Source of the DNA: Psychrobacter fulvigenes
Lineage (GTDB): Bacteria; Pseudomonadota; Gammaproteobacteria; Pseudomonadales; Moraxellaceae
DNA: 64,000 nucleotides
Direction of reading: 5' to 3'
Assembly (NCBI RefSeq): GCF_904846155.1
Contig: NZ_CAJGZP010000001.1
Location: 310,001 to 374,000 of the forward strand
Positions 1-64,000 of this stretch are shown here, in pieces. The notes below the pieces were generated by a model. The model saw only the letters and a program-made list of their open reading frames with translations, had not been told where the DNA came from and did no database searches. The position numbers and the translations under genes are program-made. Position 1 is the stretch's first letter; each line of letters starts with the position of its first letter.

Positions 1-60
1 TAGAATACGTATTCAGTTCAACTTACGATTGTCCCGAAAGAATGAAGAGATTCGGCTCAC

Positions 61-825
61 TTAATCTCGTTCTAATAGTATTCTATCCAAATAACCTCGC
101 GCACCACAACGCCTCAATCTAAATTGGTCATCAATATCTCTCAGTAATAACTGAGTTTTGCCTTTATAAGGTGCTGGATATAAACGTAGCTCAAGGGTTT
201 CATTTGCTTGATTCTCATCGTTAATAACCCAATGATTCTGTGACCATCTTGCAATGCTTTCTCCAATACTACAGCTATGAAAATTAGTAAAAAATAAATC
301 TCCTTCAATAACGGAGAGATGAGGTTTGTTAACGACACTATTAATTGAAAGAGTGTTTGTTACTTCTTGTGCATCATTTCGGCCAGTTTCTGAGTTATAT
401 ATTGAGATTTTAAAGGTTTGGGAAAACTTGCCAAATGAGTTCTTGCTCGGTAAATCAGAATGACTTAACTCATCTGAAAAGCTCCAAACCGTACCTTTGA
501 TATTTTTATCTTCAATATACTCTTGATACTCACGTATAAGACATGCTTTATCTTCGCAAGTATTCCGTTGAAAATCTAGCCATAATTTCTGATCTATAAT
601 GACATTATTTTTATAGATTTCGCTATCTTCTTTAGCTGCATCAGTGAGATTGCTTCTATATTTTTTTGCCATTACTTCATCAAACTTTGATAGTTCAGGG
701 CTTTTGCATATAGTCTTTTCCACCCAAGTACTGGCTTTATTACAATCAAAGCTTGCCGAATTTGCATTACTATTCAGTGTGCAAACACCTAATATACTTA
801 ATATTGTTAAAGATATTTTTTTCAT
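61..825 (-). CDS. Secreted LprI/DUF1311-type protein
   Basis: The protein is 254 aa and begins with a signal peptide (MKKIS followed by a hydrophobic stretch to about residue 23). Residues 27-95 have the LprI N-terminal (DUF1311) pattern: FDC, then KTIC, then a long helix with LSKFDEVMAKKY and further cysteines (CEDKACL). Family members are periplasmic or surface proteins, and one mycobacterial member inhibits lysozyme; that role is not shown here. The C-terminal ~150 residues contain Cys near HSCSIGES and RRCGARG and match nothing I recognise. It is a monocistronic minus-strand gene in AT-rich DNA. The export and domain calls are fairly firm; the function is open. Confidence 0.7.
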   Translation of the reverse strand: MKKISLTILSILGVCTLNSNANSASFDCNKASTWVEKTICKSPELSKFDEVMAKKYRSNLTDAAKEDSEIYKNNVIIDQKLWLDFQRNTCEDKACLIREYQEYIEDKNIKGTVWSFSDELSHSDLPSKNSFGKFSQTFKISIYNSETGRNDAQEVTNTLSINSVVNKPHLSVIEGDLFFTNFHSCSIGESIARWSQNHWVINDENQANETLELRLYPAPYKGKTQLLLRDIDDQFRLRRCGARGYLDRILLERD

Positions 826-1187
826 ATTTTTTCGTTTAATAGAAAGTGAGTGTTTTTTGATAAAGCTAGATTAGCCTAGCTTTATTCATAAAGTATAAAC
901 AAATTTATAGTCATAAAGTCATCTTAATTTAGCACAATGAAATATAGCTTTATTTCATTCAACTTGTTCGCTGGGCTAAAAGCCCAGCCTACATTTCTTG
1001 CTGATGGCGTGCGGACTAATTTGTGCAAGGAGAATTCTCCTTTAAGGGAATTCTCCTTGCAAGCCTAAAATTGTGTGCAATTTTTTTACGGCTTTCACGT
1101 CAGGGCTAGCGGTGAGATCTTGTTTCTTGCGGATAATGGTCGTGGTTTGGGTTCTTTATTCAGAACCAATCAACACCACCTCCAACC
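826..1187. other. Spacer with REP-like hairpins
   Basis: This 362 bp spacer between two convergently oriented minus-strand genes carries no credible coding region. It holds three palindromes: GCTGGGCT..AGCCCAGC at about 970-989, a 13 bp perfect inverted repeat at 1025-1060, and a shorter AAATTG/CAATTT hairpin at about 1065-1083. The last two are related to sequence near 23811-23890. Confidence 0.6.
1003..1083. repeat. Composite palindromic repeat, copy 1
   Basis: The copy starts with GATGGCGTGCGGACT (also at 3451-3465). It continues into a perfect 13 bp inverted repeat (GCAAGGAGAATTC at 1025-1037 and its complement at 1048-1060) and a second AT hairpin. Read on the other strand, the two hairpins line up in order with 23811-23890, which indicates a dispersed repeat family. 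No transposase is linked to it. Confidence 0.6.
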
Positions 1188-1736
1188 TTATATTTCAGCC
1201 AATACTTGATTCAGTGGTTGCTTAAGCTGCTGATATTTTTCAGGCATTTGCTTAAAAGGCTCGAGGGTAAAGCTAAAGGTTTTATCTCCATCAAAAACCC
1301 AGTAATTCCCCACCAGTTTGCCGTCTTCGGTTTGCAGATTGTCATGCGGGACATGATTGACAGAGAATTGATTTTTCTTAGCATCATACCAAACACCCAT
1401 CGCCCGCAGCGCTTGCTCGTCGCCATAAGTCAGCGTTAGCTGTGGCTGAATCTGACTATCCAGTGACGCCAAACTAAGCGTCTTGGTAGTAAAACCGTCT
1501 AACGCCTGCGCCCAAGTAGCATCACTTGTAGTCATCGCAGACACGCCAGCCCATAGCTCTCTAGCAAGAGTTAAATCAGCCTCTGAGCGAATAATCGCAA
1601 ACAAATCCTCTTGGACGATTTTTATTTGTTGGCTTTGAGGATGTATCGTCACCGTCGTTTTATCAGCGGCTATTATATTATTCTCTATCCCAAAAAAAGA
1701 GGTCAGCGCGAAGAAAAGAATGGTGAGTTGTTCCAT
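1188..1736 (-). CDS. Hypothetical secreted protein
   Basis: The protein is 182 aa, with a hydrophobic N-terminus (LTILFFALTSFFG) that looks like a signal peptide or membrane anchor. A soluble region follows, with VTIHPQSQQIKIVQEDLFAI and a central segment rich in Thr, Leu and Ala. I do not recognise the family. Codon use and length argue for a real gene. The downstream spacer has repeat hairpins and the upstream neighbour is divergently transcribed. A periplasmic location is inferred only from the N-terminus. Confidence 0.55.
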   Translation of the reverse strand: MEQLTILFFALTSFFGIENNIIAADKTTVTIHPQSQQIKIVQEDLFAIIRSEADLTLARELWAGVSAMTTSDATWAQALDGFTTKTLSLASLDSQIQPQLTLTYGDEQALRAMGVWYDAKKNQFSVNHVPHDNLQTEDGKLVGNYWVFDGDKTFSFTLEPFKQMPEKYQQLKQPLNQVLAEI

Positions 1737-1889
1737 AGGTTGAGTTACCGAGTTTTAGGATGATTGTTGATGAGCTTAGGGGCGGTATAGCATTTGCTGG
1801 TTTATTAGCATACGCTTAATTGATAATTTAAATATGTAGGCTATCATAATAGTAGTACATGCCAGTATCTTTGATAAAGGAGCGCTATC

Positions 1890-2165
1890 ATGGCCAAAGA
1901 AGTTAGATTGTTTAAAAGTAAAGAGCGAAAAACCAGAGAAGAAGTTGTGGCGTTTTTGCATGAGTTGGCGGACAAAATCTCCACTGGAGCGTTGGTACTC
2001 AGCCAAGGCACCGAGGATTTGCAATTAGAGTTGCCAGAGAATCTTACTTTAGAAGTCCAGGTCGAAAATGAAGAGAAAAAGAGAAAAGGTACCGAGCATA
2101 GCCTTGAGATCGAGCTCAAATGGTATGACAATGATCAATCAGCAAAAGGGCTAACGCTTAAATAG
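1890..2165 (+). CDS. Amphi-Trp domain protein
   Basis: This 91 aa protein starts MAKEVRLFKSKERKTREEV and has the alternating pattern of the small amphi-Trp family: a helix (VVAFLHELADKI), a strand pair (LQLELPENLTLEVQVE), a charged loop, and a final strand ending in ELKWYD. The family is widespread, small and of unknown biochemical role. An AAGGAG-type ribosome site lies just upstream (gataaaggagcgctatc). It is single, between a minus-strand secreted protein and the convergent lplA. Confidence 0.7.
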   Translation: MAKEVRLFKSKERKTREEVVAFLHELADKISTGALVLSQGTEDLQLELPENLTLEVQVENEEKKRKGTEHSLEIELKWYDNDQSAKGLTLK

Positions 2166-2243
2166 CCTCTTAGCTTTAGTAGCTTATCATTTGAATGAGA
2201 AGGTGGGTTGACGGTAGCTCAACCCACATAATTATTTAAAGAT

Positions 2244-3263
2244 TTAAGTTTCCATCTCACCAAGCAACCACGCAGACACGTCATTAATATGCGCTGCCAA
2301 ATCAGAATGCGCTTTGCTGAGCTCAGCAAGCTTGGCTTTTACCTCATGTCTATCATATTTAATATCAGTCAACGTCTCTTTTAATAGATCGATTAATTCA
2401 ACGTTTAGCGCATCAGAGAAGATGACCACCTCGCTAATCACTGCGTGCTTCACATCAAGGTGCAAATCAATAATGCCCCAATCAAAGCGCGTCTCAATGT
2501 GATGAGTAAATTCAGGGGTCTTGCCAAAACGCCAGTCCCAATCTGCCATTTGCTGATAGTATTTGTTCAGGTTAGGCTGCTTGGCGAGACTGGCTTCATC
2601 CAGCTCTTCTACTGGCACAGTGTCGCCATAATCAGTGTCACGATAGTATTCAAAAAACGCCTCAATAATTGCATCTGATAACGTCTCGTGATTGATGTCT
2701 TCATTAAATTCAACCAAATTGGCTACGCGCGCACGTACCGATTTAATGCCTTTGGCTTTGAGCTTAAGCGGGTGCGGATTGAGATAATCGCCCAGCTTTT
2801 GCATATTGGCATTCACCAGTAACGTGCCGTGATGAAAGCTACGATCCGCCGCATGTTTAAAGGCGCTGCCTGATATTTTCTTATCACCGACTTGCATATC
2901 GTTACGACCAGATAACTCCGCGTCTATGCCCAGTTTTTTTAGCGCATTGATGATAATGGTAAAGTTCGCTTCTTGGTCGTAGTCGTCTTTGGGCGATAAA
3001 AAGGTAAAGTTGGTATTGCCCAAATCATGAAACACCGCGCCGCCGCCGCTCTGACGCCGCGCCAAAAATACATCGTCTTCTTCCATCTTATCAATTTTGC
3101 ATTCTACCCATGGGTTTTGCGAGCGCCCAATGACCACGGTCTCGCTATTGCGCCATAAGAATAGCGTGTGTGAGTCGGGATTGAGCGTATTAAATATCCA
3201 ATCCTCGGTCGCGAGGTTAAACCAAGGGTTGGTCACGGCAGACTTTAAGATGCGTAGTTTCAT
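2244..3263 (-). CDS. lplA: Lipoate-protein ligase A
   Basis: The enzyme activates lipoate with ATP and attaches it to lysines of E2 and H-protein lipoyl domains in the cytoplasm. The 339 aa length suits the two-domain LplA form. The lipoate-binding signature RRQSGGGAVFHD lies at residues 69-80, the catalytic lysine is in KKISGSAF (about 129-135), and HHGTLLV follows at 144-150. The C-terminal ~85 residues are the accessory domain. It is monocistronic and convergent with the amphi-Trp gene. LplA is the best call; a LipM or LipL role is less likely given the KISGSAF and accessory domain. Confidence 0.9.
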   Translation of the reverse strand: MKLRILKSAVTNPWFNLATEDWIFNTLNPDSHTLFLWRNSETVVIGRSQNPWVECKIDKMEEDDVFLARRQSGGGAVFHDLGNTNFTFLSPKDDYDQEANFTIIINALKKLGIDAELSGRNDMQVGDKKISGSAFKHAADRSFHHGTLLVNANMQKLGDYLNPHPLKLKAKGIKSVRARVANLVEFNEDINHETLSDAIIEAFFEYYRDTDYGDTVPVEELDEASLAKQPNLNKYYQQMADWDWRFGKTPEFTHHIETRFDWGIIDLHLDVKHAVISEVVIFSDALNVELIDLLKETLTDIKYDRHEVKAKLAELSKAHSDLAAHINDVSAWLLGEMET

Positions 3264-3408
3264 TGTTTGTCCTTTTTATTATGAAGATTATTAATAGAAG
3301 CTATTGTTGCTGATGCGGGGTTAGAATTCAATGGCTGTCTGGTAGGGAGGATAGTTTTAGGATTTGAATATTGAGAAGAGGATTTATAAAGTTTTGGGGA
3401 ATGGTTAG

Positions 3409-3427
3409 TTGTTGGAGCCAATCCTGC
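3409..3427. repeat. Left arm of repeat flanking AlbA_2 gene
   Basis: TTGTTGGAGCCAATCCTGC here matches, in inverted orientation, GCAGGATTAGCTCCACCAA at 4780-4798 (17 of 19 positions). The pair brackets the AT-rich gene at 3680-4726. A shorter related string (GGAGCTAATCCCTG) lies at 23795-23808. Confidence 0.5.
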
Positions 3428-3450
3428 TATCCGCTTGTACCTAACTTGTC

Positions 3451-3472
3451 GATGGCGTGCGGACTGGTTTGT
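3451..3472. repeat. Fragment of composite repeat (copy 2)
   Basis: GATGGCGTGCGGACT is identical to 1003-1017, and the match resumes with TTTGT after two mismatches. This is probably a truncated member of the dispersed repeat family. Confidence 0.45.
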
Positions 3473-3679
3473 CTGGTGGCGTTTCAACATTTGAGCGATC
3501 ACCCCCCCCAGCCATAGTCGGCAACGCCATCGTCGGTGTTAGGATACCGCTACTATCAGGGCTAAACCGCTTCCCAAGTCGACCATTGATATTTTAAAGC
3601 TTCACTTATTCCTATGCTATTATTAGGACTAAACTTAAGTAAATAAAAATTCATTTTAAAACTAGCTCGGTGAGAATAC

Positions 3680-4726
3680 ATGTCAAATAAAAAAATATTA
3701 AAATTAAATGAGTTATTAATACTTAATGTTGACGCCTTAACTAAAAGAGTTAGTAACCGAGAAAGTGAACGTAGAGAGTTTAAGCTAAAGTTTGATAATG
3801 GTAATTTACCAAAGCTAGCTCGAACTATGGCATCTTTTGCTAATAGAGAGGGTGGGGTTTTATTCTTTGGCATTAGAGACCAGCCTAGAGAGCTAGTAGG
3901 TGTAAATGAACACGAGATACCTGATGATGTTATATTTACTAATTTCTTAAAGCAGTATTTCGAGCCTGAAATTTTGTTTGAATCAAAAACTATAGAGTTA
4001 TTGGGCAAGAACATTCATTGTTTGATTATAAAGCCATCAATTAATAAGCCTGTAATTTGCAGAAAATCAAAATCTCTAGTAATGCAAGGCAAGCCACAGA
4101 AAGAAATATTAAGAGAAGGTGCCATTTATTATCGCTACTCTGCTTCATCAGATGAGATTAAGTACGCTGATCTAAAAATCATACTTGATAATGAAAAAGA
4201 GAATTTTTTTAAGTCTATGATAGATAATATTACTCTTTTAAATAAAGTTGGAATGGATAGAGCTGCTATTATCGATGCACAAGAACTGTCTGAGAATGAT
4301 AGCTCTGCATCTGTATTTCTAACCAATGATACAGCGCGGAATCTAAACTGGATAGATAGTGGTAGGTTTGTCGAAGATGAAGGTGATGGAGAAAAGGCTT
4401 ATTATGTGGTAAGAAAAGTTGAAATAAAACATGGTGTGGAGATAGCTAAACCAACAGATTTTGCAATAACGCATCAGTTAACAAAAACAGCCTTATGTAG
4501 GTCCGTAAAAATAAGTGGATTGAATTTCGATGCAGTTATTTGGAAATTAGGAATTAAAGACAACTCTAAATATCATATATCTTCAAATCACGGAAAAAAT
4601 AAAATACATAAGTTTAAAAAAGAATGCGAGGATATCATCTTAAATGCTTATCCTTTAGATATGGAAAAACGTCTTGAAGCAGTGAAAAAAATCACCGAAG
4701 AATATAAGGCTGCTTTACGTAAATAA
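3680..4726 (+). CDS. AlbA_2/Schlafen-type DNA-binding protein
   Basis: This 348 aa protein has an N-terminal AlbA_2 (Slfn, divergent AAA-4) domain at about residues 25-165. The family signature is visible as ESERREFKLKF followed by ASFANREGGVLFFGIRD, then FFEPEI-like and IIKPS strands and EGAIYYRYSASS. The C-terminal ~130 residues carry a KPTDFAITHQLTKTAL segment reminiscent of a winged-helix or recombinase-like tail. Family members bind nucleic acid and several sit in defence or regulatory loci; no specific role can be assigned. The gene is markedly AT-rich relative to its neighbours and is bracketed by an inverted repeat, both signs of acquisition. Confidence 0.7.
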   Translation: MSNKKILKLNELLILNVDALTKRVSNRESERREFKLKFDNGNLPKLARTMASFANREGGVLFFGIRDQPRELVGVNEHEIPDDVIFTNFLKQYFEPEILFESKTIELLGKNIHCLIIKPSINKPVICRKSKSLVMQGKPQKEILREGAIYYRYSASSDEIKYADLKIILDNEKENFFKSMIDNITLLNKVGMDRAAIIDAQELSENDSSASVFLTNDTARNLNWIDSGRFVEDEGDGEKAYYVVRKVEIKHGVEIAKPTDFAITHQLTKTALCRSVKISGLNFDAVIWKLGIKDNSKYHISSNHGKNKIHKFKKECEDIILNAYPLDMEKRLEAVKKITEEYKAALRK

Positions 4727-4779
4727 TAACGATCATCTTGAGATATGGTTTAGGCTAAACGAGCAGATATAAGATGATG

Positions 4780-4798
4780 GCAGGATTAGCTCCACCAA
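4780..4798. repeat. Right arm of repeat flanking AlbA_2 gene
   Basis: GCAGGATTAGCTCCACCAA is the inverted counterpart of 3409-3427 (17 of 19 positions). Confidence 0.5.
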
Positions 4799-4808
4799 AT
4801 CCATAACC

Positions 4809-4841
4809 CAAAAAAAACGCCCCTAAAGAGCATTTTTTTCA
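4809..4841. terminator. Weak bidirectional terminator
   Basis: An A-run, a short GC-rich hairpin (GCCCC/GAGC with a TAAA loop) and a T-run follow one another. It could end transcription from the AlbA_2 gene and from the minus-strand trpR side. The stem is short. Confidence 0.4.
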
Positions 4842-4853
4842 TCTACCCAAATC

Positions 4854-5054
<201 letters not shown>

Positions 5055-5366
5055 TCACAGCTTAATCTCTTTACCAATATCAGTTAACCACTCATCAACC
5101 TGATGCTGCTCAAACACCTTAGCACCACGCGAAACGGTTGCGATACCGACACCAAGCTGGGCGCTAATCTCTCTTTGCGTGACGCCTTGCTGTAGTAGGG
5201 CAAATATGGTTAAGCGATTGGCTAGCTCTGTTTGCTCTTTTTCTGTCATGAGCGCATCGAATATCGCTGATAGGCGCGTTCTGTCATCCGTCTCTACCAG
5301 TAGCTTAAGTAGATAATCATAAGCATCGCTTGCCTGATTTTTTGCCTGATGGTCATCTTGTCGCAT
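5055..5366 (-). CDS. trpR: Trp operon repressor
   Basis: This 103 aa DNA-binding repressor uses L-tryptophan as corepressor in the family. The helix-turn-helix is visible at residues 60-82 (QGVTQREISAQLGVGIATVS followed by RGAKVF) and matches the TrpR reader-head pattern QRELK..LG.GIATITRGS. The length is near the E. coli protein (108 aa). It lies divergent from trpB, with an operator-like palindrome in between. Its stop codon is followed in frame by a GMC oxidoreductase remnant, so the extreme C-terminus may have been altered. Regulation of trpB, and possibly of itself, is inferred from the shared spacer. Confidence 0.85.
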   Translation of the reverse strand: MRQDDHQAKNQASDAYDYLLKLLVETDDRTRLSAIFDALMTEKEQTELANRLTIFALLQQGVTQREISAQLGVGIATVSRGAKVFEQHQVDEWLTDIGKEIKL

Positions 5367-5440
5367 TTCAACATCCTCTTAAATGAATCAAACCAGCTAA
5401 TAAAAGCTCACTATAAATACGTGCAAATCAACTCTAGTTA

Positions 5441-5469
5441 TTGACCTTATACAGGACTTAACTTAAAAT
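5441..5469 (+). promoter_or_regulatory. trpB promoter
   Basis: A -35 box TTGACC (5441-5446) is followed by a 17 bp spacer and a -10 box TAAAAT (5464-5469). The predicted start at about 5476-5479 touches the operator-like palindrome at 5480-5497, as in classical trp promoters. Confidence 0.65.
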
Positions 5470-5479
5470 ACGTTTCAGT

Positions 5480-5497
5480 GTACTAGAACATGAATAC
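5480..5497. promoter_or_regulatory. Putative TrpR operator
   Basis: The 18-mer GTACTAGAACATGAATAC matches the consensus GTACTAGTTAACTAGTAC at 12 of 18 positions. One half-site (GTACTAG) is perfect and the outer TAC of the other half is kept. It sits at the predicted transcription start of trpB, 114 bp from the trpR start. Placement and the adjacent repressor gene make it credible. Confidence 0.6.
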
Positions 5498-5592
5498 AAC
5501 GGCCTTATTATAACGCCACAAAAATAATTTGCTTGGATAATTTCCAGATATTAAAGCTTCAAAACTAAAATCCCAAAAACTAAGGTTTAACG

Positions 5593-6819
5593 ATGACAAT
5601 TGAAAATACGGCAAGTAGCTACGGGCTGCATCACTCAATCCTACCTAATAATGAAGGTTTGTACGGTGAGTTCGGTGGCAAGATTGGCCACCCTGAGCTT
5701 GCCAAAGCCATGGATGAGATAGAGAAGGGCTTTCGTGAAATTATCAAAGATGAAGACTTCGTCACTGAGATGAAACGCTTGCGTGAGACTTATATCGGCA
5801 GACCAAGCCCGATATTTCATGCCAGACGCTTAACCGAGCATTGCGGCGGCGCGCAGATTTACTTTAAACGTGAAGACTTAAACCACACTGGCGCGCACAA
5901 AATTAACCATTGTTTGGGTGAAGTGTTACTGGCGAAAAAGCTTGGCAAGACCAAAGTTATCGCTGAGACTGGCGCAGGGCAACACGGCGTAGCCTTAGCA
6001 ACGGCGGCTGCCTTGATGGGCGTTGAGTGCGAGATACATATGGGCGTGGTCGATATCGAAAAAGAACACCCTAATGTCAGCCGTATGAAAATTTTGGGTG
6101 CCAAAATCGTACCAGTATCACGCGGGGCAGGGACGCTAAAAGAAGCGGTAGACAGTGCCTTTGAAACCTATATGAATGAGCTGGATAGCAGTATGTTTGC
6201 GATCGGTTCGGCATTAGGGCCGGCGCCTTATCCAGAAATCGTTAGCTACTTTCAGTCGGTCGTTGGCCGTGAGGCACGTGCGCAGTTTTTGGAGACGACT
6301 GGCCAGTTGCCCAATAAAGTAGTGGCTTGTGTCGGTGGCGGCTCGAATGCGATTGGTATTTTTAGCGGTTTTTTGGATGATGCAAGCGTTGAGAAAATAG
6401 GAGTGGAGCCTGCGGGCGAGGGTTTAGATACTCCCAATCATGCAGCCACCATGACGCTGGGTATTAAGGGGGAGATTCATGGCTTTAAGTGCTATGTACT
6501 ACTCGATAAGGATGGCAAGCCAGCCCCTGTGCATTCGATAGCTTCTGGTCTTGACTATCCAGGCGTAGGTCCGCAGCACTCGCTGTTACGCGATATGCAG
6601 CTAGCGACTTATGAATCGGTGACAGACGCCGAGTGCTTAAAGGCCTTTATGGCGCTGTCACGACTGGAGGGTATTATTCCAGCCTTAGAGTCCGCCCATG
6701 CCATTGCTCATGCGATGAAAATTGCCAAGGATATGTCACCAGAGGAGACTATCTTAGTCAATTTATCAGGGCGCGGGGATAAGGATATTGATTTTGTATT
6801 GGATAAGGTAGATCTGTAG
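5593..6819 (+). CDS. trpB: Tryptophan synthase beta subunit, solo
   Basis: This is a PLP enzyme making tryptophan from indole and serine. The 408 aa protein has the Schiff-base lysine in HTGAHKINH (K103), the catalytic Glu in AETGAGQHG (E125) and the phosphate loop GGGSNA (248-253). No trpA, trpF or trpC is adjacent. Residues 160-220 ([12 protein letters not shown], then [20 protein letters not shown]) resemble chlamydial TrpB rather than the canonical trpBA-encoded subunit, which reads GPHPFP in this place. With trpR alongside, this suggests a TrpR-controlled indole-salvage gene, possibly acquired. A second, canonical trpB elsewhere in the genome is expected. TrpB identity is firm; the subtype is inferred from recalled sequences. 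Confidence 0.9.
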
Positions 6820-6940
6820 AGTAGCAATGAATGATAAGCCGATAAAAATAAGTGATTAATCAGAGCGGATGCACTCTCTGTTTAGTCTTTGGTTAGTTCC
6901 TATTTAGCCACTATCTATCAAGCCTATAAACCGTTATGAT

Positions 6941-6969
6941 TGCCATGTTTTTATAGCATGGCATTTTTA
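6941..6969 (+). terminator. Rho-independent terminator after trpB
   Basis: TGCCATG and CATGGCA form a 7 bp stem with a 9 nt AT loop, followed by TTTTTA. Confidence 0.65.
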
Positions 6970-7017
6970 TTGACTGGCCCAAACAGTCTATAGTTAATAC
7001 ACTTTAGAAATGACATA

Positions 7018-7087
7018 GCGCTACTGGAATGAATTTTGCGTAGCCTCTGGGAACGCAGCACGCAAGTAAAATTTATACCAGTAGCGC
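7018..7087. repeat. 70 bp palindromic element
   Basis: The ends are perfect 10 bp inverted repeats (GCGCTACTGG at 7018-7027, CCAGTAGCGC at 7078-7087). Inside, AATTTT/AAAATT and GCGT/ACGC pair as well, giving a long, nearly continuous hairpin. There is no T-run, so it is not a simple terminator. It lies between the trpB terminator and the next gene. Confidence 0.6.
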
Positions 7088-7146
7088 ATCTCAATCTATA
7101 ACAGTTTTATTTTCAATTGACTATATACGCTCAATAGGATTATTCA

Positions 7147-8055
7147 GTGACCAAACGCGATCTCATTACCTTTATTACGCTCTCTTGCATGTGGTCGCTG
7201 TCCTTTATCTTTTATCGGGTTGGCGTTCCTGAGTTTGGTTCGTTATCGTTTGCCAGCTTGCGCGTGGTGTTTGCTGGATTCACGATGCTAATCTTTGTTT
7301 TATTGAATGCCAAAAACAGACGCGGTATTCGTGAGAATTTAAAAACACTGGCGCTTGTGGGTTTGTTTTCTGCTGCCATTCCCTTTGTGTTGTTTTCATT
7401 TTCGGCGCAGTCAGTGAACGCAGGGGTGCTAGCTGTGCTTAATGCTTCCGTGCCGATGATGAGTGGCTTTATCGCCAGCACGTTTTTTAATGATAAATTG
7501 GCAAAAAAGCAAATCCTCGGCTTAGTCATCGGCGTCATCGGGGTGGTGATTTTGATGAGCGAAAGTTTGTTTGGCGGGCAGAGTGCAGAGTTAGGTATCA
7601 GCTCAGGGTTATTGCCGATGGGCTACGCTTTATTTGCTTGCGTCGGCTATGCTGTTGGCGCCAATATCACCAGAAACTACTTGGATGACATCTCACCGAT
7701 TGCGATCACCTCAGGCTCGTTGATCATTGCCAGCGTGGTCATGCTCCCCATTGCAGTGGTTGAGTTTCCGTATGGCAAAAGCATCAGTCTATTCGCTTGG
7801 GTGTCAGTGGTTTGCATCGGGGTGTTTTCAACGGCGATTGCGCTCATCTTTATGAACCAGCTGATTAAAAGTATTGGCCCAATGCGTGCCACGAGCATTA
7901 CCTTGGTGATTCCAATCTTTGCTATTATTTTGGGGTATTTGCTGCTTGGTGAAGCGCTGGATCTGCTGGCGATTATCGGCTCAGTGGTGATATTGATTGG
8001 GACGTATCTGTCTCTGAACTTGTCATTGACGATGTTTAGAAAAAAGACGATTTAG
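7147..8055 (+). CDS. EamA/DMT-family transporter
   Basis: This 302 aa inner-membrane protein has about ten hydrophobic helices arranged as two EamA repeats (about residues 5-135 and 150-292), typical of drug/metabolite transporters that export amino acids, metabolites or drugs. The second repeat ends with SITLVIPIFAIILGYLLLGE, a common EamA motif. The start codon is GTG at 7147, preceded by AGGA. It is monocistronic and convergent with the LOG-family gene. The substrate cannot be told from the sequence. Confidence 0.8.
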   Translation: MTKRDLITFITLSCMWSLSFIFYRVGVPEFGSLSFASLRVVFAGFTMLIFVLLNAKNRRGIRENLKTLALVGLFSAAIPFVLFSFSAQSVNAGVLAVLNASVPMMSGFIASTFFNDKLAKKQILGLVIGVIGVVILMSESLFGGQSAELGISSGLLPMGYALFACVGYAVGANITRNYLDDISPIAITSGSLIIASVVMLPIAVVEFPYGKSISLFAWVSVVCIGVFSTAIALIFMNQLIKSIGPMRATSITLVIPIFAIILGYLLLGEALDLLAIIGSVVILIGTYLSLNLSLTMFRKKTI

Positions 8056-8092
8056 TTGTGGGAAGCTTTAGCCTGCTTATATTGGCGTAAGC

Positions 8093-8656
8093 TTAAGTTG
8101 TCCATTTAGGTTTGGGCGGTGTATAAGCGGCCATTTGATCAAACAGCTCTGTCACGTCGTCTGATATCATCAGCATATCCAGATATTCTTGTTTCATAAA
8201 GCCACCAGCGACCATGGTCTCAAAAAAGGTGAACAGGCCATCAAAATAACCGTTCACATTTAAAAAACCACAGGGCTTGTGGTGCAATCCTAGCTGACCC
8301 CAAGTCCAGACTTCCGAGATCTCTTCTAGCGTGCCAGGACCTCCAGGTAGGGCGATGAAACCGTCAGCAAGATCTGCCATGATGGCTTTACGCTCATGCA
8401 TGCTTTTTACCAATATGAGCTCGTTGACGCCAGTATGCGCCAGCTCCTTATCTGCCAAATGATCGGGAATAACGCCGACGATATGTACGCCAGCAGCAAT
8501 GGCTGTATCAGCCAGTGCGCCCATTAGCCCGACCTTACCGCCGCCATAGACGATATGCAGTTTTTTCTTTGCCATGACTTGAGCCAATTCAATGGTTTTT
8601 TCGAGATGCTTTGGATCTGCCCCTTGGCTTGATCCACAAAAAACGGCAATGCGCAT
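8093..8656 (-). CDS. LOG-family phosphoribohydrolase
   Basis: This 187 aa Rossmann-fold protein belongs to the TIGR00730/LOG family, whose members release ribose 5-phosphate from cytokinin nucleotides or AMP. The nucleotide-binding IAVFCGSSQG lies at residues 3-12, YGGGKVGLMG at 37-46, SMHERKA at 85-91, and the signature PGGPGTLEE at 104-112. All catalytic motifs are intact and the length is usual. It lies 35 bp downstream of a lipoprotein gene on the same strand and may share its transcript. The physiological substrate in this organism is unknown. Confidence 0.85.
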   Translation of the reverse strand: MRIAVFCGSSQGADPKHLEKTIELAQVMAKKKLHIVYGGGKVGLMGALADTAIAAGVHIVGVIPDHLADKELAHTGVNELILVKSMHERKAIMADLADGFIALPGGPGTLEEISEVWTWGQLGLHHKPCGFLNVNGYFDGLFTFFETMVAGGFMKQEYLDMLMISDDVTELFDQMAAYTPPKPKWTT

Positions 8657-8691
8657 TATTTTCCTTAAGAGTTTTTATTTGAACGCTTTAT

Positions 8692-9840
8692 TTATTGGCT
8701 AGTCTCGTCTACACAAATGATACCATGCAAGCAGTTTCTAGCTCGTACGCTATCCCATGGCGAAGATATTGCTAACGCTTGACCCAATTGATAATGAGTC
8801 ACTTGCCATGCGTTTATTTTTTGATCGTTTTCATCTTTGTCAGGCACAGGATATGACTGATGGCGCTCGTCATCTGACTGCTGCATAAATACCAAAAGCT
8901 TTTGTACATCTTGAGCCAGTTGACTGTCAGTACGTTCAGTCAGTTGCATCATCAAGCGTTCATCTGCTGGAATATAAAATTTGCGTAGATCATCATCAAA
9001 CCATTGAGTATTCTCTGAACCAAAAAAGAGTAGATAACGATAGGTATCAAACAAAGCCTTAGCATCATTGTAGAAGTTACTTTGTGGATAACGTTTCATA
9101 AAGTCTTCCCAGAAGACAGCACGTTCAACCAATTCTTCAAAAGAAAAGGCAATCGCCGCATCGAACCAAAATAACTCTTGGTTGTCTTGCGCCATACGCT
9201 GAATAAATTCACTTTGGTCATCTGGCAGATAAGGGGTAAATATATCAGCCATTGCCGATAGGTCGTGATGAAACTCAAAATCGTTTGCGCCCATGTATCT
9301 TATGCTAACGTCCGCATTACTTCTGATCAAACCAATAAGATATCGAGCACGAGGGCTGATCTTTCTTAATTGTGCTACAGCGATACTTTTACCTTGTTCC
9401 ACATTGCTCATAACGGTAAAAAAGTCTTCATCGTCTATAGAGCTATCAGACTGCAAAAACCGTGCATACATCGCTTGGTAGTTTACTAGCCACTGCAGTA
9501 CCTCAGCATTATCAGCCGCTGGTAAGCAAGCAGCTAGTTGGCGCTGCACCGCACGCAGGCTTTCGATTTTACTTGTATGGTCAACAGCGTTTATATTGTC
9601 ATCAAGCTTGCTACAAATGAGCTGCTCTCTTAATCTATCCGCAGATGAGTCTACTAAGGCAGTCGTAAGTTGCTTTGGAGTTTTGGCTTCTATCAAAGGC
9701 TGGGTGCTTGGAGGCGTTGCCGTTTGCGTAGAGGTTGAAGTGGCGTCCGATGGGTCAGTTTTATCCGCAGGAGGCTGGCAAGCAGTGATACCAAACAGTA
9801 GGCTTGCACCTATGATAAGTGCTATTTTGTTCTTTTGCAC
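8692..9840 (-). CDS. Hypothetical lipoprotein
   Basis: This 382 aa protein has a clear lipoprotein signal (hydrophobic helix, then the lipobox FGITAC with Cys at residue 21), followed by a Thr/Ser/Pro-rich linker (about residues 22-50) and a mostly helical region. Cysteines occur at LICSKLD, AACLPAA and near the C-terminus (CLHGIICVDE). I recognise no domain. It is probably anchored to the inner or outer membrane facing the periplasm. It is the first gene of a likely two-gene unit with the LOG-family gene. Confidence 0.6.
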   Translation of the reverse strand: MQKNKIALIIGASLLFGITACQPPADKTDPSDATSTSTQTATPPSTQPLIEAKTPKQLTTALVDSSADRLREQLICSKLDDNINAVDHTSKIESLRAVQRQLAACLPAADNAEVLQWLVNYQAMYARFLQSDSSIDDEDFFTVMSNVEQGKSIAVAQLRKISPRARYLIGLIRSNADVSIRYMGANDFEFHHDLSAMADIFTPYLPDDQSEFIQRMAQDNQELFWFDAAIAFSFEELVERAVFWEDFMKRYPQSNFYNDAKALFDTYRYLLFFGSENTQWFDDDLRKFYIPADERLMMQLTERTDSQLAQDVQKLLVFMQQSDDERHQSYPVPDKDENDQKINAWQVTHYQLGQALAISSPWDSVRARNCLHGIICVDETSQ

Positions 9841-10101
9841 AAATTATATCCTTTGAATAATTGGGGAACTTATATAATGTAAGAAATTCTACTACCTTCT
9901 TCATAGCTTTAGAACACCGCTCATATAATCATTTTTAAAAATAAACGGTCTTAAACGAGTGTTGTTGTTTGTAACGCCCGCTTGAATAATAGCGTATACC
10001 CCTTATAAAGGAAATCGAAAACAGCGCTTTAAGACATGCTGGTATAAGCATTATTAAATAACTTTATCATCCGTTTTATATAACAACAAACAAGGCTTTT
10101 T

Positions 10102-11211
10102 ATGGCACACGATAACTTATTTGAACCGCTCAAGATGGGTACTCAAACGCTAAAAAACCGCATCATTATGGCACCGTTGACACGTCTGCGTGCGATTGAG
10201 CCAGGTGATGTTCCAACGGCGCTGGCTAGTGAATATTATTCGCAGCGCGCGGGCGCAGGACTTGTCATAACTGAGGCAACGCAGGTTTCTTTTCAAGCTA
10301 AGGGCTATGCTGGCGCGCCAGGTATTCATACCCAAGATCAGACCACAGCATGGAAAGCCATCGTCGACAACGTCCATGCCAAGGGTGGCAAGATCGTCGC
10401 ACAGTTATGGCATACTGGCCTTGTTGCGCACAAAAGCCTACAGCCTGACAGTAAAGCCCCTATCTCTGCATCAGACGTCAAAGTCGGTGCTCGTACCTCT
10501 CTTCGCGATAGCGATGACCAAGCGATTCGTGTCGAAGCGACACCGCCGCGCCCAGCGACTATTGATGAGATTAAGCAAGTCGTTGCTGACTTCGCCCATG
10601 CGACCAAATGTGCGCAAGAGGCAGGTTTTGATGGTGTAGAGATTCATGGTGCTCACGGTTATCTGTTGCATCAGTTCTGGGTCGAGCAAACCAACAAGCG
10701 TGATGATGAATATGGCGGTAGCCGTGAGAATCGTGCGCGCTTGACGCTTGATATCATCGAGGCTTGTGTTGATGCTTGGGATGCGGATCATGTCGGTATT
10801 CGCGTGTCACCACAGGGTACTTTTAATGGTGTAGAAGCAGGCTACGATGAAGATGACAATATCTGGCTAATTGAGCAAATCAATAGCCATGGTCTGATGT
10901 ACCTGCATCTGTCAGAGCCTGATTGGGCAGGCGGTACACCATATAATGATGGCTTCCGTCAGCGTATCCGCGATGCTTTTGACAATATGATTATCGCCGC
11001 TGGCGGTTATACGATTGAAAAAGCGGAGAAAAATATCAAGGCAGGTTATATTGATGCCGTTGCCTTTGGTCGAGACTATATTGCCAACCCTGATTTGGCA
11101 GAACGTATCCGTCAAGGTGCACCTTTAAATGAGCAACATCCGCAAACCTTCTATGGCGGCGGTACGGAAGGCTATACCGATTATCCGTTTTTGGATGAGA
11201 AACAAGCTTAA
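10102..11211 (+). CDS. nemA: Old yellow enzyme-type alkene reductase
   Basis: This FMN-dependent, NAD(P)H-using reductase of activated alkenes, maleimides and nitro compounds acts in the cytoplasm. The 369 aa protein is a TIM barrel. FMN contacts are seen in IIMAPLTRLRA (21-31), QLWHTG (101-106), the substrate-binding motif IHGAHGYLLHQF (H182, H185, Y187), DEYGGSRENRARL (202-214), and the C-terminal phosphate site AAGGYT..FGRDYIANPDL. The N-terminus and length fit NemA/xenobiotic reductase better than YqjM. It is monocistronic with a strong terminator 42 bp downstream. Confidence 0.85.
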   Translation: MAHDNLFEPLKMGTQTLKNRIIMAPLTRLRAIEPGDVPTALASEYYSQRAGAGLVITEATQVSFQAKGYAGAPGIHTQDQTTAWKAIVDNVHAKGGKIVAQLWHTGLVAHKSLQPDSKAPISASDVKVGARTSLRDSDDQAIRVEATPPRPATIDEIKQVVADFAHATKCAQEAGFDGVEIHGAHGYLLHQFWVEQTNKRDDEYGGSRENRARLTLDIIEACVDAWDADHVGIRVSPQGTFNGVEAGYDEDDNIWLIEQINSHGLMYLHLSEPDWAGGTPYNDGFRQRIRDAFDNMIIAAGGYTIEKAEKNIKAGYIDAVAFGRDYIANPDLAERIRQGAPLNEQHPQTFYGGGTEGYTDYPFLDEKQA

Positions 11212-11253
11212 TATTACAGCAAAGTGATAAAGCTTTCGTTCCTAAATCAAGCG

Positions 11254-11287
11254 AAGCCCCGATAGCGTAATGCTGTCGGGGCTTTTT
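11254..11287 (+). terminator. Rho-independent terminator
   Basis: AAGCCCCGATAGC and GCTGTCGGGGCTT form a strong stem around a GTAAT loop and end in a T-run. It serves the alkene reductase gene. Confidence 0.8.
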
Positions 11288-11332
11288 ATTATATTTTAAT
11301 GATACAACCAAACGATATAATAAAATACTTCC

Positions 11333-12634
11333 TTAAACCACTTCACCGCAGACAAAGCCGCTGGCCCACGCCCATTGAAAGTTATAACCGCCAAGCCACC
11401 CTGTGACATCGAGCACTTCACCGATGAAATACAGCCCGTCTTGCAAGTTACTTTGCATGGTTTTTGAGGAGATATCGTTGGTTTTGACGCCGCCGCGTGT
11501 CACTTCTGCCGTGCGATAACCCTCAGTACCAGAGGGCTTTAGTTGCCAGCCATTGAGAGTAGCCCCAAGCTCTATTAGGCGCTCATCTTTAATATTGGCA
11601 AGTTCAGTATCTTTGATATCTTCCCAAAGATGGCTTTGTAATGCAGCAAGCAGCTTTTTGGGGAGAGCATTGTCAGTGCTTTCTGCCAGTACCGTTCGTA
11701 TTAACTGCTTGGGGTGCGATTTTTTGCGAGCGAGAAGCAGCTCCGTGACATCAGTTTCGGGCAATAAATCAATAGTGATGGTCTCGCCAGTGTGCCAGTA
11801 GTTAGATAGCTGCAGCATAGAAGGGCCTGATAAGCCGCGATGGGTAAACAGCAGTGGCAACTTGAATGAGATACGCTCATTACTAGCGATCACAGGTAAG
11901 CTGATACCAGCCAAGGCGCGAATGAGCTCGCCGGTTTTATCGGTAAAGGTAAAGGGCACTAGACTGGCATCGGTTGCGATAAGTGTATGTCCAAATTGCT
12001 GCGCCAACTCATAGCCAAACCCGCTTGCGCCCAGTGTTGGAATGGACAAACCACCTGTCGCCACCACTAATGATTCACAGCGATAGCTGGCTTGCGAAGG
12101 TTTGGCGGCATTGGCTTCGGTTGCAGTGAGAGCAGCTTGTTTGTCTTTTTTGCTGAGTTTTTTCGAGGTTAGTAATTGAAAACGCGCGTTATGCTTATCA
12201 GCAGTGGCCTCAATAGTCTCAACTTTGTCAATCTGGGTGTTGATTCGGACTTGCACACCGACCGCTGCACATTCATCTAGCAGCATGGTTACAATATCTT
12301 TTGCTGAATCATCACAAAACAGCTGGCCATTATCTCGCTCATGATAAGCAATGTTATGCTGTTCGACCATGGCGATGAACTCCCAACTGGGGTAACGGCT
12401 TAACGCTGATTTAAAAAAATGCGAATTGCTGCTGATAAAATGCTCAGGCTCGACGAAATAGTTGGTAAAGTTACAGCGGCCACCCCCTGACATCAGGATT
12501 TTTTTGCCTACCTTATTGGCATGATCTAACACCAATACACGGCGACCACGACGCCCAGCGGTCAGCGCACAGTATAGCCCAGAGGCTCCCGCGCCGATAA
12601 TGATGACATCATAATATGTAGGGGAATTATTCAT
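11333..12634 (-). CDS. HI0933/YhiN-family flavoprotein
   Basis: This 433 aa protein starts with a dinucleotide-binding motif (VIIIGAGASGLYCALTAGRR, about residues 10-29), continues with KILMSGGGRCNFTN (about 45-58) and VATGGLSIPTLGASGFGY, and ends in IGEVLDVTGWLGGYNFQWAW. These are the hallmarks of the HI0933-like NAD(P)/FAD oxidoreductases. The physiological reaction of this family is not established. The insert around residues 160-180 is Lys/Ala-rich (SKKLSKKDKQAALTATEANA) and longer than usual. It is monocistronic and convergent with the alkene reductase. Confidence 0.85.
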   Translation of the reverse strand: MNNSPTYYDVIIIGAGASGLYCALTAGRRGRRVLVLDHANKVGKKILMSGGGRCNFTNYFVEPEHFISSNSHFFKSALSRYPSWEFIAMVEQHNIAYHERDNGQLFCDDSAKDIVTMLLDECAAVGVQVRINTQIDKVETIEATADKHNARFQLLTSKKLSKKDKQAALTATEANAAKPSQASYRCESLVVATGGLSIPTLGASGFGYELAQQFGHTLIATDASLVPFTFTDKTGELIRALAGISLPVIASNERISFKLPLLFTHRGLSGPSMLQLSNYWHTGETITIDLLPETDVTELLLARKKSHPKQLIRTVLAESTDNALPKKLLAALQSHLWEDIKDTELANIKDERLIELGATLNGWQLKPSGTEGYRTAEVTRGGVKTNDISSKTMQSNLQDGLYFIGEVLDVTGWLGGYNFQWAWASGFVCGEVV

Positions 12635-12679
12635 TGTGGTTAGAATCCATAGAGGGTGGTCGATAAAGTATAAATACTA

Positions 12680-12849
12680 GGGCATGTCCTCAATTCAATC
12701 GAAGGATACCTAAATGGGCTAAAAATGGCTAAATCTTGCCAAACAGCTTTAAATAGCTAGGTAATATCCCGATATTATCTGCGCTCTTTTCCTTGTTTGA
12801 CGGCAGTTTATCTCATTTTTATCTCCATTTTTAAAATGAGGACACGCCC
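12680..12849. mobile_element. MITE-like element, type B (170 bp)
   Basis: The ends GGGCATGTCCTCA and TGAGGACACGCCC are terminal inverted repeats matching at 12 of 13 positions. The element is flanked on both sides by TA within CTAG, as expected for a TA target duplication. It encodes no protein. It looks like a non-autonomous derivative of a TA-targeting transposon or IS. Confidence 0.6.
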
Positions 12850-12984
12850 TAGTGTAAAAAATCTATCACTAGAGGGGCTATTGTCCATATTTAACAGGCA
12901 GTTACAAGGATTAAATATCAGACGACTGTTGGTTAAGGATGAGGGCTTTAACGCAAAAAGTGCTATGTCTACAAATGTACATTA

Positions 12985-13248
12985 AGGTCTGTTGAACATT
13001 CAAATATTAGGGCTGCTGATCGCTAAAATTGTACCAAACTAGGCGTAAACCGACGATAATGTCTAGACCTTAGCTAGGTTTACAACACCGTTTGGGGTGA
13101 TTTTAGCATCAGCCCTTCGGGGCGGGGCTATTTTTTGCCAATACATGGCGAAATTGTCTACCCTAGAATGACTAGGCTGCGAAAATTTCACTGCGTATTG
13201 TCTAAAAATAGACGCCGCCAGTACCACATTTGAATGTTCAACAGACCC
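12985..13248. mobile_element. MITE-like element, type A, copy 1
   Basis: The element is 264 bp with a perfect 20 bp terminal inverted repeat (starting GGTCTGTTGAACATTC at 12986 and ending with its complement at 13247), flanked by TA on both sides. Inside, GCTGATCGCTAAAAT and ATTTTAGCATCAGC form a second inverted pair. A diverged copy lies at 29665-29930 and shares terminal and internal blocks. It has no coding capacity. Confidence 0.75.
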
Positions 13249-13503
13249 TAAAATTGTTGTGATTGGTATTTGATGTCTTGCATCAAACATTCATATTTGT
13301 CAAACTGGAGTCGAGAGATTATCAATCATGGAAGATGGTGCTAGATAGTATTAATCATCTGAGGCTGTTGCCTTATCGTTCATGATGATAATTGCTTGAT
13401 GGTGGCTTTGCATTGGTTAAAGTTCCAAAAAAGTTTGGTAGTTGATATAGAAAAACAGCAAATACGCTTGTGCAGAAAGTAATAATTAAAAAAGGAATTT
13501 ATA

Positions 13504-15462
13504 ATGACGCAACCCTCATTTCCCATTTCGGCTGAGTTTGTCGCTGCCGCCAATACCACTTCTGCACAGTACATCGAAGATTATCAAAGATCCATCGCAT
13601 CACCTGAAGCCAATGAGGCTTTTTGGGCTGAGCGTGCCGAGCTTATCGACTGGATAAAAAAGCCAACCAAAATCAGCAATGTGAACTATGATTTGGACGA
13701 TTTTCATATCAAGTGGTTTGAAGATGGAGAGCTGAATATATCCGTCAACTGTATAGATCGCCACTTAAAAACCAACCCTTATAAGCCAGCCATTATCTGG
13801 GAAGGTGACCACCCATCCCTGCACAAAATTATCTCTTATAAAGAGCTACATGCTGAGGTTTGCCGACTTGGTAATGCCATGCGTAAGCTTGGAATCAGTA
13901 AGGGCGATCGGGTCACGCTATATATGCCGATGGTACCTGAGGCCATGATCGCCATGTTGGCCTGCGCGCGTATTGGCGCCGTACATTCAGTGGTGTTTGC
14001 TGGTTTTTCGGCTGAGAGCTTGGGCAGCCGTATCATCGATAGTCAATCCAAGCTTGTCATCACTGCTGATGAAGGTCTGCGTGGAAATAAGCATACACGG
14101 CTCAAAGCCAATGTCGATCGTGCCTTAGAGATGGACGGCACTCAATGCGTTGAAAAAGTCATCGTGGTACATCGTACGGGCAATTCAATTCCGATGAGTG
14201 GTCGCCGCGACGTTTGGTATCATTCTTTGGTCGCTGGCGAGTCGGCAGAGTGTGAGCCTGAGGTCATGAATAGCGAGGATCCGCTGTTTTTATTGTATAC
14301 CTCTGGCTCAACAGGCAAACCCAAAGGCGTCCTGCACACCACGGGCGGGTATATCACTTATGCGCTCTCAACCTTCCGTGATGCATTTGATATAAAGGAA
14401 GAGGATGTCTACTGGTGTACGGCTGATGTTGGCTGGATCACTGGTCATACCTATTCTACCTATGCGCCACTAGCCAATGGCACCACGACTCTAATGTTCG
14501 AAGGCGCACCAGACTATCCAACGTGGGCACGGGTTGGGCATATCATCGATAAGAATAAAGTCAGTGTGTTATATACCGCACCGACGGCTATCCGCTCGAT
14601 GATGAAAGAGGGCGATGCCTTCGTCCGTGAGTCTGATCGCTCAAGCCTGCGTCTGCTTGCTACCGTTGGCGAGCCTATCAACCCTGAAGCTTGGGACTGG
14701 TACTATGATGTCGTTGGCGGTGGTAAATGCCCCATAGTAGATACGTGGTGGCAGACAGAAACGGGCGGTATAATGATCGCGCCCATACCAGGGACAGTCG
14801 CACTCAAACCCAGCTGCGCGATGAATCCTTTGTACGGCATCATGCCCGAAGTCGTTGACAGCGATGGAGAAGTGCTAGAAGGTCTGGCTGAGGGGAACTT
14901 GGTCATTCGTGGCAGTTGGCCGGGGCAGATGCGTACTATTTATAATGATCATCAGCGCTTTTTGCAAACTTACTTCACTGAATATCCTGGCTATTACTTT
15001 ACGGGAGATGGCGCACAGCGTGATGAGGATGGTCACTACTGGATCACAGGACGGGTGGATGATGTGCTCAATGTTGCAGGCCACCGTTTGGGTACTGCAG
15101 AAGTTGAGAGCGCAATAGATTCTCATCCTGCTACCGTTGAGGCGGCGGTGGTCGGTATGCCACACGAGATTCGCGGTGTGGGTATTGCTGCTTTTGTTAT
15201 TCTCAAATCGGGAGAAGTTGCAAACAAGCATCTAAAATCTGAGCTAAATCGTCATGTACGTGCAGAGATTGGCCCGATTGCCAATTTAGACGCTATCTAT
15301 ATCGTTGATGGCTTACCAAAAACCCGTTCAGGTAAGATCATGCGCCGTATCTTACGCAGTATTGCAGCAGGGCAGTATGTTGGCCTTGGTGATTTATCGA
15401 CCCTTGCAGACAGCTCGGTCATCAATAAGATAATTGAGGTGGTCAAAGCAGAACATCAATAA
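13504..15462 (+). CDS. acs: Acetyl-CoA synthetase
   Basis: This enzyme converts acetate, ATP and CoA to acetyl-CoA via acetyl-AMP in the cytoplasm. The 652 aa length is that of bacterial Acs. The N-terminal ACAS_N region has [18 protein letters not shown]. The P-loop-like motif [12 protein letters not shown] starts near residue 264, WWQTETGG near 417, [14 protein letters not shown] near 518, and the acetylatable lysine lies in [12 protein letters not shown] near 610. It is monocistronic, with a terminator 42 bp downstream. Together with ackA-pta in this window it gives both the high- and low-affinity acetate routes. Confidence 0.95.
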
Positions 15463-15503
15463 GTTGTACGGTTGATAGCCCATAGCTACTTATACACTGT
15501 CAC

Positions 15504-15538
15504 AAAAGTCATGCTGTTTTTAATAGCATGACTTTTTA
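15504..15538 (+). terminator. Rho-independent terminator after acs
   Basis: AAAAGTCATGCT and AGCATGACTTTT form a perfect stem around an AT loop, flanked by A- and T-runs; it may work in both directions. Confidence 0.75.
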
Positions 15539-15659
15539 TTATGGTGATATTCAACAATAATAAAAGCGATACTTTGTGCTTTATGTTTTTCCTTAACACG
15601 TCGCTTAATAAGCGCTCCTGCTCATTATCACTAACTCTTTTATAAGGTCTATTGTTACT

Positions 15660-16817
15660 ATGACAGATCACTCTTTGCACACTGCCGATGCACAATCACC
15701 ACAGATCGCTATTATCGGCGCTGGTTTGACAGGGCTGTTTACCGCGACCTTATTAGAGCGCGCTTTTAGACAAGCCAATGACAGAGCTCTCGTACCACAA
15801 ATAACTGTCTTTGAAAAATCAGCGGGTGTTGGTCGTTTGGCAACACGTTATCGTAGCGATAGCGTGACTAAACAAAACTGGCAATGGGCATTTGGAGCGC
15901 AGTTTTTTACGGCAAAGACTTCCAGCTTTCAGCAGTTTATTGCACCTTGGCTTGAGTCAAAGCTCATTCAGCCGTGGTGTGCGCAAGTGGTTGATTTAAA
16001 TCCAGCGAGCGTTAGTGGTCAATCCCTCGATATTCAGCAAAAGGAGCAGTGGGACACGGCGCAGGCGCGTTATATCAGTACACCAAAAATGACCAGTTGG
16101 GGGCGAGCATTGGCCGATGAGCTAGCGCATACGACCATCAACTTTAAAACCCGTGTCGCACCGCTGGCTCACGACACACAAAATCAAGTTGATAACAAAA
16201 CCGAGCTATTCGATGAAACGGGAGACAGTCTGGGCTACTTTGATTGGGTAATTTGTACGGCGCCAAATGCTCAAGCCGTAGAACTAATGGCAAATAGCGG
16301 CTTTACTAAACAAGCAAAAATAATCGAGCCCCAAATGCAGGCTTGTTACACACTGATGTTAGGTTGGGATAACGTGCAGCCATTACCTGAGGCGTTAAAC
16401 AAACAAGGGAAACCAGCATGGGATGTGGCTTATGTGCATGATTCAATAATTGACAGAATATTCATTGAACAGCAAAAGCATGCCCATGATGAGCTGCTGC
16501 CCAGTGTCACGATACATGCACGTAATGATTGGTCAGAGCAGCAAGTCGATGAGGATATCGAAACCGTCAAAGCGCAATTATTACAGGCAGCTCAAAAGGC
16601 TTTAAATTGGAATGAGGACAGCGCACCCAGTCAAGTAGACTGTCATCGTTGGCGTTATGCAGCGACGATCATTGGGACTGATAAAGAAGCATTAGGTATC
16701 TTGCTTGATCAGCAGCAGCAGTGGATTGTCAGTGGTGATTGGTGCGGGCAAGGTAATATCGAGAGCTGCTATCAGATGGCACAACAAACGGTAGAAATGG
16801 TCTGTCAAACAACTTAA
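15660..16817 (+). CDS. Renalase-like FAD-dependent oxidoreductase
   Basis: This 385 aa protein has a dinucleotide-binding motif (IAIIGAGLTGLFTATLLERA, about residues 17-36), VFEKSAGVGRLATRY for the FAD ribose, and FGAQFFTAKT as in the COG3380/renalase group. The C-terminus has QQWIVSGDWCGQGNIESCY, the second FAD-binding stretch. Bacterial renalases oxidise isomeric dihydronicotinamides; that activity is a family-based guess. It has its own spacer and no obvious operon partner; the MgtC gene follows after 92 bp. Confidence 0.75.
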   Translation: MTDHSLHTADAQSPQIAIIGAGLTGLFTATLLERAFRQANDRALVPQITVFEKSAGVGRLATRYRSDSVTKQNWQWAFGAQFFTAKTSSFQQFIAPWLESKLIQPWCAQVVDLNPASVSGQSLDIQQKEQWDTAQARYISTPKMTSWGRALADELAHTTINFKTRVAPLAHDTQNQVDNKTELFDETGDSLGYFDWVICTAPNAQAVELMANSGFTKQAKIIEPQMQACYTLMLGWDNVQPLPEALNKQGKPAWDVAYVHDSIIDRIFIEQQKHAHDELLPSVTIHARNDWSEQQVDEDIETVKAQLLQAAQKALNWNEDSAPSQVDCHRWRYAATIIGTDKEALGILLDQQQQWIVSGDWCGQGNIESCYQMAQQTVEMVCQTT

Positions 16818-16909
16818 CTATAAGGGCGACTGTAGTAAGTTATAAAAAGATTTAGCTAATCTGCGCTTAGTATTTAAAAGCGTTTACGGCAATAAAAAGG
16901 AGATAAACG

Positions 16910-17338
16910 ATGTTTGGATTTGATATAGATTTAGACCTCATGCAATATCACTTTTTTCAGTTGGGCATTGCGTTTATCCTCTCCCTGCCGATCGCTCTAA
17001 ACCGTGAGATGAAGGACAACGGCGCAGGTCTTAGGACATTTCCGCTGGTGACGATTGCTTCTTGTGCCTTTATGTTGGTCGGTAGGGATATTTATGAGTC
17101 TGCAGGTGAAGCGAGGATTATGTATGCCATCATCACGGGTATGGGCTTTATCGGTGGGGGTGCTATCTTCAAAAATGAAATGGGTTCTAAGGGTACGGCA
17201 ACAGCAGCAAGCTTGTGGAATACAGGCGCAATTGGCATTTCGGTGGCATACGGTCGTTATGAGATTGCCATTATACTGTCTGCTGTCGGCTTTTTAATCC
17301 TGCAGTTTTCAGAGCCCTTTAAGGTGAAAAGAGATTAG
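16910..17338 (+). CDS. MgtC/SapB-family membrane protein
   Basis: This 142 aa inner-membrane protein has four or five hydrophobic helices. MgtC signatures are visible as LPIALNREMKDNGAGLRTFPLV (about 23-44, shown in part), TGMGFIGGGAIFK (about 75-87) and TAASLWNTGAIG (about 95-106). It lacks the C-terminal ACT-like domain of Salmonella MgtC, so it is the short YhiD-like form. Members affect magnesium homeostasis, membrane potential or acid survival. A GGAG ribosome site (aaaaaggagataaacg) precedes the start. Confidence 0.8.
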   Translation: MFGFDIDLDLMQYHFFQLGIAFILSLPIALNREMKDNGAGLRTFPLVTIASCAFMLVGRDIYESAGEARIMYAIITGMGFIGGGAIFKNEMGSKGTATAASLWNTGAIGISVAYGRYEIAIILSAVGFLILQFSEPFKVKRD

Positions 17339-17887
17339 GTAATAGCGGTATCGAAATTTAAAAGACAAAAAAAGACCCACAGAGGAGGAAACTGTGGGCT
17401 GAGGAAAACTGGCTATGTAGCAAAACTACAAGAGCAGTAAGTGATAATTATTATTGTTAGCTTTTTTGGTACTGTTCACTATAAATAAGGGTGTTTTTTG
17501 ATAATTCAATAGCGATATACACCTACTTACAAATCTAAGTGTACAACTGTGTCCTTACTCTGATCATCATAGCTGAAATGCGGTACCTTAAGCCAGCTTA
17601 ATTACATGACCTTACGTTTCAGTCAATTTGACTACATCTTTTTATAGGTATCAGGTTTTGAGATATTTTTTAACTTTTACCTTATTTCTGCCTAATCCTT
17701 GCTACGTATGGCTTGTATCTGAAATATTAGATATAAATATCAATGATAGAAGTGTGGTTTTAAAGGTACTGATATCTATATACCTAGATTCCAATTCGCG
17801 ACGATAGCAAAAGAGATGGCATGACTGTATGCCCGAAAAATGCTAAGCTAGCACTCATCCTTACGTCTACATACAACTGGGTTTGCC
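17339..17887. other. 549 bp spacer, no protein gene
   Basis: AT-rich, with stops in all frames. It contains a minus-strand terminator-like hairpin at 17367-17400 that has no upstream minus-strand gene, so a small RNA is possible. Otherwise I see only a likely pgsA promoter region near 17780-17880, without a clear pair of boxes. Confidence 0.4.
17367..17400 (-). terminator. Orphan minus-strand terminator
   Basis: Read on the minus strand, AGCCCACAG pairs with CTGTGGGT around a CT-rich loop and is followed directly by seven T. No minus-strand reading frame lies upstream of it for 1.3 kb, which suggests the 3' end of an unannotated RNA. Confidence 0.55.
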
Positions 17888-18568
17888 ATGACCGAGAGCA
17901 CACAGCTGCATACGCCACAGCCGTCACAACCGCAAAACGAAAAAAGCATTTTTAATTTGCCCAACAACCTTACGATTGCGCGTATTTTGATGATTCCGCT
18001 ATTCGTCGCAATCGCTTATTGGCCACCAGCAATGGGTATTGGCTTACCTGCGATTTCAGATAACGTCATCGCTCGGGTAGGGATGAGTGAATTTAGCGAT
18101 AGCCTATTACGCCATTTGTTATTGACAGGCGTCTTTATCATCGCTGCCATTACTGATTGGCTCGATGGTTACTTCGCCCGTAAGCTCAATGTAGTCTCAG
18201 CTTTTGGTCGCTTTTTAGATCCCGTTGCTGATAAGCTGATGGTTGCAGTAGCACTGATTATCTTGGTGCAGTGGCATCCCAATATTATTATGGCGATTGC
18301 TGCGATTGTAATTATCTCGCGTGAGATTGCGGTATCCGCATTACGTGAATGGATGGCAGAGCTTGGTAAAAGTACCAGTGTCGCAGTGTCGTATGTTGGC
18401 AAGCTGAAAACCACCTTTCAGATGGTTGCTATCACGGTGCTTTTATTAAACTGGGAGTCGCTTGAAACCATTGGTTATGTGTTAATGGTTGCGGCCGTTG
18501 TTTTGACCCTATGGTCGATGATGATTTACCTAAGAGCGGCTTGGCCATACCTAAAACAAAGTGGTTAA
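17888..18568 (+). CDS. pgsA: Phosphatidylglycerophosphate synthase
   Basis: This membrane enzyme transfers phosphatidyl from CDP-diacylglycerol to glycerol 3-phosphate, the first committed step to phosphatidylglycerol. In the 226 aa protein the CDP-alcohol phosphotransferase motif is complete: D90-x2-D93-G94-x2-A97-R98-x8-G107-x3-D111-x3-D115. NNLTIARILMIPLFV at residues 26-40 is the usual PgsA N-terminus. A hydrophilic ~20 aa extension precedes it. About 30 residues (50-78) between the first helices are longer than in E. coli. A strong terminator follows. Confidence 0.9.
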   Translation: MTESTQLHTPQPSQPQNEKSIFNLPNNLTIARILMIPLFVAIAYWPPAMGIGLPAISDNVIARVGMSEFSDSLLRHLLLTGVFIIAAITDWLDGYFARKLNVVSAFGRFLDPVADKLMVAVALIILVQWHPNIIMAIAAIVIISREIAVSALREWMAELGKSTSVAVSYVGKLKTTFQMVAITVLLLNWESLETIGYVLMVAAVVLTLWSMMIYLRAAWPYLKQSG

Positions 18569-18607
18569 GCGCACAGTACTGATATTAAAATAGTAAAATC
18601 TAAATAC

Positions 18608-18643
18608 AAAAAACGCCAGTCGCATGAGCCACTGGCGTTTTTT
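18608..18643 (+). terminator. Rho-independent terminator after pgsA
   Basis: AAAAAACGCCAGT and ACTGGCGTTTTTT form the stem around a 10 nt loop. The flanking A- and T-runs make it usable for the converging minus-strand gene as well. Confidence 0.8.
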
Positions 18644-18693
18644 ATTATCTAGGTAAAAGTGTTGTCTAAGTAAAAGTGTTGTTCTTATATTGA

Positions 18694-19188
18694 TTATAAT
18701 TCTACCGAAAAGGTCTCGCCCATATCTTCAGCAGTTTTTCCTTCTTGCAATGCTGCTGCGGCCATCTTGAACATATTTACCGTAGAGCTACCACTAATCC
18801 AACACTCCGCGCCTTTTGGTACGACTTTGATCAGTTGAACGTTTGGATCTTCTTTGCCTTCAGCAAAAAACGCATTGTAAACAGGAGACCACAGCTCCTC
18901 TAATTTGTTTTTGTCATCTGGTAGTTCCGCATCACCAGTAATTGAAACAAAATCTTTGTCATCTTGACTGGCGTAAGTTAGACCAACGTTTGAGTTGTCT
19001 TGAAGGTCTTTTACTACGTCTGAAGTTTTGTCACCAATGAACCAGATTTCACGACCGCCAATACTGGTTTCATTAGTGGTCATTGGCCAAGCATGCAAGT
19101 CACCTTTTTTATTGACCGTACTCATCATCGCAAATTTGACATCTGTGATGATTTCTTGGATTTTGTCGATATGATCTTGTTTACTCAT
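18694..19188 (-). CDS. Pyridoxamine-phosphate-oxidase-like protein
   Basis: This 164 aa split-barrel flavin-binding-type protein belongs to the general stress protein 26 group. It starts with a helix (HIDKIQEIITDVKFAMMSTV), then the strands GDLHAWPMTTNE, GREIWFIGDKTSDVVKDL and NVGLTYASQDDKDFVSITGD, and the C-terminal ECWISGSSTVNMFKMAAAAL. Members bind FMN or FAD, but the true PNP oxidase residues are not evident. It is probably stress-related, by family only. AGGAAA precedes the start. Monocistronic. Confidence 0.8.
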   Translation of the reverse strand: MSKQDHIDKIQEIITDVKFAMMSTVNKKGDLHAWPMTTNETSIGGREIWFIGDKTSDVVKDLQDNSNVGLTYASQDDKDFVSITGDAELPDDKNKLEELWSPVYNAFFAEGKEDPNVQLIKVVPKGAECWISGSSTVNMFKMAAAALQEGKTAEDMGETFSVEL

Positions 19189-19666
19189 AGTGATTTCCTT
19201 TTCTTTATAGTGATTGGATTTATGATAACCAGTCTTCTTTATTTAAACGAGCAGGATTTAAACTCGCAAGTTGTATTTATTGAGCTCTTAAATAGTAGCT
19301 AATTATGTGCGGTTAACTATGATTAGAATAACGAGAGATAGTCGTCGAATTATATAGGTTGCCAGTAATGCGATGTGAGGGTTTGTAAGGAATACAAGGA
19401 TTGGGTAAAAATTGTGACGCCATACGGCAATCCTTTCTGTTTTGAAAAAGCCTTGTGTGAGTCTCTAAAATTAAACGGCAGGTCCGAAAAGGAACTTAGA
19501 AGAGTTGTTTTTTAATGGCAACTTCCTAACGCTTTGCCAGCGCGATAACTGAACACTTTAGCAATTTATTTGGTTTTGACCTGCTTATTATGGGGCTTCT
19601 TGTTATAATACGCGGACCATTTACTTTGCATGGCAGAGATGCCTTGATCTTACGGATTATGCCTTT
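19189..19666. other. 478 bp spacer upstream of purL
   Basis: No coding region seen. The purL proximal part holds an extended -10 promoter at 19601-19609; the rest is AT-rich with no repeat that I could match elsewhere. Confidence 0.45.
19601..19609 (+). promoter_or_regulatory. Extended -10 promoter of purL
   Basis: TGTTATAAT combines the TG extension with a perfect TATAAT. A TTGACC lies upstream, but 22 bp away, which is too far for a standard -35. The predicted start is about 50 nt before the purL start codon. Confidence 0.5.
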
Positions 19667-22600
19667 ATGATGACCATCGCCGGACAACCGTTTCTTACCG
19701 ATTTTCAGACGCAGCAACTCATCAGTCAGTTTCAGCAAAAAACCGAGCTAAATGTCAGCCACATCCATACTCAGCAAGTTTATGTGCTATCACGAGAACT
19801 AAAAGGTGATGAGCATAAAAAAGCGCTGGACTTATTTGGTATTAAAGAAGATACCCAGCTTGCCGCCCCGCAAGATAACCAATTACAAGTGATCGTGAGC
19901 CCGCGTTTTGGTACGATTTCGCCGTGGGCAAGTAAAGCGACCGATATTTTTAATAACTGTGACATTAAGATTAACCGTGTCGAGCGCGTCATTGTTTATA
20001 CCCTAACTGTTGATGAAAAAGCAGACGGCAAAGTAGGTGCTACGCTACCTAAAGCCGCTGAGCAATTATTGTTTGATCGCATGACCCAAAGCTTGGTTTA
20101 TGACTTAAACGATGTGAATAAATTGTTCGATGACGAGCAACCAGCGTCGCTTAATCATATCGATGTGATTGGACAAGGTCAGTCAGCGTTAGAAGCAGCC
20201 AACACAGAGTTTGGTTTTGCGCTATCTGTTGAGGATATTGACTACCTAATGAATGCGTACGTCAATGAGCTAAAGCGTAATCCAACCGACGTTGAGCTAA
20301 TGATGTTTGCCCAAGCAAACTCAGAGCATTGCCGTCACAAGATTTTCAACGCTGAATGGACAGTTGATGGCGCAGTACAGCCAAAATCACTGTTCCAAAT
20401 GATTAAGAATACTTATAAGGCCAACCCACAAGGTATCTTGTCGGCTTATAAAGACAACGCTGCGGTAATGGCTGGGGCAGAGGGGATGCGTTTTTACTCG
20501 ATTCCTACCGACGCTCAAGATGCTAATTCTGCCCATCCCTACGATTTTCATCAAGAAGAAATCGATATCTTAATGAAAGTCGAAACCCATAACCATCCAA
20601 CCGCGATTGCCCCTTATGCCGGTGCAGCGACAGGTGCGGGTGGTGAAATTCGTGATGAAGGTGCAACCGGTCGTGGCGGTAAGCCCAAAGCAGGTCTGAC
20701 GGGTTTCCATGTGTCACATTTACATATCCCAGAGCTGAGCGAAAAGTGGGAGCAGTCCGGTCAGGTCAGTACGCAGGACTATGGTACGCCGGATCGTATG
20801 GCAACCAGTCTTGAGATTATGACCGAGGCGCCATTGGGCTCAGCTAACTTCTCTAACGAGTTTGGTCGTCCAAACCTATGCGGTTACTTCCGTAGTTTCC
20901 AGTTGGACACTTCAGCGGCAAAAGATGGCAGCCAAATGCGCGGCTATCATAAGCCTATCATGCTGGCAGGCGGTTACGGCAATATCAAACGCAACTTGAT
21001 TGAGAAAAACGCCATTCAGCAAGGTGACCTGCTTATCGTCCTTGGTGGCCCTGCGATGCAAATTGGCCTTGGTGGCGGTGCAGCGTCTTCTGTCGATAGT
21101 GGCTCACTCGATGAAGGCTTAGACTTTGCTTCTGTACAGCGTGATAACGCTGAGATGGAGCGTCGCTGTCAAGAAGTCCTTGATCGCTGTTGGGCCCTCG
21201 CTGGTAATGGAAAGTCTGGTAACGATATTGACGCAAGCAACAACAGTAAAGATGGCAACCCAATCGTTTCATTACATGACGTCGGAGCAGGCGGTCTATC
21301 GAATGCCATGCCAGAACTGGTCAATGATCATGAAATGGGCGCGGTGTTAAATCTACGTAAAATCCCGTCGTTAGAAGCAGGCATGTCGCCAATGGCGATT
21401 TGGTCAAACGAAGCGCAAGAGCGTTATGTGCTGGCGATTCGCCCTGAAAGCAAAGAGCAGTTCGATGCGATCTGTGCGCGTGAACGCTGTCCGTATGCGA
21501 TCTTAGGCGAAGCAACTGAAATCCGTCAGCTTGTCGTTAATGATGAGCTGCTGCCTGAGCAGCCAGTCGATATGCCGATGCAAGTGTTGCTCGGTGGTAC
21601 GCCGCAAATGCAGCGTAGCTTTAGCCGTCAAGAGGCTACTTTGCCAGCGCTAGAACTTAGTGAAGTCAATCTAGCCGAATCAATCAAAGATGTATTACGT
21701 CATCCAACCGTCGCTAGCAAATCGTTCCTGATTAGCATCGGTGACCGTTCTATCACTGGTATGGTCGTGCGTGATCAGTATGTTGGTCGCTATCAAGTTC
21801 CTGTAGCAGATTGCGCGGTTACGGCATCAGGCTTGATAGCTCTCGATGGTCAGCCAATGAGCGGTGAAGCGATGAGTGTTGGTGAACGTACGCCTGTCGC
21901 GCTTATCAATCCAAAAGCCTCTGCACGATTAGCCGTTGGTGAAGCGATTACCAATATCGCGGGCGCGCGTATCACTCAGCTATCTGATATCACGATGTCA
22001 GCGAACTGGATGGCAGCTTGTGGCGAAGACGTAGAAGATGCGGCATTATTTGACGCCGTCCATACTGTCGGCGAAGAGCTATGCCCAGCACTCGGTATCG
22101 CTATTCCAGTTGGTAAAGATTCGCTATCCATGCGTGCCAACTGGAGTGACGAAGACGCTGATAATCAAAACCAAGACAAATCAGTCGTTTCACCAATGAG
22201 CCTCGTCATTACGGCCTTTGCACCAGTCGTTGATGTGGCAAAAACCCTAACGCCTGAGCTAATCAATGGCGATAGCGCCTTCTACCGTATTGATTTATCA
22301 AAAGGTCAATTCCGTCTAGGCGGCTCAATCCTTGCGCAAACGCTTAGCCAACTAGGCAATGACTGCCCAGATTTAGCGCAGCCAAGCGACTTGATCGACT
22401 TCTTTAACTTTGTCCAAGCGGGTAACGAGCAAGGCGTCATCAGCGCCTATCACGATATCGGTGATGGCGGGCTGCTAGCGACTATCGCTGAGATGCAATT
22501 CACCAGCCGCCAAGGAATCAAGCTGTCATTGACTGATGATAATCTGCTCGGTCAACTGTTCAGTGAAGAGCTGGGTGCAGTTATTCAAGTACTACCAGAA

Positions 22601-23695
22601 AATGTTGCCGCGTTAATGCAACTGGCAGAAGAATTCAACGTCAGCGATATGCTGAGTCTCGTTGGTCAAAGCTCAGAAGAAGACAGCTTAATCATCCAAA
22701 CGCCAACGCTCATGGGTGACGATACTCTACGCTTTAGCCGTAGCGAGCTGCAACAAGAGTGGAGTCAGGTTAGCTATCAAATTGCTCGCCGCCGTGACAA
22801 CCCAGCTTGCGTACAGCAAGAATATGACTTGATTGCCGATACAAACCACAAAGGTCTAATCGCTGCACCAAACTTTGACCTCAATCAAAAGGTTGAAGAA
22901 CCGTACTTAAATAGCCGTGAAACTAAGCCAAGAGTCGCCATTTTGCGTGAGCAAGGCGTCAACGGTCAGTCAGAAATGGCAGCAGGCTTTACGCAAGCTG
23001 GCTTTGAAGCGGTCGACGTGCACATGAGCGATTTGCTTGAAGGTCGTATCAATCTACGTGACTTTGACGGTCTAGTTGCTTGTGGTGGCTTTAGTTACGG
23101 TGATGTACTCGGCGCAGGCTCGGGCTGGGCAAACTCTATCTTGTTCCATGACGAATTACGCATGCAGTTTGTGCGCTTCTTTGCCCGTCCGGATACCTTC
23201 TCACTTGGTGTCTGTAACGGTTGTCAGATGATGGCGCAATTGAAAGACCTCATCCCAGGCGCGGAAAACTTCCCAAGATTTATTGCCAACCAGTCAGCTC
23301 GTTTTGAAGCGCGTACGGTCAACGTCAAAGTCGAGCGTACCAAGTCCATCCTATTCAAAGGTATGCAAGATAGCATCTTACCAATCGCTGTGGCGCACGG
23401 TGAAGGCTATGCCACGCTGGACAACACCGAGATCGACGGTATGGCAAAACATGGTCAGCTGGCCATGCGTTATGTCGATAGCCAAGGTCATCCAACTGAG
23501 ACTTATCCGCTCAATCCAAACGGTTCGCTCGGCGGTGTCACGGGTCTGTGTAGCACCGACGGTCGCGTCACTATCATGATGCCGCACCCTGAGCGTACGC
23601 TACGTGCCTACAATCACAGCTGGAAACCAGAAGAGTGGAACGAGGACGGCGCGTGGATGCGTATGTTCCGTAATGCGCGGGCTTGGTTGCGTTAG
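19667..23695 (+). CDS. purL: Phosphoribosylformylglycinamidine synthase
   Basis: This large single-chain FGAM synthase (1342 aa, the proteobacterial long form) catalyses step four of purine synthesis, from FGAR, ATP and glutamine. The N-terminal PurS-like domain covers about residues 1-150. The first synthetase half includes MKVETHNHPTAIAPYAGAAT (about 302-321), then GGGAASSV and HDVGAGGLSNAMPE. The second half contains GKDSLSMR and HDIGDGGLLATIAEMQF. The glutaminase domain occupies the last ~275 residues, with the nucleophile in GVCNGCQMM and the His/Glu in PHPERTLRA. All catalytic parts are present. It is monocistronic with a strong terminator. Confidence 0.97.
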   Translation: MMTIAGQPFLTDFQTQQLISQFQQKTELNVSHIHTQQVYVLSRELKGDEHKKALDLFGIKEDTQLAAPQDNQLQVIVSPRFGTISPWASKATDIFNNCDIKINRVERVIVYTLTVDEKADGKVGATLPKAAEQLLFDRMTQSLVYDLNDVNKLFDDEQPASLNHIDVIGQGQSALEAANTEFGFALSVEDIDYLMNAYVNELKRNPTDVELMMFAQANSEHCRHKIFNAEWTVDGAVQPKSLFQMIKNTYKANPQGILSAYKDNAAVMAGAEGMRFYSIPTDAQDANSAHPYDFHQEEIDILMKVETHNHPTAIAPYAGAATGAGGEIRDEGATGRGGKPKAGLTGFHVSHLHIPELSEKWEQSGQVSTQDYGTPDRMATSLEIMTEAPLGSANFSNEFGRPNLCGYFRSFQLDTSAAKDGSQMRGYHKPIMLAGGYGNIKRNLIEKNAIQQGDLLIVLGGPAMQIGLGGGAASSVDSGSLDEGLDFASVQRDNAEMERRCQEVLDRCWALAGNGKSGNDIDASNNSKDGNPIVSLHDVGAGGLSNAMPELVNDHEMGAVLNLRKIPSLEAGMSPMAIWSNEAQERYVLAIRPESKEQFDAICARERCPYAILGEATEIRQLVVNDELLPEQPVDMPMQVLLGGTPQMQRSFSRQEATLPALELSEVNLAESIKDVLRHPTVASKSFLISIGDRSITGMVVRDQYVGRYQVPVADCAVTASGLIALDGQPMSGEAMSVGERTPVALINPKASARLAVGEAITNIAGARITQLSDITMSANWMAACGEDVEDAALFDAVHTVGEELCPALGIAIPVGKDSLSMRANWSDEDADNQNQDKSVVSPMSLVITAFAPVVDVAKTLTPELINGDSAFYRIDLSKGQFRLGGSILAQTLSQLGNDCPDLAQPSDLIDFFNFVQAGNEQGVISAYHDIGDGGLLATIAEMQFTSRQGIKLSLTDDNLLGQLFSEELGAVIQVLPENVAALMQLAEEFNVSDMLSLVGQSSEEDSLIIQTPTLMGDDTLRFSRSELQQEWSQVSYQIARRRDNPACVQQEYDLIADTNHKGLIAAPNFDLNQKVEEPYLNSRETKPRVAILREQGVNGQSEMAAGFTQAGFEAVDVHMSDLLEGRINLRDFDGLVACGGFSYGDVLGAGSGWANSILFHDELRMQFVRFFARPDTFSLGVCNGCQMMAQLKDLIPGAENFPRFIANQSARFEARTVNVKVERTKSILFKGMQDSILPIAVAHGEGYATLDNTEIDGMAKHGQLAMRYVDSQGHPTETYPLNPNGSLGGVTGLCSTDGRVTIMMPHPERTLRAYNHSWKPEEWNEDGAWMRMFRNARAWLR

Positions 23696-23731
23696 TCACA
23701 AACCTTTAGAAATTGCTTATAGTTTAGATAT

Positions 23732-23762
23732 AAAAAAAGGTGGGCTTAGGCTCACCTTTTTT
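23732..23762 (+). terminator. Rho-independent terminator after purL
   Basis: AAAAAAAGGTG and CACCTTTTTT bracket a GGCTTAGGCT centre, giving a stable hairpin with A- and T-runs. Confidence 0.8.
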
Positions 23763-23794
23763 ATGTTTGGGATTTGAGTGTTTTCAGAAATAGG

Positions 23795-23890
23795 GGAGCT
23801 AATCCCTGAGAAGCGTTAAAAAATTGCATTGCAATTTTAGCTTCGCAAGTGAAAATTCCTCAAAGGGAATTTTCTGTTTCGCTACTATCT
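23795..23890. repeat. Composite palindromic repeat, copy 3
   Basis: The copy begins with GGAGCTAATCCCTG (related to 4780-4798). It continues with a 19 bp palindrome around AAAATTGCA/TGCAATTTT and an inverted repeat GAAAATTCC/GGGAATTTTC. The two hairpins and the spacer between them align with the complement of 1025-1083. Confidence 0.6.
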
Positions 23891-23909
23891 GCCAGTCTGG
23901 GAGAGGCGC

Positions 23910-23968
23910 TAGCTAAGGTTTGGGTCGTCGCTTGCTCCGCGTCGACACCCCAAAACCTAGCCACCGCA
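23910..23968. repeat. Large imperfect hairpin
   Basis: CTAAGGTTTGGGTCGTCGC pairs imperfectly with GCGTCGACACCCCAAAACCTAG across a CTTGCTCC loop. It lies at the purL-side edge of the AT-rich AAA/DUF4435 island. No T-run follows, so it reads as a repeat relic and not a terminator. Confidence 0.5.
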
Positions 23969-24065
23969 ACTCGCCCAAACCAGTAGGGCACTGTTCCAGT
24001 TGGAGGTGAGTGGCGCCTTCTTATCGATATTATGATCTAAATTCACCAATAAGAATTAACTGAAG

Positions 24066-25037
24066 TCAGGGTTTAAGAGCTTCAATTTTTGCAAATATTT
24101 TTTGATGAATTTCATCTTCATCGCAAATAGGATATCTACGTAGATATGTCTTGATTTGAGACTCTTCTGCGAGAGTTTTCTTTACCTGAGACTTTCGTTC
24201 ACTAATTTGATCGCCTTGAAATTTTCTTTTGATAATATCTAATTCTAAATGAGACAATATAGCAGTCAATTGGTTTACTATATTAATAACTAGTTCTTCT
24301 AGCTTGTGCCCGTTTATAAATCTGTAAGCATTATCCTGATTAACGCCTAATTGAAGTAGATGATTTCGAGCATTCAATTCTTCTGATAATGAAAGTGTAT
24401 AATGCTGGAAATAATTTTGGAATTTATGTGAAATACTATCTAAAACAGTCATATCAATGATTGGCTTATTCTGATCATTAACCGTTATGATTCTTTTATC
24501 TGTTATATGAAAGCATTGATGAAATTCATCATGATTTAAGTTCTCTTTATTGATGTTTTTTAGATGAATAAATTTTATGAGTCCATCAAACACTAATGCT
24601 GAAAATCTTTTAATAAACAGATCTACGTTAATGTCGTGAGTGATAGTAAATTTAATATCTGATATAAATTGCTGAAGACTATTTTTTTCTATGAGTACAC
24701 TCTCACGGTTATATGCAAATGTATGTAAAAGGTAGGGATTAGAGTAGAACTCATTTCCGTACCCAATATTTGGGCACAGATAGTCGAAATCACTATCTAC
24801 AGCAATTAGAGCCTCAAGCTTTGCGTCTGAATAATGTGGCGCTAAATTGCATTTTCCGCGTTTACTCCAAGGAACAATACGATATTTATCTGGAAGACTT
24901 TTCGTAATAAATTTTTCCCAAAACCAAGTATCGCTACTGTCCTCAATATATAGATTGTATTTCTCAAAACCAGAGTGAATTTTATTGTATGCTTTAATAA
25001 AATTAGGATTAAAAGGATACTGTATAAAGGTTAACAT
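24066..25037 (-). CDS. DUF4435 (Toprim-like) protein
   Basis: This 323 aa protein has the DUF4435 layout: a strand and acidic residue in YNLYIEDSSDTWFWEKF (E32), a KRGKCNL glycine-type loop (about 59-65), and the DxD motif LIAVDSDFDYL (D81, D83, D85), as in OLD/Toprim nucleases. A Lys/Glu-rich helical C-terminus follows. The start ATG overlaps the stop of the AAA ATPase gene by one base (TAATG), so the two are translationally coupled. DUF4435 proteins paired with an AAA ATPase include the effector AriB of PARIS anti-phage systems, where it is a Toprim nuclease. The match to that group is inference. Confidence 0.75.
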   Translation of the reverse strand: MLTFIQYPFNPNFIKAYNKIHSGFEKYNLYIEDSSDTWFWEKFITKSLPDKYRIVPWSKRGKCNLAPHYSDAKLEALIAVDSDFDYLCPNIGYGNEFYSNPYLLHTFAYNRESVLIEKNSLQQFISDIKFTITHDINVDLFIKRFSALVFDGLIKFIHLKNINKENLNHDEFHQCFHITDKRIITVNDQNKPIIDMTVLDSISHKFQNYFQHYTLSLSEELNARNHLLQLGVNQDNAYRFINGHKLEELVINIVNQLTAILSHLELDIIKRKFQGDQISERKSQVKKTLAEESQIKTYLRRYPICDEDEIHQKIFAKIEALKP

Positions 25038-26062
25038 TAATCAACCTCATAAGAATCAATATTATCAAAAACAATATCTTTAATATCTGTAAGACAGTCA
25101 AACCAACCATTCATTAGTATTGCTGGGCTATGAGTAACAATTATGATTTGGCTGGAACTGTTTACTTTATTAATTTCATCTAACAGTTTTTCTTGCCATG
25201 ATAGATGAAGTGAAATTTCAGGTTCATCCATCAGAATTAAAGAGTTATTGATACTTGCATTAATTACTTTTAAAAATATAAATACAACTTGTCTTTTCCC
25301 AGAAGATAGCTCTTTAAAACTTAATTCTTTACCATTAAGTAACAAAACCTTCAAATTGTTATTGATAATAACAATTTCCTTATCAGTCTCATTAAAAAGA
25401 TTGTTTAAAGAGTTTGTAAGCTTTTCTTTCAGATTTTTTTCTGGATACTTTGAGCTATTATCAAGCAATCTTTTGATCTCATTGCTAATCTCGAGATCAA
25501 GGAACGTTGTAGGGTTTCCACTACTTGTAGTTACATTGTTTACAGAATTGGCATTCATATTTATTGTTGAAATAAACTCAGTTTCCATAGGTTCAACATT
25601 GATACCAAATTTATAACTCGACAACCCTTCTTGATTTATTCTATTTTTATCTTGGATACTAGATTTTTTCTTGAAATCTAAGATGACATTTTTTTTAATG
25701 TTTTTGATTATTTCTGTATTAAATTTTTCAGCCTCTTTGAAGTGGGTCAGAGAGCTTTCAATTGCATTCATAAAATCGTCTGAAGTAGATAATTCTTTTA
25801 TAATCACTTCAAGAAGATCAGGTGGGATAGCCTCTTTTAAAGCATGATATTTGTCATTATTTTTCATCTCGAGCATTACGTCATCACAAAGATTTAGATA
25901 TTTAGAGCTTTCTTGAGTAATAGCTGAATTTATAAGGTGAAGGATAGTAGATTTGCCAAGGCCATTTTTTCCAACTAGAACATTGACTCTATTGAGTTTC
26001 CAGTTGATGTCTTTCTCATCAAATAAATTTCTGATTTTTATGCTTTTTATATAATGATTCAT
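25037..26062 (-). CDS. AAA ATPase of defence-type pair
   Basis: The protein is 341 aa from the chosen start at 26062 (MNHYIKSIKIRNLF); an earlier in-frame start at 26104 would add 14 residues with no family support. It is an ABC/SMC-like ATPase: Walker A GKNGLGKST near residue 31, signature ELSSGKRQVV, Walker B SLILMDEPEISLHL, and the switch histidine in IIIVTHSPAIL. The coding DNA is clearly AT-rich against purL upstream. It is the first gene of a coupled two-gene unit with a DUF4435 protein, the arrangement of PARIS (AriA-AriB) and related OLD-like immunity modules. It is shorter than the AriA proteins I recall, so it may be a distinct subtype. Confidence 0.75.
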   Translation of the reverse strand: MNHYIKSIKIRNLFDEKDINWKLNRVNVLVGKNGLGKSTILHLINSAITQESSKYLNLCDDVMLEMKNNDKYHALKEAIPPDLLEVIIKELSTSDDFMNAIESSLTHFKEAEKFNTEIIKNIKKNVILDFKKKSSIQDKNRINQEGLSSYKFGINVEPMETEFISTINMNANSVNNVTTSSGNPTTFLDLEISNEIKRLLDNSSKYPEKNLKEKLTNSLNNLFNETDKEIVIINNNLKVLLLNGKELSFKELSSGKRQVVFIFLKVINASINNSLILMDEPEISLHLSWQEKLLDEINKVNSSSQIIIVTHSPAILMNGWFDCLTDIKDIVFDNIDSYEVD

Positions 26063-26417
26063 AAATTTTCTTAAGGTCAAATTATTATGTGTATTTAAAA
26101 CCAAACTAAGGGATTTTAAATATAGTGGCTATTTAAATTTTTTAAATAGCAATAAATGTTAGCTCAATAAATACTATCGAATTGATAGAAAGTTTAGCGA
26201 ATGTTATATTGTGGTTCTTGCTAAGGCACCAATTCATTGATGTACAGTAACAGGTTTTTAAGGTTTAGTGAAGACTCATATACTACTAGGTCTATTACAT
26301 ACTTGTATGTATACTTATAGCGTTTAAATCTTGTAGATTCTAAGCAAAATATAATGATTGAAATCGTTGTGAATATTATATAAAAACAAAGTAGACTAGA
26401 AGCTCATAATTCTCCAG
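26063..26417. other. AT-rich spacer upstream of AAA gene
   Basis: About 355 bp, very AT-rich. It contains the palindrome at 26128-26150 and direct TATGTATACTTAT-like strings near 26305-26320. No coding region is supported. It probably holds the promoter of the ATPase operon. Confidence 0.45.
26128..26150. promoter_or_regulatory. Operator-like palindrome before AAA gene
   Basis: GCTATTTAAA and TTTAAATAGC form a perfect 10 bp inverted repeat with a 3 nt centre, 66 bp before the ATPase start codon. This is a position suited to an operator or promoter-proximal hairpin. No binding protein is known for it. Confidence 0.4.
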
Positions 26418-26603
26418 CTAATCACTATCCAAACCCTTCCGTGCCTCAGCAATCAACTCCTTAACCCTAGCACTCTCCCTCAACACACAAGCCTCATATT
26501 CAGAGAGGGGCTCAACTTCCTGCTTCTTTTCTTGTTCTTGTTTGGCTTTTTCTTCTAGATATTTCTGAAGCTCATCTTGTTCGTCATGTTGTGAGTCACT
26601 CAT
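26418..26603 (-). CDS. Small hypothetical protein
   Basis: This 61 aa, highly charged protein (MSDSQHDEQDELQKYLEEKAK, then Gln/Glu/Lys-rich, then YEACVLRESARVKELIAEAR) is predicted to be nearly all helical, with a possible coiled coil. A good ribosome site (AAGGAG on the minus strand) precedes the start. It lies 19 bp downstream of the glutamine amidotransferase gene on the same strand, so probably co-transcribed. I do not recognise the family. Confidence 0.55.
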   Translation of the reverse strand: MSDSQHDEQDELQKYLEEKAKQEQEKKQEVEPLSEYEACVLRESARVKELIAEARKGLDSD

Positions 26604-26622
26604 GGTTTATTCTCCTTACTAT

Positions 26623-27366
26623 TTATTTTTCAGCTATCCGATTTAGCATAGCGGATAGTCTTGCGTTATTTTCTTCGATGTATTTATCACCCAGTGCGAT
26701 TATCTCAGCGGGTGATTGCACGGTTTTGGGATATTCTTTCAGTCCACTTTGAATGGAGTTATTACCATTTACTACCATCTTGGCAAGACTCTCTTTGGTC
26801 ACTTCAAAGTGACATTGCCACGCCAGTAACCAAGTGCCCAGCTCTTTATGCAGTGGGGTCTGATAGACAAAGCCTTGATTCGCCCAAGCATCCGTCGATG
26901 CAATAATGCTAGCACCTTTTGGACAGTCAAAACCATCACCATGAAAGTGAAAAACGGCAAAATCTTGCTTGGGCAAATCTTGTAATAGAGGATGCGCCTG
27001 ACCTGCTGGCGTGAGTCGAATCGGCAACCAACCGATTTCTTTTACCCCAGACGGCTGCACGCTAGCACCCAAACAATGGGCGATAAGCTGCGCCCCTAAG
27101 CAAATACCGATGACCGTTTTGCCTGCATCAACACTTTGTTTAATCAAGCGTTTTTCCGCGATGAGCCAAGGATGCTTTTCTTCATCATGGACACTCATCG
27201 GTCCACCCATCACGATGAGCCAATCAAAGCTATCTAGCGCTGGCAGGGCATCATCATCGTAAGAACGACTGAGGTTAAGAGTATGATTGTGACTGTTTGC
27301 CCACTGCTTGATGAAGTTAAAGTCTTCATAATCGGTGTGGAATAGAGCATGGATGCGTAGTGTCAT
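26623..27366 (-). CDS. Class I glutamine amidotransferase protein
   Basis: The chosen start (MTLRIHALFH, 27366) has GAGG six bases upstream; an earlier start at 27402 would add 12 residues. The 247 aa protein has the class I GATase triad context: the nucleophile Cys in GICLGAQLIAHCLGA, WQCHFEVT for the His, and Glu two residues further on as in GuaA-like stand-alone enzymes. Its N-terminal WLIVMGGPMSVHDEEKHPWL is typical of this group. Possible roles include GMP-synthase-like or gamma-glutamyl hydrolysis; none can be fixed. Confidence 0.8.
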   Translation of the reverse strand: MTLRIHALFHTDYEDFNFIKQWANSHNHTLNLSRSYDDDALPALDSFDWLIVMGGPMSVHDEEKHPWLIAEKRLIKQSVDAGKTVIGICLGAQLIAHCLGASVQPSGVKEIGWLPIRLTPAGQAHPLLQDLPKQDFAVFHFHGDGFDCPKGASIIASTDAWANQGFVYQTPLHKELGTWLLAWQCHFEVTKESLAKMVVNGNNSIQSGLKEYPKTVQSPAEIIALGDKYIEENNARLSAMLNRIAEK

Positions 27367-27470
27367 AAGATACCTCATTAGCAAATACTGATTAACAAGC
27401 ATTGATTAACAAGTTTGATTAGCAAATATCAGTTAAAGAACACCGTTTTGCCAAGGCTTTAAATTCAATC

Positions 27471-28352
27471 TCAATAAAAGTTATCACGACCAGCATACTT
27501 CTTATTGAGTGCCTTTAAAATAGCATAAGTCTCTAAATCTAGCTCTCCCGTTGGACGCTGCGGTCTGAAATGCAATTGAAACGCATAAACCACATTGCGA
27601 CTGGCTTTATCCCATTCGCCTGTATCGTTGATTTGATAGCCATAATTACGAAAGGCTTGCTTAATCTCAGGTATCGTTGCTGCTGCAAACTCGTCTGGAT
27701 GCATAAAGAATTGCTTGTCAAATTCATCATACCAAGCGCCAACGCCGTACTCGAAATACAGTCGCTTCCAAGGGAACTTGGCACCGGGGTCGATTTTGCG
27801 TGACGGCGCTATATCAGAGTGACCAACGATGTTTTTTGGAGAGATGTCATATCTTTTTACCAAATCCTGTAATAGCTGCGCGACCTTTTTAATTTGCAAC
27901 TCATCAAATTCCACATAGTGCTCATAAGGTCGATATTCTAGCTCGCTATTTCTAAGCGCGTCTCGATATTCAGGTTTAATACCGCTATTTACAATTTCGA
28001 TGCCGATAGAGGTATCGTTGAGGATGGTTCTACCTGCAAACCCGCTGTCACCCGCATGCCAAGCACGCTCGCTTTCGGGCACGAGGTTATAAATTTTATC
28101 ATCGTCACTGGATAAGATCAGGTAGTGGGAGCTGACCTGACCAGTGGTCAAGGTCTTTATCGATCGCTCATTATCTGAGACTGTATAGTGCAGGACAATA
28201 GTTTTAATGCGCTCGCTTTTGCCTTGGGCTTGATAGGTTTCACTATCGATAAGGTAGCGCGGCTCTGAGGTGGCGACGCAGCCGATAAGTGGCACTGTCA
28301 TAAACGATGTTAATACTGATGCTAGCGCTAAAGAGGTGATGTTTTTTGCCAT
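27471..28352 (-). CDS. amiD: N-acetylmuramoyl-L-alanine amidase lipoprotein
   Basis: This enzyme cleaves the bond between MurNAc and L-Ala in peptidoglycan or its fragments. The start at 28352 gives a clean lipoprotein signal (MAKNITSLALASVL, then lipobox LIGC); a GTG at 28370 is an alternative. The Amidase_2 domain has the zinc ligands in TIVLHYTVS and VGHSDIAPSRKIDPGAKFPW, plus the substrate segment WHAGDSGFAGR. The C-terminal ~70 residues form a PG_binding_1 domain (IKQAFRNYGYQINDTGEWD). The domain order matches E. coli AmiD. Location: periplasm, membrane-anchored. Confidence 0.88.
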   Translation of the reverse strand: MAKNITSLALASVLTSFMTVPLIGCVATSEPRYLIDSETYQAQGKSERIKTIVLHYTVSDNERSIKTLTTGQVSSHYLILSSDDDKIYNLVPESERAWHAGDSGFAGRTILNDTSIGIEIVNSGIKPEYRDALRNSELEYRPYEHYVEFDELQIKKVAQLLQDLVKRYDISPKNIVGHSDIAPSRKIDPGAKFPWKRLYFEYGVGAWYDEFDKQFFMHPDEFAAATIPEIKQAFRNYGYQINDTGEWDKASRNVVYAFQLHFRPQRPTGELDLETYAILKALNKKYAGRDNFY

Positions 28353-28420
28353 GAATGAAATGCTCGGCACAGGGGAAGTGGTTTAAAAGACAGTTTAAGT
28401 TGGTAGGACTTTAGATACAG

Positions 28421-28447
28421 AAAAGGTGGACTTTAAAGTCCACCTTT
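28421..28447 (-). terminator. Terminator of the hicAB-type operon
   Basis: The perfect palindrome GGTGGACTTTAAAGTCCACC is flanked by A and T runs and lies 47 bp after the last gene of the hicA-hicB unit. Confidence 0.65.
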
Positions 28448-28493
28448 CACGTATAATACAGCTATTAGGATTTAGATAATCAAGAAATATATT

Positions 28494-28748
28494 TTATTCA
28501 TCAACTAGTTGACTGGCATCAACAGCATTGTCAGTATCTGCTTCCACTTTTATTAGCTTGATAGTATTAAACTCAATTATCAACCCTTGAGTAGACTTAT
28601 CCTCAGTATTAGATTTTATCTGTCCACCTGTGATATCTGGAATAATTACTGCTAAATAATGCCCATCAGTAATCTCTTCATTTTTCAGGATAAGCTTTGT
28701 TAATTCAGTCATACTGTATTGAGCTTCGACATTTCTTTCTTTATTCAT
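28494..28748 (-). CDS. Third gene of hicAB operon, unknown
   Basis: The start was set at ATG 28748 because GGAGGT sits seven bases upstream of it. An earlier ATG at 28763 overlaps the hicB stop but has no such site. The product is 84 aa: MNKERNVEAQYSMTELTKLI, then DGHYLAVIIPDITGGQIKS, then LIIEFNTIKLIKVEADTDN. The pattern (N-terminal helix, then several beta strands, then an acidic tail) recalls a small family of unknown role. It is tightly linked to hicA-hicB and ends at a terminator, so it is part of the same unit. It could modulate the toxin-antitoxin pair. Confidence 0.6.
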   Translation of the reverse strand: MNKERNVEAQYSMTELTKLILKNEEITDGHYLAVIIPDITGGQIKSNTEDKSTQGLIIEFNTIKLIKVEADTDNAVDASQLVDE

Positions 28749-28762
28749 GACACTTACCTCCA

Positions 28763-29260
28763 TTACTGCACAGCTTTTGAAACAGTAAACGTCTTAGGCT
28801 TAACGGAATAATCATAGTCAAAATCAATCTCAGAGCCTACTGTAGAATAGCTTTTAGGGTGAGTAAACTGTTCTATAAACGTGTTTTTATCAATAAATAT
28901 GTAACTATCTTTTAGCGTATTCTCTGTAAAATAGTTCTCCACACATTTGGAAATAAAACTATTTAAAGTGATACCTAAAATATTAGACTCATGAATACTC
29001 TTTCGGTGCATACTTTCTGACATACGAACATTAAAAGTACCGCTACAGGGTTTGTCAGGACATATATTTTCTTCTGCGCACATCTCTAAATATTCATCAA
29101 CAGCAGATTCAAAAGATAATTTTAATTCTTCTAAAGTCTTACCATCATACATAACTAGGTCTTGAATCATTTGAATTTTGCCAAAAAGACACATATCTTC
29201 TGTACTAAATTCTATTGAACCAGTATAAGCTTTATAAGAGAAGTGTTGTTTGTTAGCCAT
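28763..29260 (-). CDS. hicB: HicB-family antitoxin
   Basis: The start ATG at 29260 overlaps the last codons of hicA (ATGGCTAA), so translation is coupled; a frame opening at 29287 would lie inside hicA. The product is 165 aa. Residues 5-62 have the HicB partial RNase H fold pattern (YTGSIEFSTEDMCLFGKI, then GKTLEELKLSFESAVDEYLE). Residues 72-112 form an Arc-type ribbon-helix-helix (SGTFNVRMSESMHRKSIHES). The ~50 aa tail is extra. HicB binds HicA and represses the operon in studied systems. Confidence 0.85.
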   Translation of the reverse strand: MANKQHFSYKAYTGSIEFSTEDMCLFGKIQMIQDLVMYDGKTLEELKLSFESAVDEYLEMCAEENICPDKPCSGTFNVRMSESMHRKSIHESNILGITLNSFISKCVENYFTENTLKDSYIFIDKNTFIEQFTHPKSYSTVGSEIDFDYDYSVKPKTFTVSKAVQ

Positions 29261-29513
29261 TGTTTGACCATACCTTATTATCATCAAAGTGCTGAATAAC
29301 TTGACGTATATAGCATCTTTTCATGATAGATTGTGGATGAGGTTCATGGAAACTCATAGATAAGCCAGTATTCTTATTGATGAACTTTCTTCTGGAGCCG
29401 CTACCTTTTGCTAATTGATAATCATGCAAAGACAACAACTTCACAAACTCATCCCATGTGAAATCTGCGGGAACGGTTTTGAAACGTTTTATAAGTTTTT
29501 CTGACTTAGACAT
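29253..29513 (-). CDS. hicA: HicA-family mRNA interferase toxin
   Basis: This toxin has a dsRBD-like fold and cleaves mRNA in characterised homologues. The start was placed at ATG 29513, seven bases after AGG; an earlier frame start at 29543 would overlap the operator palindrome. The product is 86 aa. The family pattern is clear: TWDEFVKLLSLHDYQLAKGS, GSRRKFINK, and the catalytic His in SFHEPHPQSIMKRCYIRQVI. It is the first gene of the operon, before hicB and a third small gene. At 86 aa it is slightly longer than the ~60 aa E. coli form. Confidence 0.85.
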   Translation of the reverse strand: MSKSEKLIKRFKTVPADFTWDEFVKLLSLHDYQLAKGSGSRRKFINKNTGLSMSFHEPHPQSIMKRCYIRQVIQHFDDNKVWSNNG

Positions 29514-29539
29514 ATAGTACCTAATTGCACACGAGGTTT

Positions 29540-29558
29540 GCAACTACTTTCTAGTTGC
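29540..29558. promoter_or_regulatory. Putative hicAB operator
   Basis: GCAACTA and TAGTTGC form a perfect 7 bp inverted repeat with a 5 nt spacer, 27 bp before the hicA start. This is the expected site for an RHH-type HicB autorepressor. Confidence 0.55.
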
Positions 29559-29664
29559 ATTTTAAGGTAAAGAGTTTGCTCACAGTATATTGTGTTTAAT
29601 TATCCTATAAGCACAATATATAGATTATTAGCAATAGTTTACAAAATATGAGTATAAAATACTA

Positions 29665-29930
29665 GGGTCTGTTGAACATTCACAAATGAGCACTGCTGAT
29701 AGCTAAAATTGGTCTAGTCTAAGTAAAAATTGCAGGTAATGCTCATTGCATTGGCTATATTTTTACAACGAATAGAGCGATTTTAGCAGCAGCTCATAGA
29801 GACAAGCCTATCTTTTCCCGTTTCATTGCTAAAAATAGACGCTTAGAATGACTAAACTTACTATTTTCACCTTTGAATCGCCTAAAAAATAGTCTCTGTC
29901 AGTGCCAAGATAGAATAATCAAACAGACCC
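29665..29930. mobile_element. MITE-like element, type A, copy 2
   Basis: The element is 266 bp, starts GGGTCTGTTGAACATTC and ends in an imperfect complement (AATCAAACAGACCC), with TA on both sides. It shares blocks with 12985-13248, including GCTGAT-GCTAAAATTG, GATTTTAGCA-CAGC, AGAATGACTA and AAAAATAGACGC, while other parts have drifted. It lies between hicA and the MOSC gene. Confidence 0.7.
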
Positions 29931-29996
29931 TATATTGATTTTTATCTATACACCAATATAGATTAGCAGTGCTTTAATATTTTGAGTTACAATACC

Positions 29997-30767
29997 TTAA
30001 CCTTTCTCAATTTTCTTCTGAAGCACCTTTTTCCAACTGTCCTCCAAACACTCAATCGCCAGCCAAGGCTCAATCACTTTAGCGTCATACTTCTCTTTTG
30101 AGTTCGACAACTGCCACAGCCTCGAGAGCGTTGCAAACGGATAGGGACGTTCGATTAAATATACGGGCAAATTCGCGTCAATCAGCCCATCACGCACCAC
30201 CTGAAAGTACCAACCCGCGATGCCTTGCTTGCTCACCCATGCGGCTATGTTTGGCACTTTGGTAAACTGCCCGATTTGGTCGTTTATTTTGTAGCAGGGG
30301 CGGCGTGGTTGCACGATTCTTAATTGCACGCTATTGCTCTTATCATAATTGGTATCGTCAATATTGCCATATTGGAAAACGTCACCAATACAAACAGTAG
30401 ACTCGTCCATCTCTGGCAATCCGTCTACGGCTTCGGTTGTTAAGTTTTCACCCAAAGTACCGATACGCACCTTTAGATCAAACTCTGCGTTAATCTTTTC
30501 ATAAGTCGCCGTTGGCATTTGATGCACTGCTTTTAGTGGGCCGCCATGATGTTTGCGATCAGCTTGCTCATCAGTGCTTAAGCCCATAAAGTTGACGGCG
30601 ACAGGGGCTTTGATTGGCGCTTTATCAATGGCACTCATTTCTTCACGGGCGAACGGCATGGCTTTACCAGTACGTACGCAGACTAGGTTGGCGATATGTA
30701 GGGGCAGGGTAGCATTGAAGTCTTTATTGAGGTGTTCTGTCGTAGAGGTGATGGATTCTATGCTCAT
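29997..30767 (-). CDS. MOSC domain protein (YiiM-like)
   Basis: This 256 aa protein has the MOSC fold associated with molybdenum cofactor sulfurase and pyridoxal-free sulfur-carrying proteins. Seen are the N-terminal VCVRTGKAMPF, KHHGGPLKAVHQM (about 92-104), LGENLTTEAVDGLPE (about 123-137) and VQLRIVQPRRPCYKINDQ with the conserved Cys (about 165-182). A YiiM-type 3-alpha tail follows. E. coli YiiM reduces 6-hydroxylaminopurine with CysJ; that role is by family only. Monocistronic, in its own spacer. Confidence 0.8.
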   Translation of the reverse strand: MSIESITSTTEHLNKDFNATLPLHIANLVCVRTGKAMPFAREEMSAIDKAPIKAPVAVNFMGLSTDEQADRKHHGGPLKAVHQMPTATYEKINAEFDLKVRIGTLGENLTTEAVDGLPEMDESTVCIGDVFQYGNIDDTNYDKSNSVQLRIVQPRRPCYKINDQIGQFTKVPNIAAWVSKQGIAGWYFQVVRDGLIDANLPVYLIERPYPFATLSRLWQLSNSKEKYDAKVIEPWLAIECLEDSWKKVLQKKIEKG

Positions 30768-30900
30768 TGCTCTTCCTAATTGCCATTGATAATATAAACA
30801 AGGGATAGTGTAAACAGATACTATCTAATAGAGCTATATTAGCGCAATCATGGGTGGCTTTCAGCTTGTTTTGTTCTTTATGTTGACTAATATTTAAACA

Positions 30901-30932
30901 AAAAAAAGACCAGAATATTCATCTGGTCTTTT
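30901..30932 (-). terminator. Rho-independent terminator after rsfS
   Basis: On the minus strand AAGACCAGA and TCTGGTCTT pair around a GAATAT loop and are followed by a run of T. It ends the rsfS transcript. Confidence 0.7.
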
Positions 30933-30961
30933 GCTGTAACAGTATATTTGAGAGGGCCGTC

Positions 30962-31363
30962 TTAGTTACGGCGACCGGCTTTCTTTTCACGTGGCGTGGC
31001 GACCAGCTCAGCTAGGCTCTCAGGTGATGACCATAGACCTTCCAGATCGTAGAACTCACGAGCTTGTGGCGTCATCATGTGTACGACGACAGCACCCAAA
31101 TCGATGAGTGTCCATTCAGAGTCAGCACCGCCTTCACGGCCAAGTGGCATAAAGCCAGCTTCTTTGGCCGCTGCACCGACATTGTCAGCAAGGGCGCGTA
31201 CATGACGCTTAGAAGTACCGTCAGCGATGACGATACGCTCCATCACGTCAGTCAATTCTTCTACATCAAGTACAGTAATGTTTTTAGCTTTCATACCATC
31301 TAAGGCATCTTTCACTAAGGTTAAGCACTCTTCTAAGCGTTCGTTAGTCATGGTTTTGATCAT
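30962..31363 (-). CDS. rsfS: Ribosomal silencing factor
   Basis: RsfS binds L14 (uL14) on the 50S subunit and blocks subunit joining when nutrients are scarce. This 133 aa protein has the family core: KNITVLDVEELTDVMERIVI, then DGTSKRHVRALADNV, then WTLIDLGAVVVHMMTPQARE and FYDLEGLW. The basic 15-residue tail (EKKAGRRN) is specific to this lineage. It lies downstream of nadD on the same strand (154 bp apart), the usual pairing. Confidence 0.93.
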   Translation of the reverse strand: MIKTMTNERLEECLTLVKDALDGMKAKNITVLDVEELTDVMERIVIADGTSKRHVRALADNVGAAAKEAGFMPLGREGGADSEWTLIDLGAVVVHMMTPQAREFYDLEGLWSSPESLAELVATPREKKAGRRN

Positions 31364-31516
31364 AAATATTGGTCTCTTGGATCGTTGTCATTAAAAATGA
31401 AGTAATCAATAGTCATTAAAAATAAAAGGAATAAATGGTCATTTGACATTATCTAAAACGAACTCTAACCATTCGTATATAAGATGCTGATGCGCAATGA
31501 CATAGATAAGGTGATT

Positions 31517-32386
31517 TTAACGGAATTGAGTCGCAGAATATAGCTGATGGGCGATAATATATTGATAAACAGCAGGATTTAGTAATCTGCTCACGTTATT
31601 TGGCTCGATATCGGCCTTAGTAGGGTGCATTTGTAGCTGTTTGCGTATGTCAGTACTGGATATGGCATTGACTTGGCGCTGGTCAATATAAATGCGTCCT
31701 TGGTCGCCTTTTTTCAAGAGCGCGCAGTTTTGAGCAGAGTAGCTGAAAGGCTGCACTAAGTCTAGCGCTGTTTCAGTGACCTGTGCTCGCAGCTGCGCGG
31801 GAAGCTCGCTGCAGAGACGGGTGATATCTTGGGCGCACAGAGTGTCTGCGTTGTCGTATTCTTGAGGTGTTGCGACGCTTGGCATCGATAGATTAGATGA
31901 CGAAGCATCTGATAAATTAAGGTTTTCTATACGGTTAAAGATCCAGAGATGCACATAGTCAGTCAGTTGTAGGCCATCCTTCCACTTAGCCAGCGTCCGT
32001 GCGCTATCCATCCCCATGATAAATATCAGGCTGTCATCAGGGTAGCGTTTGCGCAGAGTTTGTACGCTATCGATAGTATAGACAGGCGGTGTCTGCCATA
32101 GCTCAAGCTCGCTAATCTGTAGAGGCGTCTCTTGCGTCGCTAGTTTTAACATGGCTAGACGGTGTGCAGGATTAGTGCTGCGGTCTTTGAAGGGAGAGCG
32201 AGCATTGGGTAATAATGACACCTGCAGTTCGCGTTGTTGCCGCTTTGCGATGGGTAACAAATGCTTATAAACAGACATCGCCATTTGCAAATGGCCATTA
32301 TGCACAGGGTCGAATGAGCCGCCAAGATACGCGCGAATGGCTGGCGCAGGGTTTTGGTCATGATGACTATTGGCGTTATTTGACAT
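31517..32386 (-). CDS. nadD: Nicotinate-nucleotide adenylyltransferase
   Basis: This cytoplasmic enzyme makes deamido-NAD from nicotinate mononucleotide and ATP. The nucleotidyl-transferase motif YLGGSFDPVHNGHL (HNGH) is at residues 16-29, and the C-terminal ISSTDIRKQL motif near 245. At 289 aa it is ~75 residues longer than E. coli NadD because of an insert at about residues 155-205 (NLNLSDASSSNLSMPSVATP and following) that breaks the usual fold in a loop. Position upstream of rsfS supports the call. Confidence 0.9.
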   Translation of the reverse strand: MSNNANSHHDQNPAPAIRAYLGGSFDPVHNGHLQMAMSVYKHLLPIAKRQQRELQVSLLPNARSPFKDRSTNPAHRLAMLKLATQETPLQISELELWQTPPVYTIDSVQTLRKRYPDDSLIFIMGMDSARTLAKWKDGLQLTDYVHLWIFNRIENLNLSDASSSNLSMPSVATPQEYDNADTLCAQDITRLCSELPAQLRAQVTETALDLVQPFSYSAQNCALLKKGDQGRIYIDQRQVNAISSTDIRKQLQMHPTKADIEPNNVSRLLNPAVYQYIIAHQLYSATQFR

Positions 32387-32488
32387 AAATGAGTGAGCAA
32401 CAGAGTTATGCAGGATTAGTTGAGCATATTGTAGAGCGCAGCTGATAAGAAGTACACTGATTCAGTAGCTGTTTGAAACGATCAGCAC

Positions 32489-32521
32489 CAAAAAGCCGAC
32501 CATCGTTATGACAGTCGGCTA
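32489..32521 (-). terminator. Rho-independent terminator after pta
   Basis: On the minus strand AGCCGAC and GTCGGCT pair around a 13 nt loop and TTTTT follows. It lies 55 bp after the pta stop codon. Confidence 0.6.
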
Positions 32522-32575
32522 AATAAAAGAGTGCTTTTGAGTTAAATATTGCTTTGGGTTAAATACTATACCCTA

Positions 32576-34720
32576 CTAAATCTCATCACTATACGCTTGA
32601 ATGGCGGTTAGAGCGATGGTATAGATGATGTCATCAACCAACGCACCACGGGACAAGTCATTAACAGGTTTGTTTAGACCTTGTAGCATCGGTCCAACAC
32701 TGACGACGTTGGCGCTACGCTGTACCGCTTTATAAGTGGTGTTACCGGTGTTTAAATCTGGGAAGATAAAGACGTTGGCTTGACCAGCGACAAGCGAGTC
32801 TGGCGCTTTTTGTTTACCGACACTCATCACTGATGCCGCATCATACTGCAGCGGGCCATCGACTGCCAGATGAGGGGCACGCTCACGGACTATTTGCGTG
32901 GCTTTGATGACTTTTTCGACATCTGCGCCGGTACCTGAGGCGCCTGTTGAGTAGCTGATCATCGCAACTTTTGGCTCAATACCAAATGCCGCAGCAGACT
33001 GAGCAGACTGGATAGCAATCTCAGCCAGCTCTTCAGCATTAGGATTTGGGTTAATCGCACAGTCACCATAGACCACCACTTGCTCAGGTAAGAGCATAAA
33101 GAAGATCGATGATACCAGTGAGTATTGCGGTGCTGTCTTAATCAGCTGAAACGCTGGGCGCACAGTATTGGCAGTGGTATGGATAGCACCAGAAACCAAG
33201 CCATCCACTTCGTCCATCTGTAGCATGATGGTACCTAAGAATACCGTATCTTCAAGCTGTTCAGCCGCCATCTCTGGCGTGGTCTTGCCTTTGCGGCGCT
33301 CAACCACCGCATCTATATATTTGCTCATATCGAGACTTGCAGGGTCGATAATCTCTAAGCCTTCAGGCAGGATAAGATCGCGGTTTTTGGCGACTTGTTC
33401 CACATCTTCACGCTTTGCAAGTAGCACGCAGTTAGCGATACCACGGCTTTGACAGATACAAGCAGCCTCTACTGTACGCGGCTCAGAACCTTCTGGCAGT
33501 ACCACCCGTTTTTTGGCGTGTTGGGCTTTTTTGACCACCTGATGACGGAACGCAGCTGGCGATAAGCGCGGTTTGTGCTCGCCGCTGAACTGCTCTTTAA
33601 TCCAGCCCAAATCTAAATGCGCTGCTACATAGCGCGTAACTTCTACAGCGCGTTCAGTGTCATCACTTGGAATCTCAGAGCTCATGTTCAAGAGGCTCTG
33701 TACGGTCTCAAAACTATCAGATTCAACACTCATGATAGGTAGGCCAGTCTCCAGAGCAGACTGCCACAACTCGGCGACAGTAGCGTTTGGCGTGACGCCG
33801 CCCGTGAGTACCAAGCCAGCTAGCGGAACACCATTAATACAAGCCAGTGCGGCTGCCAGTAGTAACTCATCACGATCACCAGGTACCACGACGAGAGTGC
33901 CACGTTTGAACACTTCATCCACGCGTGTCACTGAGCGTGCGGTCAAGCTGATATCATTGATGCGGCGTGTTTTGGCTTCACCAACATTGATCCAAGTGGC
34001 ATCAAGCTCAGCCGCGATATCCCATGTACGGGGTACGGATAAAGAATCGCTAAAAGGCACCACACCTATCAGGCGAAATTGCTCGGTATCAAAGTAGGGT
34101 GACAGACGTTGCACTTCTTGAATGAAACCTTCATCTAAGCTAACAATCGCCTCGCCAGGGGCAACGGGCTGATTTTCGAGGGTGTTTGGTATATTCACCC
34201 GCATCAAGATACAGCCCAAAGTACGATCAGAGCCCATACCGCTAAACTCACGAGCATGGACGTCTAGTTTGTCTGCCAGATGAGCAGGTTTGCTGGTATC
34301 GACGTTACTGACGAAGATGATTTTGGCATCTAGGGCGTGGGCAATGGCACGGTTGACTTGTGAGGCGTAAGACGCTTCTGTGGTCGACACCAAGCCTTCA
34401 CAGATGACGACGCCATAATCACCCTCGATGGAGTGATAGTTTTCAACCACTTCTTCCATCAAGTCATCCAGATTGTCATCACCAATCATGCGCTCGACAC
34501 GTTGGCGATTGATGGATTTAGGCGGGGTCAGACCGAAGGCGTGCATGGCCAAGGCACTTGAGCTGTCTAGGCTGCTTTGTTTGTCTAAGGTATCGTCTTG
34601 CAAAAATGGCTTCATAAAGCCGGCTTTGACGCCGTTGTAATCAAGCGCGCGAATCAAGCCGAGAGCGGCTGAAGTGACACCGATACCGCGGCTAAGAGGA
34701 ACGAGTAAAATGGTTTGCAT
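32576..34720 (-). CDS. pta: Phosphate acetyltransferase, long form
   Basis: This enzyme interconverts acetyl-CoA and acetyl phosphate. The 714 aa length is that of the enterobacterial long Pta. The N-terminal P-loop-like domain covers about residues 1-220 (LVPLSRGIGVTSAALGLIRA). A DRTGG domain follows (about 225-335, VVVPGDRDELLLAA), then the catalytic PTA_PTB domain (about 385-710), with VVLPEGSEPRTVEAA and SYSTGASGTGADVEKV, then VAGQANVFIFPDLNTGN. The gene order ackA-pta on the minus strand is the usual operon, here separated by 315 bp. Confidence 0.95.
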   Translation of the reverse strand: MQTILLVPLSRGIGVTSAALGLIRALDYNGVKAGFMKPFLQDDTLDKQSSLDSSSALAMHAFGLTPPKSINRQRVERMIGDDNLDDLMEEVVENYHSIEGDYGVVICEGLVSTTEASYASQVNRAIAHALDAKIIFVSNVDTSKPAHLADKLDVHAREFSGMGSDRTLGCILMRVNIPNTLENQPVAPGEAIVSLDEGFIQEVQRLSPYFDTEQFRLIGVVPFSDSLSVPRTWDIAAELDATWINVGEAKTRRINDISLTARSVTRVDEVFKRGTLVVVPGDRDELLLAAALACINGVPLAGLVLTGGVTPNATVAELWQSALETGLPIMSVESDSFETVQSLLNMSSEIPSDDTERAVEVTRYVAAHLDLGWIKEQFSGEHKPRLSPAAFRHQVVKKAQHAKKRVVLPEGSEPRTVEAACICQSRGIANCVLLAKREDVEQVAKNRDLILPEGLEIIDPASLDMSKYIDAVVERRKGKTTPEMAAEQLEDTVFLGTIMLQMDEVDGLVSGAIHTTANTVRPAFQLIKTAPQYSLVSSIFFMLLPEQVVVYGDCAINPNPNAEELAEIAIQSAQSAAAFGIEPKVAMISYSTGASGTGADVEKVIKATQIVRERAPHLAVDGPLQYDAASVMSVGKQKAPDSLVAGQANVFIFPDLNTGNTTYKAVQRSANVVSVGPMLQGLNKPVNDLSRGALVDDIIYTIALTAIQAYSDEI

Positions 34721-35035
34721 AGCGTATCCTACTATCTATTAATATGTCCTTGAGGGAGGAGAGACTGCTGACTGCTATTGCCATCAGAGCTGTTTTATAG
34801 AATGGCTGTTTTATAGAGTTGCTGCTTTACCGAGCTCATAGCTGGGTAAAATAAGTATTAACATTTAGCATCACTGAGTGAGATTGGGCTGCTATTCATC
34901 TAATTGATCAATAGCAGCGCCGCACAATCGTTAAGAATAGTATCGCTCAGCTTGGCTTTGCAAGAGGCGATTATTTAGACAGTTAATCTCTATAAACTCA
35001 GCTTCTAAAACAGGCAGTTAATAGCGACTCAGCGC
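34721..35035. other. 315 bp ackA-pta spacer
   Basis: No gene. A pair of near-identical 16-mers (GCTGTTTTATAGAATG/GCTGTTTTATAGAGTT) sits at about 34787-34820. The spacing is wide for an operon, so pta may also have its own promoter. Confidence 0.4.
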
Positions 35036-36268
35036 TTAGTCTAGTCCCAATGTTTGGCGAGTCTCTTTGGCAATCTGACATTCTTCGTCAGTTGGGATAA
35101 CCCACAGCTCAATACTGCTATCATCGCTGTGAAGGCTGCCTTCTGCGCCGCCAACAAGAGAGGCGTTTTTGTCTTCATCAAACTTGATGCCAAAATGACG
35201 TATGACATTCAAGATACGCGCACGGGTGGTCGCTGAGTTTTCACCGATACCACCAGTGAAGACAATACCAGTGAATTCAGGTAGGGCACAGCTTAGGCTG
35301 GCAAGGTATTTACCCACACGGTAGCAGAACATCTCAATCGCGAGCTGGGCATCTTTATGACCTTCATTAGCGGCTTGCTCAATGGTACGCAAATCATTTG
35401 ATAAGCCTGAGATACCAAGCAGACCACTTTCGCTATTGAGCATCTTATCGATCTCTTCTAGGCTCATGCCCAGCTGACGCTTTAGATGGACATGCAGACT
35501 AGGATCAATATCACCACTACGTGTCCCCATCATCAGGCCTTCAAGAGGGGTCAGACCCATACTGGTGTCTAAGCTCTTGCCATCATAGACAGCAGTTGCA
35601 GAGCAGCCGTTACCTAAATGCGCAGTCAACCAACCATGTGGCCCTTCAGCACTCGTAATCTCGCTGGCACGTTCTGAGACGTAAGCATGGGAAGTACCAT
35701 GGAAACCATAACGACGGATTTTGTGTTCTTCGTATAAGGCTTTTGGCAGCGGATAACGGTAAGCCACCGCTGGCATGGTTTGGTGGAAGGCCGTATCAAA
35801 GACGACGACTTGCGGGATTTCAGGATAGATGGCTTGGACAGCTTCGATGCCTAAAGCGTTGGCAGGGTTGTGTAGCGGCGCTAGTACCTTTAGGCGTTTT
35901 ACTTCTGATAATACATGCTCGTCCACACGTACTGCTTCTGAGTACTCTCGGCCACCATGAACACCGCGATGACCAACAGCGATAAAGTCATATTGCTCAA
36001 GTAGCGCAAGGATTTTTTGTAGTGCCAATTCATGACGACCACCTGGAATGGTAATTTCTAACTTTTCACCATTCAAAGTAGTGTGTTTGATGCGGGCGGT
36101 ATCTAGGCCTAAGTTTTCAGCCAGACCAGTGATACGGGTAGAATCATCTTCACTGATCAAAGCGTATTTGATGGAAGAAGAGCCGCAGTTTAGTACCAGA
36201 GTAGGGTTGGTGAGTTTTGATTTACCAGCATTAAGATCGTTAAAAGTAGTGGTTACGCTGTCGCTCAT
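35036..36268 (-). CDS. ackA: Acetate kinase
   Basis: This kinase interconverts acetate and acetyl phosphate with ATP. The 410 aa protein has the ASKHA-fold motifs NCGSSSIKYALI near residues 27-38, HRGVHGG, VVFDTAFHQTMP, RRYGFHGTSHAYV and GLMMGTRSGDIDP. The phosphate-binding AHLGNGCSATAV and TGGIGENSATTR are also intact. It opens the ackA-pta unit. With acs in the same window this organism can form and reclaim acetate. Confidence 0.95.
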   Translation of the reverse strand: MSDSVTTTFNDLNAGKSKLTNPTLVLNCGSSSIKYALISEDDSTRITGLAENLGLDTARIKHTTLNGEKLEITIPGGRHELALQKILALLEQYDFIAVGHRGVHGGREYSEAVRVDEHVLSEVKRLKVLAPLHNPANALGIEAVQAIYPEIPQVVVFDTAFHQTMPAVAYRYPLPKALYEEHKIRRYGFHGTSHAYVSERASEITSAEGPHGWLTAHLGNGCSATAVYDGKSLDTSMGLTPLEGLMMGTRSGDIDPSLHVHLKRQLGMSLEEIDKMLNSESGLLGISGLSNDLRTIEQAANEGHKDAQLAIEMFCYRVGKYLASLSCALPEFTGIVFTGGIGENSATTRARILNVIRHFGIKFDEDKNASLVGGAEGSLHSDDSSIELWVIPTDEECQIAKETRQTLGLD

Positions 36269-36967
36269 GCTCTATCCTTAGATGGTTTTAGTAGGGGATG
36301 GGTCATCACAAATGAGTCATCCATTGAACAAACAAATATCAGCTACATCCACGCTAGCGCTGCGGTGGAGTCTGTCAAAAAACAACACTGCTGATAGCCT
36401 ATCATTATTGGGTTGCAACTAGATATGAGGTGCGTATTTGCACCTCGCTTACAACCACAAGGTCTTCATATAATGTAACATGTTTTGACTGTTATACCAC
36501 GACAACTATAAGGATTACAATAAGTAGTGCTCAACTAGTTATAACAACTGTTCACTCGCTGCGTCTGCTATCTATTGACTAATATAGAAGGACATTACAA
36601 ATTACTGAAATTGTAAGAAAGTTTGTCAAAGCATGAATGAAGCGTTTTTTATAAGTACGCAGCTCCCTTATCTATGTCCAATGTTTTAAAGGTCAGACAA
36701 AGATATAAGCCCTATTGAATAACAATAATGCTGTTATAGTCTGTTGCAAGCAAGCCGGTTATATAGATTTAAACTGCTAATAAAAGCTAAGATAAGCACA
36801 GCTTTAGCGAATAATGCTATGATTAGCGCCTGTTAGTGTCCACCTTATACAAATATTTAGCATACTTTCAGTGGCTTATTAGGCGGTCAAAAATCTGACC
36901 ATGGAACTGCCACTGGTAATAATAAATACACCTATCATCTCAATACTGTTGCAAGGTTGATTGCCCT
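36269..36967. other. 699 bp divergent spacer
   Basis: Between ackA (minus) and lptM (plus). It holds a possible decayed type A MITE end (about 36368-36404) and a hairpin with GAGGTGC/GCACCTC arms at 36427-36446. Otherwise AT-rich and without a supported gene. Confidence 0.4.
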
Positions 36968-37165
36968 ATGTTTACGATACGTCGCTCTTCAAATACTGGC
37001 TCATCTGTTGGTGCCAATCGCCAAGCGTTATATGTGCTGCTAATTGGTACAGTCATGGTTGGATTGTCTGGCTGCGGACAAAAGGGCGATTTATATCTAA
37101 CCGATACCAGTAGTGAAACCATTGCTATTGGAGCAGAGGCTAGTGATGACCCCAATGACTATTAA
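36968..37165 (+). CDS. lptM: LPS-assembly lipoprotein LptM (YifL)
   Basis: This 65 aa lipoprotein starts with a charged leader and a hydrophobic helix, then the lipobox LSGCG, after which comes the family signature GQKGDLYL. In E. coli LptM stabilises LptD-LptE disulfide maturation in the outer membrane. Its position immediately upstream of lysA (76 bp) is the conserved neighbourhood. The leader is longer than in E. coli and the C-terminal tail is acidic. Family call is firm. Confidence 0.85.
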   Translation: MFTIRRSSNTGSSVGANRQALYVLLIGTVMVGLSGCGQKGDLYLTDTSSETIAIGAEASDDPNDY

Positions 37166-37241
37166 CAGATTGCCACACTGAATAAACTGCTGAATTGAAA
37201 ACTTTTAATATTAACGAATTGATTAGATGAGAGAGCCCGAT

Positions 37242-38594
37242 ATGAGTAATTCTGAGTTGCAAGCTGCATCCGTAACGACCCAAACTGAGCAAGGGTTGTA
37301 CGTCGACCCTATGGCTTTAACGGCTCATCTACCTGCACTACACTATAGCTATGATGCGCTGTGTATGGAGGAGGTGAGTATCAGTGAGCTGGTAGAGCGC
37401 TACGATACGCCGTGCTATGTCTACTCAAAACAGGCAATCCTTGATGTCTATCAAGACTATAGCGACAGCTTTGCTGCGATTGACCATCAGATTTGCTATG
37501 CCGTGAAGGCAAACTCCAACATTGCCGTACTCGGGATACTCGCGCAGGCGGGTGCAGGGTTTGATATCGTCTCTCGTGGTGAGCTTATGCGGGTACTGGC
37601 AGCAGGCGGACAAGCCAGCAAAGTGGTGTTTTCAGGCGTTGGCAAAACTCACGATGATATCGAGTATGCGCTTACCCAAGGTATTGCTTGCTTCAACGTT
37701 GAGTCGGTCAGTGAGCTTATGCTGATTAATGACGTCGCGCAGCAGCTCGATAAGCGCGCGCCGATATCGCTGCGGGTCAATCCAGATGTCGACGCCAAGA
37801 CTCACCCTTATATCTCCACAGGTCTAAAGGACAATAAATTTGGTATTGCCCATGAGCAAGCATTGGACGTTTATGAACAGTCAGCGGACTTATCGCATAT
37901 CGATATCGTTGGGATTGACTGTCACATTGGCTCACAGCTCACGGAAGTAGAGCCGTTCATTGCCGCCTTGGATAAGGTCATCGAGCTGGTACATAGTCTG
38001 AAAGACAGAGGCATTGAGCTGCGTCATATTGATTTAGGCGGCGGCTTGGGAGTGCGCTATATCGATGAAACGCCCGTTTCGATCAGTGAATTTGCACAGG
38101 CACTATTACCCAAGCTTACAGAACTTGGAATGACGGTATTCTTTGAGCCAGGCCGCAGTGTCGTTGCCAATGCTGGCGTATTATTGACGCGTGTCGATGT
38201 ACTCAAGCCAACTGAACATAAGAACTTTGCTATCGTTGATGCAGCGATGAACGACTTGATTCGTCCAGCCCTTTATCAAGCCGAAATGGCGGTGATTCCT
38301 AATGTATTGCCCAGTGCTGGCATAGATACGGCTGGCACGCAGCCGTGGGATATCGTCGGTGCTATCTGTGAGACGGGCGACTTCTTGGCAAAAGATCGCT
38401 TATTGTCATTGGCGACAGGCGATATCTTAGCGATCACGGGCGCGGGTGCGTATGGCTTTACCATGAGTAGCAATTACAACTCTCGCGGGCGAGCAAGCGA
38501 GGTGATGGTCTCAGAAGACAGCCATCAATTGATTCGTCAGCGGGAAAGTCTCGAAGAGTTATATGCTAATGAGACACTATGGCAAGGTGAATAA
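37242..38594 (+). CDS. lysA: Diaminopimelate decarboxylase
   Basis: This PLP enzyme performs the last step of lysine synthesis. The start was taken at 37242, where GAGAG lies six bases upstream; an ATG at 37227 adds five residues. The 450 aa protein has the PLP lysine in QICYAVKANSNIAVL, the HIGSQL motif, DLGGGLGVRY, EPGRSVVANAG for phosphate binding, and CETGDFLAKDR with the Cys/Glu that bind diaminopimelate. The gene is in a plus-strand run lptM-lysA-dapF-xerC. Confidence 0.95.
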   Translation: MSNSELQAASVTTQTEQGLYVDPMALTAHLPALHYSYDALCMEEVSISELVERYDTPCYVYSKQAILDVYQDYSDSFAAIDHQICYAVKANSNIAVLGILAQAGAGFDIVSRGELMRVLAAGGQASKVVFSGVGKTHDDIEYALTQGIACFNVESVSELMLINDVAQQLDKRAPISLRVNPDVDAKTHPYISTGLKDNKFGIAHEQALDVYEQSADLSHIDIVGIDCHIGSQLTEVEPFIAALDKVIELVHSLKDRGIELRHIDLGGGLGVRYIDETPVSISEFAQALLPKLTELGMTVFFEPGRSVVANAGVLLTRVDVLKPTEHKNFAIVDAAMNDLIRPALYQAEMAVIPNVLPSAGIDTAGTQPWDIVGAICETGDFLAKDRLLSLATGDILAITGAGAYGFTMSSNYNSRGRASEVMVSEDSHQLIRQRESLEELYANETLWQGE

Positions 38595-38699
38595 CGCGCA
38601 AAAAATACCCAGCACGCGCAAAAGACATAAGCGCTATAGCTGGTTAGGTTTCATAGTCGCTAAGCCAGCTGGATTTCAAAGTATAGAAGTATAGAGAGG

Positions 38700-38729
38700 A
38701 CCCATTGTTATCATGACAGTGGGTTTTTT
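38700..38729 (+). terminator. Rho-independent terminator after lysA
   Basis: ACCCATTGT and ACAGTGGGT form the stem around an ATCATG-type loop, followed by TTTTTT. It splits lysA from dapF. Confidence 0.7.
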
Positions 38730-38842
38730 ATGGTCTCTATTTTATTAAGAGGGATATGGCCTCTGGTGCGGTGATAGTTATCATTGTGCTAGGCAGCGTG
38801 CTAATATAACGGACACATAAAAATAGAATAGGACAAATGGAT

Positions 38843-39730
38843 ATGCTAATAGAATTTACTAAAATGCATGGCCTAGGCAATGATTTTATGGTCATCGATT
38901 TGGTGACCCAGCGCCTAGAGCTGACTAAGGAGTTGGTACAATTATTGGGTGATCGGCACTTAGGAATCGGCTTTGATCAATTGCTCGTCGTTGAGCCGCC
39001 GATGCGCCCTGATGTTGATTTTAGTTATCGTATTTTTAATACTGATGGCACCGAAGTTGAGCAGTGCGGTAATGGCGCCCGCTGTTTTGCGCGTTTTGTA
39101 CAAGCGCGCAAGCTGTCATTTAAGCAGCGCCTGCGTGTTGAGACGGCCAGTGGTATTATTTCTCTCACCACTGATCGTTACGGCTGGGTTGAGGTTGATA
39201 TGAGCAAACCTAAGTTTGAGCCAGACGAGATTCCATTTACTCCAAAAGCCACGACTAAAATTCAAAACGCCTATCATCTGAGCGTAGATGGTACGCCAGT
39301 ACAATTGTATGTGGCCAATATGGGCAATCCGCATGCCGTTATCAAAGTAGACGACGTACTGGATGCCGATGTTGAAAACCTAGGCAAGGCCATTGAATCG
39401 CATCCAGCATTCCCTGACAGAGTCAACGTCGGCTTTATGCAAGTGATGAACCAGCGGCACATACGCTTACGTGTTTATGAGCGCGGCGTCGGTGAGACGC
39501 AAGCGTGCGGTACTGGTGCCTGTGCCGCAGTTGCTATCGGTATACGTGAAGGCTGGCTAGATGAAGGTGAAGAGATACGCGCACAGCTATATGGCGGTAG
39601 TATGATAGTCCGCTGGCAGCCAGGGTATTCAGTGATGATGACGGGGCCAACTGCCTTTGTTTATGAAGGCGTGTTTAGTCCAGATGGGTTGATGGCGCAA
39701 GCGGGTATTAAGCCCAATCCAGCCAGCTAA
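38843..39730 (+). CDS. dapF: Diaminopimelate epimerase
   Basis: This cofactor-free enzyme converts LL- to meso-diaminopimelate for lysine and peptidoglycan. The start at 38843 (MLIEFTKMHGLGNDF) has GGA nine bases upstream; an ATG at 38837 is two codons earlier. The catalytic cysteines are in EQCGNGARC and in ETQACGTGACA, both intact. The 295 aa length is normal, with about 15 extra C-terminal residues. It is followed after 34 bp by xerC, as in many gammaproteobacteria, although the usual yigA (DUF484) gene between them is absent. Confidence 0.95.
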   Translation: MLIEFTKMHGLGNDFMVIDLVTQRLELTKELVQLLGDRHLGIGFDQLLVVEPPMRPDVDFSYRIFNTDGTEVEQCGNGARCFARFVQARKLSFKQRLRVETASGIISLTTDRYGWVEVDMSKPKFEPDEIPFTPKATTKIQNAYHLSVDGTPVQLYVANMGNPHAVIKVDDVLDADVENLGKAIESHPAFPDRVNVGFMQVMNQRHIRLRVYERGVGETQACGTGACAAVAIGIREGWLDEGEEIRAQLYGGSMIVRWQPGYSVMMTGPTAFVYEGVFSPDGLMAQAGIKPNPAS

Positions 39731-39764
39731 AAGGGGCTTATATATTTGGTATTAGGTAACACTC

Positions 39765-40757
39765 ATGTCTATAAAAGATGACTATATCTACATGCCTGCT
39801 GAATCGATGGAGCTTGATAAGCAGCTACGTGAGCTGCTTGCGCCTGTGCATCGGTGGCTCAATACCTTAGCAGTGCGCAATCACTCAGTGCATACCTTGA
39901 CGGCGTACTTTGCTGCCCTGAGTCAGTTGGCGCTATTTTTGCGCGGTAAAAGCCTGACTTGGACGCGCTGCGATAAGCGTCAGCTTGCCCAGCATATCAG
40001 TCAACGCCTTGACGAAGATAAGCTGGCGCTTGCCAGCGTGCAGCAAGAGCTATCCGCTATCCGGCACTTCTATGGCTGGCTGATTGAAGAGGATTTGGCA
40101 CGTATTAATCCAACCACGGGTTACCAGTTAAAACGCAGTCCGAGACCTTTGCCTTCTATTGCAGATGTAGACTTGTTGACTCAGCTACTGGATCAACCCA
40201 TTCCTGATACTCCTGAGCAGGCGCGGCTGTGGTTGCGTGACAAGGCCATGTTTGAGCTTCTTTATAGTAGCGGTCTACGAGTGGGTGAGTTGGTCGCGCT
40301 CGACACGACAGACATAGACTTAACGGATTTGCGCGTACGCGTGATGGGTAAGGGCAATAAGACCCGCATTGTGCCCATAGGCGCAAAGGCTGCTGCCGCT
40401 ATTACCCGTTATCTGCCGCATCGTAATCTGTGGGTAGAGCAGCAAGACAGTGCGTTATTCATCAGTGAAAAGCTTGGTACGCGGTTATCGACACGGGCAG
40501 TGCAGCAGCGCCTCAAGGTCGCAGCAACACGTGCTGGCATCTCGCAAAACCTATATCCACATCTGCTGCGTCATTGCTTTGCCTCGCATATGCTCTCGGG
40601 CAGTGGTGATTTGCGCGCCGTTCAAGAGATGCTAGGACATAGCGATATCAGTACGACGCAAATCTATACTCATGTCGACTTTGCCAAGCTGACGCAAGTT
40701 TATGACCGAGCGCATCCGCGAGCCACACATATCAAGCAAGATACAGAAGAAAGCTAG
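39765..40757 (+). CDS. xerC: Tyrosine recombinase XerC
   Basis: XerC acts with XerD at the dif site to resolve chromosome dimers. The 330 aa protein has an N-terminal SAM-like core-binding domain (about 20-115) and a catalytic domain. The catalytic Arg is in YSSGLRVGELVALD, the H-x-x-R box in PHLLRHCFASHML, the second His in LGHSDISTTQIY, and the nucleophile Tyr in IYTHVDF. It is ~30 residues longer than E. coli XerC at the N-terminus. Immediate linkage to dapF supports XerC over XerD. Confidence 0.93.
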   Translation: MSIKDDYIYMPAESMELDKQLRELLAPVHRWLNTLAVRNHSVHTLTAYFAALSQLALFLRGKSLTWTRCDKRQLAQHISQRLDEDKLALASVQQELSAIRHFYGWLIEEDLARINPTTGYQLKRSPRPLPSIADVDLLTQLLDQPIPDTPEQARLWLRDKAMFELLYSSGLRVGELVALDTTDIDLTDLRVRVMGKGNKTRIVPIGAKAAAAITRYLPHRNLWVEQQDSALFISEKLGTRLSTRAVQQRLKVAATRAGISQNLYPHLLRHCFASHMLSGSGDLRAVQEMLGHSDISTTQIYTHVDFAKLTQVYDRAHPRATHIKQDTEES

Positions 40758-40792
40758 AACCTACTAAATAATAGGCTCTACCAAATGCTAAG

Positions 40793-41695
40793 CTAGGCCA
40801 AACGATGACAATCAAAAATGGGCATTTTTTGTCGGCCTTGCTGCTGCGCCTCTTTATCTAAAGTGGCAAATACTAGCGCATAGTCGTTGTCAGCCGCTGC
40901 GTCTTGTAGCGCACTATTATCATAGTTGTCTACCACTGTGCCATTAAAGTCAGTAATCGCAGTATGACCCCATGTCTCACGCGTCTTGCCGTTTTTATAG
41001 TGATGCTCACCGCCCTGTGCCGCTCCAATCACCATACACTGACTGTCTAAGGCACGCGCTTGCAACAGCAGTGACCAGTGCGCTTGACCAGTCATATAAG
41101 TAAAGGCTGAAGGTGCACTCAGTATATCGGCTCCAGCTTGTCGCAAGCGCTGAGCCAGTGCTGGAAAACGTAAATCAAAGCAGACCATCATGCCTAGTTG
41201 AAAGCTGGTATCGTTTAATTCAATAGGCGCTACGACTGTCTGCGTGCCTGGCTCAAAGGTTGCGGCTTCATCATAGCTGCCCTGCTTGTCGGCAACGGTT
41301 GCAGTAAATAAATGAATCTTGTCATAGCGTGCCACCATCTTGCCATCTGGCGCAAATAATAGGCTGACTTGACGTAAACGACCATTAGGTACAGCATTAC
41401 CATCAGGGCGATACAGACAAGGAAGCGTGCCTGCGAGTAAGTAAATACCTTGCTCGCGTGCATAGCCCGCTAGAGTTGCTGATAGCTCGTCAAAGCGCTC
41501 AGCAGTTGGAAACTGCCGTCCCATGCTACAGCAGTTCTCAGGTAGTACGATGAGTTTGGCTCCTTGCGCACTGGCCTCACTGATGGCTGATTGAATAGTG
41601 GCAAGGTTGTTTTCGATGTCTTGCTGAGTGTTCATTTGTACCGCAGCGACGGTCAGCTTATTATTGTTCATCGTGTCGTTCGTGATGTCATTCAT
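40793..41695 (-). CDS. Nitrilase-family carbon-nitrogen hydrolase
   Basis: The start at 41695 (MNDITNDTMNNNK) has GAGAA upstream; 41716 is another ATG. The protein is about 300 aa, with the catalytic triad contexts KLIVLPENCCSMG (Glu), YDKIHLFTATV (Lys) and GMMVCFDLRFPALA (Cys). These features place it with Nit1/NitFhit-like and deaminated-glutathione amidases. The C-terminal DKEAQQQGRQKMPIFDCHR is typical. The exact substrate is not known. It converges with xerC. Confidence 0.85.
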   Translation of the reverse strand: MNDITNDTMNNNKLTVAAVQMNTQQDIENNLATIQSAISEASAQGAKLIVLPENCCSMGRQFPTAERFDELSATLAGYAREQGIYLLAGTLPCLYRPDGNAVPNGRLRQVSLLFAPDGKMVARYDKIHLFTATVADKQGSYDEAATFEPGTQTVVAPIELNDTSFQLGMMVCFDLRFPALAQRLRQAGADILSAPSAFTYMTGQAHWSLLLQARALDSQCMVIGAAQGGEHHYKNGKTRETWGHTAITDFNGTVVDNYDNSALQDAAADNDYALVFATLDKEAQQQGRQKMPIFDCHRLA

Positions 41696-41997
41696 AGTAT
41701 TGTTCTCAATTAGCATTTGTAGATGCAGTGACTCTTAACTGGTTTTTTATTTATATGATTTTTTATAAAATGCATTAAGGAGACGCTCTAAAGGGTTGAC
41801 GGATGTTTATCATTAGTCTTTGATTGCTTATATGGCTCTATGCGAAAGTAAATAACCAGATTAGAGACATAGAAGAGAGATTATCATAGCAAAGCGGCTA
41901 CGAAAAATGCTATCGTCATGACTTACGCAGTTAGGTTACCAGTTTAACTAGCATAACATAGACAAAACCACCACTACCGGAGTGCAATAAACCAGCC
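41696..41997. other. 302 bp spacer before rpoN
   Basis: Divergent promoter region of the nitrilase-family gene and rpoN; AT-rich, no gene or clear repeat seen. Confidence 0.35.
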
Positions 41998-43707
41998 ATG
42001 AGTATGTCGTTCGGATTGGCAGCTACGCTAAGCACCTCGCAAAAGCTAACGCCACAGATGCAGCAAGCAATCAAACTGCTTCAACTCTCAAGCCTTGAGT
42101 TGGCGCAAGAGGTGCAGGCGAAGCTAGACAGCAACCCTTTGCTTGAGCGCGTTGAGGAAGAAGATGAGTATGATGAATTCGATAGTGACTCAGTAGATGA
42201 CTATCCTGAGCTCTCGACGCTTGAGATGTGGAACAATGAGTCGACAGTGAGCTTGGCTGCAGAAGGCTCTGACACTGTTGAGAGTGCAGATTTCGAGTTT
42301 GAAGATACCTTTAACGACAGCTTAGATATGTTGCAGCAAACCACCATCGATAATGATGCTATCGACGATGTTGCAATGGATAATGACTATCAGAGCAGCG
42401 ATTACACCAGCAGTGACAACCAAGACAGCGATTATCAAAACAGCGTGAGCGATATAGATTATAGTAGCTTTGATACGGGCAGCTTTAGTAGTGGTAGCTC
42501 ATCGTCTGCGCTTGCGGACTTTGATGATTTTGATAGTTACCAAGGCAGTACCAGTGCTACTATTCAGGATCATGTACGTTGGCAGCTTAATTTTAAGCGC
42601 CTATCAGATACGGATACGGTGATAGCAGAGTACTTAGTCGATTCGATGGATGACATGGGTTTCGTGCAGCTAGATATCGATGAGTTGTTACAAACCTTAA
42701 ATATGATGGCCAGCTTTTATCAGTGGGAGCAGCAGGTTGAGCGCGAGGAGATTGAGGTGGTGCTGCGTGTCATTCAATCTTGTGACCCACTAGGGGTAGG
42801 TGCGCAGAGTTTGAGTGAATGTCTGGCTATCCAACTGGCCAAACTTGATCCTAACACCGAACACCTTGAATATGCTCAAAAACTGCTATCAGCAAGCGAG
42901 CATTTGGTCAGTAATAACATCAAAGCATTAACCGATATCACAGGTTTGTCACCATCGCATATCACACCGGCACTTGAGCTGCTGCGCACGTTAAATCCTG
43001 CACCAGGATTGGCGTTTCAGAGTAGTCAGCCTGACTATGTTCAGGAGCCAGAAAGCTATGATATTCCCGATGTACTCGTAACGCCCATACGTTATCACAA
43101 TGCTGAAATTGCAGGGCAAGATGGTGGCTGGCACGTACGCCTTAATCCAGAGACGCTACCAAAGCTGCGTGTCAATCAAGAGTACGCAAGCCTAGTCAAG
43201 CGTGGCGACGATAGCCCTGATAATCAATATCTGCGCGAAAACCTCACCGATGCCAGACTGTTTATTCGTAGTATTGAAGAGCGTAATCAAAACTTATTAA
43301 AGGTCGCTAGCAGCATCGTGCGCCGTCAGGATGAGTTTTTGCAACAGGGTGCTACTGCCATGCAGCCACTCATTTTGAAGGAAGTCGCAGAGGAAGTTGG
43401 CTTGCATGAATCTACAGTCTCACGTCTGACTACCAGCAAAAGTATCTTGACGCCGCAAGGTCTGTTTTCACTCAAGTATTTTTTCTCATCGCATGTGAGC
43501 AGTAGTGATGGTGATATCTCGTCAACGGCCATCAGTGCTATGATCAAGCAGCTGATCACAGATGAAGACCCAAAAAAACCACTCTCAGATAGCCGTATTC
43601 AAGCTCAGCTACTGGCTGAGGGTATCGATATTGCAAGGCGTACAGTGGCCAAATACCGCGAAGCAATGAATATTGGCTCATCGACTCAGCGCAAAAAGAA
43701 ATACTAA
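41998..43707 (+). CDS. rpoN: RNA polymerase sigma-54 factor
   Basis: This factor directs transcription from -24/-12 promoters under activator control. Region I is clear (SQKLTPQMQQAIKLLQLSSL, then ELAQEVQAKLDSNPLLE). Region III has the core-binding and HTH domains, and the RpoN box ARRTVAKYRE is at residues 546-555. Region II (about residues 50-185) is unusually long: ~135 residues rich in Asp, Glu and Ser, with SSDYTSSDNQDSDYQNS-like repeats. This makes the protein 569 aa against about 480 in E. coli. Function is not in doubt. Confidence 0.93.
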   Translation: MSMSFGLAATLSTSQKLTPQMQQAIKLLQLSSLELAQEVQAKLDSNPLLERVEEEDEYDEFDSDSVDDYPELSTLEMWNNESTVSLAAEGSDTVESADFEFEDTFNDSLDMLQQTTIDNDAIDDVAMDNDYQSSDYTSSDNQDSDYQNSVSDIDYSSFDTGSFSSGSSSSALADFDDFDSYQGSTSATIQDHVRWQLNFKRLSDTDTVIAEYLVDSMDDMGFVQLDIDELLQTLNMMASFYQWEQQVEREEIEVVLRVIQSCDPLGVGAQSLSECLAIQLAKLDPNTEHLEYAQKLLSASEHLVSNNIKALTDITGLSPSHITPALELLRTLNPAPGLAFQSSQPDYVQEPESYDIPDVLVTPIRYHNAEIAGQDGGWHVRLNPETLPKLRVNQEYASLVKRGDDSPDNQYLRENLTDARLFIRSIEERNQNLLKVASSIVRRQDEFLQQGATAMQPLILKEVAEEVGLHESTVSRLTTSKSILTPQGLFSLKYFFSSHVSSSDGDISSTAISAMIKQLITDEDPKKPLSDSRIQAQLLAEGIDIARRTVAKYREAMNIGSSTQRKKKY

Positions 43708-44101
43708 GGCGCGCTGAGATAAGACGCGACTTAAAAAATGTTTACCACTTTTTAGAAAGGTTATATTAACGCAAGCGATTATTAAAAATAAAATTTTTCG
43801 ATTATATACAATTTAGCAGTCAATATAAGATTTATTTACATTTATTTACATTATAGCGTCTTGCTACTATCCGACTTTCATGACAAATTAGAGTCATACC
43901 AACGATGATTACCACCCAGTTTGTCTATATTAAAACACGTGATCAAAAACTTAATTAAAAAGCGTGTGGATAAGGTGGTGATAAAAGGATACGCCACAAA
44001 ATATAAGATGAACTAGTTGAGGTTGTTGGTACAGTAGGATGCTTTAGGTAGGAATGCCAAAGCATCTATTTACTATCAGTAATAAATATAAGGATAAGTA
44101 T
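43708..44101. other. 394 bp spacer rpoN-hpf
   Basis: AT-rich leader with two TATTTACA repeats at about 43828-43850. No gene is credible. An hpf promoter is expected here, but no convincing boxes were found. Confidence 0.35.
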
Positions 44102-44473
44102 ATGAATGTTTCTATTAGTGGTCACCACATCAGCGTTACTGAGGCGATGGACACAGCAGTCCGTGAGAAACTTGAGAAAGTAGAACGTCATTTTGACCAA
44201 ATTCAAAGTATCCAAGTCATTTTGTCACTAGACAATAGCGGTGGTGGTAAAAAAAGCCATAAGGCTGAAGCCATAATGCGTGTTTCAGGTCATGAAATGT
44301 TCGTACAGTCGTATGATGATGATATGTATAAAGCCATTAATGACATGGCGGATAAACTCAGTAGACAAATCCGCAAATATAAAACCCGTCTAGAGCGCAA
44401 AAAGACACAAGGTGCAGGACGTGATGGACGCTACCAAGACCTTGCCGATACGGATGCAGCACCGGCAGTTTAG
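44102..44473 (+). CDS. hpf: Ribosome hibernation promoting factor
   Basis: The start at 44102 is preceded by AAGGAT eight bases upstream; a frame opening at 44054 would add 16 residues that do not belong to the family. The 123 aa protein has the HPF/YfiA fold: MNVSISGHHISVTEAMDTAV, then HFDQIQSIQVILSL, then SHKAEAIMRVSGHEMFVQS and YKAINDMADKLSRQIRKYKT. It binds between the 30S head and body and promotes 100S dimers or idles ribosomes. The tail beyond residue ~100 (about 20 aa) is longer than the E. coli form but lacks a long-HPF dimerisation domain. Location downstream of rpoN matches the E. coli order. Confidence 0.9.
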   Translation: MNVSISGHHISVTEAMDTAVREKLEKVERHFDQIQSIQVILSLDNSGGGKKSHKAEAIMRVSGHEMFVQSYDDDMYKAINDMADKLSRQIRKYKTRLERKKTQGAGRDGRYQDLADTDAAPAV

Positions 44474-44554
44474 TTATATAAAGGTTAATGAAGAGTGGCT
44501 AAATAATAATAAATAGTCTAAATGCCCGCTTCATTAACCCTTTATCAATACAAG

Positions 44555-44595
44555 AAAAAAGACCTCAAACGTTTGCTACGTTGAGGTCTTTTTTA
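44555..44595. terminator. Bidirectional terminator hpf/thiS
   Basis: AAAAAAGACCTCAAACG and CGTTGAGGTCTTTTTT form a long stem around a 7 nt loop with A- and T-runs on both sides. It ends hpf on plus and thiS on minus. Confidence 0.8.
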
Positions 44596-44677
44596 GTATC
44601 TATGGCTTTAGAGGCAGTCAATCAAATGCAGTGACTTAAAGACAGCCAATGACAATAATCAATGTTAATAGTCGATC

Positions 44678-44878
44678 CTAGCCACCACCGACAGCTTGTA
44701 CGACTTCAATACTCATGCCTTCGGCGATACGCAACTGGCCAAGCTCACTCTTTGGAATAAGCTCGCCATTGACCTCGACAGCATAGCGGCCTTTACTAAG
44801 CCCTAGCTCATTAACGACGAGCTGTACCGTTTGATGAGTGGTTTGTAAGGTCTGTCCATTGACAGTAATAGTACTCAT
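44678..44878 (-). CDS. thiS: Sulfur carrier protein ThiS
   Basis: This 66 aa beta-grasp protein carries sulfur as a C-terminal thiocarboxylate for the thiazole of thiamine. It ends in the essential Gly-Gly (VQAVGGG), and MSTITVNGQTLQTTHQ..VQLVVNELGL fits ThiS. No thiG follows it; it lies 69 bp from the next gene on the same strand. No TPP riboswitch was seen upstream. It could instead act with another sulfur pathway, but ThiS is by far the best call. Confidence 0.88.
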   Translation of the reverse strand: MSTITVNGQTLQTTHQTVQLVVNELGLSKGRYAVEVNGELIPKSELGQLRIAEGMSIEVVQAVGGG

Positions 44879-44947
44879 AGTGTTTTCTTCCTATAACTGA
44901 AACTGTTTATTTTTTCTAGATGACTGACGGCATAACGAGGGCTATGG

Positions 44948-45316
44948 CTAAGGTTTTATTCGAAAAGCAGTCACTGCCAACCACGTCCAACCTGCGATCA
45001 TCAGCACGCCACCGATAGGGGTAATCGCCCCAAACCAACGCGGGGCTCCAAGTGTCATGGCAAATAGGCTACCAGCGAAGATGATGACACCGATTTGTAA
45101 TAGCCAAGCGGTGGCTTGAGTGGCGTAGTTTAGGCGAATCAGCAACCCAACCATCAACAGCCCTAAAGCATGGATAAAGAGATATAGGGTTGCAGTGTGC
45201 CACCAAGCCAGCTGCTGGGCATTGACCATGCTTTTAATACCATGAGCACCAAAAGCACCCAAAGCCACAGCGACAGCCAGATTAATCGCTGCAATGCCTA
45301 TCCAATTTAACATCAT
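44948..45316 (-). CDS. DUF423 membrane protein
   Basis: This 122 aa protein has four hydrophobic helices and the DUF423 signature LGAFGAHGIKSMVNAQQLAWWHTA, then LGLLMVGLLI, then FAGSLFAMTLG and ITPIGGVLMIAGWTWLA. Members are inner-membrane proteins of unknown role. The gene is on the minus strand between rpoH and thiS (79 bp after rpoH), and is possibly co-transcribed with rpoH. Confidence 0.85.
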   Translation of the reverse strand: MMLNWIGIAAINLAVAVALGAFGAHGIKSMVNAQQLAWWHTATLYLFIHALGLLMVGLLIRLNYATQATAWLLQIGVIIFAGSLFAMTLGAPRWFGAITPIGGVLMIAGWTWLAVTAFRIKP

Positions 45317-45395
45317 AAAACTCTTACTATTAAGGAGTTGAGTGCTTACTCCTTGCTACTAATGACAAGCCCTAGCGAACAGCGGTTATGTTTAT

Positions 45396-46430
45396 TTATT
45401 GAATATCATCGGGCAATATAACGCTATCGATAGTCATGGCGTCACGGATTTTATCCATGGCGTTTTTCTCGATTTGGCGTACCCGCTCTGCAGAGATGGA
45501 GTAAACTGCCGCCAGCTCATGCAAGGTTGATTTTTGCTCAGAGAGCCAGCGCTGCTCGACGATATCGCGTGAGCGATCATCTAGCGTATCCATAGCGGCG
45601 ACCAAGGCTGAAGTATTGCTGTCTTCCCAGTCAGACTCTTCTACTATCTCTGCTGGATCCACGCCATCTTCTAAGAACAGCTGCGGCGCATAGCGACCAT
45701 CATCGTCATCACTAGATTGAGTCTCAAAAGAGGCGTCATAAGACGTCAGACGAGACTCCATCTCTAGCACCTGTTTGCGGCTGACATTGAGATCTTTTGC
45801 GATGGCATCCGCTTCTTCTAAGGTTAGCTGGTTATTGGTCTTTTTTAAACTGCGCAGATTAAAGAAGAGCTTACGATGAGCTTTGGTGGTGGCGACTTTG
45901 ACGATACGCCAGTTACGAATCACAAACTCATGAATTTCAGCTTTGATCCAATGCACAGCAAAGGAGACCAAACGCACGCCCTTATTAGGATCAAAACGCT
46001 TGACGGCTTTCATTAAGCCTAGATTGCCTTCTTGAATCAAATCCGCTTGCGGCAAGCCATAGCCAGAGTAGCTGCGGGCGATATGAATGACGAAGCGCAG
46101 ATGTGACATAACCAATAGGCGTGCAGCCTCGACGTCGCCTTCGTCATAATAACGATGGGCAAGCTCCTGCTCTTGAGTGGGCGTCAAAATTGGGATTTGA
46201 TGGACAGTATTGATATAAGCGCCCAGATTCACTCCAGGAGCAGATAAATGCGTCGGCATAGCGGGCACTAAATCACGCGTGCTCGTATCTTCTAAGGCAC
46301 TAGAGTCATAGGGAGGGCGTTTAGAGGCGGCTTCTAGTGCCGCTTCACGCGCTGCGTTTTTCTGAGTAGCACTGCTATCAGTAGTGCGCTTTTCTTTGCT
46401 AGGCGCTGAGTTGTTAGGAGGAGTAGCCAT
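45396..46430 (-). CDS. rpoH: Heat shock sigma factor RpoH
   Basis: This is the sigma-32 type factor for heat-shock promoters. The start was set at 46430 (MATPPNN), where AAGG lies eight bases upstream; 46460 is an earlier ATG. Region 2 is typical: LVMSHLRFVIHIARSYSGYG, then LPQADLIQEGNLGLMKAVKR. The RpoH box is present as AHRKLFFNLRSLKK, and the HTH as TLHELAAVYSISAERVRQIE. The N-terminal extension of about 50 residues is Ala/Ser/Lys-rich and not in E. coli (284 aa there, 344 aa here). Divergent from nothing close; DUF423 follows. Confidence 0.93.
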   Translation of the reverse strand: MATPPNNSAPSKEKRTTDSSATQKNAAREAALEAASKRPPYDSSALEDTSTRDLVPAMPTHLSAPGVNLGAYINTVHQIPILTPTQEQELAHRYYDEGDVEAARLLVMSHLRFVIHIARSYSGYGLPQADLIQEGNLGLMKAVKRFDPNKGVRLVSFAVHWIKAEIHEFVIRNWRIVKVATTKAHRKLFFNLRSLKKTNNQLTLEEADAIAKDLNVSRKQVLEMESRLTSYDASFETQSSDDDDGRYAPQLFLEDGVDPAEIVEESDWEDSNTSALVAAMDTLDDRSRDIVEQRWLSEQKSTLHELAAVYSISAERVRQIEKNAMDKIRDAMTIDSVILPDDIQ

Positions 46431-46509
46431 ATTCTTGACCTTGATCAAATAAGTAAACAATTATGCAATTGAGAATTTTTATTATCTTAATTGTAAAGGA
46501 TAGTCGCGC

Positions 46510-47004
46510 TTAGTTGCTATCAGTTTTGGTAATGATGAAGTGAAATATTGTATCGGGCGGCTGTTTTGGCAAGCCATGCGTGCCATTCACTGTTTGCCCG
46601 CCAGTCATTTTATTTACCGTTAATAACAGCGTATCACCATGAGCAGCTTGCTGGGTTTGGCGACAAAAAGCAGTAATATCTGCTTGTGAGTTGGGATCAG
46701 TGGCGACAACATACAGTGATTCAGCAGTCGCCACATCACGTAGAGCCACTTTGGTTTTTAATAATGGCATGGGGCAAGCCATGCCGCGTCCGTCAACCAT
46801 GCGCTTAATATTAACGGTTGATTGATCGACTTCACTGTCATCGCTGCTTTCAATGGCGCTAATGCTTTCAATGGCGCTAATACAGTCAGGCGGCAACACA
46901 GCCAATAGGGACTGTGCGGTATCCCGCTCAGCATCAGATAATTCTGATGATAGATATACCTTAAAAGGTACGTGCATGTTGATAGAATGACTGTCAGCAG
47001 ACAT
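46510..47004 (-). CDS. TusA-family sulfurtransferase, extended
   Basis: Start chosen at ATG 47004 (MSADSHSINMH), with AAGGG eight bases upstream; upstream ATGs exist at 47052 and 47112. The 164 aa protein carries a C-terminal TusA-like domain: VDGRGMACPMPLLKTKVAL with the active Cys, then VVATDPNSQADITAFC. About 70 residues precede it, including the repeat ISAIES-ISAIES encoded by a perfect 18 bp tandem duplication (46846-46881). The family transfers sulfur for tRNA thiolation or related pathways. The extension is not seen in E. coli TusA. Confidence 0.75.
   Translation of the reverse strand: MSADSHSINMHVPFKVYLSSELSDAERDTAQSLLAVLPPDCISAIESISAIESSDDSEVDQSTVNIKRMVDGRGMACPMPLLKTKVALRDVATAESLYVVATDPNSQADITAFCRQTQQAAHGDTLLLTVNKMTGGQTVNGTHGLPKQPPDTIFHFIITKTDSN
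46846..46881. repeat. 18 bp tandem duplication inside TusA gene
   Basis: GCTTTCAATGGCGCTAAT occurs twice in a row and keeps the reading frame, adding six residues (ISAIES). Confidence 0.7.
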
Positions 47005-47374
47005 AACAGGAACCCTTAAAGTCTTAGTGTTTAGGCTTGAGGTGTTAGCCATGAGTTTTGATAATTGTATAAGACAGGATGCTAACACCAAACATTGATC
47101 AGAACCGCTCATTATAACAAATTGCTGCTTAGCAATTGCAGTTGAATATAATCATCATAAGATTGAGTCGATTAGAACCAAACGGCTGCTGCATGAGTAT
47201 CTTGAAGATAGTAATTACGTGATCGATATGCAATTGTTTCACTATAGAATTACACAACCATGTTGCACGAAAGTGACGCGCTGCCTAGACATTGGTAGCC
47301 AGAAGAACACTGCAATTGACGTGGTCAGGTCAACCTCGTATAGTCAAAAATGATGATATTGCCAAAAGCATAGG
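47005..47374. other. 370 bp divergent spacer
   Basis: Between the TusA-family gene and the BepA-like protease. It contains a hairpin (TTGCT/AGCAA with a GCTT loop) near 47120-47137 and longer alternative N-termini for the minus-strand gene. No other gene seen. Confidence 0.35.
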
Positions 47375-49069
47375 ATGCAGACATTGAACCACTATAATAA
47401 TAACACCACTCGAGCGACTGGCTTTGTGACCAGCCAATGTAACGCAGGTAGAGGAAAAAGGCGACATTATATCGGGCTGCTGACACTGGCAGCTTTGATT
47501 AGTAGTCTTAGTATGCAGGGTAATGCGCTGTCTTTTGCAAACGCCAATACTGCAAGTTTCAATGCTAGTACTAGTACGCCATCGGCCTTATCTGGTCCAA
47601 CATATGGCTCATGGCAGACCAAGAATTACGATGAGTTAGAGCTGCCAAGTTTGCAAGGTCAGGGGCTAAGCTTTTCCGATCAATATCAAAATAAGCTCGT
47701 CGGTGAATGGGCGCTGCAAAACATCAACGGCCGCATAAAGATGGAGCATGACCCTTGGATTCAAGAAACCATAAAAGACATGACATGGCGCATGAATGCC
47801 CAAGTGCGTCAGCAAGCACCATTGGCTTTGGTGGTCATTGATAATCCGAGTATTAACGCCTTTGCGGCGCCAGGCGGGGTAATAGGGGTCAATACTGGTA
47901 CCATATTGGCCGCAAATAGCATGGATGAGCTGGCCAGTGTTATTGCGCATGAGGTGGCTCATGTGAGCCAGCGTCATTATGAGAGCGGTGCAGATGAGCG
48001 CAAAAAAGCCTTACTGATGCAGATAGGTGGCATGTTAGCAGCGATTGCGGCATCGGCCGTGGATGGTGATGCTACAGCAGCAGTCATGATGGGCAGCCAA
48101 ACAGCGATTATGAATAGCAGCATGGCTTTTAGTCGTAGCAATGAGCGTGAAGCTGATCGGGTGGGCATGCAAATCATGAATCAAGCTGGTTATGACCCAC
48201 GCGCCATGCCAAGGTTTTTTGCCACGATGAATCAAAAAAGCCAGCTCAATCAGGTAGAAAACCAGTTTTTGCCAAGCTTTGTACGCTCGCATCCTTTGAG
48301 TAACGAGCGTCTCAGTGATACACAAAGCCGTGCTCAGCGTTATCCCTCCTTATCGCTCATCCAGCAGCAGCGTCATCAAGCGTTATTTGACTTGCTCTAT
48401 TGGCGGGTACAAGTTATGGGCAAGCATGCCTCGGAGACGTCCCTGACGACCGCCGCCAAAAATAGCATTGGTGCCAAACTGGCCTTAATGTATTGGTATA
48501 GCGAGCAACAGCGTTTTGACGACGCCAATGATCTTATGACTGAGATGAGAGCTTTACCTACTCGGCAACAGCAATCTATAGAGCCCCTACTATCCATCAC
48601 TCATAGCCAAGTGCTGAGTGAGCAAAACAAATGGCAACAGGCGGCAGAAGTACTGACGCGTCAGCAGCGCCTGTACCCTGAGCGCCGCGATTTGCGCTTA
48701 TATTTGGCGGAAGCGCTCACCAATAGCAATCAGCCTCTGCAGGCACAAACCTTGCTAAAACCACTCATTCAGCAGCAGTCTAGTGATCGCTATGCGTGGC
48801 AGAGTATGCAACTGGCCAACGAAAAGATGGCCAAAACGGCAACCTCACCGCAAGTGGCACGCATTGCTACCATCAATGCGCTGCGTTATCGCAGTCATGA
48901 CCAGCTATGGAATGGTCGTTATGACTCAGCGCTGACTTCACTCACGCAGGCCAAGCAGCTTGCAGAGCAGATGCAGGCGAGTGGCCAAGGCAGCAGTGCT
49001 CGTCCGCTCCTTGCGAATATCACGCAAGAAATAAAAGACGTAAAAACCGCGAAAGACTATAAGCCTTAA
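47375..49069 (+). CDS. bepA: M48 metalloprotease, BepA-like with TPRs
   Basis: This 564 aa secreted zinc protease has an N-terminal extension before a hydrophobic segment (IGLLTLAALISSLSMQGNAL, about residues 33-52). The M48 domain has the zinc motif HEVAH (in VIAHEVAHVSQRHYESGADE) and the third ligand in SNEREADRVGMQIM. The C-terminal ~220 residues look like TPR repeats (WYSEQQRFDDANDLMTEMRA and following). This is the BepA (YfgC) plan for periplasmic quality control of outer-membrane proteins such as LptD. It is longer than E. coli BepA (487 aa). The BepA assignment is good but other M48-TPR proteases exist. Confidence 0.8.
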   Translation: MQTLNHYNNNTTRATGFVTSQCNAGRGKRRHYIGLLTLAALISSLSMQGNALSFANANTASFNASTSTPSALSGPTYGSWQTKNYDELELPSLQGQGLSFSDQYQNKLVGEWALQNINGRIKMEHDPWIQETIKDMTWRMNAQVRQQAPLALVVIDNPSINAFAAPGGVIGVNTGTILAANSMDELASVIAHEVAHVSQRHYESGADERKKALLMQIGGMLAAIAASAVDGDATAAVMMGSQTAIMNSSMAFSRSNEREADRVGMQIMNQAGYDPRAMPRFFATMNQKSQLNQVENQFLPSFVRSHPLSNERLSDTQSRAQRYPSLSLIQQQRHQALFDLLYWRVQVMGKHASETSLTTAAKNSIGAKLALMYWYSEQQRFDDANDLMTEMRALPTRQQQSIEPLLSITHSQVLSEQNKWQQAAEVLTRQQRLYPERRDLRLYLAEALTNSNQPLQAQTLLKPLIQQQSSDRYAWQSMQLANEKMAKTATSPQVARIATINALRYRSHDQLWNGRYDSALTSLTQAKQLAEQMQASGQGSSARPLLANITQEIKDVKTAKDYKP

Positions 49070-49120
49070 GCGGTTATTAGGAGGTCAGAGGTGTTATTGC
49101 TCATTGATTTTGACGAAGCT

Positions 49121-49570
49121 TTAGCCTTGTAGCGCTTCTTTTACCAGCTTTGAGATGAGAGCAGGATCGGCACGGCCAGCGGTTTTGTTCTTTAGCACAC
49201 CCATGACGCTACCCATATCGCGCATTGAGGTGGCACCTTGTTCAGCGATCTCAGCCTTTACCAATGCTGCAATTTCTGCTTCGTCCATTTGCTTGGGCAT
49301 GAACTCATTGATGATATCAATCTCGAACTGCTCTTTGCTCGCCAGATCATCACGGCCATTTTCTGTAAAGATGCCCAGTGACTCTTGGCGCTGTTTAAGC
49401 TGTTTTTGTAGTATCTCTAAAACGCCAGCGTCATCCAGCTCTGTTTGACGGTCAATTTCAATTTGCTTAACGACTGCTTGCACGTTGCGTAGCACTTTGA
49501 CGCGCTCAAGCTCACGGGCTTTCATAGACGTTTTGATATTATCAGATAGGGTTTGTTTAAGTTGGCTCAT
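49121..49570 (-). CDS. GatB/YqeY domain protein
   Basis: This 149 aa protein has the YqeY layout: N-terminal helical bundle MSQLKQTLSDNIKTSMKARE, then VLRNVQAVVKQIEID, ILQKQLKQRQESLGIFT, and the C-terminal YqeY-like tail MRDMGSVMGVLKNKTAGRAD. The family is related to the tail domain of GatB amidotransferase and is likely RNA- or tRNA-linked. It sits in the rpsU neighbourhood as in many gammaproteobacteria. Just upstream is an eight-unit 16 bp tandem array, and its ribosome-site region (AGGAAC) lies in a ninth, degraded unit. Confidence 0.85.
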   Translation of the reverse strand: MSQLKQTLSDNIKTSMKARELERVKVLRNVQAVVKQIEIDRQTELDDAGVLEILQKQLKQRQESLGIFTENGRDDLASKEQFEIDIINEFMPKQMDEAEIAALVKAEIAEQGATSMRDMGSVMGVLKNKTAGRADPALISKLVKEALQG

Positions 49571-49592
49571 GATTGTTATTGTTCCTTATGTC

Positions 49593-49712
49593 ATTGAAAT
49601 CTTATGTTATTGAAATCTTATGTTATTGAAATCTTATGTTATTGAAATCTTATGTTATTGAAATCTTATGTTATTGAAATCTTATGTTATTGAAATCTTA
49701 TGTTATTGAAAT
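49593..49712. repeat. 16 bp tandem repeat, eight units
   Basis: The unit ATTGAAATCTTATGTT repeats with period 16. ATTGAAAT begins at 49593, 49609, 49625, 49641, 49657, 49673, 49689 and 49705, with almost no mismatches (one CA in place of TA before the first). A ninth, decayed unit continues to the yqeY start codon at 49570 and carries its ribosome site. Confidence 0.9.
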
Positions 49713-49715
49713 AAA

Positions 49716-49769
49716 AAATAAACGCAACGCTAATATAAACGCAAATAAACGCAACGCTAATATAAACGC
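49716..49769. repeat. 27 bp duplication
   Basis: AAATAAACGCAACGCTAATA-TAAACGC occurs twice with no mismatches (49716-49742 and 49743-49769), directly abutting the 16 bp array. Confidence 0.85.
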
Positions 49770-49797
49770 TAAGGCATCATACTAAAAAGTGTAGCAT

Positions 49798-49835
49798 AAA
49801 AAACGCCACTGATATCAATGGATAGCAGTGGCGCT
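49798..49835 (-). terminator. Rho-independent terminator after rpsU
   Basis: On the minus strand CGCCACTG and CAGTGGCG pair around a 16 nt loop, followed by TTTTTT. It ends the rpsU transcript before the tandem repeats. Confidence 0.7.
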
Positions 49836-49971
49836 GAGATATATGGGGATAATCTTAGTTTCAATTATGGTCGTTACAATTACTAGCCAATATTATCGAA
49901 ACTTAATATCCAACCTCATTATCGACCTTAACAAACATAATTGGTGTTAGTAAGCAGTCGTTAATAAGTGA

Positions 49972-50187
49972 TTAGTACATACGCGTAGTACGGATAGTTT
50001 CGCGTTGTAGTTTTTTCTTGTAACGCTTAACGGCAGCGGCTTTTTTGCGCTTACGCTCTTGCGTTGGTTTTTCATAAAACTCACGTTTACGTACATCTGA
50101 TAACACACCAGCTTTTTCACAAGCACGCTTAAAACGACGGATAGCGATATCAACTGGTTCGTTTTCTTTAACCTTAACTGAAGGCAT
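49972..50187 (-). CDS. rpsU: 30S ribosomal protein S21
   Basis: This 71 aa basic protein (bS21) of the 30S subunit has the core [20 protein letters not shown], then [20 protein letters not shown] and [18 protein letters not shown]. It fits the family almost residue for residue and takes part in initiation near the anti-Shine-Dalgarno helix. The usual partners dnaG and rpoD do not follow in this window; a YqeY gene does. Confidence 0.97.
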
Positions 50188-50583
50188 GAAGACTCCTTTT
50201 GGATGAGATATAAGGGCATTAGTTTGGCTGTGTATTAGTATTTAGCCGCAATATCTCAAGATTGCAGGCATCAGCTCAAACTAGGATTATCTTGCGCTAT
50301 AGCACAAGGGCAACTATTCTACTAAAAAATACCAGTAAAGTCAAAGCCTTTAGGGCATTTATGTATGACTATCTTATTGTTTTATAGTGAATAAATAAGG
50401 TTTTTTGAGATTTACTACTTAACTTCTGGAGTTTTTCATTCGAGGCAGTCCTGAAACTCTTAACCAATCACAATAAAAAACCCTACTGTCTATAACGTAT
50501 TCAGTGCAGTTTATGCTATGATTATTTCCATACAGTAATAGATTTTTTTACGCTTTTATGTCAATTTTATTGAGGGTTTTAGA
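50188..50583. other. 396 bp spacer
   Basis: Divergent region between rpsU and the acidic lipoprotein gene. AT-rich; I see no gene and no repeat. Promoters for both directions are expected. Confidence 0.35.
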
Positions 50584-50949
50584 ATGAAAAAAACAGCATT
50601 AAACATGGCGTTAAGTACCGCACTCATCATCAGCTTTGGTATGGGTATCAGTGCCTGTAGTGGTGATAAAGAATCAAAGGTCTATGCACCTGATCGCGTT
50701 GATGAAGCGGCTGAGCTTGCTCGTAGCAACGCGCCTGAAGCTGAAGTAATGGATTTTCCAGAAGTGGAAGTAGTGGCGACAGATGCTGAAGCAGATACTA
50801 GCATGGCAACGGAAGAAGATGCGATGGCAGATGAGACGCTAGAGTCTGATGCTGATACAGCAGATACAGAGGTGGCTGACGCCGAAACGCCTGCCGCGGA
50901 TGCTGTTGCAGCAGATGACGAAGTAGAGCCTGAGCCAGCAGCCAGTTAA
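50584..50949 (+). CDS. Acidic lipoprotein
   Basis: This 121 aa protein starts with a lipoprotein signal (MKKTALNMALSTALIISF, then lipobox ISAC, Cys at residue 25) and continues with a hydrophilic linker (SGDKESKVYAPDRVDE) and a long acidic tail rich in Glu, Asp, Ala, Thr and Val (DAEADTSMATEEDAMADETL, then more repeats). It has no recognisable domain. The next plus-strand gene encodes a second lipoprotein with a similar acidic linker and a cytochrome c domain. They may be functionally linked, since their CSGD signal ends match closely. Confidence 0.6.
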   Translation: MKKTALNMALSTALIISFGMGISACSGDKESKVYAPDRVDEAAELARSNAPEAEVMDFPEVEVVATDAEADTSMATEEDAMADETLESDADTADTEVADAETPAADAVAADDEVEPEPAAS

Positions 50950-51033
50950 TAGCTGCCAGCGTATTTCGAGTAATATGAACGTGTGAATGGCAATAAAAGC
51001 CATTGCTATAAGCCAATCGATAAGGATTTGAGC

Positions 51034-51570
51034 ATGGATTGCAAACAACAACGTACGCAGACAAAACCAAGGGGTAAATTGCTTTTGTCTGCCATGAGCC
51101 TTAGTGCGTTATTAGCGCTTAGCGCTTGTAGTGGTGACAATACAGCTGCTGAAGAGCCTGCGGCTGTCAACGAGACCGAAACAGTAGTGGTTGAAGCGCC
51201 AGAAGCAGAGACTGAGGTTGTCATTGATGAGCCCGTGGCGGAGCCTGAGCCTGAAGAGGCGGTAGTCGTAGAAGCTGAAGAAACTGCCGTGGAGCCCGAG
51301 CCTGTCGCTGCTGAGCCAGTAGTATTGTCTGCAGATACGGGCGCCAAGATATATGAGGCAAACTGTAAGCTATGTCATGAAAGCGGTTTGCTAAGTGCTC
51401 CAATACACGGTGACAAAGCGGCGTGGGCTCCTCGCCTTACTAAAGATAAAGAAACGCTCTATATGCACTCTGCAAAGGGCTTTAACAAGATGCCAGCACA
51501 AGCCACTGACAAAGTGAGTGAAGCTGAGGTTCATGCTGCTGTTGATTATATGCTCGCAGCGGTAAGCTAA
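51034..51570 (+). CDS. Lipoprotein cytochrome c5-type with acidic linker
   Basis: The start at 51034 (MDCKQQRTQTK) has AAGGA seven bases upstream; an earlier frame start at 50983 lies in leader. The 178 aa protein has a lipobox (LALSACSGD), a ~70 residue Glu/Val/Pro/Ala-rich linker (VEAPEAETEVVIDEPVAEPE and following), and a C-terminal class I cytochrome c domain with the heme motif CKLCH, then KAAWAPRLTKDKETLYMHS and the axial-ligand Met region NKMPAQATDKVSEAE. The family (c5/c555-like) shuttles electrons in the periplasm. The linker probably spaces the heme from the membrane. Confidence 0.8.
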   Translation: MDCKQQRTQTKPRGKLLLSAMSLSALLALSACSGDNTAAEEPAAVNETETVVVEAPEAETEVVIDEPVAEPEPEEAVVVEAEETAVEPEPVAAEPVVLSADTGAKIYEANCKLCHESGLLSAPIHGDKAAWAPRLTKDKETLYMHSAKGFNKMPAQATDKVSEAEVHAAVDYMLAAVS

Positions 51571-51605
51571 ATCAGCTTACTAGCCATTGAAATTTGCTAA
51601 ACTGG

Positions 51606-51637
51606 CCGTCATTGTAGCTTACAATGGCGGTTTTTTT
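51606..51637 (+). terminator. Rho-independent terminator
   Basis: CCGTCATTGTA and TACAATGGCGG form the stem with a GCT loop and seven T follow. It ends the acidic-lipoprotein/cytochrome unit before tsaD. Confidence 0.8.
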
Positions 51638-51703
51638 GATTAAAAACAGCGATAAATGTATTGAACGTATCGCTATGCTAAACAACGAAATAAAGGCAAA
51701 AGC

Positions 51704-52753
51704 ATGAAAGTATTGGGTTTAGAGACTTCTTGTGATGAGACTGGGCTGGCTATTTTTGATAGTGAGCAGATAGACAGTGACAATCAAGGCCTGCTTGGAC
51801 AAGTGCTGTACTCACAGATAGAGCTGCATGCCGTCTACGGCGGCGTCGTGCCTGAGCTTGCCAGTCGTGATCATATCCGTAAGCTTGTGCCTTTATTTCA
51901 TGAGCTCTTGGAACAATGCGGCATCAGTAAAGATGAGATAGATGCTGTTGCTTATACCAAAGGCCCTGGGCTGATCGGTGCTTTGATGACGGGTGCATTA
52001 TTTGGGCGCAGCTTGGCGTATGGTCTAGATATTCCAGCGATTGGTATTCATCATATGGAAGGGCATTTGCTGGCACCGCTAATGGGTGCAAATCCGCCCG
52101 CATTTCCTTTTGTGTCGCTCCTGGTGTCTGGTGGCCATACTTTACTGATTGCCGCGCGTGGTGTTGGGCAATATGAGATATTGGGTGAGTCGATCGATGA
52201 TGCAGCAGGTGAGTGCTTTGATAAAGCCGCCAAGATGCTCAGCTTGCCATATCCTGGCGGGCCCAATATTGCCAAATTGGCGGAAACGGGTAATCCGAAT
52301 GCTTACGACTTACCAAGACCCATGTTACATCGCGGTTTGGACTTTTCGTTTAGCGGTATGAAAACAGCCGTGCATAACCTGATCAAAGATACCCCTTATT
52401 CGGAAAGTGGCCCTGACGGTGATCCACAAGTTCGTGCCGATATTGCCGCAAGTTTTCAACATGCAATGGTTGATACGCTAGTGAAGAAGAGTGTTAAAGC
52501 ATTAAAACAAGCAAATATGAGCCGCTTAGTGATTGCAGGCGGCGTCAGTGCCAATACTCATTTACGTGAAACGTTAGAGGCTGAGTTGGCTAAAATAAAT
52601 GCGACCGTCCATTATGCCCCGCCTGCGTTATGTACAGATAACGGGGCAATGATTGCTTATGCCGGTTACGAGCGCTTGCAAGCAGGGCAGTCCGATGATT
52701 TAGCGGTGAGCTGTGTGCCACGTTGGCCGATGACAGAATTGCCTGCGGTATGA
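51704..52753 (+). CDS. tsaD: tRNA t6A synthase subunit TsaD
   Basis: TsaD, with TsaB, TsaE and TsaC, makes N6-threonylcarbamoyladenosine at position 37 of ANN-decoding tRNAs. The 349 aa protein has the metal motif HHMEGH (116-121), [13 protein letters not shown] at the N-terminus, [21 protein letters not shown], and GVSANTHLR with the final Asp in [12 protein letters not shown]. All ASKHA and metal sites are intact. crcB follows 32 bp downstream, so the two are likely co-transcribed. Confidence 0.96.
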
Positions 52754-52785
52754 AGTTTAAAAGCCATACAAATTAAGGATAACAT

Positions 52786-53157
52786 ATGCAGTGGCTCGCC
52801 ATGGGTTTAGGAGCAGCATTTGGAGCTTGCTTGCGGGCATGGTTAACACGTTTTAATCTGCTACATAGCTGGATACCACTAGGTACATTAAGCGCAAATG
52901 TGTTAGGAGGGCTGCTGATTGGTCTGGCATTGGTATGGTTTGAGCGGATGGGTAGTGGCCTGTCAGATAATGTCAGGGTGTTTGTCATGACTGGATTTTT
53001 GGGCGGGCTGACGACCTTTAGCACTTTTAGCGCTGAGGTATTTAGTTTTATGCATGATGGACGGCTGTTGGCAGGTCTAGCACTGATAGGGTTGCACGTC
53101 GGACTGACATTGCTGGCAACCGCGTTGGGATTTTACTTTTTTAAGTTAGTTTTGTGA
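52786..53157 (+). CDS. crcB: Fluoride channel FluC
   Basis: This 123 aa inner-membrane dimeric channel exports fluoride. Four helices are visible, with [12 protein letters not shown] at residues 73-84 (the Phe-box and Ser/Thr lining), the N-terminal [15 protein letters not shown] and [12 protein letters not shown] with the structural Asn. A fluoride riboswitch is not seen because the gene sits 32 bp behind tsaD, so control is probably by co-transcription. Confidence 0.9.
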
Positions 53158-53186
53158 CTTTTGCTAGATATTACTCGTTTGATGGT

Positions 53187-53220
53187 CTGATATAAGTAGT
53201 TCCTTTATATCAGGCTGTTT
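53187..53220 (+). terminator. Weak terminator after crcB
   Basis: CTGATATAA and TTATATCAG can pair around a 7 nt loop, followed by GCTGTTTT. The stem is AT-rich. Confidence 0.4.
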
Positions 53221-53239
53221 TAGGTAGTCTGTTAATTGT

Positions 53240-53656
53240 TTAAGAGGTCTGTTTTGGTGGTTCCAGTGGGGTATAATTAATTCTATTCAATCCATCTTTT
53301 ATTCGATGCATGTTCCTGATACTGTATTCATAATTAGACTGTTTCTCATACTCACATAATCTAGATTCTTGTAAAAACGAATTGAATAGGTTCTCATAAT
53401 CTTCTGAAAAATATCGCCCACCCATTATAGCTGTTCCTAACTCTACTAGTGTTCTTAAGCTTGCTATTTCTTCATCTGTAAGGGTATTAATATGCCCTTC
53501 GTTCAGATCACCCGATAAAATTTTAGATAACTTATCTTTATCTATTTGAAGTTCATAAATATTTGGATAAATATAACGTTTAAACTCCATATGGTTTTTG
53601 ATAATATCAATCGCTTCCGATAGTTCTCTAGAGCCTATTAATAGCTTAGCCTTCAA
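53240..53656 (-). CDS. Unknown protein, second of a coupled pair
   Basis: This 138 aa protein starts at a TTG codon (53656-53654). That codon overlaps the TGA of the upstream gene (TTGA), the standard form of translational coupling with an unusual start. The sequence (AIDIIKNHMEFKRYIYPNIY, then DLNEGHINTLTDEEIASLRT and GGRYFSEDYENLFNSFLQES) is helical and I do not recognise it. The DNA is AT-rich compared with tsaD and metR. With its partner it forms a two-gene cassette. Confidence 0.6.
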   Translation of the reverse strand: MKAKLLIGSRELSEAIDIIKNHMEFKRYIYPNIYELQIDKDKLSKILSGDLNEGHINTLTDEEIASLRTLVELGTAIMGGRYFSEDYENLFNSFLQESRLCEYEKQSNYEYSIRNMHRIKDGLNRINYTPLEPPKQTS

Positions 53657-54381
53657 GTTTTTTTTATATCGGAGAAACTAGGGTTACTCCATTCCTCGAA
53701 AATAGGTAGCTCTTGCGCTATAGCCTCTATATCTTTCCGGCTTAGGCTTTTAGTAAAGGTTTTTGCTTTGTACTCGTCTACTAGCGAATCCATTTCATAA
53801 GTAAACGATTCACAAATTTTAGATAATTCAGTGAATTTATTATAGAAATTGAAAAGCCCAATTACTCCCATACCTTCTAAATGCATTGCTCCTTCAGAGC
53901 TGTATGGGTATCTAAACGTTTCTCCAGTCGGGTCGATGCTGTTAAAGTCTTGAATATAAGGTGCGATTTTTTCTATATAAACAGCCAGTCTTGAATCCTT
54001 TGTTCTCTCAACAATATCAACAAAAATATTCCAAAGTCTTTCTATATCATGTGTTTTCACTAATTTTTCATCAATATTTTCTTTAACTTTAAAGTAATTA
54101 ATAGTATCTATTTTTTGTTTAATATAAATTTCAATAAAATGTCTAGCAGTAAATAGTATAGGATAAGCTGAGGTATCATTATTCCAAAGAAAGGCGTGCT
54201 CAGGTCTATTGTAATCTACATCTGGAATATATTGAGATAAGATGGATTCTAACATCACTAAAGTAGCTGATTGGTAGCCATCAATATGAGAGAACATTCC
54301 TCTCCAGCCGTTGTTACCGACACATGCGTTAAATTGAGAGTTTTCTTGCTCGTTACCGAATAAATCTGCTGTTTCACTCAT
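53653..54381 (-). CDS. HEPN-like protein, first of a coupled pair
   Basis: The start at 54381 (MSETADLFGNEQEN) is chosen for the cleanest start of the folded part; a frame opening at 54426 would add 15 residues. The product is 242 aa. TARHFIEIYIKQKI (78-91), then TH-DIERLWNIFV (110-121), and DPTGETFRYPYSSEGAMHL resemble HEPN-type helical proteins, in which such His/Arg pairs form a dimer face or RNase site. The classical R-x4-6-H RNase motif is not seen. Its stop overlaps the TTG start of the next gene. Confidence 0.6.
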   Translation of the reverse strand: MSETADLFGNEQENSQFNACVGNNGWRGMFSHIDGYQSATLVMLESILSQYIPDVDYNRPEHAFLWNNDTSAYPILFTARHFIEIYIKQKIDTINYFKVKENIDEKLVKTHDIERLWNIFVDIVERTKDSRLAVYIEKIAPYIQDFNSIDPTGETFRYPYSSEGAMHLEGMGVIGLFNFYNKFTELSKICESFTYEMDSLVDEYKAKTFTKSLSRKDIEAIAQELPIFEEWSNPSFSDIKKT

Positions 54382-54568
54382 TTTTGAAAACACCCTATAT
54401 TCTGTATAAATGTCCAAAAAGAACACTGCAATTATTTAATAACCTGAACCATTGATACCATTAGCCTACAACCGAATACTCAAGTCCTCACTAGGGAACC
54501 ATGATATACCATAACATCCGTCATGGCATAAGAAAGTATTTAGTGTTAGTTAACTAAAAAATGGTGTC

Positions 54569-55459
54569 TTACAACGGCTTCACAATACCCTCTAACAAAC
54601 TCGCAAACCCCTGCATATAAGCGGTATCTTGGCTTGAGGTACGCGTCGCTGCATATAGCTGACAGTGTACGCCACTGCCTAACGGACGCGAGACAACCCA
54701 GCCTTTTTTCTCATATTCTGCAACCACCCAATCAGGTAATGCCGCTACGCCGCGCTCACTAGCGACCAACTGAATCAGCATTGCCGTCAGCTCTGTGCTA
54801 CGAATGCTCGCAAAGCTCACTTCTGCAGGCGTCATAAAGTTGGCTATAATGTCGAGACGCTTTGCTTCCACGGGATACGCGATTAAAGTCTCGTCAGTCA
54901 AATCACTGGGTTCAATAAACTCTTGCGCGGCCAAATCATGCGTTGGTGAAAGTACCAAGCGACTCTCATACTCGAATAGGGGCTGATAGCTGATACCCTC
55001 TATCGGTAAATCACTGGTGGTAATGAGCAGGTCAATATCACCTTCCATCAACAAATGATGCGGTTCAGGCTCAAAGCCAGTCGCAAAGTCCAGCTCCACA
55101 TCCGACCATTCACGGCGGTAATGATTAAGTATCGGCATCAGCCAATCAAAGCAACTATGGCATTCAGAGGCTAGGCGTAATCTGCCAGCTTGACCATGTG
55201 CTAAGCGTTTGAGATTGGATTTGGTACGGGTGACTTGCGGCATTATGCTGTCTGCCAATGCCAGTACCGTCTTGCCAGCTGGGGTAAAGGTGAGTGGACG
55301 GGTGCGGCGATTGACCAAGCTGATATCGTAGTAATTCTCTAGCTCTTTTAGCTGATGCGACACCGCAGAGGCGGTGACGTGCAGCTCATCGGCGGCCGCA
55401 GCCAATGAACCATGCGCACGCAGTGCCGTTAAAGTATTGAGATGGCGAAGCTCTAACAT
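54569..55459 (-). CDS. metR: LysR-type regulator of methionine genes
   Basis: This 296 aa LysR-family regulator has an N-terminal winged HTH (LNTLTALRAHGSLAAAADEL, then HVTASAVSHQLKELE) and a co-inducer domain. The segment ECHSCFDWLMPILNHYRREW and the GFEPEPHHLLMEGDIDLLIT pattern are characteristic of MetR, which in enterics uses homocysteine as co-inducer for metE and metH. The divergent neighbour gene is not a met gene in this window. MetR is the best call. Confidence 0.85.
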   Translation of the reverse strand: MLELRHLNTLTALRAHGSLAAAADELHVTASAVSHQLKELENYYDISLVNRRTRPLTFTPAGKTVLALADSIMPQVTRTKSNLKRLAHGQAGRLRLASECHSCFDWLMPILNHYRREWSDVELDFATGFEPEPHHLLMEGDIDLLITTSDLPIEGISYQPLFEYESRLVLSPTHDLAAQEFIEPSDLTDETLIAYPVEAKRLDIIANFMTPAEVSFASIRSTELTAMLIQLVASERGVAALPDWVVAEYEKKGWVVSRPLGSGVHCQLYAATRTSSQDTAYMQGFASLLEGIVKPL

Positions 55460-55563
55460 AAGACAACCTAACCGCTAAGGTGAGAAAATTTCATTATAAT
55501 CGATATAGCGCTGATTTTCATTCAAAGCTTAAGATTGACAGGTTCTTCATAACTCTTCAATAG

Positions 55564-56382
55564 CTAGCGCCGACGTAACAATAGCTGCGAGATGATGACT
55601 AAGATAAGCGAGGCGGCTAATAGCAATGTACCAATGGCGTTGACTTCTGGCTTGAGTCCTACGCGTACCATAGAATAAATTCTCAGCGGTAAAATCTCAT
55701 AGCTAGGGCCCGTGACAAAGGTGGAAACCACCACATCGTCTAGTGATAAGGTAAAGGCGAGTAGCCAGCCTGCCATCACTGCGGGCAGAATGACGGGAAT
55801 CAGTACCGTACGCACCATCGTTGATTCGTTCGCGCCCAAGTCACGCGCGGCTTCCATTAGGCGCTCATCTAAGCTACTTAAGCGTGCAAACACAGTGATG
55901 ACCACAAATGGCAGACAAAAGGTAATGTGCGCCAGTAATAGCGATATAAAGCCTAATTGCAGACCAATTAATAAAAATAACGCGAGCAATGAGATAGCCA
56001 AGACAATCTCAGGTGACATCATTAGCACAAACAACAGCCCGTTTAACAGACCTTTGCCGCGAAAGTTGTAGCGGTGTAGGGCAAGCGCTGTCAGTGTACC
56101 TATCAAAGTTGAGACGGTCGCGGCGACCAAACCCAAAACGATAGAATGCCAAAAAGCATCGAGCATCGCTTGGTTATTGAATAGCGACTCATACCACTTT
56201 AAGCTAAAGCCACCCCAGTTATAGCCAATCTTCGACTCATTGAATGACATCACTACCAAAACGATGATGGGCAGATATAGCATCGCATAAATTAGGCCAA
56301 GATAGCCTTTAGCCGCGATGCTGCCAATTTTAATAGGACGCTTATTGTTAACGGGTGAGTTGTTTAATGATCTATTAGACAT
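55564..56382 (-). CDS. potC: Polyamine ABC permease, PotC-type
   Basis: This 272 aa inner-membrane permease has six helices and the EAA-loop (MEAARDLGANESTMVRTVLIP). VVVMSFNESKIGYNWGGFSLKWY near the N-terminus fits PotC/PotI. It shares one base with the stop of potB upstream (AATGG-type overlap), so the three genes are coupled. It is the distal gene of the potA-potB-potC unit on the minus strand. Confidence 0.85.
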   Translation of the reverse strand: MSNRSLNNSPVNNKRPIKIGSIAAKGYLGLIYAMLYLPIIVLVVMSFNESKIGYNWGGFSLKWYESLFNNQAMLDAFWHSIVLGLVAATVSTLIGTLTALALHRYNFRGKGLLNGLLFVLMMSPEIVLAISLLALFLLIGLQLGFISLLLAHITFCLPFVVITVFARLSSLDERLMEAARDLGANESTMVRTVLIPVILPAVMAGWLLAFTLSLDDVVVSTFVTGPSYEILPLRIYSMVRVGLKPEVNAIGTLLLAASLILVIISQLLLRRR

Positions 56383-57269
56383 TAGGCCACCTCATTAAAG
56401 TCGGTCTTGCCAATGCGGCGGCTACTGGCACGATAGGCGAGTAATAGTACGGCCATCGCAAGGGTCAATATCACGCTGGCTGCGGCACCAAATGGCCAAT
56501 CGCGCGCATCCAAAAATTGATTTTTGATGATATTACCGACCAATAAATTGCGTGAGCCACCCAAAATATCTGCCACATAGAACATACCCATCGCTGGCAA
56601 TAGTACCAATAGCACCCCCGAAATAATCCCAGGCGTGGTCAAGGGTAGCACCACGTGCCAAAAGGTTTGCGTTCTGGAGGCGCCCAAATCCTGCGAGGCA
56701 AGCAGCATGTCATTACGCAAATCGGTAAATACTGCATAGAGCGGCAAGACCATAAACGGGAATAGTAAATAAGTCAGTCCAGCTATTACCGCACCTTGGG
56801 TGTATAAAATATCGATAGGGGCATCGATGACACCTATCGCTAGTAGGGTTTTATTAATCAAACCGTTATTGGCAAATAGTAATTTGAGCGCATAGGTCCG
56901 TACTAGAGAGTTGGTCCAGAACGGCAGGATTAATAGCATCATTAGCAAGGGCTGCCAGCGCACTTTGGCTTTGGATATCAGCCAGGCAAAAGGATAGCCC
57001 AGCAATAAGCAAATGATCGTGGTGATACCCGCCATCCATAAAGAATGGACAAATACCTCGAAATACAGCGGGTCAACCATGCGTATATAGCTGTCGATAC
57101 TGACAGGTAAGCTAATAAAGGCACTGCTATCACGGGTCAAAAAACTGACAGCGATGACCAATATATTTGGCAATAACGCAAATATCAGTAGCCAACCCCA
57201 GATTAGCCATAGCGTTGCGGTGCGAAAAGGGCTTTTGCTGCCCAGATTGAAACGGCTAGTACCTGCCAT
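56382..57269 (-). CDS. potB: Polyamine ABC permease, PotB-type
   Basis: This 295 aa permease has six helices and the EAA-loop LASQDLGASRTQTFWHVVLP. The motif WTNSLVRTYALKLLFANNGL is typical of PotB/PotH. It overlaps the ATPase gene by one base upstream and the second permease downstream, forming a tight operon. Confidence 0.85.
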   Translation of the reverse strand: MAGTSRFNLGSKSPFRTATLWLIWGWLLIFALLPNILVIAVSFLTRDSSAFISLPVSIDSYIRMVDPLYFEVFVHSLWMAGITTIICLLLGYPFAWLISKAKVRWQPLLMMLLILPFWTNSLVRTYALKLLFANNGLINKTLLAIGVIDAPIDILYTQGAVIAGLTYLLFPFMVLPLYAVFTDLRNDMLLASQDLGASRTQTFWHVVLPLTTPGIISGVLLVLLPAMGMFYVADILGGSRNLLVGNIIKNQFLDARDWPFGAAASVILTLAMAVLLLAYRASSRRIGKTDFNEVA

Positions 57270-58540
57270 CAGCTGCCATCCTTTTGCGCAAATACGTTTT
57301 GCCCAACTTCATTTTGCTCAGTTTTATTTTCAATAGGCACAGAGTCATCTGGCAATACCCACTCCCAGCCATCCACCCATGACACTCTGACCGCTTCATT
57401 TAATTTATAGTCAAAGCTTGGATCATCTTCATCAAAGAACTCAGAGGCCTTAATAATATGACCGTTTGCCAATTCGATAATCGAATCTAAGGTACTGCCT
57501 TTATAGTTACTTTCAATGACGCGGCCTAGTAGTCCCGTGTGACCATTATCTTTCGGGTCATAGATTCGCAAATCTTCAGGACGTAACAGTAAGTTTACGA
57601 TGTCGCCTACTTGCACATCATTAGCAAAATCAGGACGACGCAAATTACGTAATGTCGTTGGACCGTCTTGTGCCTGCGCCTCACAGACCTCGACTTCGAT
57701 GCGCCCGTTGGTCACTTTTCCATCACGATCTGGCTGGTCGGGATAGACGCCTTTTACCTCGGCTTTAAATAGATTGGTCTCACCGATGAATTTGGCGGTA
57801 AATAAGTTGGCAGGGGTTTCATAAATCTCAATCGGCGTGCCAATTTGCTGAAACCTGCCGTCTTTCATGACCGCAATACGATCTGACATCGACAGCGCTT
57901 CTTCTTGGTCATGGGTGACGAAGACAAAGGTAATGCCAAGCTCACGCTGCAAACGCTTAAGCTCAGATTGCATTTGCAGGCGCAGTTTATAATCAAGTGC
58001 GGATAACGGCTCATCGAGCAACAAGAGTTTAGGACGATTGATGACTGCACGTGCGATGGCAACGCGCTGCTGCTGACCACCAGATAAATCCTGCGGTTTA
58101 CGGTTGGCAAGATGCTCAAGCTGTACCATTTCTAGGATTTCACGCACCCGCGTTTGGATCTCGGCTTTAGGAACCTTTTTTAGTTTTAGCCCATAAGCCA
58201 CGTTTTGCGCGACGCTCATATGCGGGAACAGTGCATACTGCTGAAACACAGTATTGACTGGACGCTTATCAGCTGGCAAGCCTGCCATCTGCACACCATC
58301 CAAAAAAATCGCGCCTGCTGTTGGCTGCTCAAAACCTGCAATTAAGCGCAGCAGTGTGGTTTTGCCGCAGCCCGATGGACCAAGGAGGGTTAAAAACTCA
58401 CCATGCTTGATATCTAGGCTAATATCAGTCAGTACTTCGGTTTGGTCGTAGACTTTTTTTAGACCTGCCAGTTGCAGCAGTACCTTATCAGCGCTAGTCG
58501 TCGCAGAGGTTCTATGCGTGTTCGTAGGTGAGTCATTCAT
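57269..58540 (-). CDS. potA: Polyamine ABC ATPase, PotA-type
   Basis: The start at 58540 ([10 protein letters not shown]) has AGGA nine bases upstream; 58579 is an earlier ATG. The 423 aa ATPase has Walker [11 protein letters not shown]-loop [11 protein letters not shown], signature [14 protein letters not shown], Walker [13 protein letters not shown] and the switch His in [11 protein letters not shown]. The ~160 residue C-terminal part includes TOBE-like strands and [11 protein letters not shown], as in PotA/PotG. No potD or potF periplasmic binder is adjacent; it is presumably elsewhere. The product powers spermidine or putrescine uptake. Confidence 0.88.
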
Positions 58541-59050
58541 AATATTGTTTCCTAAGCGCTCAATAGACTGGTACAGCAACTACATAAAATCGCTGCAATG
58601 TAGATAGTTGGCCTGAACGTAAGCGTGGTCGGCTGGTTGCTCAGTATTATAACAAACCCTTGATATAAGTCAGTGCAAGTTCGTTATAAGTTACCCGAGT
58701 CATACCGTCTTAATCATAAATATTCTTTAAAGTCCCTACGCCAATATATTTAGTGAGTTGAGAGAGGGGTAGCTTTACGTGGCTTTTTAATCATTTTTAC
58801 GGCCATTTGATTGTAGGGAGTATTACGCTATTATTAAAACAACCTTAAGATAGCGACATTAAAACAAAATTTTTTATCATTTTTTAGTCGCTATTCCTAT
58901 ACAATTACTTTATGGCTAACAAATATAATCAGTCTGATAGTTTAGTCATTATCAGCAATCATTTTGCCAATACTTATTTAATTCAAGATCTACTTAATCC
59001 GAATTGCTACCATTCATTATTTTAATATCTTTGATACTCAAGGATCCTTT
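58541..59050. other. 510 bp divergent spacer potA/can
   Basis: AT-rich with no supported gene or repeat. Divergent promoters are expected. The end AAGGATCCTTT before the can start is the ribosome site. Confidence 0.4.
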
Positions 59051-59689
59051 ATGCCTACTGATACACGTCCAAAAACTGGTCAAGAAGCACTCGAGCTTTT
59101 GAAAGAAGGTAATGTGCGCTATGTTGAAAGCCTTACAAACACTGACCCTTGCATGCAGAGGCGTCCAGAGCTAATCAGTGATCAAGACCCTCTTGCCATC
59201 ATTTTGGGTTGCTCGGATGCGCGTGTACCAGTGGAGATTGTGTTTGATCAAGGCTTGGGTGATCTGTTTGTCATTCGGGTAGCGGGTAACGTGGTTGCGC
59301 CTTCGCAGATTGGCTCAGTCGAATTCGCCGCCGAAAAATTTGGCACCAAGCTGGTTGTGGTACTCGGGCACTCACATTGCGGTGCGGTGACAGCCTGCGT
59401 AGAAGCGCTTATCAATCCTGAGCAGAACTATTCTCCAAACTTGCAGTCTATCGTAGATCGTATCCGCCCCAGTGTTTATAACCTGCATGAGCTGGCGACT
59501 GCCAACGGTCATGATGTCGATGCTGATGAGTTGGTTGATCTGTCTATAAGTGCCAACGTGCGTATGTCGGTCAGTCAGCTCAAGCATGGTTCGCGGGCTT
59601 TAGAAGACCTAACATCTAGCGGTAAGTTATTGATCGTCGGTGCGGAGTATGATTTAGAGACAGGTGAAGTGCGGTTTTTAGAAAGCTAA
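59051..59689 (+). CDS. can: Beta-class carbonic anhydrase
   Basis: This zinc enzyme hydrates CO2 to bicarbonate in the cytoplasm. The 212 aa protein has zinc ligands in ILGCSDARVPVE (Cys, Asp-Arg dyad) and GHSHCGAVTACV (His and Cys). FVIRVAGNVVAPSQIGSVEF is also typical. The length is usual. It is monocistronic, in its own spacer. The AAGGATC ribosome site is strong. Confidence 0.92.
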   Translation: MPTDTRPKTGQEALELLKEGNVRYVESLTNTDPCMQRRPELISDQDPLAIILGCSDARVPVEIVFDQGLGDLFVIRVAGNVVAPSQIGSVEFAAEKFGTKLVVVLGHSHCGAVTACVEALINPEQNYSPNLQSIVDRIRPSVYNLHELATANGHDVDADELVDLSISANVRMSVSQLKHGSRALEDLTSSGKLLIVGAEYDLETGEVRFLES

Positions 59690-59853
59690 CCCGTGTTATA
59701 AGTTGACCATATATTGACCATATTGAGTCACGTTCTTACAAAACCCTATCACTCATCGCATGGTTTTTTATTATCATGAGACAGTCAAACGAATCATAAC
59801 AGTCATGGTTTGTTTGCTTACAAATTCTATTTTCTGTAAATATTGGGATAACT

Positions 59854-60432
59854 ATGTCTAATTTAATGCCTCATTCAGCAACTAATAATAATGAATCAAC
59901 GGTAGCGCAACCTGACAGCAGCGTAAAGACAGAGGGCGTTCAGCCCATCTCTGCGCAGACCACAGGTTTTACCTTTAATCACACTATGCTACGGGTGAAA
60001 GATCCTGCCAAGTCACTTGAGTTTTATACGGGCGTGCTCGGTATGACGCTACTGGCAGTAAAAAAGTTCCCTGAGATGGAATTTGATTTGTATTTCTTAG
60101 CCAAGCTGACTGACAGCGAGCGTGAGAATTTACCAGCTGGTGAAGAGTTGGAAATCTTTGCATTCCGTCAGCGCGGTATTTTGGAATTGACCCATAACTA
60201 TGGCACTGAAACCAAGGCTGACTTTAGCTATCACGATGGTAATAGTGAGCCACAAGGTTTTGGTCATATCTGCTTTAGCGTCCCGAACCTAGATGAAGCG
60301 GTGGCTTGGTTTGACAAAAACAATGTCGAATTCAAAAAACGTCCAGAAGATGGCAGCATGAAAAACATCGCCTTTATCAAAGATGTTGACGGCTACTGGA
60401 TTGAGATTGTACAAGCCGATTTGATGGGCTAG
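59854..60432 (+). CDS. gloA: Lactoylglutathione lyase (glyoxalase I)
   Basis: This metal enzyme turns the methylglyoxal-glutathione hemithioacetal into S-lactoylglutathione. In the 192 aa protein the metal site spans TFNHTMLRVKD (His), ELTHNYG (Glu context), FGHICFSV (His) and GYWIEIVQ (Glu), the eukaryote-like Zn form with an insert. About 45 residues precede the core and are low-complexity. It lies 52 bp before an MscS-type gene. Confidence 0.92.
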   Translation: MSNLMPHSATNNNESTVAQPDSSVKTEGVQPISAQTTGFTFNHTMLRVKDPAKSLEFYTGVLGMTLLAVKKFPEMEFDLYFLAKLTDSERENLPAGEELEIFAFRQRGILELTHNYGTETKADFSYHDGNSEPQGFGHICFSVPNLDEAVAWFDKNNVEFKKRPEDGSMKNIAFIKDVDGYWIEIVQADLMG

Positions 60433-60484
60433 GTTTTAGAACCTGACAATAAAAAACTGAACCAACCAAAGGAGTGACCCCTGA

Positions 60485-61459
60485 ATGCCTACCTCTGAGG
60501 CAGGAACCACCGTGAGTGCTGAAACAGCTGCTGGATCGACAACGACTGATGCCTTTACCTATCAAAGCATCATTGATTCAGCAAATGGAATATTGATTGG
60601 CTTTGTCGAGCGTATTCCATATTTTGTAGCATCAATCATTGTTATTCTGATTTTTTGGTTTTTATCGACTGTTTTCAAAAAGATCGTCTTCAAAATATTG
60701 GGAAGTCGCAGTCGCCATCAGAATTTGGTGAAAGTGTTTCAACGGGTAGGCGGGGCACTGATTATTTTTATTGGTTTTATGATCGCCATGGTCATTGCGG
60801 TGCCAGGGTTTACGCCTGCCAAACTGATTGGGGCGCTCGGCATTGGCTCGGTCGCTATTGGCTTTGCTTTTAAGGATATTTTTCAAAACCTATTGTCAGG
60901 TATTTTACTGCTTATCTCGGAGCCATTTCGTATCGGTGATCAGATCGTTTCAGGTGATTATGAAGGCACTGTTGAGGATATCAAAATCCGTGCGACGACT
61001 ATCAAGACTTATGATGGTCGGCAGGTGGTCATTCCGAACTCAGATCTCTATACCTCGGCATTGACTGTCAATACCGCCTATAAGCAGCGCCGTTTGCAAG
61101 TCGCTGTCGGTATCGGTTATGAAGATGACATCGAAGCGGCTAAGGCTGAGATTTTGCAGGCATTAGATAAGGCAGACACGGTATCTACTAAGGCTACGCC
61201 AAGCGTGATAGCGACAGGATTTGGCGGTTCATCCATAGATTTGGTTGTGCGCTGGTTTATCGAAGACGGTACCCAAGCCAACAAGGTCGCTTCTATTCAC
61301 CAAGTCATTGTAGAGATCAAAACGGCGCTTGATGCAGCAGGCGTGAATATTCCGTTCCCGATACGCACCATAGATTTGAGCGATCCTTCTGTGACGGCTA
61401 TCGTCAATAAAATGCACGAGCAGCAAGCTGTTGATGTCAATAAGACCGCCACAGAGTAG
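60485..61459 (+). CDS. MscS-type mechanosensitive channel
   Basis: This 324 aa inner-membrane protein has an N-terminal hydrophilic stretch, then three helices, with the pore helix GALGIGSVAIGFAFKDIFQN and LLSGILLLISEPF (about 118-150), then the beta domain GTVEDIKIRATTIKTYDGRQ and VVIPNSDLYTSALTVNT. The C-terminal mixed domain ends near VNIPFPIRTIDL. It releases osmolytes at membrane tension. It is one of the smaller MscS family members and close in length to E. coli MscS (286 aa). A 23 bp inverted repeat follows. Confidence 0.88.
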   Translation: MPTSEAGTTVSAETAAGSTTTDAFTYQSIIDSANGILIGFVERIPYFVASIIVILIFWFLSTVFKKIVFKILGSRSRHQNLVKVFQRVGGALIIFIGFMIAMVIAVPGFTPAKLIGALGIGSVAIGFAFKDIFQNLLSGILLLISEPFRIGDQIVSGDYEGTVEDIKIRATTIKTYDGRQVVIPNSDLYTSALTVNTAYKQRRLQVAVGIGYEDDIEAAKAEILQALDKADTVSTKATPSVIATGFGGSSIDLVVRWFIEDGTQANKVASIHQVIVEIKTALDAAGVNIPFPIRTIDLSDPSVTAIVNKMHEQQAVDVNKTATE

Positions 61460-61489
61460 TCCTACTCTCAACTATCTAAATATGTTGGC

Positions 61490-61558
61490 GTAGGCTGTGG
61501 CTTTAGCCCAGCATTTTGCTTTTGCAAAGATTTAAGCTGGGCTAAAGCCACAGCCTAC
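61490..61558. repeat. 23 bp inverted repeat (REP-like)
   Basis: GTAGGCTGTGGCTTTAGCCC-AGC at 61490-61512 is perfectly complementary to 61536-61558, with a 23 nt loop. Its core (GCTGGGCT/AGCCCAGC) is like the palindrome at 970-989. Confidence 0.7.
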
Positions 61559-61603
61559 GATAACTCACACTAAGCTGAGAGTCAGGTTTCTCATGAATTT
61601 GTA

Positions 61604-61640
61604 TAAAAAAACCGCCATATCATTGATATGGCGGTTTTTT
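61604..61640. terminator. Bidirectional terminator
   Basis: AAAAAACCGCCATATCA and its complement ATATGGCGGTTTTTT form a stem with a TTG loop and A- and T-runs on both sides. It ends mscS on plus and the cytochrome gene on minus. Confidence 0.8.
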
Positions 61641-61667
61641 CTATGCTTAAATCTTAGCTACTAACTA

Positions 61668-62141
61668 TTAGCTATCGTCTTTTACTTTATAGTCGGTGTG
61701 GCACGATTTGCAGCTCTCGCCGACAGCGCCAAGGGCTGGCAAGACTTCTTCGATACTAGTTGCTGTTTTTGCAGCAGCATCCAACTCAGCAGTTACTTGC
61801 TGGAATTGTGCGGCTTTGGCGGTGAAGTCGTCATTGTTGCTCCATACTGCTGACGTTGCATTACCTAGCGCTTCTGAGTCTTCAAAATGCGTCCAAGGCG
61901 TCGCCGCATCACCCGCTAAGTATGATGCTTGCTCTTTGAATACTTCTGCATCAAAGGTGTCAGGTGCTTCAGCCATATCGCCCATGACGCCCATCGCATC
62001 ACCCCAGCTTTTCATACTGTCTTGACGGGCTTTGATGTCAGGGCTAGCAGGACTGCTACATGCTGACAGACCAAGCGCTGCGGCTACTAGGGTAATGCCA
62101 AAGATGGACTTTAGTGAGGTGTTGGTTTGAACCTTTACCAT
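61668..62141 (-). CDS. Class II (c'-type) cytochrome lipoprotein
   Basis: This 157 aa lipoprotein has a signal and lipobox (LGLSACSSPAS, Cys at residue 28), then a helical bundle and a single heme motif CKSCH near the C-terminus (GESCKSCHTDYKV). That placement is the cytochrome c'/c556 (Cytochrom_C_2) plan. It is probably periplasmic and involved in electron transfer or NO/CO binding. Monocistronic; it shares a terminator with the convergent mscS. Confidence 0.85.
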   Translation of the reverse strand: MVKVQTNTSLKSIFGITLVAAALGLSACSSPASPDIKARQDSMKSWGDAMGVMGDMAEAPDTFDAEVFKEQASYLAGDAATPWTHFEDSEALGNATSAVWSNNDDFTAKAAQFQQVTAELDAAAKTATSIEEVLPALGAVGESCKSCHTDYKVKDDS

Positions 62142-62357
62142 AGGAATAACTCCTTTATGTGTTGCTATTGATTAATAAGCACTTAAATAATTGGCGCGTA
62201 AGTAAATGCCGGCCTCCAAATTAAATGGCGATAACATGTTGTTTAACATTAACCATCTTTTAAAAGTGATTTTATAAAAACCACCTTGCTTAAATGACTA
62301 TTGTAGATAAATTATCTACTAATATGACCATAATTGGTATAAATGATGTAGTTTATG

Positions 62358-63386
<1,029 letters not shown>

Positions 63387-63417
63387 TTAAGGCCAATGAC
63401 GTCCTTTATCTTAACGT

Positions 63418-64000
63418 TCATTTATTGAGGTGAGCCTCGGTATAAAACTCTTTATCAAGTAAGTGCCCCATACGGTCACGCTTGGTCGCTAAATACTCAG
63501 CATTCATGTCATTGACTCCGACCACTGAAGGCACGCGCTCAGTGACATTGATCCCATGATCCGTTAAATAAGCGACTTTGTCAGGGTTGTTGGTGATGAG
63601 GCGTACCTCGTCGACACCGACATGTGCCAGCATCGGCCCGCACATATCATAAATACGCGCATCTGCAGGCAAGCCAAGCATCAGATTGGCATCAAGCGTA
63701 TCATGACCTTGATCTTGCAAGGCATAAGCACGTATCTTATTGGTCAAGCCAATGCCGCGACCTTCTTGGCGCAAGTACAAGATAGCGCCGCAGCCAGAGG
63801 CCTGTATCGCTTGCATGGCAGTATTTAGCTGTGGCCCGCAGTCGCACTTTAAGGAGCTAAAAGCATCCCCTGTCAAGCACTCAGAGTGAATGCGCACTAA
63901 TGGGGCGGGACGCTGTGACAGCTCGTCGTCTTTTTTGTCCAAGGTAGCATCAAGCTCTATGTCTTGATCGACCACAGGCAGGCCGACAGTGAGCATGACA
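63418..64000 (-). CDS. ribA: GTP cyclohydrolase II, 5' part outside window
   Basis: This zinc enzyme opens GTP to the first pyrimidine intermediate of riboflavin synthesis. Zinc-binding cysteines are in [19 protein letters not shown], followed by [20 protein letters not shown] and [11 protein letters not shown]. The C-terminal half ([20 protein letters not shown], then HLLDKEFY) is complete. The frame is open to the right edge, and family alignment shows some N-terminal residues (about 30) lie beyond 64000. The ATG at 63996 is internal. Adjacent to hemF. Confidence 0.92.

Follow-up and report, generated by a model that had tools for sequence, protein, structure and literature searches.

Does the small gene pair behind purL in Psychrobacter fulvigenes encode a PARIS-type phage defence system, as the initial annotation of this DNA suggested, and what is to be made of its short ATPase? 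The window, i.e., the whole 64,000-nucleotide stretch analysed here, lies in a genome of 3.47 Mb (G000, C1 310001-374000). Both genes are on its reverse strand: the ariA-like gene (25037-26062), which encodes a predicted ABC-type (AAA_15/AAA_21) ATPase, is followed by the ariB-like gene (24066-25037; 323 aa), which encodes a predicted DUF4435 Toprim nuclease. The initial annotation had described an AT-rich pair overlapping by one base, and so it is: the ariB start codon overlaps the ariA stop, with base 25037 in common (TAATG), both reading frames are open, and the G+C content is 31% (24001-25000) and 29% (25001-26000), compared with 50% (23001-24000) and 43% (27001-28000) to either side. An alternative TTG start of ariA at 26104 would yield a 355-aa frame (25037-26104, reverse strand); we take 341 aa, from the ATG at 26062, as the size of AriA because the column of this start is common to 25 of the 27 aligned homologues.

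The motifs read in the ATPase by eye are all present, namely Walker A (GKNGLGKS, residues 31-38), the ABC signature in the form LSSGKRQ (residues 252-258; 25289-25309, reverse strand; Lys at 256), Walker B (LILMDEP, residues 275-281) and H311. The acidic sites claimed for the DUF4435 protein also stand: across 22 aligned proteins E32, D36, D81, and D83 are invariant, D85 occurs in at least 90%, and G61-K62 is nearly invariant. The PADLOC comparison proposed in the initial annotation was carried out on both proteins. The best models are AriA (E 4.6e-41, followed by PtuA as the second family at E 9.5e-24) and AriB (E 8.4e-25, with no second family up to E 10), rather than those of other ATPase or Toprim systems. 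The ATPase matches AriA in the PDB (E 3.1e-16 and 3.3e-28), and AriA is its nearest solved relative, the predicted monomer model being of moderate quality (pLDDT 77.9). For the second protein, lack of a match to Toprim or AriB folds had been named as evidence that would count against PARIS; PARIS AriB chains are the only significant fold matches of its model, at 12-14% identity, a TM-score of 0.38-0.40, and an rmsd of 5.0-5.4 (VIA) or >10 (Foldseek). No AriB chain came up when the PDB was searched by sequence with AriB, with its profile, or with a plasmid AriB. The window AriB combines a predicted Toprim fold with the conserved catalytic Glu and Asp residues.

In the available part of its description, the rule for PARIS detection is an AAA_15 or AAA_21 ATPase gene adjacent to a DUF4435 gene, at >32, 27, and 27 bits, respectively (Rousset 2022). 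The window genes are neighbours overlapping by one base, and their Pfam scores, 66.6 bits for AAA_15 (cut-off 32.1), 67.5 bits for AAA_21 (cut-off 27), and 51.2 bits for DUF4435 (cut-off 27), are far above chance and above the thresholds of this rule. The profiles, the folds of both proteins, and the gene order therefore support the PARIS-like reading, and we consider it very probable that the pair is a compact PARIS defence system, in which a ring of AriA would hold a tRNA-cutting AriB. What is observed directly is the gene pair, its order and overlap, the motifs, both predicted folds, that the locus is accessory, and that related AriA and AriB proteins have recombination break points. According to two reports on E. 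coli PARIS, three AriB are bound by an AriA hexamer; Ocr, a phage anti-restriction protein, and other triggers free AriB, which then dimerises; and AriB is a two-metal Toprim ribonuclease that cuts tRNA-Lys, tRNA-Thr and, to a lesser extent, tRNA-Asn, cutting being lost in the E26A mutant (PMC11455837, PMC12409363). By homology with this system, the ring, AriB release, tRNA cutting, and abortive infection may be expected of the window pair as well: AriA would form an ATP-binding ring that keeps AriB inactive, a phage protein would bind AriA and free AriB to dimerise, and the AriB dimer would cut host tRNAs, halting translation and phage growth. PARIS itself is already known, and the window system is ordinary in kind but well placed.

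PARIS of E. coli B185 (AriA of 464 aa; AriB chains of 305-306 residues; PDB 8ux9, 8v45-8v49) shares with the window pair the order of an ABC-type ATPase before a DUF4435 Toprim nuclease, the LSSG-x-RQ signature and DEPEISLH Walker B of the ATPase, and both folds. It differs in the low AriB identity given above and in the size of the ATPase, which in the window is about 110 aa shorter; that the ATPase is short had been noted in the initial annotation. Profile positions 4-136 align with residues 5-137 of B185 AriA and positions 210-332 with residues 320-444; thus, about 110 middle residues are absent from the compact ATPase, the gap falling between residues ~137 and ~210, and the ring, the docking of AriB, or the trigger may therefore differ. 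Size does not figure in the available part of the published detection rule, such that a short AriA does not exclude membership.

Both genes were sought in 21 loci, some of which are one and the same place, and 13 distinct intact pairs, with both frames of full size, were found. They comprise the pairs of the window, of the viral contig L005, of the genome loci L008, L009, L012, L013, L014, L016, and L017 (L008 and L017 belonging to one genome), and of four plasmids, namely plasmid 1 of P. cryohalolentis K5, E. coli W pRK2, A. haemolyticus pAhaem11616c, and K. pneumoniae pK708696-4. At other loci the ATPase is broken or partial (L006, L010), only an ATPase match is seen (L020, L093), or only an ariB remnant is left (genome G038; L004/L059). 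In all 13 pairs ariA precedes ariB on one strand and AriA is 308-367 aa long, so that a short ATPase typifies the branch sampled. The plasmid pairs resemble that of the window in that a DUF4435-type gene comes after an ariA frame of 325-343 aa on one strand, and differ in being plasmid-borne and in an AriB identity to the window of 23-35%. On pRK2 (L143), a mobilizable 5.4-kb plasmid, the compact pair spans the start of the circular record, and its second, AriB-like gene is annotated only as a hypothetical protein. DefenseFinder divides PARIS into types I and II. The suggestion that the window pair represents a distinct subtype holds only in part: its premise of a short ATPase is real, but the same shortness is shared by all 13 of these intact pairs and existing PADLOC models recognise it.

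The locus is accessory. Its left anchor is purL (19667-23695, forward strand), the C-terminal part of which was found in 102 of the 105 genus genomes; the right anchor in this lineage is a 61-aa ORF together with a glutamine amidotransferase-like gene (26418-27402, reverse strand), the names of both anchors coming from reading of the sequences and from the initial annotation rather than from a profile search. The close relative G053 has the most similar amidotransferase found (95% identity) and a purL region ~90% identical at the DNA level. There, almost nothing separates purL from the amidotransferase side: the spacing between the matching segments is 228 bp, against 2,727 bp in the window, and the segment lacking there corresponds to 23778-26417 (bounds approximate, set by eye from the sequences). 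This is the site without the pair between purL and the amidotransferase gene that the initial annotation had recommended looking for. A search of the 105 genus genomes with AriB gave three matches (the window's own genome, G013, and the remnant in G038), and an alignment search with AriA, at E up to 1e-20, also gave three (its own genome and G013 again, plus G023, where the match is weaker and partial), so that an intact pair is present in two of the 105; in the family, AriB matches occur in 10 of 348 genomes. The G013 pair is on a 41,221-bp contig, with coordinates as in P. cryohalolentis K5 plasmid 1. The remnant in G038 is a 72-aa ORF with 52% identity to AriB residues 253-321. It is antisense to purL, begins ~0.47 kb beyond the purL end (0.37 kb for ariB in the window), and adjoins a 1014-aa HD-CE/HATPase gene. 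A pair fixed and syntenic in all relatives, with no sign of gain and loss, had been named in the initial annotation as evidence against its proposal; the pair is far from fixed, and the reading as an inserted island is supported by the vacant site, the rarity of the pair, and the hotspot described below.

The repeats reported on the purL side are likewise real. A ~70-nt repeat (about 23804-23877) and a ~100-nt element (about 23877-24003) adjoin the purL terminator (23804-24003, forward strand). They are dispersed: 23778-24030 has 16 matches in its own genome, itself included, 13 of them to the left ~70-nt part and 2 to the right ~100-nt part, and some part of it is matched in 24 of 81 regions downstream of purL, its own included. 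A search of 23650-26650 showed no direct-repeat pair at the edges of the accessory segment. In 7 of the 81 regions a second, truncated purL 3' end lies downstream, and the dispersed repeats together with these truncated copies hint at how cargo is exchanged. The window has a second accessory gap (28494-29543, reverse strand) between amidase-like and MOSC-like genes (names from reading), which holds a HicA toxin (29256-29543; Pfam 1e-7), a HicB-family protein (28763-29287; 7.7e-14), and an 89-aa ORF; at this gap G053 has ~1.7 kb without DNA similarity.

The form of the system being PARIS, the copy in the window could nevertheless be damaged, the Glu-to-Lys change in the signature blocking ATP-driven function in a pair that is being lost. 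Among the AriA homologues in the matches listed (120 of 1,355 found), 119 have LSSGERQ, including the 99%-identical relative P0029 and B185 AriA, and none of these 119 has Lys256; the remaining one did not match the signature search pattern. The ariB remnant in G038 lies at the same site, which means that PARIS loci there do decay. Against this, both frames in the window are otherwise intact, the remaining motifs are kept, and the change is a single base difference, for which a sequencing error is possible. To our knowledge, the signature Glu is not known to be essential. On balance we regard a damaged copy as improbable; the Lys may mean that the function of the window AriA is reduced or that the base is an error.

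Returning to the compact PARIS reading, the relatives offer a clue as to where the phage trigger might be read. Mean pairwise identity over 28 aligned rows is 25% for AriA residues 51-110 and 23% for residues 111-160, versus 40-75% for the other blocks; residues 51-160 correspond to 25583-25912 (reverse strand; position computed from residue numbers). Furthermore, the two genes of some relatives seem to have discordant histories. Eight AriA-AriB pairs could be joined by the equal size of their contigs, a presumed linkage. The AriA proteins of c11380 and c2846 are 85% identical, against 51% for c11380 and the window, whereas the AriB of c11380 has 87% identity to that of the window and 77% to that of c2846; the AriA data reject a clade of the window and c11380 (AU p 0.001) and the AriB data reject one of c11380 and c2846 (p 0.0098), in tests of clades named only after the identities were seen. 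In the AriB protein P0003, the closest parent switches between residues 53 and 70, with 1 of 20 informative sites window-like before the break and 73 of 81 after it (none of 20,000 shuffles being as extreme); with its presumed AriA joined on ahead of it, the break falls at 74-87. The AriA protein P0032 switches between residues 158 and 167, from 54 of 56 window-like sites to 0 of 44 (again 0 of 20,000 shuffles). For the AriB of c11380 taken alone, only 7 sites precede the break, and 44 of 20,000 shuffles gave an equally extreme switch; no internal break point was found in its AriA. Given that c2207 and c4926 already group in the whole-AriB tree, the recombination in c2207 is visible only by segment. 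Among 121 AriA proteins, 809 of 7,260 pairs have at least 85% identity in one half; of the 25 most contrasting pairs, 23 are alike C-terminally (85-98%) and unlike N-terminally (35-67%), and 2 show the reverse, although these pairs share proteins, 2 of the 23 involve the 306-aa P0117 (gaps scored as differences), and unequal rates in the two halves need not mean exchange.

The mosaic could also be an artefact, arising from chimeric contigs and, in the case of the contrast between AriA halves, from faster N-terminal change without any exchange. The key proteins P0002/P0040, P0003/P0042, and P0032 are encoded on contigs of unstated origin that are only 2.2-11.4 kb long (from the sources 'lgn' and 'ena'), the placement of P0002 with P0040 and of P0003 with P0042 on common contigs follows only from equal contig size, and P0032 was the only one of the 121 AriA proteins scanned to have close parents on both sides. 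Yet break points appear in three separate cases (c11380, c2207, and P0032), and the two strong ones, in P0003 and P0032, lie inside single proteins, which makes artefact a rather unlikely account of the whole pattern. There is thus fair evidence in these alignments that the family exchanges and rapidly changes a putative sensing module against a constant core, and the hypervariability together with the break points in relatives suggests that AriA residues of about 51-160 read the phage trigger.

Septu offers the remaining comparison, since the PtuA ATPases of Septu and of retrons (8ee4, 9n69, and others) have the ATPase fold class of the window AriA, and OLD-family nucleases (6nk8, 6njw) are likewise among the closest known systems. 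In Septu, the partner of PtuA is PtuB, an HNH nuclease, and the title of PDB 9n69 names a complex with an HNH nuclease, unlike the DUF4435 partner found here. A PtuA-kind or OLD-like pair with another job, such as toxin-antitoxin stabilisation or plasmid maintenance instead of tRNA-cutting phage defence, might draw on PtuA as the second PADLOC family and on the four plasmid-borne pairs, three of them on plasmids of <7 kb where maintenance is plausible, but it is very improbable given the DUF4435 partner, its sole significant fold match to PARIS AriB, the lack of any HNH (PtuB-type) family when it is compared with Pfam (E up to 1) and PADLOC (E up to 10), and, in the available part of one report, the deletion of either E. 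coli PARIS gene without toxicity, which argues against a toxin-antitoxin pair (PMC9122126).

The compact PARIS pair of the window occupies a site that is a strong chromosomal cargo hotspot. In total 81 purL-downstream regions were compared, namely that of the window and one from each of 80 further genomes, out of the 101 others in the genus in which purL was matched; a flank gene, from 11 frequent clusters picked by eye (c14, in 9 genomes, counted as flank, and c10, c12, c13, and c15, in 9-13 genomes, as cargo), was found in 78 of these, the contigs of the other 3 ending first. The distance from purL to the flank gene is 375-6,729 bp (median 3,186) and exceeds 1 kb in 72 of the 78 regions, as opposed to 8 of 337 for other gaps between neighbouring flank genes of these regions (gene pairs seen at least 8 times). 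The cargo varies from genome to genome. Of 29 chosen cargo proteins, 4 of which (L054) lie beside the G045 amidotransferase and not directly behind its purL, PADLOC matched 8 strongly (E <1e-20) and 9 weakly, with no match for 12; the label of defence thus rests on a minority. The strong matches are HamA and HamB (Hachiman, G088), LmuA and LmuB (Lamassu, G013), RmrA (G004), PDC-S33 (G054), PDC-S49 (G061), and an AriA-like ATPase (G063), and other cargo includes RelE-HTH, NACHT, TIR-like, and helicase proteins. A DinB-family protein and a beta-helix/RTX protein in G012 are not obviously related to defence.

Some of this cargo deserves mention in its own right. At the G063 site (L093), the gene for the 456-aa AriA-like ATPase (575-1945; PADLOC 2.7e-27) overlaps a gene for a 292-aa protein (1909-2784) that Pfam does not match at E 0.001; the two may be an ATPase and an effector not yet described. 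The commonest large cargo is cluster c12, whose proteins reach about 1,000 aa and which occurs in 11 of the 81 genomes; its member in G038 (L059 7693-10737) has HD-CE and HATPase domains by Pfam and no PADLOC match at E 0.01, and is a candidate defence protein. Cluster c33, of similar size, occurs in 3 of the 81 regions. Among the papers listed in literature searches, no title or abstract opening mentions a purL defence hotspot in Psychrobacter, which may nevertheless be in print.

Taking these observations together, we tentatively put forward, as a possibility still rather doubtful, that AriA residues 1-160, including the hypervariable 51-160, are an exchangeable trigger-reading cassette that is recombined against a nearly constant C-terminal half of the ATPase and a nearly constant tRNase, with breaks at AriA 158-167 and in the first ~90 residues of AriB, and that one chromosomal hotspot beside purL serves in Psychrobacter for the loading and replacement of such systems. 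The compact family singles out a variable stretch of ~110 residues as the likely reader of the phage trigger, and uncharacterised defence genes may be sought on the purL 3' side in Psychrobacter.
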